Source of the DNA: Verrucomicrobiia bacterium
Lineage (GTDB): Bacteria > Verrucomicrobiota > Verrucomicrobiia > Verrucomicrobiales > Akkermansiaceae
Reading direction: 5' to 3'
Length of the DNA stretch: 41,159 nt
Assembly (NCBI GenBank): GCA_030432565.1
Contig: JAUIGV010000042.1
Span: 1-41,159, forward strand
Notes under the pieces: generated by a model
What the model was told of the DNA's origin: nothing
Database searches by the model: none
The model's input: only the letters and a program-made list of their open reading frames with translations
Program-made: the position numbers and the translations under genes
In this document: piece by piece, positions 1-41,159 of the stretch
Layout: each line of letters opens with the position of its first letter
Numbering within the stretch: the first letter of the stretch is position 1

Positions 1-2138
1 TAGCCCTGCCGATCCTCGCGCACTTGCTCGCCCGCCAGAAAGTCAAGCGAACCGACTGGGCCGCGATGCAGTTCCTCAATCGCAATGTGCGGGTGCGCTC
101 GCGGCAAATTCGCCTGCGTGACATCTTTTTGCTCTGTTTGCGTTGCCTCGCTCTTCTTCTGTTGGTGTTCGCCTTTGCCCGCCCGATCTGGAAAGACGGA
201 ACTCCCAAATGGCTTCCCGGTGAGCCACGAGCCGGAGTTGTCATCGGGATCGATGCCTCTTTCAGCATGGCGCATGGCGGGGAAAGCAACACCCGCTTCG
301 ACCGCGCTCTGGATCAGGTCGAGGTGATCCGTGAAAGCATGCAGCCCGGAGATCCCGTTTCCGTGATTCTGCTCGGCGGCGAAGACAAAGTGCTCATTCG
401 AAACATGGCTTATGACCGGGATCGTTTTCGAGCTCTTCTCGAAGAAGCCGAAGCATCTCCGGGCAGCCTGAATCTCGACCAGGTTCCAAAACGACTCAAA
501 GAGCTGGTCGATGACCTGGAGTCCCCTCGCAAGGAAGTTTACCTCATCAGCGATATGCAAGCGCGGGACTGGCGCGAGTCCTCGGCCCGTTTTCAAGAAG
601 CTCTCCTGGGCTTGCGTGAAGAAGCCGAGATCACCATCGTTCCCGTCACCGGCGTTCCGGCCAATCTTGCCGTGACCAAATTTGATCTCGTTTCCGGTGT
701 CTTGCGAAAAGGGACGACCGCGCGCTATCAAGCCACGGTCAAAAATCTCGGCACCGAACCCGCAACAAACGTCGAAGTCCAATGCCGCGTGGAAGGAGGC
801 CAGATCGACACCAAGACCATCCCCGTCATTGCGGCGGGAGCCTCGGAAACGGTCTCTCTCTTTGTTCCTTTTTTAAATGCCGGACCAACCCGCATCACCG
901 CTGAAATCACCGGCGACCTTCTTCCGACCGACAACGTCCGCCGCGTTGTCGCCATCGTTCGCGAGCGCGTCTCGGTTCTTTGCGTCGATGGCTCCGGCGG
1001 GCCCGCTGGTCGCCTCATCGTATCAGCCCTCCTCGCGCGTGGCGACGGAGGCCAAGATGAAGACTACATCGTCCGCTCAATCCCGTGGCTCTCCCTCCCC
1101 TCCGAGAACCTCAGTGAAGTCGATGTCATTGTCCTCGCCGATGTTCCCGAGGTCACCCCCCTTCAAATCAAACAGCTTTCCCGTCACGTTCGTGAAGGAA
1201 ACGGCCTCGTTTGGTTTGCCGGTCCGAATGTCAAGCCATCGGTCTGGAACGAACGGATGGCAGACGAAGCCACCTCGCTTCTCCCCGCCAGCCTCGGACC
1301 AACGGTCGCAACCACCACAGTTCTGGGAGCGGGCCGCCCTCTTGATCCCGCCTTACCCGATCACAATGTCAATCTGCCACTCCGGTCTTTACCCGAAGAT
1401 CTATTCAGCGAAACCCGGTTCTTAAAACGTCTGGAAGTCCGGGCACCACCCTCGAGCTTTCCGGTCCTGACCTTAACGGGCAATGAAGCACCCATACTGC
1501 TTGAACACTCACTCGGCCGCGGTCACGTTTTCATGTTCACCACTTCGGCCGAAACAAGCTGGAACAACATGGCCCTGACTCCGGTTTTCCCCATGCTCAT
1601 GCAGCAGATTGTGACCTACCTTTCGGGTCGGGAATTTGAACGATCGCGAATCGTGGGCGACTCCCTTTCTCTCTCATATGTCGACCAACCGGATTCCAAC
1701 GACGCGGTATTCGACAGCCCGTCCAAAGAAAGTATCACCGTGCCGGTTCGGGAGCATCGCAAGCAATTCGTCGCCATGCTGGAGAATGCCCGGGAAGCCG
1801 GGTTCTACACCGCCCGGGTAAGCGTCCAATCCCCCGGAGTGCCGATCGCGGTGAATGTCGATCCAGCCGAGTCGGATGTCGTTTCGCTCACCGCCGCCGA
1901 CTTGAACAAGAATCTCGAAGGAATCGAAGTCAATATCGCAAACTCGAAGGAGGAACTCGCCTCGACCATCGCCAGCAATCGCACAGGGCGATCTTCATGG
2001 CGCTACTTTCTGATCGCGGGATTAATCCTCCTCGTCATCGAATGCCTCCTGGCCGACCGCCTTCGCCAACGGAAGAATTCACACCGCAAGCAAGCGGAGG
2101 TCACTCCGGAAACCCCTATCGTAACACAGGATGCCTGA
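1..2138 (+). CDS. BatA-type VWA membrane protein, 5' end outside window
   Basis: The frame is open from base 3 to the left edge and begins ALPILAHLLARQ, followed by RTDWAAMQFL. This is the usual N-terminal membrane segment of the BatA family, so the true start lies upstream; the TTG at 24 is not needed. A second hydrophobic segment follows (about residues 35-52 counted from base 24). A von Willebrand A domain then starts with the metal-site motif DASFS (about residues 77-81). The C-terminus has one more membrane segment (about 659-677) and a basic tail. It is probably an inner-membrane protein with a large periplasmic part that binds a divalent metal and partner proteins. In this family MoxR ATPase and DUF58 genes usually lie just upstream, which cannot be seen here. 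Its stop overlaps the start of the next gene by 8 bases, so the two are probably translationally coupled. Confidence 0.88.
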   Translation, partial: ALPILAHLLARQKVKRTDWAAMQFLNRNVRVRSRQIRLRDIFLLCLRCLALLLLVFAFARPIWKDGTPKWLPGEPRAGVVIGIDASFSMAHGGESNTRFDRALDQVEVIRESMQPGDPVSVILLGGEDKVLIRNMAYDRDRFRALLEEAEASPGSLNLDQVPKRLKELVDDLESPRKEVYLISDMQARDWRESSARFQEALLGLREEAEITIVPVTGVPANLAVTKFDLVSGVLRKGTTARYQATVKNLGTEPATNVEVQCRVEGGQIDTKTIPVIAAGASETVSLFVPFLNAGPTRITAEITGDLLPTDNVRRVVAIVRERVSVLCVDGSGGPAGRLIVSALLARGDGGQDEDYIVRSIPWLSLPSENLSEVDVIVLADVPEVTPLQIKQLSRHVREGNGLVWFAGPNVKPSVWNERMADEATSLLPASLGPTVATTTVLGAGRPLDPALPDHNVNLPLRSLPEDLFSETRFLKRLEVRAPPSSFPVLTLTGNEAPILLEHSLGRGHVFMFTTSAETSWNNMALTPVFPMLMQQIVTYLSGREFERSRIVGDSLSLSYVDQPDSNDAVFDSPSKESITVPVREHRKQFVAMLENAREAGFYTARVSVQSPGVPIAVNVDPAESDVVSLTAADLNKNLEGIEVNIANSKEELASTIASNRTGRSSWRYFLIAGLILLVIECLLADRLRQRKNSHRKQAEVTPETPIVTQDA

Positions 2139-4497
2139 TGCTTTTCACACCATGGCTCAGGTCGATGAGATCATTTGGGCCCGCCCGCTTTCCACTGCGG
2201 CTCTCATAGCAATCTTTGCCGGGATCGTCGTTTTAAGCATCTTTCTCTATCGCAAAGGTTGGGGACTGCCCTTGTGGTTGCGAGTTTTTCTAGCCGTTTC
2301 GCGCATCCTTGTGCTGGCCCTGATCGTCGCCACTTTACTCGAACCAACTGCGGTAAGAACAGAGTCGCAAACGCGCGTCCGGAGCCTCCCTGTTCTTCTC
2401 GACATCTCGGAAAGCATGTCGATGAAGGACCAACGAAAACGTCCCGGAGACATCGTGGAGGCAGCCGCGGCTCTGGGGATGGTGTCTCTGGAGGACGAAG
2501 GAGAAGCCGAGCGTCTGGTGACGGGTTTGGATACAAAACAGCGACAAGCCATCGCATCCTCCTCCCGCCTTGATCTTGGTCAAGCCGCGCTCACCAATTC
2601 AGGCAAAGCAATTTTTGATTCGCTCGGCGAGTCAATGGATCTCAGCTACCACCTCTTTGGCCAATCTCCCCGCCTTGTCAGTGATCAGGACCTGAAAGAC
2701 TTGAAGGCCACCGAACCCGGAACCTCGATCGCCAGTTCACTCGAAGACGTTTCCAATTCCGGCGGACTCCCTCCGGCAGCAATCGTCCTGCTCACAGACG
2801 GCATCGACAACGCAAGTGCGCAGCGCTCGGAAGCGGTCCTGCAGGACCTGGGTGCACGCGGAATCCCGGTTTACGCTGTCCCGCTCGGTCTCGCAGATCC
2901 CGATGACGTCGCCATTCGGAATATCGTAATGCAGGAGGTTGCCTTTTCCGGCGACAGTGTTCCGGTCCGGGTGCATCTCGAATCACGCGGCTACGAACGC
3001 CGGACCGCCAGACTCGCAGTCAGCCTCAATGGCCGACGGGTGACCCAGAAAACAATTCGATTCACCGGCGGACTCCAATTCGAAGACATCGATTTCCGCG
3101 TTGATGTTTACGAGAAGGGTGCCGCACAAATCGCGATCACGGTGGAACCGTTTGACGACGAAGTCTCCATCGCCAACAACAGCGTCGAACGGAGCATCCG
3201 GGTTGTGAATGAGAAAATCAACGTTCTCTATATCGAAGGAAACGCGCGTTGGGAATTTCGCTATCTGCACGCCATCCTAAAGCGCGATCCACGAATCAAC
3301 GCCACTTTCATTGCCTCAAACATGGGTCCCGAGCTGGCCCGAAATTCACCAGAACACATCGAACGCTTCCCCGTCAAACGAGACGAAGCCTTTAAGTACG
3401 ACCTCGTCATCCTCGGTGACGTCGACGCGGATTTTTTCACACCCGAGGAACTCGGCCTGCTCGAGGAATTGATCCGGGATCGCGGTGGATCGCTCCTCGT
3501 TCTTTGTGGTCCAATGCACACTCCGGCCTCCTACGTCGATACTCCGGTGGAAACAATGCTACCCGTTCGCTTTGCGGCAGATGAAAAGTGGGAGGAAGTT
3601 TCGGATTCAGTCTTCCCCGTCCTCACACCCGAAGGCCGTAACAGCATGGTGATGACTTTGGAGAATGATAAGGCGGAAAACGATCGAACCTGGAGCCGGG
3701 TCGCGCCCCTCGATCACCTCCCGCCTCTTCTCGGCCCGAAGCAGGGAGCCACTGTTTTGGCGGCCTTGTCCGATGAGAATTCCAGCTCGCAACGCTACCC
3801 TCTCGTCGCCTGGCAACGTTATGGAACCGGCAAGTGCCTTTCGATTGCCACCGACCGGCTTTGGCGGTTGCGCTTCAAGACGGGCGACAAATACCACTGG
3901 CGGGTTTGGTCGCAATGCATCCAGTTCATGACCCTTTCCCGCCTCATGGGAGAACACAAACGGATCAGGCTGGAGACCGATCGCTCTATTTATCCCCTCG
4001 ATGACCAAAGCCGAATCTACGCGCACGTTCTGGACGATGAATTCGAGCCGGTTGTCCAGTCAGGCTTCGAAGTGGTGGTGGCCGGCCCCGGCGACAATGA
4101 AGTCGAACAACGCATCAAACTTCAGCCCGACCGCTCGCACCCCGGACTCTACGAAGGATACTTTACCCCTCCGGCTGCCGGCCGCTATCGCATCGAGGCG
4201 AATGACGAAGACAAGGATGTTTCGAATACCACCGAATTTCAAGTCGCTGACTTTCGCAAGGAACTCACCGATACCAACATGCGATCGGATCACCTGGAGC
4301 GGATCGCCGAATTGACCGGAGGAGCCAAGCTCAGCGTGCGCGATCTGCCGCAACTGCAATCGCTCATCAATACCGACCCCGTGACAACCACCGTCCGCTC
4401 GGAGCGCCCTTTGTGGGACAACAGTCTCATTGTATTTTTACTGGTGGGGCTTCTGGGAGCCGAATGGATCATTCGAAGAAGACACGATTTGCCATGA
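2131..4497 (+). CDS. VWA membrane protein with glutamine-amidotransferase-like domain
   Basis: This 788-residue protein has two N-terminal membrane segments (about 22-40 and 50-70). A von Willebrand A domain follows, with a metal-site motif DISES at 91-95 and a later VVLLTDGIDN strand. A middle region starts near NVLYIEGNARWEFRYL and continues through LVILGDVDADFF and LLVLCGPMH. It resembles the class I glutamine-amidotransferase-like fold often annotated in such proteins; I cannot show that it is catalytic. A final membrane segment precedes a short basic end. ATG 2131 overlaps the upstream stop by 8 bases; ATG 2152 is a possible alternative start. The stop overlaps the next start as ATGA. 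Paired VWA membrane proteins next to each other are typical of Bat (aerotolerance-like) operons in the PVC group, whose role is not firmly established. Confidence 0.87.
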   Translation: MPDAFHTMAQVDEIIWARPLSTAALIAIFAGIVVLSIFLYRKGWGLPLWLRVFLAVSRILVLALIVATLLEPTAVRTESQTRVRSLPVLLDISESMSMKDQRKRPGDIVEAAAALGMVSLEDEGEAERLVTGLDTKQRQAIASSSRLDLGQAALTNSGKAIFDSLGESMDLSYHLFGQSPRLVSDQDLKDLKATEPGTSIASSLEDVSNSGGLPPAAIVLLTDGIDNASAQRSEAVLQDLGARGIPVYAVPLGLADPDDVAIRNIVMQEVAFSGDSVPVRVHLESRGYERRTARLAVSLNGRRVTQKTIRFTGGLQFEDIDFRVDVYEKGAAQIAITVEPFDDEVSIANNSVERSIRVVNEKINVLYIEGNARWEFRYLHAILKRDPRINATFIASNMGPELARNSPEHIERFPVKRDEAFKYDLVILGDVDADFFTPEELGLLEELIRDRGGSLLVLCGPMHTPASYVDTPVETMLPVRFAADEKWEEVSDSVFPVLTPEGRNSMVMTLENDKAENDRTWSRVAPLDHLPPLLGPKQGATVLAALSDENSSSQRYPLVAWQRYGTGKCLSIATDRLWRLRFKTGDKYHWRVWSQCIQFMTLSRLMGEHKRIRLETDRSIYPLDDQSRIYAHVLDDEFEPVVQSGFEVVVAGPGDNEVEQRIKLQPDRSHPGLYEGYFTPPAAGRYRIEANDEDKDVSNTTEFQVADFRKELTDTNMRSDHLERIAELTGGAKLSVRDLPQLQSLINTDPVTTTVRSERPLWDNSLIVFLLVGLLGAEWIIRRRHDLP

Positions 4498-7400
4498 CAA
4501 CCGAAAACAAGGAGCCCTCTCTCGAATCAAGGTTACGCGCAGTTTGGAAACGCCTGCAACGCAAGCATCTCTCGGCCGGCTTCCTGGCCTTGTGCCGGTG
4601 GATCATCCCCTTGTTCCTGCTGGGAATGGCACTCGACTGGTTGGTTGATCTCCCCTCGTCAGCCAGGATCATTGTGCTGGCGGGACTGGTGGGCTTTTCC
4701 TTTTACCAAGCCTGGAAACACGGATGGCAATCCCTTCGGGGATTCAATGCCACCCGAACCGCCCTCGAAACAGAGAAGCAAGAGGGGGGCCTTGAAAGCC
4801 TCCTCGTGACCGCTGTGCAGTGCGCAAAGAAAGCTCCCGAAGGGGGCTCCGAATCACTCTGGAAGGAGACCCGCCGCAAAGCCGAAAGGACCGCTAAAAA
4901 TCTGGAGCCACGTAAGATCGTCGACTTCCGAAAACTCCGCACACCCGGTCTGATCGCACTCGCCCTCGCCGGCGTCGTTTTTGTTTTCGGCTTGGTCAAC
5001 GGCCCGATGCTTTCGGCGGGAATTTCGAGAATCTTCACCCCATGGATCTCGGTTTCCTACCCGACCAAGACCATCATCGAACTTCAGACCGGTGATCTCG
5101 TTCTTAAGGAAGGAGAAAGCGCCAGTATCGGGATTTTGGTCTCAGGGGTTGTGCCCGATCAGGTGACCCTTCTCTTGCAAACCGGCGAAGGAGATCCTCG
5201 TGAAATTAAACTCGAGATTCAGGAAGGCGCGTGCGAGTACAGCATCACTTCAGCCTCCCGAGATTTCAGCTACCAGGTTCTGGCCGGCGATGCCAAGAGC
5301 GCGTGGCACGATGTCCAAGTCATCACCGCTCCTCGCATTTCCGACGTTCAAGTGAAGCTCGACTTTCCTGCTTACCTCGAACGCGACGGGGAAACGGTCG
5401 AAGCCCTCACCCTGACTGTCCCGCAAGAAACAAAGGTTCATTGGGAGCTCACTCTCGATCGCGCCATCCGCAATGCCACCCTCATTCGCGATGGCGAGGA
5501 GCCTCTGATACTTGAAGTAACCGGCAATGGTCGCAAACTCGTCCTTGATGAGGAAGTTGACGCATCCCGTGGTTACAGCTTTTCCTGGACTGAAAAGGAA
5601 CACGGCTTTGATTTCACCAGCCCGCGCTACTACCTTCAGGTTGCGTCCGACCAACTTCCCCAGGTGGAGTTGACCACTCCGGATTCCAATCTCAATGCCC
5701 TGCTGGGGCGTGAGCTCAAACTGGGCGTGCGGGCTCGCGATGATCACGGCATCGGCCCGGCGACCATCACCTATCGGGTCAACCTGCGCCCGGAAAAAAC
5801 GGTCCCTCTCAATATGCCGATTGAAAACGGCGGAGGCGAACAGTTCCTCGATTGGGATTACCGCGAAGTCATTTCCGATCTTAAAGTAGGCGATTCGGTT
5901 TCCTTCGTGGTCGAGGTCACCGACAAGTATCCCGGCGGCTCCCACAAGGCCCGCTCGGAAACACGGCGGATGACTTTCCTTTCCCGCGAAGAATACCTCG
6001 CACAGATCGAAAAGAAAAAAGATCGGCTCCTTTCCCGGGTCCGCACGACCTATCGGCAGGAACGCGCGGCTCACGAGTTGGTTCGCAAGCTCGACCCCAA
6101 AGAGAAGAGTTATCTGCAAAGCTGCCAACTTGAGGCCATACGCCAGGAGATGCTGCGCCAGCAGCTCAAGGACATCGCCGCCGAAGTGCAGGCTTTGCTG
6201 GACGATCTAAAAGCAAACAAGGTCATGGATGCCGCCGAGGCCGGGACCTTGACTCAAGTCAAAGCCGGTTTGGAGGCAATCGCCGAAAGGCAGATCGCCA
6301 GGGCAGCCTCTCTCCTCCGCGATCAAACCGGCCGGGAAGAGAATTTGGATCCCACCTCCGCCATTCTGGTGGTAAACCAAGCAGCCCGGAAACTTGCCGA
6401 CCTCGTGCTTCAACGGGGTATCGACTTCGCCCGTGAAGTCTTTGCCCGCGAATCCCACATGCTGGCACAGGAGCAGGCCTCCATTCGACTCCTCGCCATC
6501 CAGTCGGCTGGTGAAAACGAAACTCTTGCCAAACGCCAGGAACAACTGGCGGAATGGACCAGGCATCTCACCGCCTCTCTTCTCGGAGGAATGCGCTACG
6601 ACAAACGCCCGATCGCAGTCCTCGGTCTCACTCGACGCATCAAGGAGCTGGGCGCCAGTGGAGCCGAGACCAAGATGGGGCAGGCCGCTGAATTGATCCG
6701 AAACGGAAAGACCTCCGAGGCCGCCCTTCTCCTGACCGAAATCATCCAACCACTTCTGAAGTCTGAATTCAGCATGCGCACCGGCGCGGAATATGCCGCC
6801 ATCATGAAATTTCGTTCACAACTCGAATCCCTCTTACAGCGCCAGAAAGAGCTTCGTGCAACGTGTGAAGAGTTAACTTCGGCAGACTTTGCGCAAACCA
6901 ACCCGGACCTGACAAAGACCCAGGCTGAGATTCAGGAACTGCTCGTGACCGCTCTCCTTCCCCCCATCCCCACGCCCCGGGCCCGACTTCTTGATCAGAC
7001 TTTCCCGGAGCCTCCTCCGGTGATGAAACTTCGAACCGAAGGCGAGAACGCGATGGCCAATGCTCTCACTCGACTCAAATCCGGAGCACAAAAAGAAGCG
7101 GTCGCCCGGCAACTGGAAGTTGAACAGAAGCTATCCGGGTTCTCCGAACTTCTTGACCGCTCGTCGCTGGAACTCAGTCTGCGCGCACAAGGTTTGAATG
7201 CGCTCGTTTCGACCGCCACCGAGCGGGTCACCTTGATCGAGGATTTCGAGGAGCGCCAAATCGTCCTCCTCGAACAAACCGAAGAAGCGGCGCTTGATGA
7301 AGTGAAACCGGTGGCACAAGCGGAAGCACAAAAATTCCTCGCCGAGGAGGTCGCCGCTTTTCACACGGAACTCCGCGGAGAAACGCAAGGGAAGGAAGAT

Positions 7401-8939
7401 GCCCTGCCTCTCATCAATCGCCTCGAATTGGTCATGGCGGAGATGAACAATGCCGTCACTCCTCTGGTTGCCAGTCAAACGGAAGATGCTCTCGAACCAC
7501 AGGAAGCGGCAGCCGACCTCCTCGCCGAAGCACGGGAGCTCGCCGCCGCTCAAATTGATCGCCTTGCCTTGCTGCAAAGTTTGTATTCCTTCCAACGATC
7601 AGTGGGAGTCGCGAGCGGCTGGATGTCGGACATCGTCGCAGAACAAAACGACCTCGTCGAAGCCACCAGAAACGCGAAGCCGGAAGACAGCGCGAAGCTC
7701 GTTCCGGTGATGTCAAACCTTCGCCAGTGCTACACCGACATCGCTCCGGTTCTCGATCTCGTCGCCGGGCGGCTCAACGCCGGGACCCCTCTGCTCTTTG
7801 CCGGAACCGATCTGGAGGACGCCATTCTCGCAATCGAGGACGAGGACTTCGAGGACGCCACCGACGCCCAAGAGGTCGCAGGCGAGTCTCTCGCAAAGGT
7901 CAAGATACTCGTCGATGCGGTGCAACGCCAAACCGGATACGTTGCCGAGATCGTAGAATACCTTCACACCATTCAAGCCGATGCAGCCCTAATCGCGTTC
8001 CATCAGACGCAAATCCGCGAACAGTTGGCCGGCCTCGACGCCAAGGTTCCGGAAGCTCTGATTTCCGCACAAGAGGCCCTGCAGGCGAGGGCGATTGATT
8101 ATGGCAACAAGCTCAAGAAGGTCACCGGAATGACCTCTTTCATTGAGCCCGAAGAATTGGCGAAGGCAAAGAAGGATCCGGGCGCGCCTCTCGAACAGGC
8201 TTCTTTCCTCGAGCCGGGAATCGAGATGAAGGGAGCTCAGGAATCCCTTAGGGCGGGACAGTTAAGTGAAGCGATTGCCAGAATGGAACTTGCTGAGACC
8301 AGTCTGAAATCGAGCGCCGAGCAGCTTTTCCTCATCATCACCATGCTGCACGGCCTACCGAGTATCGAAATGACCAGCGCTTCACCCGAGGAGCTTGGCC
8401 TGCTGCTTGAAGTTCTCGCCCTCGCCAGCGATCAGCGAGACCTTTCCCGACAAACCGAAGCGGCCGCCGATGTCAAAACACACGTTGTTCAGCAGCGGGA
8501 ATTGAGTGCCGCCAGTGCCAAAGTCCTGCGTGGCAACCCGCCTCACCCCATGCTGATCTCAGCCTACACCGAACTCGCTTTCACCATGGCTGCGATGCCG
8601 TCGGGCAATCGGGCCGAAACGCGAAAAAGACAGGAGGCTGCCAACGATGCCTTACGGCATTTCATCATCGAACAAGCTCTGATCCTCGAGACCGGCCTCG
8701 CCCCCTCATCCTCCAGTGATGACCCCATCCTGACCGAAGCCGAGACCGATGACCTTTCCGAATCAGTGGCCAATTTCGTTTCCGACATCGTAGCCGGAGA
8801 GGCCCCCAAGGATAAAAAAACCGAATGGCAGGTCCTTGGAAACCGGGACCGCGCCGCGCTCAATCAAAACTTCGCCCGTGAACTCCCGCTGGAGTATCGC
8901 GGCACTCTCAAAAATTACTACGAAAGGGTTGCTGAATGA
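4494..8939 (+). CDS. DUF4175-like large membrane and coiled-coil protein
   Basis: I place the start at ATG 4494, which forms an ATGA overlap with the upstream stop; the frame is open 27 codons further up without good reason to use them. The 1481-residue product has membrane segments at about 34-52, 58-73 and 152-168. An Ig-like beta-rich part follows (roughly 190-500), including TAPRISDVQVKLDFPAYL. The rest is a very long alpha-helical region rich in Glu, Gln, Ala and Leu that looks like coiled coil. This architecture resembles the DUF4175-like proteins seen beside VWA genes in Planctomycetes and Verrucomicrobia. It is probably anchored in the inner membrane with a long periplasmic stalk, perhaps scaffolding the two VWA proteins. 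No catalytic motif is visible. The next gene starts inside the stop codon (ATGA), so all four operon members seem co-translated. Confidence 0.82.
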   Translation: MTTENKEPSLESRLRAVWKRLQRKHLSAGFLALCRWIIPLFLLGMALDWLVDLPSSARIIVLAGLVGFSFYQAWKHGWQSLRGFNATRTALETEKQEGGLESLLVTAVQCAKKAPEGGSESLWKETRRKAERTAKNLEPRKIVDFRKLRTPGLIALALAGVVFVFGLVNGPMLSAGISRIFTPWISVSYPTKTIIELQTGDLVLKEGESASIGILVSGVVPDQVTLLLQTGEGDPREIKLEIQEGACEYSITSASRDFSYQVLAGDAKSAWHDVQVITAPRISDVQVKLDFPAYLERDGETVEALTLTVPQETKVHWELTLDRAIRNATLIRDGEEPLILEVTGNGRKLVLDEEVDASRGYSFSWTEKEHGFDFTSPRYYLQVASDQLPQVELTTPDSNLNALLGRELKLGVRARDDHGIGPATITYRVNLRPEKTVPLNMPIENGGGEQFLDWDYREVISDLKVGDSVSFVVEVTDKYPGGSHKARSETRRMTFLSREEYLAQIEKKKDRLLSRVRTTYRQERAAHELVRKLDPKEKSYLQSCQLEAIRQEMLRQQLKDIAAEVQALLDDLKANKVMDAAEAGTLTQVKAGLEAIAERQIARAASLLRDQTGREENLDPTSAILVVNQAARKLADLVLQRGIDFAREVFARESHMLAQEQASIRLLAIQSAGENETLAKRQEQLAEWTRHLTASLLGGMRYDKRPIAVLGLTRRIKELGASGAETKMGQAAELIRNGKTSEAALLLTEIIQPLLKSEFSMRTGAEYAAIMKFRSQLESLLQRQKELRATCEELTSADFAQTNPDLTKTQAEIQELLVTALLPPIPTPRARLLDQTFPEPPPVMKLRTEGENAMANALTRLKSGAQKEAVARQLEVEQKLSGFSELLDRSSLELSLRAQGLNALVSTATERVTLIEDFEERQIVLLEQTEEAALDEVKPVAQAEAQKFLAEEVAAFHTELRGETQGKEDALPLINRLELVMAEMNNAVTPLVASQTEDALEPQEAAADLLAEARELAAAQIDRLALLQSLYSFQRSVGVASGWMSDIVAEQNDLVEATRNAKPEDSAKLVPVMSNLRQCYTDIAPVLDLVAGRLNAGTPLLFAGTDLEDAILAIEDEDFEDATDAQEVAGESLAKVKILVDAVQRQTGYVAEIVEYLHTIQADAALIAFHQTQIREQLAGLDAKVPEALISAQEALQARAIDYGNKLKKVTGMTSFIEPEELAKAKKDPGAPLEQASFLEPGIEMKGAQESLRAGQLSEAIARMELAETSLKSSAEQLFLIITMLHGLPSIEMTSASPEELGLLLEVLALASDQRDLSRQTEAAADVKTHVVQQRELSAASAKVLRGNPPHPMLISAYTELAFTMAAMPSGNRAETRKRQEAANDALRHFIIEQALILETGLAPSSSSDDPILTEAETDDLSESVANFVSDIVAGEAPKDKKTEWQVLGNRDRAALNQNFARELPLEYRGTLKNYYERVAE

Positions 8940-9988
8940 AGACCACCATCACTCAAAAAATCACCAGCCTCTTCCTGGCGCTGTCGTTAACGCTACCTCT
9001 CACGGCACAGGAAAGGGAAAAGATTCAGCCCAAGGCAGAAGATGGCGCTCCCGAATTAACCGAAGCCGCAGACAAAGCCATCGAGCGTGGTTTGCAATAC
9101 CTGCTCAAGACCCAAAACAAGGACGGCTCCTGGACATCCGATACCGGTACCATTGATGTCGGAGGCACCTCGCTCGGACTCATGGCCTTTATGGTTAAGG
9201 GTCACTTCCCCGGCTTCGGTCGATACGGCGATGCTCTCGATCGCGCCAAAAACTACCTTCTCAAACGTGCCGAGGAATCACCCGGCGGAGCGATGGGCAG
9301 CATGTACGAGCACGGATTATTTACCCTCGCCATGTCCGAACTCTGGGGAATGACCAAAAACGAAGAGGACAACAAAAAAATCCAAACCGCTCTGGAGCGA
9401 TCTGTTCAAATCATCCTCCGCGCGCAAAGCCCTCTCGGAGGCTGGCGCTATCATGCCCGCCCCGATTGCGGCCAGGACACTTCGGTGAGCGCCATGGTCT
9501 TCGTCTCCCTCGCCTCGGCACGCCAAGCCGGTATTCTCGTTCCCACCGAAACGATTGATCGAGTGGTAGGCTATCTCCGCGATCAGGTTTGGAACGAAAC
9601 CAGCGGAGGTTTTGGCTATCAGGGAAGTGGCGGTACTACCGTCGCATGTACCGCCGGAGGTGCTTACGCCGCCCAGCTTTGCGGCAAGCGCGACACCGAA
9701 TGGGTCGCCGCCGCCATCCGCTACCTCGAAAACAATCCCAAGGTCTTCAACCGGAAAGAACTCGGACACTTTTACTACGGACACTATTACGCCATCCAGG
9801 CCATGGTCCAGGCCGGCGGCGACCACTACAAAAATTGGTATCCCAAAATCCGTGATGTTCTCGTCGGACTTCAACAACCCGACGGGTCCTGGAACGATAG
9901 CGAAGATCACAAATACCCCCACAAAACTCCCATGGCCATTATCATCCTGGGCACCCCCCACCGTTACATCCCGGTTTACCAGCGGTAG
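8936..9988 (+). CDS. Exported squalene-cyclase/prenyltransferase-repeat protein
   Basis: This 350-residue protein has a signal peptide (about 1-24, cut near LTAQ). It then contains repeats of the terpenoid-cyclase/prenyltransferase alpha-alpha toroid: AIERGLQYLLKTQNKDGSW near residue 48, a middle RAQSPLGGWRYH, then GGFGYQGSG, and VLVGLQQPDGSWND near the end. These Q-W-like repeats define the fold, but the DxDD acid motif of true squalene-hopene cyclases is not visible. An export signal also argues against a hopanoid enzyme. In PVC genomes such proteins commonly close the MoxR/VWA operon, where they probably bind or process an unknown periplasmic ligand. ATG 8936 overlaps the upstream stop by 4 bases. 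Downstream, 77 bases separate it from a convergent gene, with no strong terminator. Confidence 0.88.
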   Translation: MKTTITQKITSLFLALSLTLPLTAQEREKIQPKAEDGAPELTEAADKAIERGLQYLLKTQNKDGSWTSDTGTIDVGGTSLGLMAFMVKGHFPGFGRYGDALDRAKNYLLKRAEESPGGAMGSMYEHGLFTLAMSELWGMTKNEEDNKKIQTALERSVQIILRAQSPLGGWRYHARPDCGQDTSVSAMVFVSLASARQAGILVPTETIDRVVGYLRDQVWNETSGGFGYQGSGGTTVACTAGGAYAAQLCGKRDTEWVAAAIRYLENNPKVFNRKELGHFYYGHYYAIQAMVQAGGDHYKNWYPKIRDVLVGLQQPDGSWNDSEDHKYPHKTPMAIIILGTPHRYIPVYQR

Positions 9989-10065
9989 CTGAAAAACAAA
10001 CATCCCGCAGAAACCATCGGGGTAATTTCCTGGGTGAAGAAACGAAACGCGTGCTTCCCACACAA

Positions 10066-10899
10066 TCAGTCAGCCGACTTGACCGGCCCCATCCGAATCA
10101 AGCGCTCGATCTCCGGAGCAAGCGCATCGGCCATGACCGCATAACCTTTGGCGGTGAGATGTGTTCCATCCACGAATAACTCCGGCTTGATCGTGCCTTC
10201 CGCATTCAGATAGAGATCTTCGAAATCCATGAAGACAACTTCGTCCCCGGGATACTGGCAGCTGGCGAGGATCCGATTGGTCTCGCGGCACTTCGCCCAC
10301 TTTTCCCTATTCTTGACCGGCAAGATGCCGAGCACAATGACACGGGTCGACGGAAGCTTGCGACGAAAGGCCTGCGCAACCGCGCGCACTCCGTCCGCTA
10401 CCTCTTCGGGCGGAGTCTCCATGCCAAGATTCCACTTCACCCTGCCACCATCACTCTGCCCGACCACGTAATTGTTGGTGCCACAAAGCAGAACAGCAAC
10501 CCGCGGCGTCCGGTCCTTTGCAAAGTCGAGATTGCCTTGGGTTGCCCGATAAAGCATCACCGGGGTGATGTCGCCGGAGTTTCCCATGTTAATCGGACGA
10601 TACTTTGCAAACCGCTTTTCCCAGACCACTTTTCCCTCGGCCTTCCCGATCGACCAACCAAGCGTGATCGAGTCGCCGAAGAACACAACTTGCGAACCAT
10701 CGGCCACGGCTACGGCCTTGTTCACCCGCTCAAATTGGCCACGCCAATAGGCATCGTGGATCTGCCTGGGAACCGTGGTGCTGGGAGAAGGTGTGACCCG
10801 ATCCCAAAATTTCAGGGCGGGCTGCTTCGATTGCCCCGGGAGCATCGTCTGGGTGAACGTTAGCATCATCAGGGAGAGACGCATCAGTCGAAAGATCAT
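10066..10899 (-). CDS. Secreted SGNH/GDSL hydrolase (PAF-acetylhydrolase-like)
   Basis: All SGNH blocks are present: VVFFGDSITLGW with nucleophile Ser at about residue 77, the glycine block NMGNSGD, the asparagine block LLCGTNN, and the Asp-His pair in VDGTHLTAKGY near the end. The overall pattern resembles the platelet-activating-factor acetylhydrolase beta/gamma type of SGNH esterases, which in bacteria deacetylate glycans or cleave small esters. I chose the ATG at 10899, which gives a hydrophobic signal-like start (MIFRLMRLSLMMLTF). A TTG at 10917 would add six residues. The gene is divergent from the caspase-like gene and convergent with the cyclase-like gene. A second member of the same family lies at 29778-30578. 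The substrate cannot be told from sequence. Confidence 0.9.
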   Translation of the reverse strand: MIFRLMRLSLMMLTFTQTMLPGQSKQPALKFWDRVTPSPSTTVPRQIHDAYWRGQFERVNKAVAVADGSQVVFFGDSITLGWSIGKAEGKVVWEKRFAKYRPINMGNSGDITPVMLYRATQGNLDFAKDRTPRVAVLLCGTNNYVVGQSDGGRVKWNLGMETPPEEVADGVRAVAQAFRRKLPSTRVIVLGILPVKNREKWAKCRETNRILASCQYPGDEVVFMDFEDLYLNAEGTIKPELFVDGTHLTAKGYAVMADALAPEIERLIRMGPVKSAD

Positions 10900-11227
10900 C
10901 GTTGGATCATCCGCCAATCACTTGGCTTGTCGAGTTTCTCTTTCAAAGGTAAAGAGCATGATAGTCCGCGCAAGAATTGGCCTCGAATCAGGGCGCAACT
11001 ACGGGCAGAGCAAGCAAGCCACAATCTCATTCCAACTGATCTCTCTTTCTCCCCCTCCGCTTCGGACCCGGAATCCAACTCAACCGCCGCCTTCAAAGAA
11101 CAAATGTCCGTTGGACTGCCGGAACCCTCATACCATTTGCCACTCAAGAAGGGCATGCCAGAAGTCTCTGCCGACCTCTCTTGAGAGCGTCATTGACAGC
11201 CGATTGGGAGACCGTCTAACTGAAGGT
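10900..11227. other. Divergent intergenic region
   Basis: This stretch separates the SGNH hydrolase (-) from the caspase-family gene (+). The caspase reading frame is open through it, but the translation is low-complexity and unlike any domain, so I treat it as non-coding. It holds the promoter described at 11193-11220. I see no hairpin or RNA gene in the remainder. Confidence 0.5.
11193..11220 (+). promoter_or_regulatory. Sigma-70-like promoter of the caspase-family gene
   Basis: A perfect -35 hexamer TTGACA (11193-11198) is followed after 16 bases by TCTAAC (11215-11220), which matches the -10 consensus at 4 of 6 positions. Transcription would begin near 11227, almost at ATG 11228. The mRNA would then be leaderless, or would have a leader of about 21 bases if the ATG at 11249 is used. 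Confidence 0.4.
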
Positions 11228-14200
11228 ATGATTTTGTCTTTGATCCGTATGCTACCCGCACTTCCGGGGCATGCCTCTCTCCTCCTGGCGCTACTTCCCT
11301 ATATGAGCCTCCATCGGGCTGGTGCCCAGGAGCCTCAAAAAGTTCTGGAGCCGGTCCTGCAGGAAATCCGACCGGGCTACCAATCGGTGGTAGGCACGAA
11401 ATACACGTGTATCAATCGCGGTGAGTTTATTGATATCTATGACAATCAATCACGGACTCTCTTCCGAAGCGTCCCGGTTTTCGTGGACCAAGGCGCTGAA
11501 AAGGGAACCGCGTTTACCTTCACCCTTTCTAACGATGAACGCCTGATCCAGACGAAAGCATGGATCAAGTATATCGGTGAACGCATGGCGACCTTTGAGA
11601 TTTCAAGCGGACGGGAAGTCGGAAACGTTAAGATCTCCGGTCGGAGTTCCAACGGCTCAATGAACGATTTCAACGTCGCCCCCTCCCATATTCCAATCAT
11701 GGTCGAGCCTCGTAAGATCGCGCATTTCCAGGAGGCACCCTCGCTGTTTCTGGATCCCGGGTCCTTTTTCATGACCGAGCTCTCTTCCAAAAACACCCCA
11801 CGACGTGTGAAAGTGGACTTGATCCGCGGTGACCGGGAGGAACCCGGCTTGGTGGACACGCTGATTCGTTTCCAAAAATCGGCCAGTTCCAATGTCGATT
11901 TCCACAACAATAAGAATGCTGTCATTCGCTCTTTTTCAGTCAATGAACTCAGGCGAATTGCCACGCAGAGGAAGATTGGCGGGGCCAAAAACCTACCTGC
12001 CTCAAGTGGTGATACAATGCAAGTCCTCTGCGCCGTTGACGGGAAGGGCGCACCTCGATTCGTAACCAGTTCGATTTTCGAGGAAGGACGTCACCAGGTC
12101 CGTGACCTTGTGCTTCGCCACGACGGACGGGCCTGTGCCATAGCCTGGGATGTCTACCCGGGAAAACCGTCGGAACTCTATGGCACCGAAGTCAGGTTTA
12201 TGGAAAACGGCGCAATGATCTTTCGAGACGAATGGCTTTATGCCGAATGTCTGTCGTTTGGCCGGGGCCGGGATGATCTTTACATGGTGGGCCGGTTTGG
12301 TCATCGGCAGGGCCCCCTTTCAGGGATCAAGGGATTGGTCCTGGCAAGGCTACGGATGACCAGCAAGGGCGCGGAGGTGCTCTGGCACACACCGGTGGAA
12401 ACGATGCAGGATATTTCCGTCGACCCCGATGGCTCGCGGGTTTATGCCGTCTCGGCTGACGGGCGACTTCACCTTTTCAATGCAACCACAGGTCGCAAAA
12501 TGATCGAAGCGACGGGCTTTGAAGAAAACGGATTACTCCTGAGAACACCGGACCATTTTTTTATGGCCACAGGAGGAGCCGAACAGGCTCTGGCCCTGCG
12601 TGATCAAAAAAGCGCTTATCCCCTGGAGCAATTTGACCTTCATTTCAACCGCCCCCAAAACGTTCTAAAAATTCTGGGAGCACCCCAAACTCTCATCAAG
12701 GAAGCAACCCTGTCCTACCAGGACCGCCTCGCTCTCCACGGTCTTTCGGGCACCCTTTTTCGCAGCGTCGACGAACTACCGAAACTCGAAGCCTCGGTGA
12801 AATCGGTCTCCGGCAAAAAAATGACTCTGAACATCAAGGCCCGGGCCAGGGCGGGAGAGTTGGTCTCGGTATCCGCCTGGATGAACAACGTTCCGGTCCT
12901 GGGAAGAGCCGGGAGCCGCATCAAAGGAAAGACAATAAGCGCCGAGGTCGCCATCCCGCTCCTCGAAGGGCGCAACAAGATTCAGATCTCAGTCGTGGAT
13001 TCCCTCGGACAGGAGTCGATTAAGGAAACAATTCTGTATAACTCTTCACATCCGGTTCCCTTAAAAACCGCCCGTATTCTCGCTATCGGGATCTCCGACT
13101 ACCCCGGCGAAAAAGCAGATCTGAATTACGCGGCCAAGGATGCGCGCGATCTCATCAAAACCCTTGCGGCCTCCATGTCCGCTGAATACCAGGTCCAGAC
13201 AAAATTGTTGGTTGACCAGGCCGCGACCAAAAAGGGCATCCTCGCTGCCAAGAATTTTTTCCGCGAAGGAAAGCCCGATGACGTTGCTGTTGTCTTCCTC
13301 GCCGGGCACGGTGCCCTTTCTCCAAAAACCGCGCGCTACTATTTCTGTCCGGGTGACATGGACTTCAGCGATCCCGCCAAAAACGGGCTGACTTATCCGG
13401 AGATCGAATTTCTCCTCTCCGACATTCCTTCCATGCGCCGTCTTATCATGATCGATAGCTGCCATTCAGGCGAATTGACCATGACCGAAATCCGGGCCGC
13501 TGCCGCCGCCGCGAAATCCCAGGTCGAGGGCACCGGTCGCACCATCAAATCCCTGCGTCCCATCACCGGAACCAGAGTCGGCCAAAATGAGACAAACTCA
13601 ACACTCTCAAAATCAGAAGCCGTCTATGGATTCCGGGACATGCGTCGCCAGATCGGCGCCCAGGTACTCGCCGCCTCGGGCCCTCTGGAAGTGGCCTTGG
13701 AAGGAAAGGGTTGGGCCAACGGTGTCTTCACCTACCATATTCTCACCGGCCTTCAGAACAAACAGGCCGATCAAAATGGAGACGGTGCGCTTACCGTGAC
13801 CGAGCTTTTCGAATCGGTCGCAGAGAAAGTTTATAAAATTACCGGCGGCACCCAGAGGCCGCGATTCCGTCACGCCAACCAGGCCTTCGACTTCCCCCTC
13901 GTTGGCAACATGGCCAGGAAGACGCTTCCGAAATTAACCGACGCCACTCCGGGCCCCGGACCCAAATCACGGCTCGCTCAACACGGCCGACGCCATCCTC
14001 ATCTAAGCCGGAAAATGATCACCCGGAACGAAGCCAAGGCGATGAGCCTCGCGCAGATTCGCTATGCCATCAATGAGCTTTACGCAATCCACGGTTACCC
14101 GTTTGAATCATCCGGTAACGTAGAAATCCGGAAACACTTTTCCCAATTTGATTGGTTCAAACCGGAGGCGGGGCTAAAAATGTCAACTGTCGATAGCCGC

Positions 14201-14263
14201 ATGTCGGCCATCGAGCGGAAGAATATCGAGATCCTTGCTGAAGCTCGTAATGGAAAACGCTAA
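11228..14263 (+). CDS. Exported caspase-family (C14) peptidase with YARHG domain
   Basis: The product from ATG 11228 is 1011 residues; ATG 11249 is an alternative. A hydrophobic N-terminus suggests export. The first 600 or so residues are beta-rich, with propeller-like strands such as YAVSADGRLHLFNATTGRK and the FDLHFNRPQNVLKILG linker typical of propeller-caspase proteins. The caspase-like domain starts at ARILAIGISDY. It has the catalytic dyad His694 (FLAGHGAL) and Cys745 (MIDSCHSGEL), 51 residues apart as expected. After it comes an EF-hand-like calcium loop at 848-859 (DQNGDGALTVTE). The C-terminus is a YARHG domain (about 930-1005, core YAIHG 952-956, ending SAIERKNIEIL). Calcium-dependent orthocaspases are known, so calcium control is plausible but unproven. 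Upstream codons back to 10775 are open but unconvincing. A lipase gene follows 74 bases later on the same strand. Confidence 0.88.
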   Translation: MILSLIRMLPALPGHASLLLALLPYMSLHRAGAQEPQKVLEPVLQEIRPGYQSVVGTKYTCINRGEFIDIYDNQSRTLFRSVPVFVDQGAEKGTAFTFTLSNDERLIQTKAWIKYIGERMATFEISSGREVGNVKISGRSSNGSMNDFNVAPSHIPIMVEPRKIAHFQEAPSLFLDPGSFFMTELSSKNTPRRVKVDLIRGDREEPGLVDTLIRFQKSASSNVDFHNNKNAVIRSFSVNELRRIATQRKIGGAKNLPASSGDTMQVLCAVDGKGAPRFVTSSIFEEGRHQVRDLVLRHDGRACAIAWDVYPGKPSELYGTEVRFMENGAMIFRDEWLYAECLSFGRGRDDLYMVGRFGHRQGPLSGIKGLVLARLRMTSKGAEVLWHTPVETMQDISVDPDGSRVYAVSADGRLHLFNATTGRKMIEATGFEENGLLLRTPDHFFMATGGAEQALALRDQKSAYPLEQFDLHFNRPQNVLKILGAPQTLIKEATLSYQDRLALHGLSGTLFRSVDELPKLEASVKSVSGKKMTLNIKARARAGELVSVSAWMNNVPVLGRAGSRIKGKTISAEVAIPLLEGRNKIQISVVDSLGQESIKETILYNSSHPVPLKTARILAIGISDYPGEKADLNYAAKDARDLIKTLAASMSAEYQVQTKLLVDQAATKKGILAAKNFFREGKPDDVAVVFLAGHGALSPKTARYYFCPGDMDFSDPAKNGLTYPEIEFLLSDIPSMRRLIMIDSCHSGELTMTEIRAAAAAAKSQVEGTGRTIKSLRPITGTRVGQNETNSTLSKSEAVYGFRDMRRQIGAQVLAASGPLEVALEGKGWANGVFTYHILTGLQNKQADQNGDGALTVTELFESVAEKVYKITGGTQRPRFRHANQAFDFPLVGNMARKTLPKLTDATPGPGPKSRLAQHGRRHPHLSRKMITRNEAKAMSLAQIRYAINELYAIHGYPFESSGNVEIRKHFSQFDWFKPEAGLKMSTVDSRMSAIERKNIEILAEARNGKR

Positions 14264-14337
14264 ACCGGTTTACCGAATCCGGGGCCTCTCTTGATCACTT
14301 GCCCAAACCAATTCTCCGCCCCCTCACCTCGACAAAA

Positions 14338-15291
14338 ATGCACTCTCCCCATTCCACCGCCCAAAGAATGCTCGACGCCGCAATTTGTGCCTACTCGGTG
14401 ACGCTCAACGGAGACTTCCATCCCGATCCGCTCTATTTCGATCCCGTCGATCTTGCAGAGTCACCAGCCATATTCGATGGCGGAAAACACGAGATCGATG
14501 CGGGGTTTATTGGAACGACAAATCCTGACCCCTCGGGAAACCGCTGGATCGTTTTATCTTTTCGGGGAACCTTGGGATCATGGAAACATGGCAGCTTTAA
14601 AAGTTTTCTCGCCTTCCTTGATGATTGGCTTCAGGACGACGAAACGAAGATGGTTCCAATGACCGTTGATGGAACGACCCTTGGTTGCGTTGAAGGCGGG
14701 TTCTGGACGGCACTAAGCTACATCTGGCCAAAGATCGCTGAGGAACTCGATAAAGTCGATTGGACTTCGGTCACCGGGATTCAAATTACCGGACACTCCA
14801 AAGGTGCTGCGATGACCTTTCTCGCTGCGGCAATGGTCAGGTTAAAATATCCAGCGGCAGATAAAATCGAAGTTCACGCTTTTGCCGCGCCTCTGGCCGG
14901 AGACCCGGTCTTCGCAAAATGGTATCGCTCGCAGAATCTGGATGCCTCGACCATGCGATATCAAAAAGTGAACGACATCGTTCCTTTCGTCCCACCGACT
15001 GTCTCGTGGAATATTTTTCACAACCTTCCCGGAACCTGGCACCCCGAGGGGATTGCGATCGAAGCCGCCTTGAAACTTTTGAGCCTCCAGGTTTACGAAG
15101 GCTATCAGGAGCTTGGCCAGCTTGTCGGACTTGTGACGACTGACCCGAAAAACAGCAAGATTATCAATGGAGCGGAGCCATTCCTAAGAAACGCGATCCG
15201 CCACACCATTCACGCCGGAGATGGCGGGGAGATTGCAGGAGCACACTCTGCGACGGAATCCTACTGGCCCGCCCTTTTTCCCGGATCATAG
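14338..15291 (+). CDS. Class 3 lipase-family alpha/beta hydrolase
   Basis: The nucleophile elbow ITGHSKGAAM places Ser154 in GHSKG, a known variant of GxSxG. Further catalytic positions fit: Asp213 in VNDIVPFVPP and a His in LPGTWHPEG. The earlier strand WIVLSFRGTLG supplies the oxyanion region typical of fungal-type (class 3) lipases. I prefer ATG 14338; a TTG at 14299 would add 13 residues. No signal peptide is evident, so the enzyme may stay in the cytoplasm or leave by another route, which is odd given its exported neighbours. It lies 74 bases after the caspase-family gene and 16 bases before the PQQ-like gene, so the three could share a transcript. The substrate is unknown; a triacylglycerol, phospholipid or polyester are all possible. 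Confidence 0.85.
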   Translation: MHSPHSTAQRMLDAAICAYSVTLNGDFHPDPLYFDPVDLAESPAIFDGGKHEIDAGFIGTTNPDPSGNRWIVLSFRGTLGSWKHGSFKSFLAFLDDWLQDDETKMVPMTVDGTTLGCVEGGFWTALSYIWPKIAEELDKVDWTSVTGIQITGHSKGAAMTFLAAAMVRLKYPAADKIEVHAFAAPLAGDPVFAKWYRSQNLDASTMRYQKVNDIVPFVPPTVSWNIFHNLPGTWHPEGIAIEAALKLLSLQVYEGYQELGQLVGLVTTDPKNSKIINGAEPFLRNAIRHTIHAGDGGEIAGAHSATESYWPALFPGS

Positions 15292-15307
15292 AAATACCGA
15301 TGCCACC

Positions 15308-16666
15308 ATGAATTCTCGACAACGATTCCTTACCGCGATTCTCGCCCTTCTAACCACTCCACTTTTTGCCGACTGGCCCCAATTTCGAGGCCCACAGGGA
15401 AGCGGACTTGCCAAAGGCAGGGCAACGCCCACCACCTGGAACGTTGAAACCAAGAAGAATATCGCCTGGACAACTCCCATCCCCGGCCTGGCCCACTCCT
15501 CACCTGTCATCTGGAAAGATCGCGTTTACCTGACGACTGTCATTGCGCCGGGTGATCCGGAGTTGAAGCTCGGCCTTTATGGGAGCATCAATCCAGCCAA
15601 GGACGAGGGACTGCACCAGTGGCGGCTTCTCGCCATCGATCGCAACACCGGCAATGTGCTCTTCAACAAACCGGGACTTGAGGCCGAACCACGCAGTCAG
15701 CGGCATACCAAAGCGACCCAGTGCAATTCCACTCCGGCGACCGACGGGAATTACCTCGTCGCTTATTTTGGCTCCGAAGGCCTCTTCTGCTTCGACATGG
15801 AAGGCTCCCTGGTCTGGAGAAAAGATCTCGGCGAAATGGATGCCGGCTACTTCAAGATGCCAACCGCGCAATGGGGATTCGCCAGTTCGCCGGTCATTCA
15901 CGACGGCAAGGTCATCGTGCAATGCGATGTCCAAAAGGACTCCTTTATCGCTCTTTTTGATCTGAAAACCGGAGAGCAAATTTGGAAGACTCCCCGTGAT
16001 GACGTCCCAACCTGGAGCACGCCGGCGGTCGCGGAATGGAAAGGACAAACTCAAATCCTCATCAACGGGTGGAAGCACACCGGCGCTTACGATTTCAAGA
16101 CCGGCAAGGAAATTTGGAGACTCAAAGGGGGCGGCGATATTCCGGTTCCCACACCGATCGTTGGAGACGAAATGGCATACTTCACCAGTGCCCACGGAAT
16201 GTATCGCCCCATTCGGGGAATCCGGCTCTCGGCGAAAGGAGACATTACGCCACCGGAAGTGAAGGATACCAATGAGGCCATCGCCTGGGTTCACCACCGT
16301 CGCGGCAATTACATGCAGACTCCCATCCTGATCGGGAATCTCATTTTCGCCTGCAATGACCGCGGCGCACTGACCTGTTTTGACGCCAGAGATGGGGCCA
16401 TCAAGTTCAGCAAACGCTTTCAAGGAAACGGCTTCACCGCCTCCCCCGTGTCAGACGGCAGACACCTCTATATCATCTGTGAGTTTGGTGAAGTCTGGGT
16501 GGTGAAAGTCGCTGACGAGTTCGAACAAACCGCCATCAATGATCTCGGTGAAACCTGCCTGTCGACTCCTGCGATCGCCGATGGCACCCTCTACGTTCGC
16601 ACCCGGGGTTCGCTCATGGCCATTCGAACTTCTGTTCCTTCGCCACAAGAAGAAGCCGGGGAATAA
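15308..16666 (+). CDS. Exported PQQ-like beta-propeller protein
   Basis: A 452-residue product starts at ATG 15308 with a clear signal peptide (MNSRQRFLTAILALL, cut after LFA). The mature start DWPQFRGPQGSG is the hallmark of the PQQ-binding-like beta-propeller family common in Planctomycetes and Verrucomicrobia. Blade repeats follow: LAIDRNTGNVLF, FCFDMEGSLVWRKDLG, FDLKTGEQIWKT, YDFKTGKEIWRLKGG and CFDARDGAIKF. Quinoprotein dehydrogenase active-site residues and a cytochrome c domain are absent, so it is more likely a structural or binding propeller than a dehydrogenase. The frame is open upstream to 15221 inside the lipase gene, but the signal peptide fixes the start. It follows the lipase by 16 bases. 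Confidence 0.9.
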   Translation: MNSRQRFLTAILALLTTPLFADWPQFRGPQGSGLAKGRATPTTWNVETKKNIAWTTPIPGLAHSSPVIWKDRVYLTTVIAPGDPELKLGLYGSINPAKDEGLHQWRLLAIDRNTGNVLFNKPGLEAEPRSQRHTKATQCNSTPATDGNYLVAYFGSEGLFCFDMEGSLVWRKDLGEMDAGYFKMPTAQWGFASSPVIHDGKVIVQCDVQKDSFIALFDLKTGEQIWKTPRDDVPTWSTPAVAEWKGQTQILINGWKHTGAYDFKTGKEIWRLKGGGDIPVPTPIVGDEMAYFTSAHGMYRPIRGIRLSAKGDITPPEVKDTNEAIAWVHHRRGNYMQTPILIGNLIFACNDRGALTCFDARDGAIKFSKRFQGNGFTASPVSDGRHLYIICEFGEVWVVKVADEFEQTAINDLGETCLSTPAIADGTLYVRTRGSLMAIRTSVPSPQEEAGE

Positions 16667-16766
16667 TCAACTATCTCGATCTCGCTTTTTGCCCCCGGGC
16701 AGTGGCTTCTCCCAACCGCCCTCCTCAAAACGGATCACGCCCGCCGTGAGAATCGAGCCACGTAAT

Positions 16767-16772
16767 TATAAT
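16767..16772 (+). promoter_or_regulatory. Possible -10 element upstream of membrane protein gene
   Basis: A perfect TATAAT lies at 16767-16772 in the 196-base gap before ATG 16863. The expected -35 position holds only a poor match (CCGTGA), so this is a weak promoter call. Confidence 0.25.
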
Positions 16773-16862
16773 GGCAAGGCTGCTGCCGCATATGTTCAAT
16801 GTTGATCGTCAAAGTTTGTCTCAAAAAACTATCCCCAAAAATCAATATCTGAAAAGCTCCCC

Positions 16863-17762
16863 ATGAAAGAAAACAATTTCGAACAAGATGTTTCAAAAGA
16901 CGCGACGTCCGTTGATACCCCGAAACCAGGGAAGGCAACCCGTGAGAAGCGCCTGAAATCACATGACTCTCCCTTCCGGGGGCTGTCAGGCAAGACCTAC
17001 TACCTCCGCCAGTTCTTCAACCTCCTCTTCTTCCTTCCTGGCTTCTTTGCAGGACGGGAAGCGAAGAAAATTGTCGCGACAGGCAAAGGGAAAGTCTGTG
17101 GCTACAATGACCTTATTTACGCCTATCCAATGTTGCCGATCACCGCGATCCTGGTTGGCCTTTCCACCTTCATTGACACACCGGTGGCCCTCCAGATCAT
17201 GGGAGTGGTGTGGGCAATTTCCCTGCTGATGATTATCTCAACGATTGGCGAAGATGTAAGCGGTCGCATGGTCGGAGCCTTGATCGGATTCATCATTGCA
17301 GTGACGGTCGCATGGGTTGTTTTACAAATGACAGGATCGGTCCAGGTCAGCGAAGGTGTTTGGAAATTCCTTCAGACTTTCGACCCTACCTTTACCCCGG
17401 GACTCCCTTTGCTTGTCAGCTTCGGTATTTTAGTCCTGCTCGTCTATTCGATGATCAAAAGTAACCTTTCGCAAGTACTCCATATCAACGGAAACCGTTG
17501 GTCCCCCAGCAAGCTGAATACCGAGGCAACCTTCGATTCCGAGAACCACCGTTGCTACGCCCGGACTCCGGACTGGCTCGAACGGGCAATCTTTGGATGC
17601 CGCGATGTTCACATCATTCCAATCCTCGAAGCCCATAATGCCAAAACCGGTGAATTGGGCGAAGCCGCCGTTTTTAGTCTCGAAAATGTTCCTTCGGGAG
17701 GATTGATCTATGCCGCCATCGAGGCCTCGGCAGCTGCCACGGAAGTCGAGCGGGTTGGCTAG
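16863..17762 (+). CDS. Membrane protein of unknown function
   Basis: I do not recognise this 299-residue protein. Residues 1-45 are hydrophilic and charged. Then come about five hydrophobic segments between residues 50 and 198 (including FFNLLFFLPGFF, LPITAILVGLSTF, IMGVVWAISLLMII, ALIGFIIAVTVAWVV and LPLLVSFGILVLLVY). The last 95 residues are a soluble domain starting after MIKSNLSQVLHINGNRW and rich in beta-like strands (AAVFSLENVPSGGLIYAAIEA), perhaps PH-like. There is no signal peptide. It stands alone with about 200 bases upstream and 150 downstream, so it is probably monocistronic. A TATAAT box upstream may drive it. The ATG at 16863 is the only good start. Confidence 0.72.
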   Translation: MKENNFEQDVSKDATSVDTPKPGKATREKRLKSHDSPFRGLSGKTYYLRQFFNLLFFLPGFFAGREAKKIVATGKGKVCGYNDLIYAYPMLPITAILVGLSTFIDTPVALQIMGVVWAISLLMIISTIGEDVSGRMVGALIGFIIAVTVAWVVLQMTGSVQVSEGVWKFLQTFDPTFTPGLPLLVSFGILVLLVYSMIKSNLSQVLHINGNRWSPSKLNTEATFDSENHRCYARTPDWLERAIFGCRDVHIIPILEAHNAKTGELGEAAVFSLENVPSGGLIYAAIEASAAATEVERVG

Positions 17763-17912
17763 GGTCCTGCCCGGGAATTGGAATTCATCAAACCTTTGTT
17801 CGATGAAACTGGAGGGAAGGTTTGGGCGCAGGGTTAACTCCCAATCCTATAAAAGTTCTGATACCATGAGACGGGGAACCTGCCGTGAGTGCCATCTTCC
17901 CGATCATCCGCC

Positions 17913-18509
17913 ATGAAGGAATTCATCCAACGGCTTCTCTTGGTCAACATCACCGGAGCCTCTCTTTTCTCAATCTACTTGCTCATTAACCGCCTCGATG
18001 GAAGGGGCCACACCGAGCTGGAGATGCCTGCCTGGGTTCCTTTTTGGCCGGGTATGGCCTTGCCCTATCTCATGATGCTGATTTTTCCCGTCTTCCTTCA
18101 AATGTTAATTCAGGACCAAAGGCGCTTCCTTCAATCTTTGCTCTCAGTCATCATCGCCTTCACAGCAACCGCCATACTTTGGATTCTTTTTCCCACGGAA
18201 ATGATTCGACCACCGCTTGATGCCCGGTCTCACATTTCGATCTACCAGTTCATGATTGGAGTCGACCGGCCGGTCAACATCTTCCCCTGTGGTCATGTAC
18301 TCTGGCCAGTCGCTGTGCTCTTTTTCCTCACTAAAGAGCATCGAAATTGGCTGCGAATTCTTCTGCCTCTTTTCCTGGTTGGCACTGTGACAATCGTCAC
18401 AACCTGGCAACATCGTCCGGTCGATGTGCTGACTGGAATCGGTCTTTCACTCGGGTCCATTTGGCTGGCGACCCGGGTGAGATGGGGGGCGATTCATAGC
18501 GATTCGTGA
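17913..18509 (+). CDS. PAP2-like membrane phosphatase
   Basis: This 198-residue protein has about six hydrophobic segments. It carries motifs resembling the PAP2/inositolphosphotransferase (Aur1-like) superfamily: NIFPCGHVLWP in place of the usual PSGH/PSxH motif, and TWQHRPVDVLTGIGL matching the SxxxHxxxD motif with its His and Asp. The first motif Kx6RP is not obvious. Such enzymes release phosphate from lipid phosphates, for example undecaprenyl diphosphate or phosphatidate, at the membrane face. The Ser to Cys change in PCGH is unusual for a residue that hydrogen-bonds the phosphate. I prefer ATG 17913; GTG 17889 would add eight residues with no clear use. The stop overlaps a GTG in the next frame, but the next gene most likely starts at 18632. 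Confidence 0.75.
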   Translation: MKEFIQRLLLVNITGASLFSIYLLINRLDGRGHTELEMPAWVPFWPGMALPYLMMLIFPVFLQMLIQDQRRFLQSLLSVIIAFTATAILWILFPTEMIRPPLDARSHISIYQFMIGVDRPVNIFPCGHVLWPVAVLFFLTKEHRNWLRILLPLFLVGTVTIVTTWQHRPVDVLTGIGLSLGSIWLATRVRWGAIHSDS

Positions 18510-18631
18510 ACAAGAGGCCGGGAGAGCAAGGAATCGGCTCATTCGTTCTCATTTTGACGGTTTTAGTGCTCTTCTGTCCCGGGCTCGAAAGTTTACGGTG
18601 GCGTCGTCCCGTATTGGGTCACGATCGCGTG

Positions 18632-20554
18632 ATGAACTTAAAATCGATAAAACCAATCGCTTTGGCAGCATTAACCAGCCTTGGCCTCACGGGGGTTTCC
18701 CCGCTTGCGGAAGCCAAGGATCCTGAAGTTATCCTGAATGAAAGCGGTAAAAAGTGGCTTGAAAAATACGCTGCGGAATTGAGTTCGCTTGAGTCAGAAA
18801 TTGAAACCGCACTTCCGCCCATTGATGAAAAAAAGAAACAGGCTTTTCTCGACGCCCGCAAGGCTCTGGCTGGCTTGCAAGCACCAGGTGACGACGCAAG
18901 CGGCCCCGCTCGAAAGAAGTACGACGAAGATAAGACCCTGGCCGAAACCGAAGCCCTGGCCAGGGGACGCGTCATTCTTGAGGACCTCAAAAGTTTCCTG
19001 GAAAGCGACAAGCTCGACGCCAAACTCATGAAAGCCTCCATCATCCGGAACGCCACTCCCCGTGGGCTTGCCGAGTTTTCCCAGCAGGGTGCCGCGGAAG
19101 AAACCCTGCTTGCCAGGCTCTTTGACGATGAAGCTCTGATGAAGCAAGTTCTTAAATCCGGCGGAGCCAATGGCGGCGAGTATGGCGAGGCCATGCAGGT
19201 CTACACAGCCATCTTGGAAAAGAGTGAGCGCGCCCGTGAGGTGGGGAGTATTTTCCAGCGGCTTGCACTTGGAACCGCACTCCATCAGCCGTGGTTGGAG
19301 GGCAAGGAAAAGGGCGGCGTCTACGGGATTGTTCTCACTGACAACCAAACTCCGGACGGTCAGGTCGCTCGATACCTGCACTACGAGAAGGCCTTCCTCG
19401 CGGGCGAATTGGATCCTCAGTTCAAGGACTTCAACGCGTGGGAATGTCGCTTCATCACAAACGATCCTTACACCAATGAGGAGCTCACGTGGGGGCGGGC
19501 CATGCTCCGCCAGTTTCGTCCGGATCACATCACCAATCCCGACCAAAAATGGCGCTACACACGGGTCGTGAAAAGCGATTTGCCCTACTGCAGCACGCGC
19601 CATGACGACTCACTGGGCTTGCCCCAGCAACAGGCCCTCGCCTTGGGTGGGATTTGCGGACGTCGGGCCTTCTTCGGCCGCTTCATTGCCCGCGCCTTCG
19701 GGATCCCCTCAAGGCGTTCGACCCAAACCGGTCACGCAGCCATGAACCGATGGACGCCGGACGGTTGGGTTGTCAATTTCGGAGCATGGTGGTCAATGAA
19801 CTGGTGCGGCCCCCAGGGGGGACTCGACTTCTATCTCGATTCCCAGGCTCGCGAACACGAAGAGACCTATCTCCAGATCCTCCGCGCCCAGTGGATTGGC
19901 GATGCCTTGGGACAGGAAGATGTCAGTCTCCGGCACTACGGACAGGGTGGCGGCTTCTGGGATGGTTTGGCATTTTATCAAAAACGAGCGATTGTTGATG
20001 ATGCCAATCAAGAGAGGGCAGCCGCTGACGCCGAACTGGCGGCACTCACTGCCGAGGAAGCCCGTCTGCTCGGGGAATCCGACAAGGTTCTCGGAGACGA
20101 TCAGATCAACGAGATTGAGATTCCTGAAGAAGATAGGAAGATCACAGTGAGCGCGGACGGAGTCATGACCATTCCAGCTGCCGCTTGTGATCGACCCAAA
20201 AATAGTACTGATAAAGTGGTCTTCATGCCAAGTTGGGACGAAGGCACACAAATCCACTATGGCCGTCTCGGCGAGCGGCCTGAGTTGATCAAATACACAG
20301 TGGAAGCTCCTGCAGCCGGTCATTACGAAGTCACTGCGAAGGTCGCTACAGTATCTCCAAAGCTGGAGATCATCCTTAGAATCAACCGGCGCACTCTCCA
20401 CGACATGCCCCTTCCTTATACCAAAGGATTTTGGGAAGAGTCGAAGCCGGTGACCGTGGAGCTCAAGGAAGGTCGCAACACCATCATGATCACTTGCCGC
20501 GCTCCAAATCGCGGGTTCACGCTCAAGGAGCTCGCAATCAAACCTGCCCAATAA
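18632..20554 (+). CDS. Exported transglutaminase-like protein with C-terminal CBM-like domain
   Basis: ATG 18632 gives a signal peptide (MNLKSIKPIALAALTSLGL, cut after AEA) and a 640-residue product. The GTG at 18506 is in frame but would bury the signal. The centre matches the transglutaminase/papain-like fold: LALGGICGRRAFFGRFIARA with Cys342, then GIPSRR, GHAAMNRW with His368, and GWVVNFGAW with Asn382 as a likely third residue. The N-terminal third is helical and charged. The C-terminal 110 residues form a beta-sandwich (IKYTVEAPAAGHYEVTAKVA, then VELKEGRNTIMITC) resembling carbohydrate-binding module family 6. The enzyme may be a secreted peptidase or amidase held on a glycan. It sits 12 bases before the tandem thioredoxin-like gene, so the two are probably co-transcribed. 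Confidence 0.78.
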   Translation: MNLKSIKPIALAALTSLGLTGVSPLAEAKDPEVILNESGKKWLEKYAAELSSLESEIETALPPIDEKKKQAFLDARKALAGLQAPGDDASGPARKKYDEDKTLAETEALARGRVILEDLKSFLESDKLDAKLMKASIIRNATPRGLAEFSQQGAAEETLLARLFDDEALMKQVLKSGGANGGEYGEAMQVYTAILEKSERAREVGSIFQRLALGTALHQPWLEGKEKGGVYGIVLTDNQTPDGQVARYLHYEKAFLAGELDPQFKDFNAWECRFITNDPYTNEELTWGRAMLRQFRPDHITNPDQKWRYTRVVKSDLPYCSTRHDDSLGLPQQQALALGGICGRRAFFGRFIARAFGIPSRRSTQTGHAAMNRWTPDGWVVNFGAWWSMNWCGPQGGLDFYLDSQAREHEETYLQILRAQWIGDALGQEDVSLRHYGQGGGFWDGLAFYQKRAIVDDANQERAAADAELAALTAEEARLLGESDKVLGDDQINEIEIPEEDRKITVSADGVMTIPAAACDRPKNSTDKVVFMPSWDEGTQIHYGRLGERPELIKYTVEAPAAGHYEVTAKVATVSPKLEIILRINRRTLHDMPLPYTKGFWEESKPVTVELKEGRNTIMITCRAPNRGFTLKELAIKPAQ

Positions 20555-20566
20555 ACCTCAAAATCC

Positions 20567-23194
20567 ATGAGAAAGAGAATCGTTCAAATCATTGTCGCCA
20601 CTCTTTGGATGGCTGGCAGTCCTTCCTTCGCCCAAGATACCGAAGTGGCGCAGACTGCAATCGATAAGCTCAAGGCTTCCCTCGCAGATCAGAAAACAGC
20701 GACCTCGGAGGCACGCAAGCGCCTGGCAGTTAAGCGCGCTGTTCGCGATGGTGGAAAGCTCCTCAAAGAGCATCCAAACGCCGAAAATCGCTTCGAAGTT
20801 CTCGGGCTGCTCTTCCAGGCGCAACGCCAGTTGTTCGGTCTCGATGATTCATCGCGTAACCGCGAGGCCCTTCTTGAAACTTGCAAAGCCCTGGTCAAGG
20901 CCCCAGATCGCTATGCCGACTTGCGTTTGGATGCCGACCTTTTGCTGACCCAAATCGAGGCTGCGCGCAAAGGGGCAACTTCCGGGGAACGACTCGCAAC
21001 ACTTCTCCCTCTGGTGACCCGATATCGTGACACTCCGGCGGAAGGTCGCATGCTTCGTACCGCCCTGTTGATGGCTTTGGAAACGGGCGACCCCAAGATG
21101 ATTAAGTTTCTCCGAAACGAAATGGCGGTTCGCTTTGCGGGTGATCTTGAGATGATTGAATTCCAGCGCGAGAAGCTCGGTGGCCAGGTCTTTGGCGCCC
21201 CGCTCAGTGGCATCTTCAAACGCAGCGATGGCACCCATATGCGCCTTCCCTCGGATGTTCTCGGCAAAACAACAGTGCTCTACTTCTGGTCAAAGAAGGA
21301 CACCTCTGATGATCATCTGCAAGGTCTGGCCGAAGAATGGAACAAGCAGAAAGCAAAAGTCGGCGATCGTCTTCAAATCGTGAGTTTCAACGTCGATGAA
21401 CTACCCGACGCCGGTGAAAAAATCTTGCGCGACCTTGGTGTGGAATGGCCCGCCCTTCACCTGCCCGGGGGCCGCGAAAATCCCATCTACAAAACGTTCC
21501 CACGGAGGGATCCCTACATGATGACCCTTTCGCCAACGGGCTATGCCGCTTTGATTATGGCGGGCTCAACGCGGAGGAAAGTCACCGATACCGGGAAGAC
21601 CGATTTTTCCCGTTGGTTTCAGTCTTCCCTTGCCAGGGATTGGAGTCGGGAGCGTTACACCGCTCAACTGAACTCACTCCTCGCCGGCGACTTCCTGGTC
21701 ACTGATCCCGAGGGCGAATTCAATCCATCCCTGCCACCGGAAATCAAAGCACTTTCGGCAACTCCGACTCCACTCGATCGAAGCGCGGACTGTGTGCCGG
21801 ACAATGTTTTACACGACATTCAGAAATGCTTCGTCAAACCACCCCTGCGCTATCGTTTGGCGTCATCAGAGATCCGCGGAAACTATGAAAAAGCGGAAGA
21901 ACTCTGCGCTCAAGCAATCGCCGCACATTCCAACGCCCCCGACCTCTGGATCGTTCGCAATCGCCGCATCGCGGCTCAGCTCGGGCTCTGGAAACTGACC
22001 AATGACATCGCACACTTCGAGACCGCTCTGACCGAGGCAAGACTCTCCCTGCAAGCGGGCATGCCAAAAGGAGCGGAAACAATCGTTCGCTATTGCCTGG
22101 GCATGGAGGCAATTCGCAATCCCGACGCTGATGCCGAAGCATTCGTCAGAGGTTTCAATAAAGGCTTGGATGAAAAGGATGCGTCCGGACCCACGCTTGC
22201 CGCGGGAGCCCTGCTCTCCCTCGATATCGCCAATCGCGGGCTGCATGAGGAATTCCGCGAACGTATTCTCAGCACACATCTCGATCATCCCATGATGTGG
22301 ACCTTCAATTCGTGGCTTTTAAATCGCGAGCATCGCTACTGGCTTTTCCGTGTTCCCTTTGTCGCCGGCTGGTCTTATGGCAGACAACATCAATGGATTC
22401 TCTCACGTGGCAATCCGGATGAATTCCCACGGAAGGTCGCCGGGGAACTCCGGACCTTTGAAGGAGAGCCTTACCGCATTCCCGAAGACAGCAAAGGAAA
22501 GTGGACCATCGTGTTGTTCACGAACAGCTGGGTCGAAGATCCAAGGTCTCCCCTTCCAGCCACGATCACAAGGTATCTCAATCCCTTTATTGAGAAACGG
22601 GGTCTTGGTGATGTGCAGGTCATCGTCGCCGTGATCGATGGCGAAGTCGGTCCCATCCGGGAATACCTAAAGGAGAAGCCTTTGAACTGCGAGACTCTGA
22701 TCGTTGCCGGAGGGATTAAAAACCGTCTGGTGCAGCAACTCGGCATTCTGGACGAGGACACCGGGGCCAACGCCTTGGTCCTTCGCCCTGACAGTTCGGT
22801 CGCGGGCTTCGTTTCCGGGCTTACCTTCACCAGGTCCAAGACGGAAATTATCGATAATCTAATCATCCGACAGGACGAGCAAACAGTATCGGAATTACTG
22901 GAGAAGGGAGAAGTTGAAAAAGCCAGGGAACTCATCTTCAAGCTCGCACCGCCATTTGATCCCGAAGCAGTCGATGAAAAAGGCCGCAAGCTCAAGAAGC
23001 CGGTTTACAACTACGCCCATCTCCGCGCCCGGGCGCGGGTTTATTTGGCGCTGGGGAATCGCGAGGCCGCTCTCGCTGATGCCGAAGAGGTCTTGGATTT
23101 CCTCACCACCAAAGGTGGCTGGATGAGCATGCGACCCGAGGGATTGGATGAAGCCGAGGACTTCGTGAAATCTTTAAAAGGTGGCAAAAAATAG
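20567..23194 (+). CDS. Exported protein with two CxxC-less thioredoxin-like domains
   Basis: The 875-residue product has a signal peptide (cut after PSFA). A helical region follows, then a thioredoxin/TlpA-like domain (about 204-350): GAPLSGIFKRSDG, then TVLYFWSKKDTS with Trp241 where the WCxxC motif should be, but both cysteines replaced (W-S-K-K-D). A middle alpha-helical part looks like TPR repeats. A second thioredoxin-like domain (about 625-765) begins EGEPYRIPEDSKGKWTIVLF and again lacks CxxC (TNSWVEDP). The C-terminus has one more TPR-like helix pair (ARVYLALGNREAALADAEE). It therefore cannot be a classical disulfide reductase; it may bind peptides or act as a scaffold. It is 12 bases downstream of the transglutaminase-like gene and 50 bases upstream of the sulfatase. 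Confidence 0.8.
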   Translation: MRKRIVQIIVATLWMAGSPSFAQDTEVAQTAIDKLKASLADQKTATSEARKRLAVKRAVRDGGKLLKEHPNAENRFEVLGLLFQAQRQLFGLDDSSRNREALLETCKALVKAPDRYADLRLDADLLLTQIEAARKGATSGERLATLLPLVTRYRDTPAEGRMLRTALLMALETGDPKMIKFLRNEMAVRFAGDLEMIEFQREKLGGQVFGAPLSGIFKRSDGTHMRLPSDVLGKTTVLYFWSKKDTSDDHLQGLAEEWNKQKAKVGDRLQIVSFNVDELPDAGEKILRDLGVEWPALHLPGGRENPIYKTFPRRDPYMMTLSPTGYAALIMAGSTRRKVTDTGKTDFSRWFQSSLARDWSRERYTAQLNSLLAGDFLVTDPEGEFNPSLPPEIKALSATPTPLDRSADCVPDNVLHDIQKCFVKPPLRYRLASSEIRGNYEKAEELCAQAIAAHSNAPDLWIVRNRRIAAQLGLWKLTNDIAHFETALTEARLSLQAGMPKGAETIVRYCLGMEAIRNPDADAEAFVRGFNKGLDEKDASGPTLAAGALLSLDIANRGLHEEFRERILSTHLDHPMMWTFNSWLLNREHRYWLFRVPFVAGWSYGRQHQWILSRGNPDEFPRKVAGELRTFEGEPYRIPEDSKGKWTIVLFTNSWVEDPRSPLPATITRYLNPFIEKRGLGDVQVIVAVIDGEVGPIREYLKEKPLNCETLIVAGGIKNRLVQQLGILDEDTGANALVLRPDSSVAGFVSGLTFTRSKTEIIDNLIIRQDEQTVSELLEKGEVEKARELIFKLAPPFDPEAVDEKGRKLKKPVYNYAHLRARARVYLALGNREAALADAEEVLDFLTTKGGWMSMRPEGLDEAEDFVKSLKGGKK

Positions 23195-23244
23195 ATCAGG
23201 CAACACTCACAGCCGGAACTCTCTGAGCATCGACTCTCAAAAAA

Positions 23245-24804
<1,560 letters not shown>

Positions 24805-24837
24805 ACGAAATCCACCGGGCTTGTTTGATCAACTTCC

Positions 24838-27800
24838 CTATTCTTTTTCCGGCATCGTAACCTCGGTCACCTGGGAGGTGCTATTCTGCCACCGGGAGCG
24901 GGTGTCCACCTTAACGATACCAAGATCCGGTGCATACCATTCAGTCACCTTGGTCCGGGTTAGCGAATCATCAAAAAGACTGGCAATCTCTTTTTCAACC
25001 CGCAGAACCTTCATGGTTTTGCCCTTTAAAACTTCGAGTTCCTCCCACCCAATGATTTTGACCAGGTGATCAGAAATCAATCGGTTACGCTCCTCCTCGT
25101 GATTCCAGCTCCCTGTGAGTCGCACCTTAAAAATCTGCCCGGGCCAAAGTTCACCGGGCATCTCGGGATAAACCCCGTCCGTTACCATTTTCCATTCAGA
25201 CTCGCGGGAAATCAGCCTCAATCCATCTGCATCAAGTTGGAACCGAACCTTTTCAATCGCATCTTCTTCACCGGCCTTCATTTTAAGTTCGTGGTTCACA
25301 ATAATCGAGCCGCCTTCCTGCGTTGTCTTTGTCACAACAAACTCCCCCTTCGTCGTCTTTTCTTCGGCCTCGTCCGGACCTTGTTCCGTAATCTCAAATT
25401 TCTGGGTCATCCCCTCCTTAATGGCAAAGAGTGAAGCCAATTTGATCACTTTATCATCCGAAGGCCTTGGCGCGCCGGAGATCTTCGGACCCTTCGCGAC
25501 CTGCTGTTTCGCAAGGCCAACCTTCACCCGCATCCCTCCTTCTTCAAAAGATCCATCCATTTGAACGGATTGGAACTTCTTCAAAATATTCAGAGGCTTT
25601 GCATCAAAGGACTTGCGACCGGGATGACCAAACGCAACAGACTCCATGGTGAGATCCTCTTCATTCCACCGATACCCCAGACCTCCGGGGCAGGTGAGAG
25701 CCTCGGAAAACCGAGCCTGGTGAAATGCCTGCGGATCTTTTGCCTGAAAGGATTTGAACCATTCATTCAGAATTGGAAGAGCTTGATAGCTCAGGTTCCT
25801 GCGCCTCTCTTCGAGAGTCTGATCGGAAGCCATTTCGCCAAACGAAGTGAGAAACTGTGGTGAGGTCCGAACCATAATCTGCCCTTTCCCCTGTTTTCCC
25901 TGCTCAACTTTTTCCTCACGATCAAGGGCCCGCTTGAGCATGTCTTCATTGAGAGAAACCAGAAGGCCCGTTGGCCGGGCTGCGTAATAAAGGGAAATAT
26001 CCACCCCAACCTCATCCGGATCACCAACCACTGCGACATACTTGTAATCTCCGTGCTCGCGGGTTTCCCAAGTAACGAGGTCCGGACTCGAGGCTTCAAT
26101 CGCTCCTTTTAACGCTGTCAAAAAGAGCGCCAGCTTGATTCGGCTTTCAACATCAACCCGGATCAGCACCGGCATGTCTTTGAAGCTATCCTCGCCAATG
26201 TCGCTGCGCCAAACCAGATCTTCACCGAGGGTTACCGAAATAGAATTCCCCATCCACCCGAGGGGATTGATCGAAAGAGACGGGAGGAGATCGATCAAGG
26301 AAACGCCGGCCTGTTTGAATAAATCGCTCTCTTTATCCACCGCCATCGCGAAGTGAAATGCCGACTCTTCCGGGACCTGCCGCGCCGCTTCGGAAAGAAT
26401 GGCATCGCCAGCCAAGGCCACCATCTCTTCATAGTCACTGTCCACTCGGAGCGGCAAAATCGTCATATCGATTCCTTCGCGATCATCTTCCAGCTCGAGC
26501 TGGATCGCGATGGGATCAAAGAATCGGGCCCAACCGCTTTCGTATCCCCGACGCCACCTGTCATAGCCCTGCTTCTCACGGCCTGTCACCGTCTTTAAAT
26601 TCAACTCACCAATCGGGGTGACAAAACCCAAGGTTCCGTAATTTTCACTGAGAACCTGCTCGCCTGCCAGAGACACATCTCCCAGAAGTGGTTTGAAACT
26701 TTGATCCAGGGCCCCGCGCTCCAACTGCCGGGAGGTCACCGCGCCCAGCGCGCCCAGCGCCCTGCTCCGCCGCGAAGCCCCAATGCGAACAGCAGGTCCG
26801 GACCAGCGCCGCAGACAGGCATCCGAAATAAAGACATAGGCGCTCTCATTCTTACCCATCGGATAGCGATGGCGGAAAAAACGATACTCATCGGTGTCAC
26901 CCAGCGGATGAACCTTTCCCTCCGCAACCTGCCGGATCCGGGAAATTTGCACTGCAGAATTCGCAATCACAACCGCCCCATCCAGCTTGGCCAAATAGCA
27001 CGAAAACGAGCGGGTCTCATTTTGAAATCCAAACTCCCCTTCGCCACCCACCGCGCTCGCCCCTGCCAGCCTGGCCTTGGCTGAGAGCGTACGCTCCAGA
27101 GTGGAATAGACAAAGTCCGCTTTCGCGGTTTCCAGAACTACTGCGACATCAGAGCCCGTCGGGAAAAAAGGATCTCCCCCCGTCACCGCCACGCTCTTGA
27201 TGGGAAGAAGTCGGGCGAGGGCCTCGGGAAGGTCCAGCCCCATCTGGCTGCGATACCTTGCAGGCAATCCTCGATACTGATCGCTCAGCGCGAACGATTG
27301 CAAAACCGGCGTCCCGGCTTCCTCGATCCGATCGATCAAGGCGAAAAGCTTTTTGAGCGAGGGCGCGACCATGACATGCTGGTCTTCCGGAATATACCTC
27401 GAGAGGATATCCACCACGATCTCGCCCTCCGGCATCCACTCCTTCCACGGGATCGGAGCCACCGTAACGCCTTTGATGTCATCAAGGGAGACCTCAGTCC
27501 TATCCTCGCCACGTCCAAGGATGAGATCCCGATCGAGGGCCAAATTCTCAGCCAAGGCACGACCACCACTCAGCGTGGTAAAAGTCCGATCAAACTCAAA
27601 ATCCCTGACCTCTTCCTGATCATCGCCTATCCTGTTCTGGTACCACAATCCCCCCCTGGCCTTCGAACGAAGTTGGTGCCTTGCAAACCATTTCCATGCT
27701 TTTTCAGATTCCTTCTCATCACACTCCTTCAGGCGTGAAGCGTTGATCTCGCATGACAAGGTCACCCACTTGCGCTCCGCGGATTGCCAAACATCAAGAA

Positions 27801-28095
27801 ACCCTTTTCGACCGGCCGACGTCTTAATATCAAGAACCACCCAGGCATCCGAGACAGTTTGTTTTCGCCGTTCCGAATCCTCCAACACCCCGTCCGGCAT
27901 CACAAAACCAAAACTCTTGAATCGAGGAACCGGCAATGACGAACGATACGTCCCGCTCCAGCTCATCGGTCGGAGCTCCACCTTCAAAATCCCTACATCG
28001 CCATTAATCACCTTTAAATCGCTCACCCGGGTGCGGAATAGTTCGGCATGGGCGAACAGTGAGCAGAAGAATGAGAGGACTAGAAATCGCGTCAT
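24838..28095 (-). CDS. Large exported protein of unknown function with TapB/DUF3108-like C-terminus
   Basis: ATG 28095 gives a typical signal peptide (MTRFLVLSFFCSLFAHAE); a GTG at 28110 would add five residues. The 1085-residue protein has no catalytic motif that I recognise. The middle (about 270-800) has alternating segments reminiscent of DUF3352-like proteins (for example LARLLPIKSVAV, LAKLDGAVVIANSAVQ, FHFAMAVDKESD, LLVSLNEDMLKRAL). The last 190 residues read like a TapB/DUF3108-type beta domain, ending TKVTEWYAPDLGIVKVDT. Both assignments are tentative. The protein is highly charged and lacks further membrane segments, so it is probably periplasmic or secreted. It is monocistronic, convergent with the sulfatase, and its upstream side is a long gene-poor stretch. 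Confidence 0.78.
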   Translation of the reverse strand: MTRFLVLSFFCSLFAHAELFRTRVSDLKVINGDVGILKVELRPMSWSGTYRSSLPVPRFKSFGFVMPDGVLEDSERRKQTVSDAWVVLDIKTSAGRKGFLDVWQSAERKWVTLSCEINASRLKECDEKESEKAWKWFARHQLRSKARGGLWYQNRIGDDQEEVRDFEFDRTFTTLSGGRALAENLALDRDLILGRGEDRTEVSLDDIKGVTVAPIPWKEWMPEGEIVVDILSRYIPEDQHVMVAPSLKKLFALIDRIEEAGTPVLQSFALSDQYRGLPARYRSQMGLDLPEALARLLPIKSVAVTGGDPFFPTGSDVAVVLETAKADFVYSTLERTLSAKARLAGASAVGGEGEFGFQNETRSFSCYLAKLDGAVVIANSAVQISRIRQVAEGKVHPLGDTDEYRFFRHRYPMGKNESAYVFISDACLRRWSGPAVRIGASRRSRALGALGAVTSRQLERGALDQSFKPLLGDVSLAGEQVLSENYGTLGFVTPIGELNLKTVTGREKQGYDRWRRGYESGWARFFDPIAIQLELEDDREGIDMTILPLRVDSDYEEMVALAGDAILSEAARQVPEESAFHFAMAVDKESDLFKQAGVSLIDLLPSLSINPLGWMGNSISVTLGEDLVWRSDIGEDSFKDMPVLIRVDVESRIKLALFLTALKGAIEASSPDLVTWETREHGDYKYVAVVGDPDEVGVDISLYYAARPTGLLVSLNEDMLKRALDREEKVEQGKQGKGQIMVRTSPQFLTSFGEMASDQTLEERRRNLSYQALPILNEWFKSFQAKDPQAFHQARFSEALTCPGGLGYRWNEEDLTMESVAFGHPGRKSFDAKPLNILKKFQSVQMDGSFEEGGMRVKVGLAKQQVAKGPKISGAPRPSDDKVIKLASLFAIKEGMTQKFEITEQGPDEAEEKTTKGEFVVTKTTQEGGSIIVNHELKMKAGEEDAIEKVRFQLDADGLRLISRESEWKMVTDGVYPEMPGELWPGQIFKVRLTGSWNHEEERNRLISDHLVKIIGWEELEVLKGKTMKVLRVEKEIASLFDDSLTRTKVTEWYAPDLGIVKVDTRSRWQNSTSQVTEVTMPEKE

Positions 28096-28737
28096 GCTCC
28101 AGCTAACCACATTGCACCCCGGGATTCAAAATCGAATCGAGCGACATAAAGATCATTTAAAATGATAACAGATCTTTGATCGATTCCTCACTGATCGCCA
28201 CCCTTGCTATCGATCCGGACAACCTCAGCACTTCGACCTCCCCCACCAACAGTGGCAGCGGCAACCCCGAACACCGGAACCATCGAAGCCGACACCGCCT
28301 TCAAACACGTCAAACGCAAACCAACCGACCTCAACTTTACCGCCGGCACGCTCTTCTACTCCGATGCCAACTCGACTGACACTCCAAATCTCCTTTCCCG
28401 GAACGATTGCTTCAAACGATTTCCCTTCCACAAAATACCACCGCCTACCTGAACCCCACCGTCCCGTGACTCCAAGCTCACGACATCGAAGCAAGGTGCG
28501 ACGCAGAAGTGGATCGAGACCGAGGAGCAAGGAAGTCTGAAGCGGGAGGCCTCCCGAATCGTCAAGGTCTCAATGTTCGACGCCCGGCCGGGCCGCTGCT
28601 CATCGTATCAACTCCATCAAACTCGCTTGGGATTTCTGAGATGGGCTCTAAGGCTTAGGCACTCCGGCCCGTTCACTCTTTCAGAAAGTAAAATCACCGT
28701 CTTTCAAAACAAATTTTTTGAGAAGTAGAACCGAACC
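28096..28737. other. Gene-poor region with possible coding remnants
   Basis: No convincing gene is visible. One + frame (about 28204-28452) reads like biased coding sequence (IEADTAFKHVKRKPTDLNF, then FYSDANSTDTPNLL). Another + frame is open without a good start from about 28454 to 28729. Neither resembles a domain that I know, and frames change midway, so a decayed gene is possible. The 60 bases before ATG 28738 are AT-rich and probably carry the ExbD-like gene's promoter, with no clear hexamers. Confidence 0.35.
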
Positions 28738-29217
28738 ATGTCACGCCGCAAAAAGATCCAAGCACCCGAAGACGACGAACCGGGCCTCGACATCTCCTCT
28801 CTAATTGATGTCTGTTTCCTTCTACTGATCTACTTCATTGTCACCACCCAGATTGTGAAAAAAGAACAGGAACTCAGCGCGAGACTTCCCGTCGTGAACC
28901 CCGCGGGACCACAGTCCTCAATGCCCCCCTTGTCCATTCACCTGGAAGCCAACGGTCATGTTTCAATCAAAAACGAAAGCGGCCTGATCGAGCTCATTGA
29001 AACCAATCCTGATCTCAGGGAGCTCCCCAGTCTTTCCGCGCGACTTCGACTCCACAAAAGTGCCTCCGAGATGACCGGCGCAAGACCACGGGTTCAGATC
29101 CGCGTAGATGGCGACGCTGTCCAGCAACGCGTCACTGATATTTTCAACGCTCTCGCCGGGGCTCAAATCACAGAAATCACGTTTACTGATCTCTTTGGCT
29201 TACAGGCGCCATCTTAA
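28738..29217 (+). CDS. ExbD/TolR-family proton-channel protein
   Basis: The 159-residue protein fits the ExbD/TolR family in size and layout: a short basic and acidic cytoplasmic start, one membrane helix, and a periplasmic domain. The helix LDISSLIDVCFLLLIYFIV holds the conserved Asp24, aligned with the proton-carrying Asp25 of E. coli ExbD. The periplasmic domain ends with the expected strand VQIRVDGDAVQQRVTDIFNA. It would normally work with an ExbB/TolQ-type pentamer to use proton motive force for outer-membrane transport or envelope upkeep, but no ExbB, TonB or TolA gene lies in the window. A weak GAGAAG lies about 12 bases before the ATG. A small acidic protein gene follows 44 bases downstream. 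Confidence 0.9.
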   Translation: MSRRKKIQAPEDDEPGLDISSLIDVCFLLLIYFIVTTQIVKKEQELSARLPVVNPAGPQSSMPPLSIHLEANGHVSIKNESGLIELIETNPDLRELPSLSARLRLHKSASEMTGARPRVQIRVDGDAVQQRVTDIFNALAGAQITEITFTDLFGLQAPS

Positions 29218-29261
29218 AATTTCCTGTTCCCAATCAACTCAATTTTCTAGTTTCACGAGGA

Positions 29262-29606
29262 ATGAAATTAGAGACCTCTCACGGCATCGAACCTGAAGCA
29301 AGCGCCGCACGAATCGAGACGCTGATCCGTAGCGGAGAGGAAAGAGGTGATTTCATCATCCTCAGCCAAGCTGATCAGATTTACCTCCAAACCACTGGAG
29401 GCAATGACGCATTCATCACCGAATACCGCAACGGCGACGAGGATCAACACTACAGTTCAAAACACCCCCTCACTGCAAATCAACTACTCGACTTAATGGT
29501 GCGGTATCTTGAAAGAGATCCAAACTGGGACGATGGTTGTGAATGGGAACCACTTGGCGAAAGCGAAGATGAACCGACAACGACCTGGGACTTAAAATGG
29601 TCCTAG
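29262..29606 (+). CDS. Small acidic protein of unknown function
   Basis: I do not recognise this 114-residue protein. It is rich in Asp and Glu, has no signal peptide or membrane segment, and looks like one small alpha/beta domain: a first helix (ASAARIETLIRSGEE), strands FIILSQADQIYLQTT and FITEYRNG, a second helix (TANQLLDLMVRYLERD), and a Trp-rich acidic tail. The general look recalls small immunity-type proteins, but I see no toxin beside it, so this is not a call. GAGGA sits directly before the ATG, too close to be a normal ribosome site. It follows the ExbD-like gene by 44 bases and may share its transcript. Confidence 0.65.
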   Translation: MKLETSHGIEPEASAARIETLIRSGEERGDFIILSQADQIYLQTTGGNDAFITEYRNGDEDQHYSSKHPLTANQLLDLMVRYLERDPNWDDGCEWEPLGESEDEPTTTWDLKWS

Positions 29607-29690
29607 TGCGATCGATTGGCTCCAGCAAAACAGCCAATCTCCAACACCGAACAAGGTCTGACACACCCTCCGTCGCAAGGCGCAAGGCCG

Positions 29691-29748
29691 GCCGGAAGAG
29701 TCCGGCAAATAAGGGTCTCGCAGAAATATGGCGATATTCCCCCCTTAT
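29691..29748. terminator. Structured convergent intergenic segment
   Basis: Two inverted repeats lie between convergent genes: GCCGGA-AGAG-TCCGGC (29691-29706) and ATAAGGG/CCCTTAT (29709-29748) with a nested AATAT-GGCG-ATATT. There is no T-run of note on either strand, so the terminator role is inferred from position only. Confidence 0.3.
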
Positions 29749-29777
29749 GGCCGGCAGACACTCCACAAACGTGACAC

Positions 29778-30578
29778 CTACTCGCCAAGGTGGGTCTTGA
29801 TAAATGGCTCCATGGCCTGTCCCCAGGCCCGAAATCCGGCTTCGCCCGGGTGAACGTAATCCGGCATCAGCTTCGGATCGACATAGCCGTCCCCGGTGAG
29901 AAAGACTGATCCAAAGTCGCGATAAAACACAGTCTTCTCGTCGGCGTAGTTTTTGATGATTTTGTTGACCGCCTGGTTGGCATCGGTGATCTGGTCCAAT
30001 CTCCTTTTGTGAGCTTCGGAAGCATCGGCATAATTGCCGCGCGGAAAAATCCCCAGCAGGAGAATCTTACTTTCGGGAAGCCGCTTCTTCAATTCCTGGA
30101 GAATGGCGAAAACTCCGTAAGCAGTCTCCTCCGGCGGATCACCTCGCAATCCCGTGTTGTTCGTGCCAATCAACAACACCGTGAGCTTCGGCTGCGCTCC
30201 AGCCACAGCCCCATTCTGCAAACGCCAAAGAATGTGATCGGTGTGATCACCACTCGATCCGATCTGGACCGCACGGCGATTCCCGTAAAACTCCTCCCAC
30301 ACCTTCTTCCCCTGCCGCTCCCAGCGAAAGACAATGGAGTCACCAATCATCAACAAATCAACCGGCTCCTTTCGCACCCGTTCCTTGAGATTGTTATGAC
30401 GCGGCATCCAAAGTGAAAACCCCTCTTCCACCGTTCTTATCTTCGCCTGCGTCGCGTGGAAGTTGGTGTGGTAATCGTATTTCAGATAGTCCTTGTTTTG
30501 CGAAGGATCCGCCCGCAGAAGCAAACAACCAAGAAACACTCCGATCAACGAGGGGAAAAAAGTGCGGGTGCGAAGCAT
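29778..30578 (-). CDS. Secreted SGNH/GDSL hydrolase (second copy of family)
   Basis: ATG 30578 gives a signal peptide (MLRTRTFFPSLIGVFLGCLLL); the frame stays open to 30668 on a TTG, but the extra 30 residues are not signal-like. The 266-residue protein has the SGNH blocks: DLLMIGDSIVFRW with the nucleophile Ser, IGSSGDHTDHILWRL, LLIGTNNTG, and the His of YVHPGEAGFRAW with an upstream Asp. As with 10066-10899 it belongs to the PAF-acetylhydrolase-like SGNH branch, and the two share the same block spacing. A role in removing acetyl groups from polysaccharide is plausible in a genome with a sulfatase and glycan-binding proteins. Divergent from the cytochrome/DUF1549 gene; convergent with the small acidic protein gene. 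Confidence 0.9.
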   Translation of the reverse strand: MLRTRTFFPSLIGVFLGCLLLRADPSQNKDYLKYDYHTNFHATQAKIRTVEEGFSLWMPRHNNLKERVRKEPVDLLMIGDSIVFRWERQGKKVWEEFYGNRRAVQIGSSGDHTDHILWRLQNGAVAGAQPKLTVLLIGTNNTGLRGDPPEETAYGVFAILQELKKRLPESKILLLGIFPRGNYADASEAHKRRLDQITDANQAVNKIIKNYADEKTVFYRDFGSVFLTGDGYVDPKLMPDYVHPGEAGFRAWGQAMEPFIKTHLGE

Positions 30579-30962
30579 GCCCAACCAGTAACCGCAATCC
30601 CGGGCTTCAGCCAATCCAAAGGAAACGAATCTAGAACAATTTTGAGGGAGGTTGTATCTTTTTTCCATCGCCTACCGTTTGCCAGGTGAGATGAAACATG
30701 ACCGGCAACGATGACCATGGGGATGGTCAGACACCCGCACCCAGTCGAAAACAACCGGGACCTCCACGCAAAGGAGGGGAGCTCCTTCCAGGCTTGTAAC
30801 CTCCCGAACAGAGACGCAGCCGGGAACTCAAGGCACTGTCAGCTCGCGATTTTACACCTCATCCCCCGTGAGATTCCCTCAATCCGACCGGGAAAGCGTT
30901 CCCACACCAAGTAATGTCTGCAATCACTTGTAATTTTTCACAGCTCACTACGTTTTCTCTGT
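30579..30962. other. Divergent intergenic region
   Basis: This 384-base region should hold promoters for both the SGNH gene (-) and the cytochrome/DUF1549 gene (+). I cannot assign good -35/-10 pairs. It contains the perfect inverted repeat listed at 30712-30729 and a shorter CCTCC/GGAGG pair at 30761-30777. No gene is supported. Confidence 0.45.
30712..30729. repeat. Perfect inverted repeat, possible operator or hairpin
   Basis: TGACCAT-GGGG-ATGGTCA is a 7-base perfect inverted repeat with a 4-base centre, lying between two divergent genes. It could be a regulator's binding site or an RNA hairpin. Confidence 0.35.
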
Positions 30963-33815
30963 ATGGTAAATCCTGCGAAATTCCTCCTCGCAATCTCCTT
31001 TCTCTGTTCCGGCTTCTCCAGGTTGGCTGCTGCCGGAGAGTTCGCACCCGAACACCTCGATTTCTTCGAAAAAAAGATCCGGCCTGTCCTCAACGAGCAT
31101 TGCTACAAGTGCCACTCGGTCTCTTCAAAAAAGCTCAAGGCCTCCCTCTACCTCGACTCCCGCACCGGTATTCTCAAAGGCGGTGACACCGGCCCTGCAC
31201 TCGTCCCCGGTGATCCCGAGAAATCGCTCCTCATTGAAGTGATCCGCTACAAGGACACCGACATGGAGATGCCCCCCAAATCAAAGCTCCCCGATGCCGT
31301 AATCGCCGATTTCGAAACCTGGGTCAAAAACGGTGCCGCCTGGCCGGAGGAAGAAGGACCATCCGACGGAGGCAATGCCCTTGCCTTCGACCTGGAAAAG
31401 CGTAAATCGGAACACTGGTGCTGGAAACCTCTCGCACCAGCTCCCCGCACGCCCGATTTCATCGATCAACTCATTGGCGAGAAGCTCAAGGAAGCCAAGC
31501 TTCGCCCCGCGCCTCATGCCGACCCTGTCACTCTTCTGCGGCGTCTGGCCTTCGACCTCACCGGCCTTCCCCCAACCGTCGAAGAAATCGAAGCTTTCAA
31601 AAAAGCTGCTGCCGACAACCTCGACTCCGCCATCGAAGCAACCGTCGACCGACTCCTGGCCTCACCTCACTTCGGCGAACGCTGGGGCCGCCATTGGCTC
31701 GACCTCATGAGGTATGCCGAAAGCCACGGTCACGAATTCGACTACCCCATTCACAACGCCCACCATTATCGTGACTACGTCATTCGCGCTCTCAATGCCG
31801 ACGTTCCCTATGACACCTTCGTCGCCGAGCACATCGCCGGAGACCTTCTCCCCGAGCCAAGACTCAACCCCGAAGATCAAACCAATGAATCCATTATCGC
31901 AACCGGCTTCTGGTATCTGGGTGAGGCCGTCCACTCCCCCACCGATGTTCGCAAGGACGAGGCCGATCGCATCGATAATATGGTCGATACCTTCTCCAAA
32001 TCCTTTCTTGGCCTTTCCGTCGCCTGCGCCCGCTGCCACGATCATAAGTTCGACGCAATCTCCACCGCAGACTATTACGCTCTCACCGGTTACCTTCAAA
32101 GCACCCGCCGCAACGAGCATAAACAAGATCCCGGGAAAAAGATCGCCAGCGGCATCGCCGAGCTCGAAAAAATCGCCGCAAGCGGCAATCAGAGAATCAA
32201 AGGCAAAGGGCCGACCGGGACCCCATCTTCTCCCCCCGCCACGCCAGAAGGCCTTCTTCTTCCCACCAATTCACGCTGGTTCACTTCCGGCCATGCCTTT
32301 GGTGATTCACCGGTCCCCGCGCTGAATTGGATACCGGTCAAGAACACCATCACCGAACACGCGGTCTTCGATAGCGGACGCTATGGCGACAAACTCCACG
32401 GTGTTCTTCGCACTCCCACCTTCGAAATCACTGGCGACCGTGTCCACCTGTATGTCAAAGGCACCGCTGAGGTTCGCCTGACCATCGACGGACACTTCAT
32501 GCAAGTCTTCAACGGCCTCCTTTTCGGAGGCACCCGCAAGAACATCAAGACCGGCGACAAATGGCAGTGGGTCACTCTTAACAGCAAGGACATTGCTCAA
32601 AAATCCGGCCACCAGGCTTATCTCGAAATCATCGACTCCGGACCCGGCGCAATCGCAGTAAAAGCCGTCACCACGAGCCACGAGATCCCAAATATCGAAG
32701 AAATCCTCCCTCCCAACCTCCGCGCCAGAGAACTCGAAGCGCCGATCGCTGCTGAATTGAGCGGGCTTTCCGACTCTGCCAAAAAAATTTCCAATGCCAT
32801 CCCGTCCCCCTCAGCCACCATCCTCTCGGTGACCGATGGCACCCCTGAGAACGATCACATCCACATCCGGGGTTCCCACAAAAATCTTGGCAGGGAAGTC
32901 CCCCGCCGATTCCTGACCGCTCTCGGCGGCGAAGAAATCACACCTCCGGAGAACTCCTCCGGGCGTCTCGAGCTCGCCGAACAAGTGATCTCCCGGGAAA
33001 ATCCTCTCACCGCCCGCGTCGCCGCCAACCGGATTTGGCACCACCTCTTTGGCCGGGGCATCGTCCCCACTGTCGCGGACTTCGGCCCCATGGGGATTCC
33101 GCCTTCCCACCCCAAACTCCTCGATTCTCTTGCCGCTTCCTTGATCGAAGGCCGTTGGTCCCGGAAAAAGCTCATCCGCCAGATCGTTCTCTCGAAAACC
33201 TACCGTCAATCGGCCACTCCCCACCCCGATCTCAGCCCCAATTACCTCGCCGACACCGACCCGGAAAACATCTTTCTTCACAAGGCCCCCGTTCGCCGCC
33301 TGCAGGCCGAAGCCATTCGCGACTCCATGCTGGCCATCTCCGGCCGACTCGATCCCAAGCTTTATGGTACACCGGTTCCCGTTCACCTCACCAGCTTCAT
33401 GCAAGGTCGGGGCCGCCCCAAATCCGGCCCCCTTGATGGTGCCGGGCGACGCTCGATCTACACCAGCATCCGCCGGAATTTCCTTCCCCCCATGATGCTT
33501 GCCTTTGACATGCCCAGCCCTTTTTCCTCGGTCGCCAGGCGCACTGTCTCAAACGTTCCCGCCCAGGCCCTCACTCTGATGAATGACCCCTTCGTCGTCA
33601 GCGAATCCAAACGCTGGGCCGACTCCACCGCGAATATCAAGGATGACAAAGCCCGGATTGAAACGATGTTCCTGCAGGCCTTCGCCCATCCTCCAACACC
33701 GGAACAATTGAAAACAACCCTCGCCTGGATCCAATCCCATCCTTCCCAACAAAACGCCTGGCAGGACTTCGCCCATTCCCTCTGGAACACCAAGGAATTC
33801 ATCTTTCTCAACTGA
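30963..33815 (+). CDS. Planctomycete-type cytochrome c / DUF1549 / DUF1553 protein
   Basis: This 950-residue exported protein starts with a signal peptide (cut near LAAAG). The planctomycete cytochrome c domain follows, with a haem motif C47-Y-K-C-H51 and the later methionine-bearing segment DMEMPPKSKL. The DUF1549 domain follows (LLRRLAFDLTGLPPTVEEIEAF to ATGFWYLGEAVHS), containing a second CxxCH at 355-359 (CARCHDHKFD). A beta-rich insert comes next, then DUF1553 (RENPLTARVAANRIWHHLFGRGIV, SFMQGRGRPKSG, DMPSPFSSVARRTVSNVPAQAL). This three-part arrangement is very common in Planctomycetes and Verrucomicrobia and is always paired with a DUF1501 gene, as here 33 bases downstream. Its function is unproven; a periplasmic redox role in polysaccharide breakdown is often proposed. 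Confidence 0.95.
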   Translation: MVNPAKFLLAISFLCSGFSRLAAAGEFAPEHLDFFEKKIRPVLNEHCYKCHSVSSKKLKASLYLDSRTGILKGGDTGPALVPGDPEKSLLIEVIRYKDTDMEMPPKSKLPDAVIADFETWVKNGAAWPEEEGPSDGGNALAFDLEKRKSEHWCWKPLAPAPRTPDFIDQLIGEKLKEAKLRPAPHADPVTLLRRLAFDLTGLPPTVEEIEAFKKAAADNLDSAIEATVDRLLASPHFGERWGRHWLDLMRYAESHGHEFDYPIHNAHHYRDYVIRALNADVPYDTFVAEHIAGDLLPEPRLNPEDQTNESIIATGFWYLGEAVHSPTDVRKDEADRIDNMVDTFSKSFLGLSVACARCHDHKFDAISTADYYALTGYLQSTRRNEHKQDPGKKIASGIAELEKIAASGNQRIKGKGPTGTPSSPPATPEGLLLPTNSRWFTSGHAFGDSPVPALNWIPVKNTITEHAVFDSGRYGDKLHGVLRTPTFEITGDRVHLYVKGTAEVRLTIDGHFMQVFNGLLFGGTRKNIKTGDKWQWVTLNSKDIAQKSGHQAYLEIIDSGPGAIAVKAVTTSHEIPNIEEILPPNLRARELEAPIAAELSGLSDSAKKISNAIPSPSATILSVTDGTPENDHIHIRGSHKNLGREVPRRFLTALGGEEITPPENSSGRLELAEQVISRENPLTARVAANRIWHHLFGRGIVPTVADFGPMGIPPSHPKLLDSLAASLIEGRWSRKKLIRQIVLSKTYRQSATPHPDLSPNYLADTDPENIFLHKAPVRRLQAEAIRDSMLAISGRLDPKLYGTPVPVHLTSFMQGRGRPKSGPLDGAGRRSIYTSIRRNFLPPMMLAFDMPSPFSSVARRTVSNVPAQALTLMNDPFVVSESKRWADSTANIKDDKARIETMFLQAFAHPPTPEQLKTTLAWIQSHPSQQNAWQDFAHSLWNTKEFIFLN

Positions 33816-33848
33816 TTCCCCCGCAATCCCTCACTACTTCGCCTCACC

Positions 33849-35291
33849 ATGCACTGCCGAAACTTTCGCCCTTCCTCACTCACCCGCCGTGACATGCTCC
33901 AACAGTCCGCTTGCGGATTTGGAGCTGTCGCTCTCTCCGCCCTCCTCGCTGAAAATGCCTCGGCGGCAAAAGCAGACTACAACCCCACCAATCCCCTCGC
34001 GCCCAAAAAGCCCCACTACACGCCCAAGGCCAAAAACGTCATCTTCCTATACATGGATGGCGGACCTTCGCAAGTCGACACCTTCGACTACAAACCACTC
34101 CTCAAAAAGTTCAACGGACAAGACCCCCGAAAGGCCATCGGCAAGCTCGAACCCACCCAGTTCGACAACATCGGAAAGGTCATGCAATCGCCCTGGACCT
34201 TTAAGCAGCATGGTGAATCAGGAGCCTGGGTCAGCGACCTCTTCCCGCACATTGCCAAGGTCGCCGACGACCTCACCTTCATCAAATCGATGACTTCCAA
34301 GTTCCCCGAACACACTGCGGCAAACTACTTCCTCCACACCGGCTCCGGCCTGCAGGGACGCCCCAGCATGGGCGCCTGGGTCGGGTATGGACTCGGTACC
34401 GAAAACCAAAACCTCCCGGGATTTGTCGTTCTCAACGGAGGCCTCATCCCTCCGGGAGGCCTCGACAACTTCAATTCCGGATATCTTCCCGCCGCCTATC
34501 AAGGCTCGGTCTTCAATCCCGGAAACACTCCCGTCGCCAACATTAAACCGGCCGGCTCGAACCCCGAACTTCAGCGCCGGAAACTGGACCTCATGCGACA
34601 GCTTGATCTCTCCTCCAAAGACCGCTTTGCCGGTGAGGAGCAAATCGAATCCGCCATCCTGAATTACGAAACCGCCTTTCGCATGCAGGCCGCGGTTCCA
34701 GACCTCATGGATCTCTCTGGTGAGTCGGATACCGTGAAAAAAATGTACGGCCTCGAATCAGACTTCAATCAGACCAAAATCTTTGGCCGCCAATGCCTCC
34801 TCGCCCGCCGCCTCGTCGAGCGTGGAGTCCGCTTCATTGAACTCACCTGCCCCGGTGGAAATGGTGACCGCTGGGACCAGCACAATAACCTCGTCGACGG
34901 TCACGGAAAGAATTGTAAAACCGTCGATCAACCCATCGCCGCTCTCATTATGGACCTCAAAAAGCTGGGTCTTCTTGATGAGACCCTTGTGATTTGGACC
35001 GGCGAATTTGGGAGAACTCCCTTCGCACAAGGCGGAAACGGCCGTGACCACAATCCTTTCGGCTTCACCACCTGGATGGCCGGGGGCGGCGTCAAACCGG
35101 GCATCTCCTATGGCCGGACCGACGACTGGGGCTATAAGGCAATTGAAAACAAGGTCGAGATCCACGACCTCCACGCCACCATGCTCCACCTCCTTGGCAT
35201 CGACCACACCAAGAGCACCTTCCGCTTCTCATCAAGAGACATGCGCCTCACCGATGTCCACGGCCACATTCTGAAGGACATTCTAGCCTGA
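33849..35291 (+). CDS. DUF1501 protein with Tat signal
   Basis: The 480-residue protein begins with a twin-arginine signal (SSLTRRDMLQQSACGFGAVAL, with the RR pair at 13-14), so it is exported folded. DUF1501 members have an alkaline-phosphatase/sulfatase-like fold. Family landmarks seen are VIFLYMDGGPSQVDTFDYKP, the Lys/Met segment FIKSMTSKFPEH, LPGFVVLNGG, TLVIWTGEFGRTP and GRDHNPFGFTTWMAGGGV. The motif lacks the C-x-P-S-R of sulfatases, so the enzyme reaction is unknown. It lies 33 bases after the cytochrome/DUF1549/DUF1553 gene, the standard pairing in this phylum, and probably works with it in the periplasm. Its gene ends in a 284-base convergent region. Confidence 0.95.
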   Translation: MHCRNFRPSSLTRRDMLQQSACGFGAVALSALLAENASAAKADYNPTNPLAPKKPHYTPKAKNVIFLYMDGGPSQVDTFDYKPLLKKFNGQDPRKAIGKLEPTQFDNIGKVMQSPWTFKQHGESGAWVSDLFPHIAKVADDLTFIKSMTSKFPEHTAANYFLHTGSGLQGRPSMGAWVGYGLGTENQNLPGFVVLNGGLIPPGGLDNFNSGYLPAAYQGSVFNPGNTPVANIKPAGSNPELQRRKLDLMRQLDLSSKDRFAGEEQIESAILNYETAFRMQAAVPDLMDLSGESDTVKKMYGLESDFNQTKIFGRQCLLARRLVERGVRFIELTCPGGNGDRWDQHNNLVDGHGKNCKTVDQPIAALIMDLKKLGLLDETLVIWTGEFGRTPFAQGGNGRDHNPFGFTTWMAGGGVKPGISYGRTDDWGYKAIENKVEIHDLHATMLHLLGIDHTKSTFRFSSRDMRLTDVHGHILKDILA

Positions 35292-35575
35292 TGGCCGTCC
35301 TCATAAACTTAGACCATCTGCCAAAAGTCCTTACGTGAAAACGGGGATTGTTGTGTCGAGAGGATCAGACGCTGCGCGTAAGGGCTCAGAGACTTCCGGC
35401 CTGTGGGAGGCGATTGCGGCGTTGCTCGTCAGGGAGTAATTTTTGCGGCAGTCATCGGCAGAACCATGCCCAAAGGCTTCGGTGACCGGCAGCAAAACAG
35501 GCGGAGCCACGTTTACGGGAATCCGCCGTTAAACACGCAAGGAGCAGGTGGGTAGCCGGGACAGAATCAGAATCG
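35292..35575. other. Convergent intergenic region with hairpin
   Basis: No gene is supported; a 34-codon GTG frame at 35335-35439 is too short to call. A GGCGGA/TCCGCC inverted repeat (35500-35505 and 35522-35527) may help terminate transcription from either side, though no T-run follows. Confidence 0.35.
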
Positions 35576-36653
35576 TTACTTTCTACGGCGCCGAAGCAGG
35601 GGAAGAAGACCGAGCGCGACCAGAGCCATGCTGGAAGGTTCGGGAACGGCTACGCCGTAGATTTCCACCTCCCGCAGGGAGAGGACGTCCGTGCCGGATG
35701 CCCCGTTGTTGAGGCCTCCGATCAATTCGACGCGCACGCGGTCACCGCTTGCAATGAACTACCGGTGTCTTCCTGAATGCTGAAAATGGAAGAAGCGTTG
35801 CCACCTCCAGTGAAGTAATCCTCTACCCAAACTTCGGTAGTCCCATCGAAAATCGAGACGCGGAAATTACTCAGTCTGTCACCACAGCAGTCGCCACGGT
35901 TATAGAGGGCAATTTCATTGATGCTGGAAAGTGAGGCCAGGGATGTCTCCCAGAAAACCGGACCACCGGCGCCCGGGGCGGTATGCGTGGTTGATCCGGC
36001 ACCAAAGGCGTTGGCAAGGCCACCATCAATCGCCTTGCTGGCATCAGGAGTTGCCGGGTTGGCAAGCGTCGAGGACTGACTGGGCATGCTGCCGAGAGCG
36101 AGGTTGGTAAAACTAACCAAGGGTGCCCCGAGAACATCCACCTCTGCGAGTGAAATGGCGTTGTTGCCCCCATCGAGGCTATCGGCATTGCGCTGCACGC
36201 GAACATACTGGGCCATCACACCGATGCTTGAGAAACTGATGCTCGCACCGGCAGCCGAGGTCTGGTTTCCGGAGTCATACACAGTGGTGGTAAAGCCGGA
36301 ATCATTACCAGCAAGAACCGAATAGTTCGAGAGCCGATTGCCGCAGCAGTCGGAGCGGTTGTAGAGCTTGATCTCATTGATCGGGCGGAGGGCGCCAAGA
36401 TCGACCTGCCACCAGCCATTCGCCTCGGCGTTGCTGGTGTGACTGACAGAACCGCCCGGGTATGAAGCGTTATAGTTTCCATCGATGGCGCGCGAAGCAA
36501 CGCCCCCCGCCTGCTCGGTCGACTGACTTGCCGCAACTCCGTCCAAGAGCGCCCAATTGACACCTATGTTTTGGACGAAACTGTTCGTCACGACGTCTCC
36601 GGAGGCCGCGCTAACGGCAAGGAAAAAAAGGAAGCAAAATTGGAAATTTTCAT
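35576..36653 (-). pseudogene. PEP-CTERM discoidin-like surface protein, two frame breaks
   Basis: The body (uninterrupted frame 35722 to 36666, whose only start is TTG) encodes two discoidin-like galactose-binding domains with matching motifs: NEIKLYNRSDCCGNRLSNY and NEIALYNRGDCCGDRLSNF. Adding one base near 35759 carries the frame on through FIASGDRVRVELIGG and LSLREVEIYG to a PEP-CTERM signal (VPEPSS, a hydrophobic helix, then RRRRK) with its stop at 35576-35578. At the other end, a better start (ATG 36651-36653 with AGG six bases before it, MKISNFAS) is out of frame by one base at an A7 tract (36623-36629); an eighth base would restore a proper signal peptide. The intact form would be about 358 residues and sorted to the surface by an exosortase. 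Whether the breaks are real mutations, phase variation or sequencing errors cannot be decided here. Confidence 0.72.
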
Positions 36654-36666
36654 AATTTACCTGCAA

Positions 36667-37054
36667 TCAAAATCCAGGCCCGCAGAAGGTCGTCAAAATA
36701 GTGGAGGTAGGTCAATCCGAATCCATCCCAGTTTGCAGCAGGGCGCTCAAGCGAGGACGTCAGGCGGACTACCCGGGAGGCAAGCACCGGGCAAACGGCA
36801 AACCCATCACCAGCTAAGCTCGGCAAACCTTCTGCATCTGGACCGGGGAATTCAGATCATTGCCTCCACCCATGGCAGCGAAGCCCGGGGACCGCCCCCT
36901 TCTGCCACTGGCAACTTTCTGAGTCCGACTATCTTGCCAACCTTGTGAACAGAACTTCACCCGTGCCCCTTACGATATCCTGCAAGAATTTCTATGACGC
37001 ACCCAAACCCCTCGCCCCGTAAAGCGGACGTCCTCGCATGAATCCCTGACGCAA
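36667..37054. other. Intergenic region with no visible gene
   Basis: A + frame is open across part of this stretch, but its translation is Ser/Gly/Pro/Arg-rich without any pattern. I see no hairpin with a T-run, repeat or RNA gene. It would carry the promoter of the PEP-CTERM gene (-), which I cannot pinpoint. Confidence 0.4.
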
Positions 37055-38149
37055 TCATTTTGCGACCTCGATGAGGTCACCGGGTTGGAGCATGACCTGG
37101 CGCATTTCCATGATGAGCTCCATCGCATTAATTTGGGCAGTTTTCCCGTCGCGAGTGAGAAACACTTTTTTCTTATTCGCATCTCTGTTGAATCCTCCCG
37201 CCCTCGCAATCGCAGCCACAAGATCGAGCCGCCCATCCAAGGGAAAGGGCTGGAATCCCTCATTCATGACCGCACCACTGAGGGTAACTCCAAGACCAAC
37301 AAAACGACTTTCATGAACCCGCACGCGATCTCCGGGTTTAAGCAGGGTTTTGCCAGAGTCCCCTTTCAGAATTGCCTCACGCAAAATTGCCTCATATTGA
37401 AAATAGGAGGGTTTACTTCCATCTGCGGGAATGAGTTCGATTCTCGATAGATCGGCGTAAGAGCTTGGGCCTCCCGCAAGAAGAAGCGCGGTTGCCAAAT
37501 CGAGCTTACCGCTCTTTGGAATCGTCACCAGACCGTGTTTCCCGACCCTTCCCTCAATGCTCACAGATGTCTTTGCAAGCGGGCCCTTTGAGACAATGAT
37601 TTGATCTCCTGCGCTTAGCAGCCGCTTTTCTTTTGCTCCTCTGATTTTTTCCCAAGTCCAAGTCTCGCTCACTCCATCTGCAGTCACCAACTCGATCGCA
37701 TCGGGGTCCGCAAAGGGGGAAATCCCTCCCGCAACGGCCAAGGCTGTTTCCAAATCCATCCTCACACCCAATGGCAACTCCACCGGGCCGGGACGGTGGA
37801 TCTCCCCGCTGACATGAACAAATTCCCGGGCATATCTGAGCATGGCCAGAGCCATTGGGGGGAACTTGGCTCGGCCTTCGGCGAGGGACTCTCGAATTTT
37901 TTGCTCTGCTTCTTTCAGCGTCAAACCACGCAATGGAATTGCCCCTTGGATCGTTGGTATGGAAACCTTTCCATCCTGATCAATGCTTAGGGATTTTGTG
38001 AGATCCGGTCGCTGGAAGACGGTCAACCTAAAATGGTCCCCGTCCCTCAAGCGATAAGGCTCCGACTTGGCGCCTTGAGGTTCCGCCGACAGCTGGGACG
38101 TGAAACCCAAAAGAAGAAGGAGGAAAAATTGATACGAGATCTTTTTCAT
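37055..38149 (-). CDS. Wza-like polysaccharide export protein with SLBB domains
   Basis: ATG 38149 gives a signal peptide (MKKISYQFFLLLLLGFTSQ); the frame stays open to 38254 without signal-like sequence. The 364-residue protein starts with the polysaccharide-export domain (YRLRDGDHFRLTVFQRPDL, then SIPTIQGAIPLRGLTLKEAE). Three SLBB-type domains follow: VHVSGEIHRPGPVELP, VSIEGRVGKHGLVTIP and VTLSGAVMNEGFQPFP. Each leads to an LDLATALLLAGG-like helix, and the protein ends with LQPGDLIEVAK. Family members form the outer-membrane or periplasmic channel through which capsule or exopolysaccharide leaves the cell. No polymerase, flippase or tyrosine kinase gene is in the window. Exopolysaccharide export genes often accompany PEP-CTERM/exosortase systems, and a PEP-CTERM gene lies 400 bases away. 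It follows the gamma-glutamyltransferase gene by 120 bases on the same strand. Confidence 0.9.
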   Translation of the reverse strand: MKKISYQFFLLLLLGFTSQLSAEPQGAKSEPYRLRDGDHFRLTVFQRPDLTKSLSIDQDGKVSIPTIQGAIPLRGLTLKEAEQKIRESLAEGRAKFPPMALAMLRYAREFVHVSGEIHRPGPVELPLGVRMDLETALAVAGGISPFADPDAIELVTADGVSETWTWEKIRGAKEKRLLSAGDQIIVSKGPLAKTSVSIEGRVGKHGLVTIPKSGKLDLATALLLAGGPSSYADLSRIELIPADGSKPSYFQYEAILREAILKGDSGKTLLKPGDRVRVHESRFVGLGVTLSGAVMNEGFQPFPLDGRLDLVAAIARAGGFNRDANKKKVFLTRDGKTAQINAMELIMEMRQVMLQPGDLIEVAK

Positions 38150-38269
38150 GGATGAAGGAACCATTAAAAATTTGGGATGAAGTGTCGATGCTGCAAAATC
38201 GTTTTCATGCAAGGCACCAAGCCAGCAAAACTCCGGTCGATTGCCGGTGCTCAAGTCAATTCGCGACTA

Positions 38270-39994
38270 TCAATATCCTGCAGCCTGGCCGTCCTTGCGG
38301 CTTTCGGAGGCACCTTGGTAGGTTTCATTTTTGGAATCGCGAAGGATGGCCTGGTAACCTCCGAAACCTCCGTTACCTGAGCGGATATCATGTCCCAGAT
38401 TTTTTAGGGCTCGGACCGTTTCCCACGGGTAGCCACTTTCCAATTCCACCCATCCCCCATCAGTCATGACCGTCCCCGTGGGTTGGGACGAGCCGAGGTG
38501 CTGCCATCGGGCGGCATCTCCGGCTTCCTGGACGTTCATTCCAAAATCGATCATGTTGACCAGAATCTGGACATGACCCTGGGGTTGCATTCCGCCGCCC
38601 ATGACCCCAAAGCTCAACCACGGCTTCTCATCCTTCATGACAAAGGCTGGAATGATGGTGTGAAAAGGGCGTTTCCCGGGGGCATAACAGTTGGCATGGC
38701 CCTGTTCGAGAGTGAAGAGCTGCCCGCGATCCTGAAAACAGAAACCCAGGCCGGGGGCGACAACGCCTGATCCGATCCCGCGGTAATTGCTCTGAATAAA
38801 GGACACCATATTGCCGTCGGAATCGGCAGTGGTCAGGTAGATGGTATCGCCGGAATTTAATTCCGCTTTCCCCGCCATCAGGCGTCGTGAGGCGCGGGCG
38901 GGATCGATGAGGGCCTTGCGCTCGGCAGCATATTCCGCCGAGAGCAGGCGTCCCAGTGGAGCCCGGGTAAAGTCGGGGTCGGCGTAGAACTTGGCTCGAT
39001 CCTCGTAAACCAACTTTTTGGTCTCGATCATCAGATGGAGCAGCTCGGGAGACCGGAGACCCATTGCCTTCAAATCATAACTCTCAAGGATCTTCAGCAT
39101 CTGTAGCGCGGCAATCCCCTGGCCATTCGGTGGTAGTTCATAGACCTCGTATCCCCGGTAGTTGACCGAGACCGGCTTGATCCATTCGGAGTGGTGTCCG
39201 GAGAAGTCATCAGCAGTGAGAAAGCCATCGTTCTCAGCAAAAAACTTCACCATCTCCTCAGCAATCCCTCCCCGGTAGAAGCTCTCAAGACCCTCCTTGG
39301 CCAGTCGCCGGTAAGTCCGAGAAAGTCCGGGGTTCTTGAAAATTTCTCCGACCGCAGGGGCCCGCCCATTGATGGTGAAGGTCTCCAAAAATGCACCCGG
39401 CTGATCCTTTAAGATCGGGACCGAGCGCCCCCACCCGCGGGCAATGACCTCGCTGACCGGAAAGCCATTTTCCGCATAGGAAATCGCCGGGGCCAGAACC
39501 ACCTCGATCGGAAGCTTCCCGAATTTTTGATGAAGTTCACTCCAACCGTCAACCGCCCCTGGAACGGAAATCGGGAGCATTCCAAGTGCGGGGATTGATT
39601 CGCGCTTGTTCTTATCGAGCTCAGCCCGCAATTGGTCATAGCTCAGGTTTTTGGGAGAACGGCCGCTGGCATTGAGACCGTGAAGGGTTTCTGTTTTGGC
39701 ATCCCAGACGATCGCAAAGAGATCTCCCCCGATTCCGCAACCAGTGGGCTCCATTAATCCAAGGGCGGCATTGGCGGCAATGGCGGCGTCGATGGCGCTC
39801 CCTCCATCACGCAGGATTTGAAGACCAACCTGGGTCGCGAGGGGCTGACTGGTAGCCACCATGCCATTCTGCGCGATCACAGGAGAACGGGTGGCATAAG
39901 AATGTCCGGTCAAGCGGTCCACTTGGGCCATCGTGGTCGATACCAAAAGGGAGAGCAAGCTCAGGCGGAGGGAGAATAAAGAAAGTGCTTTCAA
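38270..39994 (-). CDS. Gamma-glutamyltransferase family protein
   Basis: This 574-residue protein has a signal peptide (cut after TMA). It shows the gamma-glutamyltransferase fold: GLQILRDGGSAIDAAIAANA, EPTGCGIGGDLFAIVWD, and the autoprocessing site SGDTIYLTTADSDGN. Thr384, seven residues before that Asp, aligns with the nucleophile Thr391 of the E. coli enzyme; the precursor would be cut just before it into a large and a small subunit. The later RPFHTIIPAFVMKD and GVMGGGMQPQGHVQ segments are more like the YwrD or acylase-like branch than classical GGT. It would cleave gamma-glutamyl bonds of glutathione or similar peptides in the periplasm. The gene is upstream of the SLBB gene on the same strand; a functional link is not obvious. 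Confidence 0.93.
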   Translation of the reverse strand: MKALSLFSLRLSLLSLLVSTTMAQVDRLTGHSYATRSPVIAQNGMVATSQPLATQVGLQILRDGGSAIDAAIAANAALGLMEPTGCGIGGDLFAIVWDAKTETLHGLNASGRSPKNLSYDQLRAELDKNKRESIPALGMLPISVPGAVDGWSELHQKFGKLPIEVVLAPAISYAENGFPVSEVIARGWGRSVPILKDQPGAFLETFTINGRAPAVGEIFKNPGLSRTYRRLAKEGLESFYRGGIAEEMVKFFAENDGFLTADDFSGHHSEWIKPVSVNYRGYEVYELPPNGQGIAALQMLKILESYDLKAMGLRSPELLHLMIETKKLVYEDRAKFYADPDFTRAPLGRLLSAEYAAERKALIDPARASRRLMAGKAELNSGDTIYLTTADSDGNMVSFIQSNYRGIGSGVVAPGLGFCFQDRGQLFTLEQGHANCYAPGKRPFHTIIPAFVMKDEKPWLSFGVMGGGMQPQGHVQILVNMIDFGMNVQEAGDAARWQHLGSSQPTGTVMTDGGWVELESGYPWETVRALKNLGHDIRSGNGGFGGYQAILRDSKNETYQGASESRKDGQAAGY

Positions 39995-40325
39995 GGTTGG
40001 AACGGGGATCTTTTGCTCGGGAGCGACCGCTGGAGGGAGGTTAAGGCCGGATCACCAAAACGAAAGTCAATCAATGGCGGAATGGTCAAAGTGCTTCCAG
40101 CGATAAGACCTCCGGAGTCGCAAATCTCCTCATCGGATCACACGAACAATTGAGCTGCGCCTCACTCGTGATCCGGTGACCCAAAAACTCCAGCCGTGAG
40201 AAAAAATCAGCCCGGGCATCTTCCATTGCTGGAATCACCCGGGCTGAGACTTGATTCTAATTCAAATTGAAATCCAACAGAGTCAGAAAGCGATTTAGAT
40301 CGTTAATCGCCGACTGGCGCGACCC
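39995..40325. other. Intergenic region containing a terminator
   Basis: This stretch separates two minus-strand genes. It carries the strong terminator listed at 40201-40247. The part next to the gamma-glutamyltransferase start should contain its promoter, but I see no convincing hexamer pair. No gene is supported. Confidence 0.5.
40201..40247 (-). terminator. Rho-independent terminator of the LamG-type gene
   Basis: A perfect 10-base inverted repeat, TCAGCCCGGG (40207-40216) with CCCGGGCTGA (40238-40247), encloses a nested TTCCA/TGGAA stem. On the minus strand it is followed at once by six T (40206-40201). It lies about 80 bases past the stop of the LamG-type gene. Confidence 0.85.
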
Positions 40326-41159
40326 TTATTCTACCTCACGAATACGGTAGAATCTCCGAGGAGTTCCGGATTCGAGGAAGTCGTTGAACGAAGTCGATTC
40401 ACCTCCGCTTTCAACACTATCGGTAATTTCTTCCCATGTGAAAAGATCATCGGATGAATCGACCGCATAGATGCGGTTGGGGCGTGAGTTCCAGGTGATC
40501 GCAGTCCTTCCAGCCTCATCATCGCGATCAATTGCGGTGATGATGAACGGGACCGGAGGGGAGATGAGATCCGGCGGATTTGCCCCATTCGCGAGCTCGG
40601 CGATCTGATCTGGAGTCAGAGTGTTGGCGAAGATCGCAAAATCATCTATCCGACCGGCAAAGCTGTTGTTCAAAGTTGGCCCTTCCGCCCCGATCGTGAT
40701 GATTCCGTCAAATGGTACCAGGGGCGCAGCAGCACCCGCAGATGCGGCCAGCACGCCATCAATCCAAATTTGGCGTTCGCCAAAGGCATCGCGCTGGAAA
40801 ACGAAGTGTTGCCAGGTATTGAGGGTTGATCCTACAGCGCCGCCAGCAGCAATGGTCAGACGCTCCGGCGGGTTGCAGCAACCCGCTTGGTCGAAGTAAA
40901 TGATCCCGTTCCCCCAGGGAACGTGTGCTTGGAATCCACGCTGGTTACCGGTCGCAGTCGGAGAGTGAATCCAGAAGGAGCTGCTGCTTCCATCCGCAGT
41001 TCGATATTGCCAGAATGAGACCGCCATTGAGTTATTAATAAATGCCTGGTCGAGATGAGTTCCGGCGGGCGTTTGTGCATATGCCCCGTCGTTGATCGCG
41101 CCAAGTTCGATGGCCTCGTCTCCCGGACTGCCGGTCGTGCCCATGCCATTGGTGGTTAG
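40326..41159 (-). CDS. LamG/concanavalin-like secreted protein, 5' end outside window
   Basis: The frame is open to the window's right edge (LTTNG precedes the internal ATG at 41144), so the gene starts beyond it and the listed 272 residues are only its C-terminal part. A LamG-type jelly-roll domain is visible: SVSFWQYRTADGSSSSFW, WQHFVFQRDAFGERQIWIDG, FAGRIDDFAIFANTLTPDQI. The last 75 residues (FIITAIDRDDEAGRTAITWN, then YAVDSSDDLFTWEEI, ending RRFYRIREVE) are a fibronectin-like C-terminal module often found at the end of large secreted Verrucomicrobia proteins. It is probably exported and binds glycans or surfaces. A strong terminator lies just downstream. Confidence 0.83.
   Translation of the reverse strand, partial: LTTNGMGTTGSPGDEAIELGAINDGAYAQTPAGTHLDQAFINNSMAVSFWQYRTADGSSSSFWIHSPTATGNQRGFQAHVPWGNGIIYFDQAGCCNPPERLTIAAGGAVGSTLNTWQHFVFQRDAFGERQIWIDGVLAASAGAAAPLVPFDGIITIGAEGPTLNNSFAGRIDDFAIFANTLTPDQIAELANGANPPDLISPPVPFIITAIDRDDEAGRTAITWNSRPNRIYAVDSSDDLFTWEEITDSVESGGESTSFNDFLESGTPRRFYRIREVE

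Follow-up and report, generated by a model that had tools for sequence, protein, structure and literature searches.

The window, the whole stretch of 41,159 nucleotides analyzed here, comes from an Akkermansiaceae genome (G000) and carries on its reverse strand a gene for a protein with two discoidin domains, the coding sequence of which is divided between reading frames (Table 1). The body ORF, called mechanically from the TTG at 36666, encodes 314 aa and terminates with a TGA at 35724-35722. It is in the wrong frame after about residue 304, relatives aligning to residues 303-304 only. Further downstream, a second frame reads FIASGDRVRVELIGG...LSLREVEIYGVAVPEPSSMALVALGLLPLLRRRRK and ends at 35576; in the three-frame translation, FIASGDRVRVELIGG...LSLREVEIYGVAVPEPSS...RRRRK continues the body without loss of homology.

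The displaced tail was identified as a PEP-CTERM signal both by Pfam PF07589 (28.4 bits, cut-off 20.7) and by NCBIfam TIGR02595 (21.9 bits, cut-off 16). Tails at or above the cut-off were absent from all 14 control genomes, 13 of which gave sub-threshold matches at E<=10. The PEP motif, the hydrophobic stretch and the basic C-terminal cluster are thus all present, but in the displaced frame: the tail does not form the C-terminus of the frame that encodes the domains, since the body ends at 35722 in another one.

Table 1. Features of the discoidin locus and its neighbours (window positions).
Feature	Position	Strand	Basis or remark
DUF1501 gene, intact neighbour used as yardstick	33849..35291	+	98% identical in G003
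Displaced C-terminus: end of second discoidin domain and PEP-CTERM tail	35576..35737	-	ORF, Pfam, NCBIfam
PEP-CTERM motif: VPEPSS, hydrophobic stretch, RRRRK	35582..35650	-	28.5 bits, above cut-off (genome search)
Body ORF: two F5/8 type C (discoidin) domains	35722..36666	-	PF22633 (110.4 bits) and PF00754 (85.5 bits), each over two stretches
3' frame change, one base	35755..35768	-	Window/G011/G003 DNA alignment, gap at 35759/35760
Run of seven T in the signal-peptide region, likeliest site of the 5' frame change	36623..36629	-	Sequence, three frames, gap versus G011
Likely true start codon ATG (MKISNFASFFSLPLA...)	36651..36653	-	Frame differs from that of the body; G011 ATG one alignment column away
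Polysaccharide-export type protein with SLBB domains, intact	37055..38254	-	PF02563 62 bits, PF22461 81 bits

A previous reading of the DNA made from the sequence only had described the stop at 35722 and a textbook PEP-CTERM tail in another frame, and both its coordinates and its description were borne out by the ORFs, Pfam and NCBIfam. The one-base change near 35759 that it proposed as joining the frames coincides with the gap in the alignment of the window with the related genomes G011 and G003, although that alignment leaves the placement uncertain by a few bases. There is no long homopolymer at the site. According to the alignment, the break deletes the last strands of the second discoidin domain.

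Homologues and history of the locus

The homologue in G011 (Akkermansiaceae isolate DAH.28, JALQTQ010000088.1) encodes 359 aa without a break in frame, signal peptide and PEP-CTERM tail included, and shares 75% identity with residues 18-304 of the window ORF. Its tail scored above the cut-off in the genome search (22.1 bits) and below it in the protein scan (18.3 bits). In the sister genome, G003, a remnant of the gene likewise keeps a single frame across the 3' break point and leads into a tail that scores 28.4 bits. Because both copies are in a single frame across this point, the junction of body and tail reflects homology and not chance; that relatives might all end at the stop at 35722, as the sequence-only reading had considered, is excluded by the in-frame tails of G011 and G003. 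Compared with the intact G011 gene, the window copy carries two disabling frame changes, as a pseudogene would. A more distant homologue, in Verrucomicrobiales CSSed162cmA_213 (G039), has 371 aa, 47% identity and a PEP-like tail, for which there was no Pfam report at E<=0.01.

Some match was detected in 43 of the 58 genomes searched, mostly to single discoidin domains in larger proteins. Matches at E<=1e-30 occurred in four of the 27 genomes of the genus (G000, G003, G011 and G024), those of G024 having other architectures. No strongly similar intact copy was found in G000, where the five other matches score at most 51.7 bits.

The two-domain protein of G011 has the same domain order and the same tail as the window gene, but is encoded in a single intact frame with signal peptide and tail, and in tandem copies (G011:C549; L012:1321-2400 and 2481-3770). 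The first copy bears the PEP-CTERM tail. The second (429 aa) keeps the whole domain and ends in a different C-terminal extension of about 85 residues, with no PEP tail, so that the tandem neighbours represent a change of C-terminus between adjacent copies.

The flanks of the gene are 98% identical between the window and G003 (dS 0.084 for DUF1501 and 0.049 for DUF1549), while the discoidin gene itself is only 84% identical. The G003 copy, which also lies beside DUF1501, contains several breaks and lacks the 5' part; beyond window position 36221 identity is about 27-55%, i.e., the 5' part is non-homologous. With a non-homologous 5' part and a gene that is itself broken, the G003 copy was dropped as an intact reference. 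The contrast between 84% and 98% may reflect either decay in G003 or a replaced allele. Elsewhere in the window, a sulfatase-like gene (23245-24804, 519 aa) is intact and its G003 counterpart is frame-broken. The 3' end of the DUF1549 gene (window 30963-33815) matches two differing contig ends of G003, C80:1-2839 and C34:1-400 (98.3% and 97.0%), and G003 may therefore mix strains or hold a duplication.

Substitutions were counted over codons >=130 or >=150, and whole-gene values for window versus G003 were omitted owing to the badly aligned 5' part. Over codons >=130, at codons where only one lineage differs from G011, the window branch carried 2.5 nonsynonymous and 10.5 synonymous changes, and the G003 branch 20 and 14, respectively. 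By position, the nonsynonymous/synonymous counts for the window were 9/8 (codons 130-199), 3/9 (200-299) and 1/1 (300-358), compared with 18/14, 17/4 and 9/3 for G003. On the window branch, codons 130-199 show no clear constraint, and codons 200-299 are constrained. Between the window and G011, dN/dS was 0.12 both over 353 codons (dS 1.43, near saturation) and in the 59 codons that encode the displaced tail (dS 0.97, near saturation). We read these patterns as those of a gene that was probably under selection until recently and is now broken, its counterpart in G003 having apparently been broken earlier.

The 5' end and the fate of the gene

The other end of the gene proved to be altered as well. 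The ATG at 36653-36651, with AAA as the next codon, is the only one in a fitting place; the frame that it opens reads MKISNFASFFSLPLA at first and runs for 21 codons before it closes. This ATG is presumably the true start. Its frame differs from that of the body, and the run of seven T lies between the two, a second frame break that the sequence-only reading had overlooked. The only start upstream in the body frame is the TTG at 36666, which would give MQVNYENFQFCFLFFLAVSAASG, without Lys or Arg. Neither version provides an N-terminal signal peptide in frame with the domains: the ATG frame closes, and the TTG version has no basic residue. Direct comparison of this region was limited by the relatives, as G003 is non-homologous at this place and the signal peptide of G011 differs in sequence.

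A set of loci from the same genome served for comparison. For 43 of the 57 PEP-CTERM tails above cut-off in G000 the loci were fetched, and 40 of these have an ORF with an in-frame ATG that reaches the tail; K or R occurs within the first ten residues in 38 of the 40. The three loci without such an ORF were the gene studied here, C36:64338, which has an in-frame stop, and C34:120261. Since the likely start codon and the body are in different frames, the gene has most likely lost its signal peptide in addition to its tail, a view that depends on the choice of start codon.

This bears on the fate of the product. The sequence-only reading had concluded that the protein would lose its anchor and sorting signal and be released instead of attached. 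The loss of the tail stands; release is not expected of a product whose signal peptide is probably lost and whose second domain is incomplete. A shortened but functional protein initiated at the TTG at 36666, i.e., a secreted or cytoplasmic discoidin protein without anchor, would be in keeping with the open 314-aa frame and with the existence of tail-less relatives, such as the second tandem copy of G011. However, this start offers no basic residue before the hydrophobic stretch, against the 38 of 40 loci described above, and about ten out-of-frame residues end the protein inside the second domain, which the second G011 copy keeps whole. We regard such a protein as highly improbable.

If the assembly or the sequencing were in error, the cell would have an intact gene for an ordinary surface protein of the PEP-CTERM type. 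Body and tail are still constrained, and the low dN/dS of the body would fit a misread intact gene equally well. The displaced tail carries just one synonymous and one nonsynonymous change on the window branch, and the 5' change falls among seven consecutive T, the kind of site at which sequencing errors, too, are commonest. Against this, the 3' break lies outside any long homopolymer, the G003 copy is independently degenerate, and the background of frame changes is low. The last point comes from a survey of about 0.80 Mb of G000 and 0.70 Mb of G003, mostly around PEP-CTERM loci, in which 197 kb were aligned at a mean identity of 94.0%. When 155 ORFs of G003 (184.8 kb) were tested against G000 DNA, four frame-change candidates emerged: the gene studied here, the sulfatase gene, of which it is really the G003 copy that is broken, and a pair in locus L146, ambiguous because they also turned up in the reverse comparison. 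That comparison, of 149 G000 ORFs (189.7 kb), produced nine candidates, the breaks being mainly on the G003 side. Large neighbouring genes are open, up to 1508 aa, and 54 of the 57 tails above cut-off in G000 lie in open frames of at least 199 aa; of the other three, one is the displaced tail, one belongs to a further broken gene (C36) and one to a true mini-protein. With so few frame changes in G000, two within one gene of 1.07 kb would be unusual for the assembly, although the gene was chosen because it is broken and the rarity of frame breaks does not equal a probability. The assembly error already contemplated in the sequence-only reading is accordingly disfavoured by the low frame-break background, yet it remains as an unlikely alternative, and we infer that the frame changes are present in the living cell.

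Switching of the frame, by reversible changes or programmed slippage at the run of seven T and the 3' site, would lead to variable surface display. Slippage could act on the T run in the signal-peptide region. The second break lies outside a repeat, however, and a separate event would be required for it; visual inspection of the 3' site revealed no slippery heptamer, and G011 has no T run at the corresponding place. This reading is barely credible.

The gene is thus probably a pseudogene, inactivated recently, whose ancestral product would have been a surface protein sorted by an exosortase. That protein would have begun with a signal peptide, followed by two discoidin domains and a PEP-CTERM tail, and the frame of the gene would have been lost twice, within the signal peptide and again just before the tail. 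After both losses the protein would be expected to be neither secreted nor sorted, and its second domain would be incomplete. The product is presumably absent, and most likely there is no functional one. As in ordinary bacterial pseudogenes, independent frame breaks are found at the same locus in two sister genomes, and no feature was found that sets the window gene apart from these.

PEP-CTERM proteins and EpsH-family genes of the genome

The 57 tails of G000 that exceed the Pfam cut-off may be compared with the 65 of Verrucomicrobium spinosum given by Haft et al. (2006, PMC1569441). With the PEP-CTERM/exosortase (EpsH) sorting system as outlined there, the window and its genome share a tail made up of PEP motif, hydrophobic segment and cluster of basic residues, as well as the many tails per genome, the exosortase and the adjoining polysaccharide-export gene. 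The window gene differs from the system so outlined in that its tail and signal peptide are out of frame with its body.

Several other members of the PEP-CTERM set are unusual in structure. A mini PEP-CTERM protein of 61 aa (G000:C74:22690-22761, L001), located near the main exosortase on the same contig, has little beyond a signal-peptide-like start and a tail, and has an ortholog at G003:C34:75821-75892. Another discoidin-like PEP-CTERM gene (G000:C36:64338-64406, L002) contains an in-frame stop in mid-gene. At G000:C79:111150-111218 (L005), the N-terminal part and the tail, which is below the Pfam cut-off, are in different frames, an apparent second frame break in the PEP-CTERM gene set of G000. 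Finally, a short tail fragment at G000:C27:9307-9375 (L004) has no full gene in front of it, and a tRNA-like gene, recognized by eye, lies just upstream.

The sequence-only reading had proposed a look-up for an exosortase gene, and an intact one is present. In total, G000 encodes three EpsH-family genes. The exosortase on C74 is intact (329 aa; PF09721 143.5 bits; TIGR02602 134.4 bits, cut-off 105.55) and adjoins an EpsI-like gene, which scored below the cut-off for TIGR02914 (23.9 bits versus 42.8). The gene on C62 adjoins a 656-aa PEP-CTERM frame. The third (C34:74401-75474; L159:1501-2574) is interrupted by a single in-frame TGA, in the column that the catalytic Cys occupies.

EpsH homologues with a single TGA were also detected in G009:C181 (L169), G010:C6 (L160) and G021:C54 (L171) by a search of relatives (38 genomes, 24 of the genus), to which an order-wide search (386 genomes) added G026:C99 (L197). 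Both searches combined, such paralogs occur in 5 of 27 genomes of the genus; outside the genus, none was found at E<=1e-45 among the 386 genomes of the order. Simple decay of the third EpsH gene had been entertained and was dropped when the same single TGA appeared in G009, G010 and G021, and then in G026. In all five genes the stop is a TGA at the same place, with the frame open on both sides. Four full copies could be aligned, that of G026 being treated separately since its contig ends about 13 codons after the TGA. The G000 copy is 33-42% identical to three of the others, and the frame on either side of the TGA has thus stayed open through a long divergence. Each of the five genomes also has a homologue without a stop. 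Two neighbours of the TGA gene are common to G000 and G010, and another, which we take to be hisF, to G010 and G026; the shared neighbours suggest an old locus.

SelB and tRNA-Sec, two components of the selenocysteine machinery, were searched for in the genus and in control genomes. SelB scored above its cut-off in all five genomes with a TGA gene, in 24 of 27 genomes of the genus and in 2 of 14 control genomes; for tRNA-Sec the corresponding numbers were 3 of 5, 20 of 27 and 5 of 14. ARAGORN called a tRNA-SeC (tca) in G000, G010 and G009, and a sub-threshold match in G021 is a tRNA-Ser. In the region 3' of the TGA, a SECIS-like hairpin whose loop bears GG can be drawn for each of the five copies, at a common place. 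In this hairpin 91.3% of cells are paired and two pairs have both sides changed, which was reached by 41 of 500 shuffles (4 distinct rows). The folding energies are unremarkable (z of -0.08, -1.15 and 0.41 in three copies); the four TGA copies gave -10.1, -9.3, -7.9 and -3.1 kcal/mol, versus -2.8 to -8.0 kcal/mol for ten Cys genes. The pair counts lean in favour of the hairpin, and the folding energies do not.

The exosortase triad of Cys, Arg and His is described by Haft et al. (2006, PMC1569441) with the motifs CxG, NxxR and HxxxG. Of the four full TGA copies, three retain the Arg and one the His, short of the triad that marks an active exosortase; all four match the Pfam family (55-82 bits) and score below the cut-off of TIGR02602. 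With the catalytic His lost in three of four, the paralog is not called an active exosortase here. Members of the genus probably have, in addition to their normal exosortase, another protein of the EpsH family, with a UGA codon that would be read as selenocysteine in the position of the catalytic cysteine. In the literature searched, with most subscription papers outside the search, exosortases were linked with selenocysteine or selenoproteins by incidental co-mentions only.

The discoidin gene illustrates that a single frame change need not amount to a change of function, as the other end of the gene altered the conclusion. It appears as one more lost member of a large and fast-changing PEP-CTERM set. 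The TGA-bearing EpsH genes, a side finding, are more interesting than the gene that was studied. Gene callers would split each of them in two, and they would go unseen. Their product would be a membrane selenoprotein of the exosortase family that, with the His missing in three of the four copies, may no longer be a transpeptidase.
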